DNA of 10,935 nt from a bacterium (GTDB lineage Bacteria; RBG-13-66-14), in the NCBI GenBank assembly GCA_035528375.1, contig DATKYS010000122.1:1-10935 (forward strand), given 5' to 3'. Positions 1-10,935 of the stretch are shown here, one piece after another. Each line of letters begins with the position of its first letter. Within the stretch, counting starts at the first letter, position 1. A program made the translations under genes and the position numbers. The notes below the pieces were generated by a model. It was not told the origin of the DNA. It made no database searches and saw only the letters and a list, made by a program, of their open reading frames with translations.

Positions 1-1131
1 TATCTGCTCCACGGCGAGGTTTATTTCCCCGCGACGGATGAGCTCGACCAGGAGCTCCTTGTAGAGCGTCCTGTGGGAGCCAGACAGTGTGGCGATGACC
101 AGGCTCGGCCTCGCCCCGGGGCGACCGATGAGCCCGGCCAGCGGCTCCAGGAGACCCGTCGAAATCTGCTCCGCCAGCTCCCGGGCGATGCCGTCCAGGG
201 TCAGAAGGAACGTGTTCACCTGCTCGGAGACGAGGGCCAGGCTGCCCCGGTCGCCGTCCTGATACAGCGCCTTCTCGGGGACGAAGAGGCTCGTGACGAG
301 CATGCGGGAGAGGTAGCCGACCCAGTCCAGGAGGGGGCCGACGTCGGCCGCACCCTGGAGCAGCTCGATCTCCCAGCCGGGCTGCCCGGTCTCGACGGGC
401 TGGGGCAGGGCCACGGCGGGGTGCTCGGAGTTGATCCGCTTGGCGAGCTCGAGGGCACGAGTTTCGTTCGCCGGTGCAGACTTCCCCTCGCTGTCCACGG
501 TGAGCTCGGCGGGGTAGCGCACGACGGCTGGCGGCAGGGCGTGCCGCTCCAGCCAGCGGTTGCCGTAGACCACGGCGTAGGTGAGCGCCTGCCAGAAGGG
601 CCAGGCCGGGGTGAGGTGGCTCTCGCCCCAGGGGTCGCCGAACTCCCCGGCGTGTACCAGCCAGAGGGACTTTTCCGCGTCGAGGTCCACGGTGCCGTCG
701 GCGCCTCGCCATCTCAATCCGGCAACCCGACCTTCATCATCCAGAAGCGCCTCGATGGTCCCGGGGTCCAGGGCGCGGGTCTCGATCAGGCGCACCCCGT
801 CCTCGGCGTCGTAGACGAGCTCGAACCCGGCGTAGCCGAAGTCCAACGAGGTGAGCGCCTGGCTCATAAGGCGTCGCCAGAGGGGGCGGAGCTGCTCGGC
901 CAGCTCCCTGGCCAAACCCTCGTCCGGGTCCTTCACGTCCCACTCGGCGCTGATGATGGGGCCCTTGATGACGTTCAGGCAGGCGGCCACCAGGCCGTGG
1001 CGGCGCATCCGCCGCAGTATAGCCAGGCTCGGCGAACCCGAGGACATGGGAGTAGGACGGATATTGACGGAACGCGGCCGGCCCATCCGCGGGGCGGCCA
1101 GCTTCTTCACCTTGCGGCGGAAGAGGGGCAA
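1..1131 (-). CDS. Phage portal protein, DUF935 / Mu gp29-like (3' part beyond window)
   Basis: The portal forms the dodecameric ring at the capsid vertex through which the terminase pumps DNA. The minus frame is open for 377 codons from 1131 to the left edge with no stop, so the C-terminus is missing. I chose a TTG start because GGGAGGA stands three bases upstream of it; the first in-frame ATG, at 1086, has no ribosome binding site. Visible family features, counted from the TTG, are GYAGFELVY at about 99-107, a RALDP motif at 119-123, and a HAGEFGDPWGESHL block at 160-173 followed by a Trp-rich AWPFWQAL segment. These match the DUF935 (Mu gp29) pattern as I know it. The gene follows the terminase stop by 16 bases, the usual terminase-portal order. 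A Mu-type portal paired with a classical terminase is common outside Mu itself. The portal role is confident, the exact subfamily less so. Confidence 0.85.
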   Translation of the reverse strand, partial: MPLFRRKVKKLAAPRMGRPRSVNIRPTPMSSGSPSLAILRRMRRHGLVAACLNVIKGPIISAEWDVKDPDEGLARELAEQLRPLWRRLMSQALTSLDFGYAGFELVYDAEDGVRLIETRALDPGTIEALLDDEGRVAGLRWRGADGTVDLDAEKSLWLVHAGEFGDPWGESHLTPAWPFWQALTYAVVYGNRWLERHALPPAVVRYPAELTVDSEGKSAPANETRALELAKRINSEHPAVALPQPVETGQPGWEIELLQGAADVGPLLDWVGYLSRMLVTSLFVPEKALYQDGDRGSLALVSEQVNTFLLTLDGIARELAEQISTGLLEPLAGLIGRPGARPSLVIATLSGSHRTLYKELLVELIRRGEINLAVEQI

Positions 1132-1147
1132 GGGTCCTCCCGGGGGG

Positions 1148-2596
1148 TTAATCCAATCCAAGGGCGGCGGCGAGGGGGTCGTCGCCGAACCCGAAACTCT
1201 GATCGGCCAGGGAGGGGGGTTGGGTGACGAACCCCCTCCCCGCGGCCAACTCGCAGGCGTAGCCCAGGGCGTCCACCAGGTCGTCGTGGCTCCCGTGGGG
1301 GAAGGCCAGAAGCTCCTCCTCCAGGGGGCCCGGTTCCGGCGGGAGCCAGAGCCTCCCCCCGGACAGCCAGGCGGCCGGGCCGCTGGCGCGCAAATCCTTC
1401 CCGCCCCGGGGCTTCATGGCGACCACGGGAACGCGCCGCTTGCGCAGCTCCTGGACCACGGCGAGCTGATAGGCCACGGACTCGACGCCCACCACCACGG
1501 GCCGGTGGCGCCGGTTCATCTCGACGATGGTTTCGAGCTGGGCGGCGAAATCCAGCCGGAACCGCGTCGCCTCGAGGACGTGCCAGTCGCCGTCGGACGC
1601 GACGCCCAGGACGACGATGGCGCAGAAATCGCCGCCGCCCAGGGCCAGGTCCACGCCGACGACCGTAGCCACGGAAGGGGGCGGGCCGCCGGTGCGTCGG
1701 CGGAGCCACTCGGGGCGAAAAAAGGTCCCCGAGGCGAGGCTCGGGTCGTTTAAATATTGCAGGGCGAAGGCCACCGGCCCCATCTCACGCCGTCGCTCCT
1801 CCAATTTTTCCAGGGGCCAGCGGTCGGGCAGCAGCGGCGAGCCGTCGGGCAGGATTGCCGAGCGGCCGGTCCCGTTGACCGGCACGCCCCGGGCCAGCGC
1901 CGCGCCGTAGAGGTCCAGGGGGTGGTGCCGGGTGCCGACGAGGTGCAGAAAGGCCCCCGGCAGGAGCGTGGGGGCGAGGATGTTGGAAAACCAGTCGCGG
2001 AGCCGTTCCCGGACACGCTGGGTGGCCGAGGTGCGCTGAGCGACGAGGTCGTCGGCGACGACGCCGTCGTGGTGGCGACCCACCAGTCCCTGTCCGCTCC
2101 CGACGGCGGCCAGGGTCGGCTCTTTCCGCCGCCCGCGGCGCTTCAAGTAAATCGAATCCCGCGTGAACCGCAGGACGGGCGGGCCGTCGAAGAGCCACGC
2201 TACCTCGTCGCGCGCGAGAACCGAGGCCAGCTCGGCCAGAATCAGCCGGGCCTGGCGGCCGGTTTCCGAGGCGACCAGGTAGGCCCCCTCGGGGTCGAAG
2301 AGCGCCCGGTGGGCTAGAAAACCCACGGTGACCACGGTGGTCTTGAAAAAGCCCCGCGGCGCCAGGATGAGCGTCCGGGGCTCACGGGCGACCAGGCGGA
2401 GCCACTCGCGGTGGAAGGGCTCGAAGCGCCGGTCGGGGTAGAGGCAGCTCACGAGGAGAAGCCAGGGGTCGCGGAGGAGGATCCGGCGCAGGAGCGGCCG
2501 CTGGCTCTTCGGGGGCAGTCCCCGCAGTTGGTGCCAGACGTCCGCTTCCAAGTGCTTCTCTTTGAAGGGGCCGTCCGGCCTACGGTTCGTCCTCAC
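1148..2596 (-). CDS. Phage terminase large subunit (ATPase plus RNase H-fold nuclease)
   Basis: This is the motor and nuclease that packages phage DNA through the portal. From the chosen GTG it has 482 residues. The ATPase domain shows a variant Walker A, APRGFFKTT (79-87), a VASET motif (108-112), Walker B GVVADD (178-183) and a coupling-type motif VGTRHHP (220-226). The C-terminal nuclease has the acidic residues expected of the RNase H fold: Asp316 in VGVDLALG, Glu372 in VGVES, and the DDLVDALG cluster around 438-445. The layout, including KPRGGKDLRA at 395-404, resembles the psiM2 ORF9 / Terminase_6 group. The frame is open further upstream to 2815, but that extension overlaps the 85-aa gene and looks like an out-of-frame translation of it. 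The GTG at 2596 overlaps that gene's stop by 17 bases, which suggests translational coupling. A TTG (codon 16 of this reading) is an alternative start. All catalytic residues appear intact. Confidence 0.93.
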   Translation of the reverse strand: MRTNRRPDGPFKEKHLEADVWHQLRGLPPKSQRPLLRRILLRDPWLLLVSCLYPDRRFEPFHREWLRLVAREPRTLILAPRGFFKTTVVTVGFLAHRALFDPEGAYLVASETGRQARLILAELASVLARDEVAWLFDGPPVLRFTRDSIYLKRRGRRKEPTLAAVGSGQGLVGRHHDGVVADDLVAQRTSATQRVRERLRDWFSNILAPTLLPGAFLHLVGTRHHPLDLYGAALARGVPVNGTGRSAILPDGSPLLPDRWPLEKLEERRREMGPVAFALQYLNDPSLASGTFFRPEWLRRRTGGPPPSVATVVGVDLALGGGDFCAIVVLGVASDGDWHVLEATRFRLDFAAQLETIVEMNRRHRPVVVGVESVAYQLAVVQELRKRRVPVVAMKPRGGKDLRASGPAAWLSGGRLWLPPEPGPLEEELLAFPHGSHDDLVDALGYACELAAGRGFVTQPPSLADQSFGFGDDPLAAALGLD

Positions 2597-2837
2597 CGGC
2601 CCCGAGCTCGGAGCGCAGACGCAGGGCGATTCCCAGGCCGACGTCGTCGGAGGGCCCCTCAGCCGCGGAGCCGTCCAGCTCGAGGAGCATGCGCGCCGCT
2701 TCGAGGAGGTCACGGGGCTTTGCGACGGTGAGCTTGCCGTCGAGGATTTCGCGCTCGGCCCGTTCGATGAGCTTTTCCAGAAGTCCGGCCACGGTCGCGC
2801 GCGGCGAGGAGGCACAGCTGTCGTCGGGGGCGTTCAT
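2580..2837 (-). CDS. Small hypothetical phage protein, 85 aa; possible terminase small subunit position
   Basis: I do not recognise a family. The 85-residue protein has a predicted helical core at about 15-55 (AGLLEKLIERAEREILDG, then DLLEAARMLLELDG) with alternating Leu and charged residues, and an acidic, low-complexity C-terminus. It sits directly before the large terminase, where a small terminase subunit is usually encoded, but it is shorter than typical TerS and shows no obvious helix-turn-helix, so that role is only positional inference. It begins seven bases after the upstream 68-aa gene stops, and its end overlaps the terminase start. No clear ribosome binding site precedes the ATG, consistent with coupled translation. 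The tight packing and helical composition favour a real gene. Confidence 0.6.
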   Translation of the reverse strand: MNAPDDSCASSPRATVAGLLEKLIERAEREILDGKLTVAKPRDLLEAARMLLELDGSAAEGPSDDVGLGIALRLRSELGAGEDEP

Positions 2838-2844
2838 AGATGCG

Positions 2845-3051
2845 TCATGCGTCCGGGCGGCCCGTGAGGTAGGCGCGGATGCGGTTGAGGCGCCGGCCCG
2901 AGGAGAACCAGCGGTCTGCGTCGCGGAGCATGAAGAGGAAAATCTCCCGCGCCCGTCGGCGCGCCTCGGGGGAGGGGAGACCGTCGTTCTCCTCCTCCAC
3001 GGCGTTCTCGATGCGGGAGAGCGGCCAGACGTCGGCGGGGAGCTTGAACAT
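2845..3051 (-). CDS. Small hypothetical phage protein, 68 aa
   Basis: No family is recognised. The protein begins MFKLPADVWPLSRIENAVEE and has a charged helical centre (residues about 28-46, SPEARRRAREIFLFMLRDAD) and a basic C-terminal stretch (SGRRLNRIRAYLTG). It may be DNA- or protein-binding, but that is only inferred from charge. It is the first gene of the packaging cluster downstream of a candidate minus-strand -10 box and one copy of the switch repeat. I chose the internal ATG at 3051. A GTG at 3114 would add 21 residues rich in Thr, Gln, Asn and Pro that look less like a folded N-terminus. Neither start has a strong Shine-Dalgarno, so the start remains uncertain. Confidence 0.55.
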   Translation of the reverse strand: MFKLPADVWPLSRIENAVEEENDGLPSPEARRRAREIFLFMLRDADRWFSSGRRLNRIRAYLTGRPDA

Positions 3052-3140
3052 GGGGCGGCTCGGCGGTTGGGTGTTTATCCGATTCGGGTGGGTGTGTTGG
3101 GTTTCCCCTCTCACCCCTTATTACGGATTGTGGGGGGCCG

Positions 3141-3169
3141 ATTATAACAGATGCATCATATAATCATCA
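3141..3169 (-). promoter_or_regulatory. Candidate minus-strand promoter for the small-terminase-portal genes
   Basis: On the minus strand a perfect TATAAT lies at 3146-3141, 90 bases before the ATG of the 68-aa gene. Seventeen bases further upstream the -35 position reads TGATGA, a poor match. That -35 region falls inside the 18-bp repeat at 3153-3170, so the promoter may need an activator or be blocked by a repressor bound there. The regulatory reading is inference. Confidence 0.4.
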
Positions 3170-3170
3170 T
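3153..3170. repeat. Switch repeat copy 1 (candidate operator)
   Basis: The minus strand reads ATGATGATTATATGATGC. It matches copy 2 (3611-3628) at 16 of 18 positions, in an otherwise GC-rich region. It overlaps the -35 region of the candidate packaging promoter, while copy 2 overlaps the repressor promoter, so both promoters could bind the same protein. Confidence 0.5.
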
Positions 3171-3184
3171 ACGCCCTGAAACCG

Positions 3185-3556
3185 CTACCCGTCGGGTCCC
3201 GGGGCGCCCGCCAGACGGCGGACCAGGCGGCGGCGGGCCCTGGACAGGATGGCCGCCAGGCGGGGCTGGCTGACGCCGAGCGTTTCCGCCGCCTCGCGCT
3301 GGGCGTAGCCCGCGAGATAGTAGAGCGCCACCGCCCTCCTCTCACGGTGCGGCAGCCGGGACAGAAGCTCCTCCACCTCGAGCTTCACCGAGAGCCACTC
3401 CTCCAGGGAACGCTGTGTGTCCCCCGACCGGCGGGACCGGGGTGAGGAAATCCGCTGGGGGTGGGGGTGCAGGAGGCGGGCGAGGGCGTGGGGATAGAGC
3501 CGCAGCATGCCCTGCAGGCGCTCGTCGGGATCGAGCTGCGAGATGTCGAACTGCAC
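3185..3556 (-). CDS. Sigma-70 region 4-like DNA-binding regulator (phage)
   Basis: This 123-residue protein has a C-terminal sigma-region-4-type helix-turn-helix. After LPHRERRAVALYYLAG (68-83) comes the HTH proper, YAQREAAETLGVSQPRLAAI (84-103), and a basic SRARRRLVRR tail (105-114). Sigma region 2 is absent and the first 50 residues are unrelated, so it is not a complete sigma factor. Known phage proteins of this shape act as late-gene or packaging-gene transcription regulators, which fits its place as first minus-strand gene before the terminase cluster. The GTG start is set by a strong AAGGAGGT ribosome binding site ending three bases upstream. A longer frame from 3628 would begin inside the promoter region and is rejected. 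The 133-bp gap to the next gene holds a second promoter-like element, so it may activate that promoter. The function is inferred from the fold. Confidence 0.78.
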   Translation of the reverse strand: MQFDISQLDPDERLQGMLRLYPHALARLLHPHPQRISSPRSRRSGDTQRSLEEWLSVKLEVEELLSRLPHRERRAVALYYLAGYAQREAAETLGVSQPRLAAILSRARRRLVRRLAGAPGPDG

Positions 3557-3593
3557 GGGACCTCCTTTTTTAAAACGATGACGGTACGGGTGC

Positions 3594-3622
3594 TTGACAT
3601 TTGTAAAAATGCATATTATAAT
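3594..3622 (+). promoter_or_regulatory. Consensus sigma-70 promoter of the CI-like repressor gene
   Basis: TTGACA at 3594-3599 and TATAAT at 3617-3622 are both perfect matches and are separated by exactly 17 bases. Transcription would start near 3629, leaving about 75 bases of leader before the repressor ATG at 3704. The -10 box lies inside switch repeat copy 2. ATTATAAT is itself palindromic, so a minus-strand -10 for the divergent sigma-like gene occupies the same bases (3620-3615). A second perfect TTGACA at 3633-3638 has no well-spaced -10. Confidence 0.8.
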
Positions 3623-3628
3623 CATCAT
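3611..3628. repeat. Switch repeat copy 2 (candidate operator overlapping both divergent -10 boxes)
   Basis: The minus strand reads ATGATGATTATAATATGC, 16 of 18 identical to copy 1. Binding here would cover the -10 of the repressor promoter and the overlapping minus-strand -10, which is suitable for a mutually exclusive switch. The operator role is inference. Confidence 0.5.
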
Positions 3629-3653
3629 GGGGTTGACAAAAAGAGTCTACAGA

Positions 3654-3671
3654 TAATCATATTACAATCAT
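3654..3671 (+). promoter_or_regulatory. Paired AATCAT motifs in the repressor leader (candidate autoregulatory operator)
   Basis: TAATCAT at 3654-3660 and CAATCAT at 3665-3671 are direct repeats 11 bases apart, about one helical turn, between the promoter and the repressor ribosome binding site. The same AATCAT core occurs in both switch repeats (3162-3167 and 3620-3625). This suggests one protein recognises all four, probably the adjacent repressor, but no binding is shown. Confidence 0.4.
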
Positions 3672-3703
3672 AGGTCGCTGTCAAGCACCGGGGAGGAAAA
3701 AAG

Positions 3704-4396
3704 ATGGAAACCCTCGGCGCCCGCATAAAAAGGCTCCGCACGGCGCTCAACCTGCGACCCGCCGAGCTCTCCCGCCTCGTCGGCGTCCCGCCCCAGTACA
3801 TAGACAACTGGGAAAACCGCGGACACCGGCCGAGCTCGCGCTACGGAACCCTCCTGGCCCAGGCGCTCGGCATCACCGAGGAGGAGCTTTTCACCGGGCG
3901 CAAACCCACCAACCACGACGAGCTCTCGAAGCTGACCGTCACGGAGCTCCTGCAGAGAGCCGCCCAGGCCACCGCCGCGCTCCCCGGCTACGAGATCCGG
4001 CGCTTCCCCCTCCTGGGCGAAATCGCCGCCGGAGCACCCTTCGAGGCCGAGGGTGAAGAGGCCCTGCCCGTCGCCACCCACGTCCCCCGGGGCACCCCCG
4101 ACAACTGCTACTTTCTGCGCGTCCAGGGCGACTCCATGCTCGGCGACGGCATCATCTCCGGCGACCTCGTCCTCATAGACCCCGACACGGACCCGGAGCA
4201 CATGAACGAGCAGGACATCTACGCTATTCTGTTGAACCAGAGCAACGTCACCCTCAAGCGCATCCGCCGTGTGGGCGGCGTGATGTGGATGGTGGGGTCG
4301 AACCCGAAGATAGCGCCCATCCCGCTCACCGACGAGCAGCACGGCGAGGCGCGCGTCCTGGGCCGGCTGATCAAGCTCGAGCGGTACTACCACTAG
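3704..4396 (+). CDS. CI/LexA-type repressor: XRE helix-turn-helix plus S24 self-cleaving domain
   Basis: This is a phage-type transcriptional repressor of 230 residues, expected to hold the lytic and packaging genes off and to be inactivated by RecA-stimulated self-cleavage after DNA damage. Residues about 5-62 form an XRE/Cro-type helix-turn-helix (IKRLRTALNLRPAELSRLVG, then PPQYIDNWENRG). After a linker, the S24 peptidase domain shows the cleavage site Ala109-Gly110 in GEIAAGAPF, the nucleophile Ser144 in QGDSMLGDGI and the general base Lys185 in VTLKRIRR, all intact. The length is typical of lambda CI-like proteins. The ATG follows GGGAGG with a seven-base spacer. It is divergent from the sigma-like gene, with a consensus promoter and candidate operators between them. 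A host LexA is less likely given the XRE domain and phage neighbours. Confidence 0.93.
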   Translation: METLGARIKRLRTALNLRPAELSRLVGVPPQYIDNWENRGHRPSSRYGTLLAQALGITEEELFTGRKPTNHDELSKLTVTELLQRAAQATAALPGYEIRRFPLLGEIAAGAPFEAEGEEALPVATHVPRGTPDNCYFLRVQGDSMLGDGIISGDLVLIDPDTDPEHMNEQDIYAILLNQSNVTLKRIRRVGGVMWMVGSNPKIAPIPLTDEQHGEARVLGRLIKLERYYH

Positions 4397-4508
4397 GCGC
4401 GTCATACACCGGGGAGGTTCCGGTATACATTTCGTGTGAGCGCTCCATGAACCGAGCGACCTCCTTCTCATCATTCGAACATTGAATAATCGAGTCTACA
4501 TATGACAA

Positions 4509-4529
4509 ATCCCGGTCCAGGACCGGGAT
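4509..4529. repeat. 21-bp near-perfect palindrome
   Basis: ATCCCGGTCC, a single A, then GGACCGGGAT form ten paired positions around a one-base centre. It lies 113 bases after the repressor stop. It could form a strong hairpin and help end transcription, but no T tract follows. It could equally be a site for a dimeric protein. Confidence 0.5.
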
Positions 4530-4620
4530 CGTCACACGACCGTATGACTTTTATCGGACGGCCGGTCCCCTCCCCCCTTGAGGGAAACGCGCTTACGGAC
4601 CGGGGAGGGGGGTTAAGCGG

Positions 4621-4701
4621 CCCCCTCTCCCGGTGGGAGAGGGCCGGGGTGAGGGCTGCATTTGAATGAAAAACGGGCGGGTCAGGAGACCCGCCCCTAC
4701 G
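4621..4701. repeat. Composite hairpin repeat, copy 1 (CTCTCCC hairpin + spacer + GGGCGGGTC hairpin)
   Basis: The first hairpin has nine paired bases, CCCTCTCCC (4623-4631) with GGGAGAGGG (4635-4643). An AT-rich spacer with CATTTGAATG follows. The second hairpin pairs GGGCGGGTC (4675-4683) with GACCCGCCC (4688-4696) around an AGGA loop. On the minus strand the second part begins GTAGGGGC. The same composite recurs at 4852-4944, so it behaves as a dispersed REP/BIME-like unit. Confidence 0.75.
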
Positions 4702-4730
4702 GGTAAAGTGTGAATCGCGCACCTTCCTCG

Positions 4731-4755
4731 TAGGGGCCGACCTTTAGGTCGGCCC
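4731..4755. repeat. GTAGGG-headed hairpin repeat
   Basis: GGGCCGACCT (4734-4743) pairs perfectly with AGGTCGGCCC (4746-4755) around a two-base centre, headed by GTA at 4730-4732. It shares the GTAGGG(G)C head with the minus-strand ends of the flanking composites and with the repeats at 6774-6888, but its stem sequence differs. Confidence 0.65.
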
Positions 4756-4770
4756 GCGAACTGCCGCATT

Positions 4771-4820
4771 CTCCCTCTCCCCGTGGGAGAGGCGCGCCTA
4801 CGGGCTGGGCTGAGGGTCGG
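4771..4820. repeat. CTCTCCC/GGGAGAG hairpin repeat without the second hairpin
   Basis: CTCTCCC (4775-4781) pairs with GGGAGAG (4785-4791) around CGT, followed by a diverged form of the GGGGTGAGGG tail found in the other two copies. It lacks the spacer and GGGCGGGTC hairpin, so it is a partial member of the same family. Confidence 0.6.
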
Positions 4821-4851
4821 GGTAGGGAATGTAAACGCGGCGGCCCGCATT

Positions 4852-4944
4852 CCCCCTCTCCCCGTGGGAGCGGCGCGCCGACGGGACCGGGGTGAGGGCT
4901 TCATTTGAATGAAAAACGGGCGGGTCAGGAGCCCCGCCCCTACG
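4852..4944. repeat. Composite hairpin repeat, copy 2
   Basis: It has the same arrangement as the copy at 4621-4701. The 42 bases at 4902-4943 match 4659-4700 with a single difference, which breaks one base pair of the second hairpin. The first hairpin also has a changed base (GGGAGCGG instead of GGGAGAGG) and an insertion before the GGGGTGAGGG tail. Confidence 0.75.
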
Positions 4945-5019
4945 TCATCGCAATCTGCGAGGCGCGGGCCCCCTCACGGCGACCGCCCCACGACAAACCG
5001 CACGGCCAACCCAAACCCC

Positions 5020-6702
5020 CTACTCCCGGCGGAAATCACTCCCCCCGATGAACTCCCGCAACAGTGACGTCGAAGGGACCATCTTATCCGGCAGGTCCAG
5101 GAAAAAGGCGATGAACTGGAGGAGCCGCTCGGCCTCGGCCCCCTCCGGCTCCCCCTCGGGCACACGCTCCAGGAGCGGACGGGCGTACTTCCCCAGCACC
5201 GAAAGCTCGTAGACGAGGGCGGAGTTGAACATCACGTCGGCGGTCTCCTGGAAGGGGAAGATGTAGCGGTCCTCCCCGCGCCGCACCTGATGCCAGCGCC
5301 GCAGCGTCTCCAGGGCGTCGTACCCCCGGAAGCGCGCGTCCCGCACCAGCCGCCGGACGAGCCGCGTGTCCGTGGTGGGCACCCGGTTGTGGTTGTCTAT
5401 GTTGAGCTGGGTCAGGCAGCTCACGTACACCTTGAACTTCTCCGCCGCCGGGATTTCCGGCGTCAGCGCGTCGTTCAGGGCGTGGATGCCCTCCACGATT
5501 AAAGGTGTCTCGGGTCCCACACGCAGGGTCTCGGCGAGCCGGGCGCTCCGCCCAGCCTTGAAATCGAAGCGGGGCGGGTGGATCTCCTCGCCGCGCATGA
5601 GGGCCGACAGGTCGCCGTTCAGCGCCCCGACGTCTATGGCCTCGAGCCGCTCGAAGTCGGGACGCCCCTCCTCGTCCAGGGGGGTCCGTTCCCGGGGGAT
5701 GAAGTAGTCGTCCACTCCCACCGCCACCGGCCGATGCCCGTTGATGGTGAGCTGCAGCGTCAGCCGCTGGGTGAAGGTGGTCTTGCCGCTGGAGCTGGGC
5801 CCGGCGACCAGAATCAGCCGGGGCACGGGGCTGCGCGAGCAGATTTCGTCGGCAATCTCGGCCACTTTCTTCTCGTGCAGCGCCTCGGACAAGAGGACCA
5901 GCTCCTTGGCGTCGCCCTCGGCGATGACCCGGTTGAGGCCGCCCACCGTCTCCGCCCCCAGGACCTTGATCCAGTCCGAGAACTCGTGGAAGATGTGGAA
6001 GAGCTTGCGCTGCTCGGTGAAGGGGGCCAGGGCGTCGGGCCTGGCGGAGGTGGGGAAGCGCAGGACGAATCCCGGCGGGTAGTACACCAGCCCGAAGGGT
6101 TTCAACAGGCCCGACCGGGGCGCCACCGGCCCGTAGAAGCTGTCCAGCACGCCTCCGAAGCGGTAGACCACGATCTCGTCGCGGGGGTAGTGCTCCAGGA
6201 GCTGGACCTTGGTCGCGTCCCCCTTCGCCCGGAGCTCGGCGATGACCGCCTTCCGGGGCATCACCTCCCGGACTATCTCCTCGTCCGTCGCCACCAGCTC
6301 GTCCATCCGCCGCTTCAGCTCCTCCACCATGTCCGGCGTGACGGGCACCGAACAGTCCGACGCGTCGGCGCGGCGCAGCTCGCCGAAGAACCCGCCGGAG
6401 AGGGAGTGGTCAATGTACACGTAGGTTTCGGGGAAGAGCTCCGCCGCCGCCCGGATCAGGAGCAGGCGCACCCCGCGGCGGAAGGCCCGGATGCCCTCGT
6501 GATCGGCGATGTTGCGCGGGCTCAGCCGGCAGCCCTTCTCCAGCGGCTCGCGCAGGTCGCGCGCGTGGTGGTCGCTGAAGGCCATGAGCCAGGGGGGCTC
6601 CGGGGCGGGCAGGCCCACGAGCACCCGCTGGATCGGCGTGCCCCGTTCCACCTCGAGCGCCACGGGCTCCGCGCCCGGCAACATCACTTCCACATTGATC
6701 AC
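5020..6702 (-). CDS. Nucleoside (uridine) kinase-like protein with TGS and ThrRS-like N-terminal domains
   Basis: A 560-residue protein of the udk-related family that fuses a TGS/threonyl-tRNA-synthetase-like N-terminal half to a P-loop phosphoribulokinase/uridine kinase domain. Residues about 1-65 are TGS-like. Residues 70-240 resemble the second additional domain of threonyl-tRNA synthetase (YVYIDHSLSGGFFGEL, 94-109). The kinase shows Walker A GPSSSGKTT (301-309), DDYF (331-334), VEGIH (403-407) and the conserved DRYIFPFQETADVMFNSAL block near 478-496. Family knowledge suggests ATP-dependent phosphorylation of a nucleoside in the cytoplasm, with the role of the N-terminal half unsettled. 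The GTG start is supported by GGAGGG five bases upstream. It looks like a host chromosomal gene, transcribed toward the prophage-like element and divergent from the exported protein gene at 6981. The true substrate cannot be read from the sequence. Confidence 0.9.
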   Translation of the reverse strand: MINVEVMLPGAEPVALEVERGTPIQRVLVGLPAPEPPWLMAFSDHHARDLREPLEKGCRLSPRNIADHEGIRAFRRGVRLLLIRAAAELFPETYVYIDHSLSGGFFGELRRADASDCSVPVTPDMVEELKRRMDELVATDEEIVREVMPRKAVIAELRAKGDATKVQLLEHYPRDEIVVYRFGGVLDSFYGPVAPRSGLLKPFGLVYYPPGFVLRFPTSARPDALAPFTEQRKLFHIFHEFSDWIKVLGAETVGGLNRVIAEGDAKELVLLSEALHEKKVAEIADEICSRSPVPRLILVAGPSSSGKTTFTQRLTLQLTINGHRPVAVGVDDYFIPRERTPLDEEGRPDFERLEAIDVGALNGDLSALMRGEEIHPPRFDFKAGRSARLAETLRVGPETPLIVEGIHALNDALTPEIPAAEKFKVYVSCLTQLNIDNHNRVPTTDTRLVRRLVRDARFRGYDALETLRRWHQVRRGEDRYIFPFQETADVMFNSALVYELSVLGKYARPLLERVPEGEPEGAEAERLLQFIAFFLDLPDKMVPSTSLLREFIGGSDFRRE

Positions 6703-6773
6703 GTGAACCCTCCGTCCGCCCGCGCCCGTCGGGAAACGTTACGGACAACTCCGGCGTTCCCGCTTCAACGAAA

Positions 6774-6830
6774 AATGTAGGGCGGACCCGTAGGACGAGT
6801 CCTCCACGGGCCGCCGCATGCAGGGAAATC
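6774..6830. repeat. 57-bp hairpin repeat, copy 1 of tandem pair
   Basis: It begins AATGTAGGGCGG and ends GCAGGGAAATC. Outer arms GGCGG.CCC and GGGCCGCC and inner arms GGAC and GTCC can fold into one long imperfect hairpin. It is 52 of 57 identical to copy 2, one base away. Its GTAGGG head matches the hairpins near 4700. Confidence 0.75.
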
Positions 6831-6831
6831 A

Positions 6832-6888
6832 AATGTAGGGCGGCCCCGTAGGACGAGTCCTCTGCGGGCCGCCGCGCGCAGGGAAATC
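6832..6888. repeat. 57-bp hairpin repeat, copy 2 of tandem pair
   Basis: This is the second unit of the tandem pair. Its outer arms GGCGGCCC and GGGCCGCC are fully complementary. The five differences from copy 1 include one in the left arm (A to C) that improves pairing and four in the loop or tail region, so the hairpin form seems to be kept. Confidence 0.75.
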
Positions 6889-6926
6889 TAGGACAGTATA
6901 GCATACCGTCATGGTGGACACCGCCC

Positions 6927-6955
6927 TTGCGGCGGGGGAATAAATGGTCTATACT
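6927..6955 (+). promoter_or_regulatory. Sigma-70-type promoter of the exported FlgT-C/propeller protein gene
   Basis: TTGCGG (6927-6932) and TATACT (6950-6955) are separated by exactly 17 bases. Transcription would start near 6962, giving a leader of about 20 bases that ends in AAGGGGG (6970-6976), four bases before the ATG at 6981. Confidence 0.6.
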
Positions 6956-6980
6956 GCGCCAATTTGGTGAAGGGGGTCGC

Positions 6981-8597
6981 ATGAGGAAGCTCGTCCCGGT
7001 TCTGCTGATCATCGCCGCCGGCGCCCTGGCCGCCGCCGGGCGCATCGCCGTCTGGCTCGATGTCCCCGGCTCCAGCGACTACCGTCTCGTGGAGGCCGCC
7101 CGGGCCGGATTCGATGAGGGGCTGACCGACGCCGGGTTGAACCCCGCGCCCCGCGACGAGGTGACCAGCATCAACACCGTCATAGACCCCTCGAGCGACG
7201 CCCAGCTCGCGCAGTTGGCCGCGGCGCTGGGGTGTGACTACGCCGCCGCCCTGACCGTCGAGGCCGCGGGGGGCGGGGTGGAGATTTCCGGCCTGGTCCT
7301 CGACCCCTACAGCGGAAAACGCTACGAGGGCCCCGCCGCCCCGGCGGAGAGCGCCGACGGCGCCCGGACGACGGCCGCGCGCATGGCCGGGGAGCTCGCG
7401 ATAAACCTGCCCACCTCGGGGCCCGTGATTTCACTGGACGAGAAGTGGTCCACCGCCCAGACGGCCCTCGGCGCGGGCGACGGCGTTCAATTCAACGATT
7501 ATTGCTGGATCTACCGCTACGGCGAGCCGCTGATCCACCCCGACACCGGCGAGATTCTGGGGGTGACGGCGACCGTGGTCGGGGCGGGCCGGGTGGAGGA
7601 GGTCCGGGGCGACCACCTGTCCCTGGTCTCCCTCTCCCCGCCGGCGGAGGGCCTGGAATATTCGCCCACCGACCGGGTGCGGGCGCTGGACGGGGGGACT
7701 TACGAGAGGCTGGGCTTCGCCCGCGGCACCGTGGTCTCCTTCGGCGTCCTGGGGTTCGGCGGCGCGGCGGCCATGCCCGTCCCCCTCCCCGGACCGGTTC
7801 ACCCGCCCGGACCCGAAGGAGTCGAATTGAAATTGGAGGAGAGCCTGGAGTTGGACTACACCCCGGTGGGCCTGGACGCGTCCTACTCGGGCGTCGTCCT
7901 CTGCGATGACGACGGGCGGCTCCACCTCCTCCCGCTGAAGCTCGAGAACGGTCCCGAGCTCCTCGTCGAGACGGGGGTGTCCGGTCCCGTCGCCCGCCTG
8001 GGGGACGAGGTTTACCTGGCCAATTCCTGGGAGGGCGTGGTGCTCCGTTTGGCCGCCGGGGCCGACGAGCCGGAAATCTTCGCCGAGGGGATCAGCCCGG
8101 ACCTGCTCGTCGCCGGGGGCGACGGCAGCCTGTGGGCCGTCGTGTTCAGCTACTCCTCGGGCTGGGACCTGGTGACCTACCCCGCGCTCGAGCTGGGGCC
8201 CGCGGGCGACGTGGTCGAGGTCCGGGAGCTGGACGCGGGCAAGCTCAACGCCCTCGCCGCGTCCCCCGACGGCACGCTCTACTACCTCGCGAGCTTCGAG
8301 CCGATACGGGGCCTGCGGCCCGACGGGTCGGTGTTCGAGGTCGGCGCCCGGATGCTCCCCGACCCCAAGGCCCTGGACACCGACGCCCTCGGCTGGCTCT
8401 ACGTGGTGGACGCGCGCTCGGGGCTGACGGTCTTCGACGCCCGCCAGCGGGTCGCGGGAACCTGGGGCGGCGCCGGCGTGGTGGACTTCCGCAACGTGAA
8501 TCTCATCGCCGTGACGGACGACGGCGTCTACCTCGCCTCCGGCTGGGACCGGGTCCTGTACCGCCTGAGCCTCTCCTACACCTACCCGGAGCGCTGA
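6981..8597 (+). CDS. Exported protein with FlgT C-terminal-like domain and probable beta-propeller
   Basis: A 538-residue protein, starting at the ATG after AAGGGGG; the open frame extends 54 bases upstream, but those codons lie over the promoter. Residues 1-20 are a signal peptide (MRKLVPVLLIIAAGALAAAG). Residues 21-145 alternate short strands and helices like N-terminal domains of CsgG/FlgT-type envelope proteins. Residues about 164-217 contain GDGVQFNDYCWIYRYGEPLI, then HPDTGEILG and a VGAGRVEEV strand, which resembles the small beta-barrel FlgT_C domain. A Pro-rich linker (about 264-282) leads to repeats of about 40-50 residues (DDDGRLHLLPL, GDEVYLANSW, GDGSLWAVV, PDGTLYYLAS, ALGWLYVVDA, DDGVYLASGW), as in NHL/SMP-30-type propellers. 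A location in the envelope or outside the cell is inferred. The function is unknown. No terminator is evident downstream. Confidence 0.8.
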   Translation: MRKLVPVLLIIAAGALAAAGRIAVWLDVPGSSDYRLVEAARAGFDEGLTDAGLNPAPRDEVTSINTVIDPSSDAQLAQLAAALGCDYAAALTVEAAGGGVEISGLVLDPYSGKRYEGPAAPAESADGARTTAARMAGELAINLPTSGPVISLDEKWSTAQTALGAGDGVQFNDYCWIYRYGEPLIHPDTGEILGVTATVVGAGRVEEVRGDHLSLVSLSPPAEGLEYSPTDRVRALDGGTYERLGFARGTVVSFGVLGFGGAAAMPVPLPGPVHPPGPEGVELKLEESLELDYTPVGLDASYSGVVLCDDDGRLHLLPLKLENGPELLVETGVSGPVARLGDEVYLANSWEGVVLRLAAGADEPEIFAEGISPDLLVAGGDGSLWAVVFSYSSGWDLVTYPALELGPAGDVVEVRELDAGKLNALAASPDGTLYYLASFEPIRGLRPDGSVFEVGARMLPDPKALDTDALGWLYVVDARSGLTVFDARQRVAGTWGGAGVVDFRNVNLIAVTDDGVYLASGWDRVLYRLSLSYTYPER

Positions 8598-8638
8598 GTG
8601 CGCCGCGGTGGGCGAGACCCTGGTGGAGGAACTCCCCC

Positions 8639-8657
8639 GCGGGCTCGGGGAAAATTG
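8639..8657 (+). repeat. 19-bp direct repeat, copy 1
   Basis: GCGGGCTCGGGGAAAATTG is present here and again, identically, at 8700-8718, a period of 61 bases. The intervening sequence is not otherwise repeated. Confidence 0.7.
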
Positions 8658-8699
8658 CCCGAAAGCCGCCGCCTCAATCGCCGCGTAACCGGCCGGCCA

Positions 8700-8718
8700 G
8701 CGGGCTCGGGGAAAATTG
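8700..8718 (+). repeat. 19-bp direct repeat, copy 2
   Basis: It is identical to 8639-8657 and abuts the AT-rich promoter-like block ahead of the duplicated operon. It could be a regulator site or the scar of a local duplication. Confidence 0.7.
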
Positions 8719-8821
8719 AATTTTTAGTGTATAGTTAGATGGTTAAGAATGGATCGGGGGAACCGCCGACGCATCCCGGACCGACGGGCGGGGGCGGACA
8801 CCCGAGAAAAGGGCGGTAACC

Positions 8822-9235
8822 ATGCGCCGGTATTCACTCTGGGTCGTGGCGGCCGTGCTCTTGGCCCTCCCGCTGGGGGTCCGCTGCGAATCCGACTCCG
8901 AGAGCGGGGAGGCCAGCCTGGCCGTCACCAACGGCACCTACTACTACATCCACGTCCAGATAGGCTCCGACAGCTTCCCCTACCTCCCGCCCGGCGAGAC
9001 CAGCGGGCGCTCCCTCATGTCCGTGGGCGAACGGGTCACCTGCCGGGTGACCTACTCACCGGGGCAGGGCGTCTCCGGCTGGTACACCTTCGATTACACC
9101 GGCGGCGGCGGGACCACGGGGGGCCTGGGCTGCAACGAAAGCGGACAGCTCACCTGCGAGCCGACCTCATCCTACGGCTCCGACGACGTCGTCACCGTTT
9201 ACGACGTCAACCTCCGGGGGGTGCAGGTGGAATGA
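8822..9235 (+). CDS. Small four-cysteine exported protein, module 1
   Basis: I do not recognise a family. The 137-residue protein has an N-terminal hydrophobic segment (YSLWVVAAVLLALPLGV, 4-20) followed by R-C-E-S-D, so Cys22 is either an atypical lipidation site or simply the first residue of the exported part. The core SLAVTNGTYYYIHVQIGSD (32-50) and PYLPPGE (53-59) look like a small beta-sandwich. Cysteines at 22, 74, 104 and 112 are conserved in the paralogue at 9898-10317, as are PPG and YSPGQG, pointing to disulfides outside the cytoplasm. The start has only a weak AAGGGCGG upstream. Its stop overlaps the next gene's ATG (ATGA). The pairing with a beta-barrel suggests the two act together at the outer membrane, which is inference. 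Confidence 0.75.
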   Translation: MRRYSLWVVAAVLLALPLGVRCESDSESGEASLAVTNGTYYYIHVQIGSDSFPYLPPGETSGRSLMSVGERVTCRVTYSPGQGVSGWYTFDYTGGGGTTGGLGCNESGQLTCEPTSSYGSDDVVTVYDVNLRGVQVE

Positions 9236-9894
9236 GAACGATCGCATACCTCGTCATAGCGTTGATGGTCACCGCCGCCTCGGCGGCCGACGTGTACCGC
9301 CCCACCGCCGACGAGCCGGAGGCCTCCGCCCGGTCCGAATCCCTCTTCAGAATCGCCCTTTCCGTCAACACGGCGCTCGCCGTCGGCGACTGGAAGGCCC
9401 ACCCCATAGACGCCGACCGGACCATGTTCGGCCCCCTGGTCGGCGTGGAGCTGGAGGCGGGCTGGAACCCGGGGCGCGTCTTTTACGGCGTCGTGGGCCG
9501 GATGTGCACCTACGACACCGGCGGCATCGTGGGGCTGGGCGACGGGAGCGGTGAAATCGAGGCGGCGCACGCCATGAGCCTCTCCGCCCTGGCTTCCGTG
9601 GGGCTGTATTTGGGCGACGGCCGTGTAAAACCCTGGGCGGGCCTGGGGGTCGGCGTGGAGTGGATGATCGCCGACGAGGAGTTAAACGGCGTCGTGTTCG
9701 ATTTCGATAATGTCTTCCTCCCCGTCCTCACCTTCAGCCCCGCCGTCGGGCTCGAGTTCGGCCTGTCGGACGAGCTCTACGTGCCGGTCCGGGTGAGCTA
9801 CGACTTCAGCCTGAACCAGGTGGAGGGCTACGGCGACTACTCCGGCCACGGGCAGGACCTGGTCGTCGCGGTCGGCGTCGGCCTCTACCTCTAA
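9232..9894 (+). CDS. Outer-membrane beta-barrel-like protein, module 1
   Basis: A 220-residue exported protein. The signal peptide is MRTIAYLVIALMVTAASA, with cleavage expected after Ala18 in an A-S-A motif. The rest is rich in alternating strands and glycines (VGVELEAGW, VFYGVVGRM, AGLGVGVEWM, LYVPVRVSYDFS, DLVVAVGVGLYL), typical of small eight- to ten-stranded barrels of the OmpA/OmpW size class, and it ends in a Tyr-containing strand. Blocks shared with the paralogue at 10310-10927 are LAVGDW (49-54), DRTMFGP (62-68), TYDTGG (93-98), GVGVEW (139-144) and a C-terminal QVEGYGDYSGHGQDLV. The start is an ATGA overlap with the preceding gene, so translation is coupled. An open frame continues far upstream but only shadows the preceding gene. 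The function is unknown. Confidence 0.8.
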   Translation: MRTIAYLVIALMVTAASAADVYRPTADEPEASARSESLFRIALSVNTALAVGDWKAHPIDADRTMFGPLVGVELEAGWNPGRVFYGVVGRMCTYDTGGIVGLGDGSGEIEAAHAMSLSALASVGLYLGDGRVKPWAGLGVGVEWMIADEELNGVVFDFDNVFLPVLTFSPAVGLEFGLSDELYVPVRVSYDFSLNQVEGYGDYSGHGQDLVVAVGVGLYL

Positions 9895-9897
9895 TCC

Positions 9898-10317
9898 ATG
9901 CGCCGCTCCCTCCGGCTTCTGCTGCCCATCCTCGCCATCCTCCCCCTGGGCGTCCGGTGCGAGAGCGACGCCGCGGGGACGACCGACGGCTCCCTGGCCC
10001 TCTACAACGACACCGCCTACTACCTCCACCTCTCCATCGGCGGGGCGGATTTCCCCTGGACCCCGCCCGGCGACTCCACCCCCCGCGTGGGGGTGGACAT
10101 CGGCCAGACGCTGCGCTGCACCGCGGCCTACTCCCCGGGGCAGGGGCGGACGGGGAGGACGGAGTTCGACTTCACCGCCTCGGCCGCCGATCCCGAACCC
10201 GGCGTGGCCGTCTCCTGCAACGCCGGCGTCGGCACCGCCTGCGACCCCCTCGTCACCGACGGAAGCGCCCCCCACTACCTGCGTTACGTCACCGAGGAGA
10301 TGCTGGGGGATGCGTAA
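9898..10317 (+). CDS. Small four-cysteine exported protein, module 2
   Basis: A 139-residue paralogue of the protein at 8822-9235. It has the same hydrophobic N-terminus ending in LPLGVRCESD, here with Cys21, then SLALYNDTAYYLHLSIGGAD (32-51), WTPPGD (54-59) and YSPGQG (78-83). Cysteines at 21, 74, 107 and 115 keep the spacing of the first copy, including the final Cys-x7-Cys. The C-terminal 24 residues after the last Cys differ completely between copies. It starts three bases after the barrel 1 stop with no clear ribosome binding site, so it probably depends on re-initiation. Its end overlaps the barrel 2 start by eight bases. Confidence 0.75.
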   Translation: MRRSLRLLLPILAILPLGVRCESDAAGTTDGSLALYNDTAYYLHLSIGGADFPWTPPGDSTPRVGVDIGQTLRCTAAYSPGQGRTGRTEFDFTASAADPEPGVAVSCNAGVGTACDPLVTDGSAPHYLRYVTEEMLGDA

Positions 10318-10927
10318 CCCCGCCCTCCTACTCCTGCTCGCCCCCGCGTTGAGCGCGACCGCCGCGGACACCGAGGTGTGCCTGGCGCTCTACGCCGACA
10401 CCATGCTGGCCGTGGGCGACTGGGTCGCCCTGCCCGGCGACCCGGACCGCACCATGTTCGGGCCCTCCCTGGGCTGCGAGGTCGAGCTCACCCTGCGCCT
10501 GGGGCTCTCCATCTGGGGGCTGACGGTCAAGTACGGGACCTACGACACGGGGGGCTACGTGGGCACGGGGGAGGAGCCGAACCGGGTCGAGGAGGCCGAG
10601 GCTCACTCGGTTTCGGCCCTGGGGTTCGCCGGGGTCCGGATGGACGAGGGGGGGACCGTGCGGTTCTGGTGCTGTCTCGGCCTGGGGGTGGAGTGGCTGC
10701 GGGCCCGGGAGACCGTGGGCGGCCGGGATTACGACTACGGGCGGATATTTCAGCCCTGCCCCTGCGCCTGCCTCGCCCTGGGCGCCGAAGTGTTCCTCAC
10801 CGAGGACCTCTTCGTGCCGGTCAAGGCGAGCTACGACGTTAGTTTCGGCCAGGTGCTGGGTTACGGCGGTTATTCGGGCCAGGGTACGGACCTGGTCCTG
10901 TCGTTGGGCCTGGGCGTCGTTTTCTAG
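10310..10927 (+). CDS. Outer-membrane beta-barrel-like protein, module 2, cysteine-rich
   Basis: A 205-residue paralogue of the barrel at 9232-9894. The signal peptide is MRNPALLLLLAPALSATA, with cleavage after Ala18 as in the first copy. Conserved blocks are LAVGDW (33-38), DRTMFGP (46-52), TYDTGG (77-82), GLGVEW (124-129), LFVPVKASYDVS (167-178) and GYGGYSGQGTDLV (184-196). It ends in Phe, the classical terminal aromatic of outer-membrane barrels. Unlike copy 1, which has a single Cys, it has seven: 24, 56, 121, 122, 150, 152 and 154, including a CPCAC cluster. GAGGAG and GGGG sequences precede the ATG. It is the last gene visible, stopping eight bases before the window end, so the operon may continue. 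Confidence 0.78.
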   Translation: MRNPALLLLLAPALSATAADTEVCLALYADTMLAVGDWVALPGDPDRTMFGPSLGCEVELTLRLGLSIWGLTVKYGTYDTGGYVGTGEEPNRVEEAEAHSVSALGFAGVRMDEGGTVRFWCCLGLGVEWLRARETVGGRDYDYGRIFQPCPCACLALGAEVFLTEDLFVPVKASYDVSFGQVLGYGGYSGQGTDLVLSLGLGVVF

Positions 10928-10935
10928 GGTCACCC

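Follow-up and report, generated by a model that had tools for sequence, protein, structure and literature searches.

The right-hand end of the analysed contig carries a pair of genes in two tandem copies, one encoding a small protein with an exported-type N-terminus (S) and the other a predicted eight-stranded outer-membrane barrel (B), and we consider it very probable that S and B form a conserved module that was duplicated as a unit. We read this pair as an envelope module restricted to its lineage, probably an outer-membrane complex with direct contact between the two proteins, and assign to this reading a probability of roughly one half. The window, i.e. the whole stretch of DNA that was analysed (10,935 nucleotides), is the entire contig C122 of a Coatesbacteria draft genome of 2.63 Mb in 144 contigs (G000). 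All four open reading frames of the tandem module proposed at 8822-10927 in the preliminary description are present. They lie on the plus strand at the contig end in the order S1-B1-S2-B2, with the following features:

8822-9235, plus strand: S1, a small exported protein of 137 amino acids with a signal peptide to about residue 22, a beta-rich mature part and C104/C112
9103-9159, plus strand: glycine-rich stretch and Cx7C motif of S1 (C104...C112), the sole cysteine pair common to all members
9232-9894, plus strand: B1, an outer-membrane barrel of 220 amino acids with a signal helix (2-19), an 18-residue linker and 8 strands
9898-10317, plus strand: S2, 139 amino acids, a paralogue of S1
10310-10927, plus strand: B2, 205 amino acids, a paralogue of B1 with a short N-terminal linker and a CxCxC motif in strand 6
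10757-10771, plus strand: the CxCxC motif of B2 (C150, C152, C154), predicted by strand parity to face the lumen

The start of B1 overlaps the stop of S1 by 4 nt (ATGA) and the start of B2 overlaps the stop of S2 by 8 nt; the gene order repeats between the copies, as had been described, but the length of the overlap does not. Only 3 nt separate the stop of B1 from the start of S2, and S2 has no evident Shine-Dalgarno sequence of its own. The overlaps, this short gap and the lack of a clear ribosome-binding site make it probable that a single message serves all four genes and that their translation is coupled. From position 8560 on, the sequence showed no promoter consensus of the sigma-70 type. 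A direct repeat, GCGGGCTCGGGGAAAATTG, is present in two copies just upstream of S1 (8640-8718).

Among named bacteria, the nearest relative that we found is Candidatus Coatesbacteria bacterium RBG_13_66_14 (G002; sister contig L019, MFAF01000134). The double unit is present in this species and in a second sister species, G001, where B1 has decayed. A third, G003, probably has it too, judging from a B2 gene that is preceded by the last ~40 residues of S2 at the point where the contig ends. Single S-B pairs occur in two other lineages: in G004, from another genus of the same family, the pair has the same ATGA overlap, and in G012, from another family, it is strongly diverged and overlaps by 29 nt. 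The S protein of G012 is matched directly by S1 (E 4.7e-6) and by an S profile built without it (E 2.6e-6 against 5000 shuffles). Its B protein shows only 19% identity to B1 and was missed at the first look of a whole-genome search with a profile built without it, but direct profile comparisons show the relation, with E 5.4e-5 among 5000 shuffles and a P value of 8.5e-6 in hhalign. The B profile, by contrast, gives no barrel of the Protein Data Bank an E-value as low as 5 and thus has no solved relative by sequence, so that the kinship of the G012 protein goes beyond mere barrel likeness.

Of the 14 Coatesbacteria genomes compared, both families occur in 6 and neither in 8, some of the latter being 97-100% complete. 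Under random assortment the probability of such a split, computed by hand, is 1/3003, a figure that makes the link look stronger than it is, since the genomes are related. A weak match of S in G013 (E 0.07), broken by a stop codon and with no S-like or barrel reading frame beside it, was dismissed as chance. In about 320 bacterial genomes outside the phylum the S profile found nothing. The order and overlap of S and B are kept in G000, G001, G002, G004 and G012 amid different flanking genes, namely a PRK-type kinase and a beta-propeller-like reading frame upstream in the genus of the window, a HydG-like gene upstream in G004, and zinc-ribbon and methyltransferase genes in G012. Because the flanks differ between genera, the link is one of S with B and not that of a conserved neighbourhood. 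Co-occurrence, the shared neighbour relation and co-duplication together mark S and B as linked partners. The functional linkage proposed in the preliminary description is thereby supported: homologues that usually occur alone would have spoken against it, and we found both genes together in the other lineages as well.

The remainder of the window contains Mu-like prophage genes that are confined to its left part (1-4396):

4-1161, minus strand: Portal_Mu, a Mu-like prophage gene
1151-2815, minus strand: Terminase_6C, a Mu-like prophage gene
3188-3628, minus strand: sigma-70 region 4 protein in the prophage region
3704-4396, plus strand: helix-turn-helix and S24 repressor in the prophage region

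The repressor region is also found in L019. Dispersed intergenic repeats at 4674-4953 and 6773-6876 of the window recur in L019 (7640-8024) and at the end of C61, another contig of the window's own genome, and the assembly probably broke at these repeats. Positions 6927-8597 encode a 556-residue protein of exported type without a Pfam match. The same genomes encode several paralogues of its N-terminal ~220 residues, and a relative of this large reading frame lies on the S-B contig of G004, on the opposite strand and separated from the pair by the HydG-like gene. In G002 a 229-residue reading frame of exported type, absent from G000 and G001, lies between the 556-residue frame and S1 (L019:4722-5411), and it has no Pfam match.

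S1 and S2 share about 42% identity over 130 aligned residues (E 2.2e-24 and 41% in the genome search) and B1 and B2 about 44% over 204 (E 1.1e-44 and 45% in the search), and this equal divergence, together with the S-B-S-B order, is what duplication as a unit predicts. The S tree, the B tree and a tree of the joined pair show an identical split into copy 1 and copy 2, with a support of 100/100 in the joined tree. The B2 of G003 groups with the other B2 copies (99/100), which places the duplication before the split of this species, and the order of the duplication and the separation from the G004 genus appears in the tree as a three-way fork. With dN/dS values of 0.29-0.64, the two copies are maintained at the protein level in the sister species. 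The pair was thus duplicated as one unit no later than the base of the window genus and its copies then specialised, in agreement with the earlier suggestion of joint duplication followed by strong divergence. A look beyond the right edge for more copies had been suggested; no third copy follows B2 in L019, nor is one present at the end of C61. In L019, B2 is followed by a convergent gene for a HEAT-repeat lipoprotein, and the same gene lies near the end of C61.

The signal peptide of S ends near a conserved LPLGVRC, with a first cysteine at C22 in S1 and C21 in S2. In the window genus and in G004 this residue is preceded by arginine or histidine (LGVRC or LGVHC), and the S of G012 has no cysteine at this point. 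Arginine or histidine before the cysteine is, as a usual rule, not accepted by signal peptidase II, and since a PROSITE-like lipobox pattern (G/A/S before the cysteine) is found in none of the eight members, we rejected S as a lipoprotein. The genus does have ordinary lipoproteins, as evidenced by the canonical lipobox VFSGC of the HEAT-repeat protein. The designation of S as a four-cysteine protein holds within one genus and fails as a shared framework: G004 and G012 lack C74, and C104/C112 (Cx7C, shortened to Cx5C in the latter) is the one pair that all eight sequences retain, probably as a small disulfide hairpin.

No family beyond chance level was found for S in Pfam (eight members searched) or NCBIfam, and as no named family exceeds its cut-off for B either, the earlier remark that neither family was recognised stands. 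A match to a fucose lectin in the Protein Data Bank (E 3e-4) was set aside, as it consists of three repeats of a 36-residue stretch that alone have i-Evalues of 13-41 each. An origin of S as a phage or mobile-element gene was likewise rejected, with no relative in IMG/VR and a single weak PHROG match (E 0.019). The AF2 model of S1 has nine short strands at low confidence (pLDDT 52.5). Being beta-rich, it resembles Ig/FnIII-like domains, and FnIII and carbohydrate-binding sandwiches head its list of matches, none of which rises above chance level (Foldseek E 0.25 and VIA Z 4.6 at best). Such folds, weak as they are, would fit a rather unlikely alternative in which S and B share an operon and its regulation without touching, S being a secreted or periplasmic protein with a job of its own, such as carbohydrate or ligand binding. 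The chance level of the matches themselves speaks against it, as do the strict neighbourhood and the co-occurrence across two families with different flanks.

For B1 the AF2 model comprises a signal helix and eight strands (mean pLDDT 61), and hydrophobic and polar faces alternate in seven of them. The closest solved folds are PagL (VIA Z 8.6), OmpA (Z 8.5) and NspA (Z 8.4), aligned over 107-128 residues with an rmsd of 2.4-3.1. Like these barrels, B1 combines a signal peptide with eight amphipathic strands, in a model with a pLDDT of only 61, and unlike them it has conserved loops and a sequence identity of merely 5-12% to the solved examples. B1 matches the Pfam family OMP_b-brl (PF13505) with E 7.6e-5 and 23.4 bits, less than the gathering score of 28.7; this is the best of the matches below E 1 that three of the eight B members produce. 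The likeness in sequence is thus real, although it falls below the Pfam cut-off. In NCBIfam B had no match. General diffusion porins are trimeric wide-pore barrels of 16-18 strands, and the tentative label of a porin that B had been given is unlikely to hold: with eight strands and a mature protein of 180-200 residues it is too narrow for such a pore. We also rejected an enzyme of the PagL/PagP type, with a conserved catalytic histidine and serine or aspartate, as the B alignments contain no invariant histidine.

With the N-terminus of the barrel taken as inside, the loops L1 (AVGDWK..P....RTMFGP) and L4 (QV.GYG.YSG.G.D) reach conservation values of 0.56 and 0.60, against 0.41 for the strands, across copies and genera; for all external loops against strands a permutation yields p 0.06. 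External loops are usually the variable part of a barrel, and their conservation in B suggests a functional surface. In three species B2 has the CxCxC motif in strand 6 and a further cysteine in strand 5, all with lumen-facing parity (L019:6978-7595 in G002). This ladder, unusual for an outer-membrane barrel, is absent from B1 and from the barrels of G004 and G012.

RcsF, a lipoprotein that has two disulfides and an RcsF domain, forms part of the Rcs stress sensor together with OmpA, OmpC or OmpF. S recalls it as a small exported protein with cysteines that may work jointly with an outer-membrane barrel, and differs from it in lacking a lipobox and the RcsF domain, in conserving a single cysteine pair and in being encoded with its barrel. 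Complexes of RcsF with outer-membrane proteins are described for E. coli in two reports (PMC4942254, PMC7553776). By analogy, B might display or thread S at the surface, the pair acting as a sensor or surface ligand system, and the combination of a small exported cysteine-bearing protein with an OmpA-type barrel and conserved extracellular loops L1 and L4 would suit this. We nevertheless hold it to be very improbable, as S has no lipobox and an isolated eight-stranded barrel has a narrow lumen. That S is itself an RcsF was rejected, as none of the eight members has the Pfam match and only one cysteine pair is conserved.

The decay of B1 in G001 bears on how far S depends on its own barrel. The gene is reduced to an in-frame remnant of 61 residues (L062:2541-2726, contig C139 of G001) that consists of the first ~20 codons and pieces around residues 142-153 and 192-220, with many substitutions. 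Its open frame ends 9 nt before S2 and may preserve translational coupling to this gene. S1 is intact, with 85-90% identity to its orthologues and a dN/dS of 0.31-0.40 that is no looser than elsewhere, and so are S2 and B2. Although G001 is a draft of 420 contigs, the two separate in-frame deletions and the substitutions make an assembly fault unlikely, if not fully excluded. S1 is therefore still useful without B1 and does not strictly need its own barrel: either B2 serves both S1 and S2, or S has work that is independent of a barrel. The loss of B1 but not S1 would fit the alternative in which the two merely share an operon. It would also suit a periplasmic helper, i.e. an assembly, stability or occlusion factor for B that enters no lasting surface complex, as S1 could then serve the remaining B2. 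S is translated first in every pair and has a signal peptide but no lipobox, in line with such a role. We regard it as unlikely all the same, for S evolves fast and is rich in beta structure, which sets it apart from known chaperones of outer-membrane proteins, it matches no solved chaperone significantly (FimC only, E about 1), and small eight-stranded barrels normally need just general chaperones and BAM.

In the reading that we prefer, that of an outer-membrane complex, S would be a small protein that is exported through Sec, carries no lipid, resembles a beta-sandwich and has a single disulfide hairpin, and B would be an eight-stranded barrel of the OmpA/NspA type. Tandem translation from one message would keep their amounts matched, and S would dock on B, both most likely working together at the outer membrane. 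Several observations weigh against docking. In G001, B2 would have to serve S1, and with S1 persisting there after the decay of B1, the earlier idea of a ligand and its anchor is no more than a guess. The conserved parts of B lie on its outer side, whereas S, being exported through Sec and not lipidated, would start out in the periplasm. On that side B presents no more than turns of 2-4 residues and, in B1, the N-terminal linker, and there is no evident path by which S could reach the cell exterior. The conservation of the B loops is only suggestive at p 0.06, and confidence in the models is middling for B1 (pLDDT 61) and low for S1 (52). More speculative by far is a version in which the dedicated barrel would hold the non-lipidated S at the outer membrane through its extracellular loops, for a display or sensing function specific to Coatesbacteria, with the lumen-facing cysteine ladder of copy 2 serving metal binding or thiol chemistry; we consider this highly doubtful.

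The envelope of the Coatesbacteria is almost unstudied. The linked envelope genes S and B belong to no named family, and related genomes carry them as a single pair, in duplicate or in partial decay. If the pair were merely an operon the case would be an ordinary one; as it stands, it provides a clean and small system for asking if so small a barrel of the outer membrane works with an exported protein dedicated to it.
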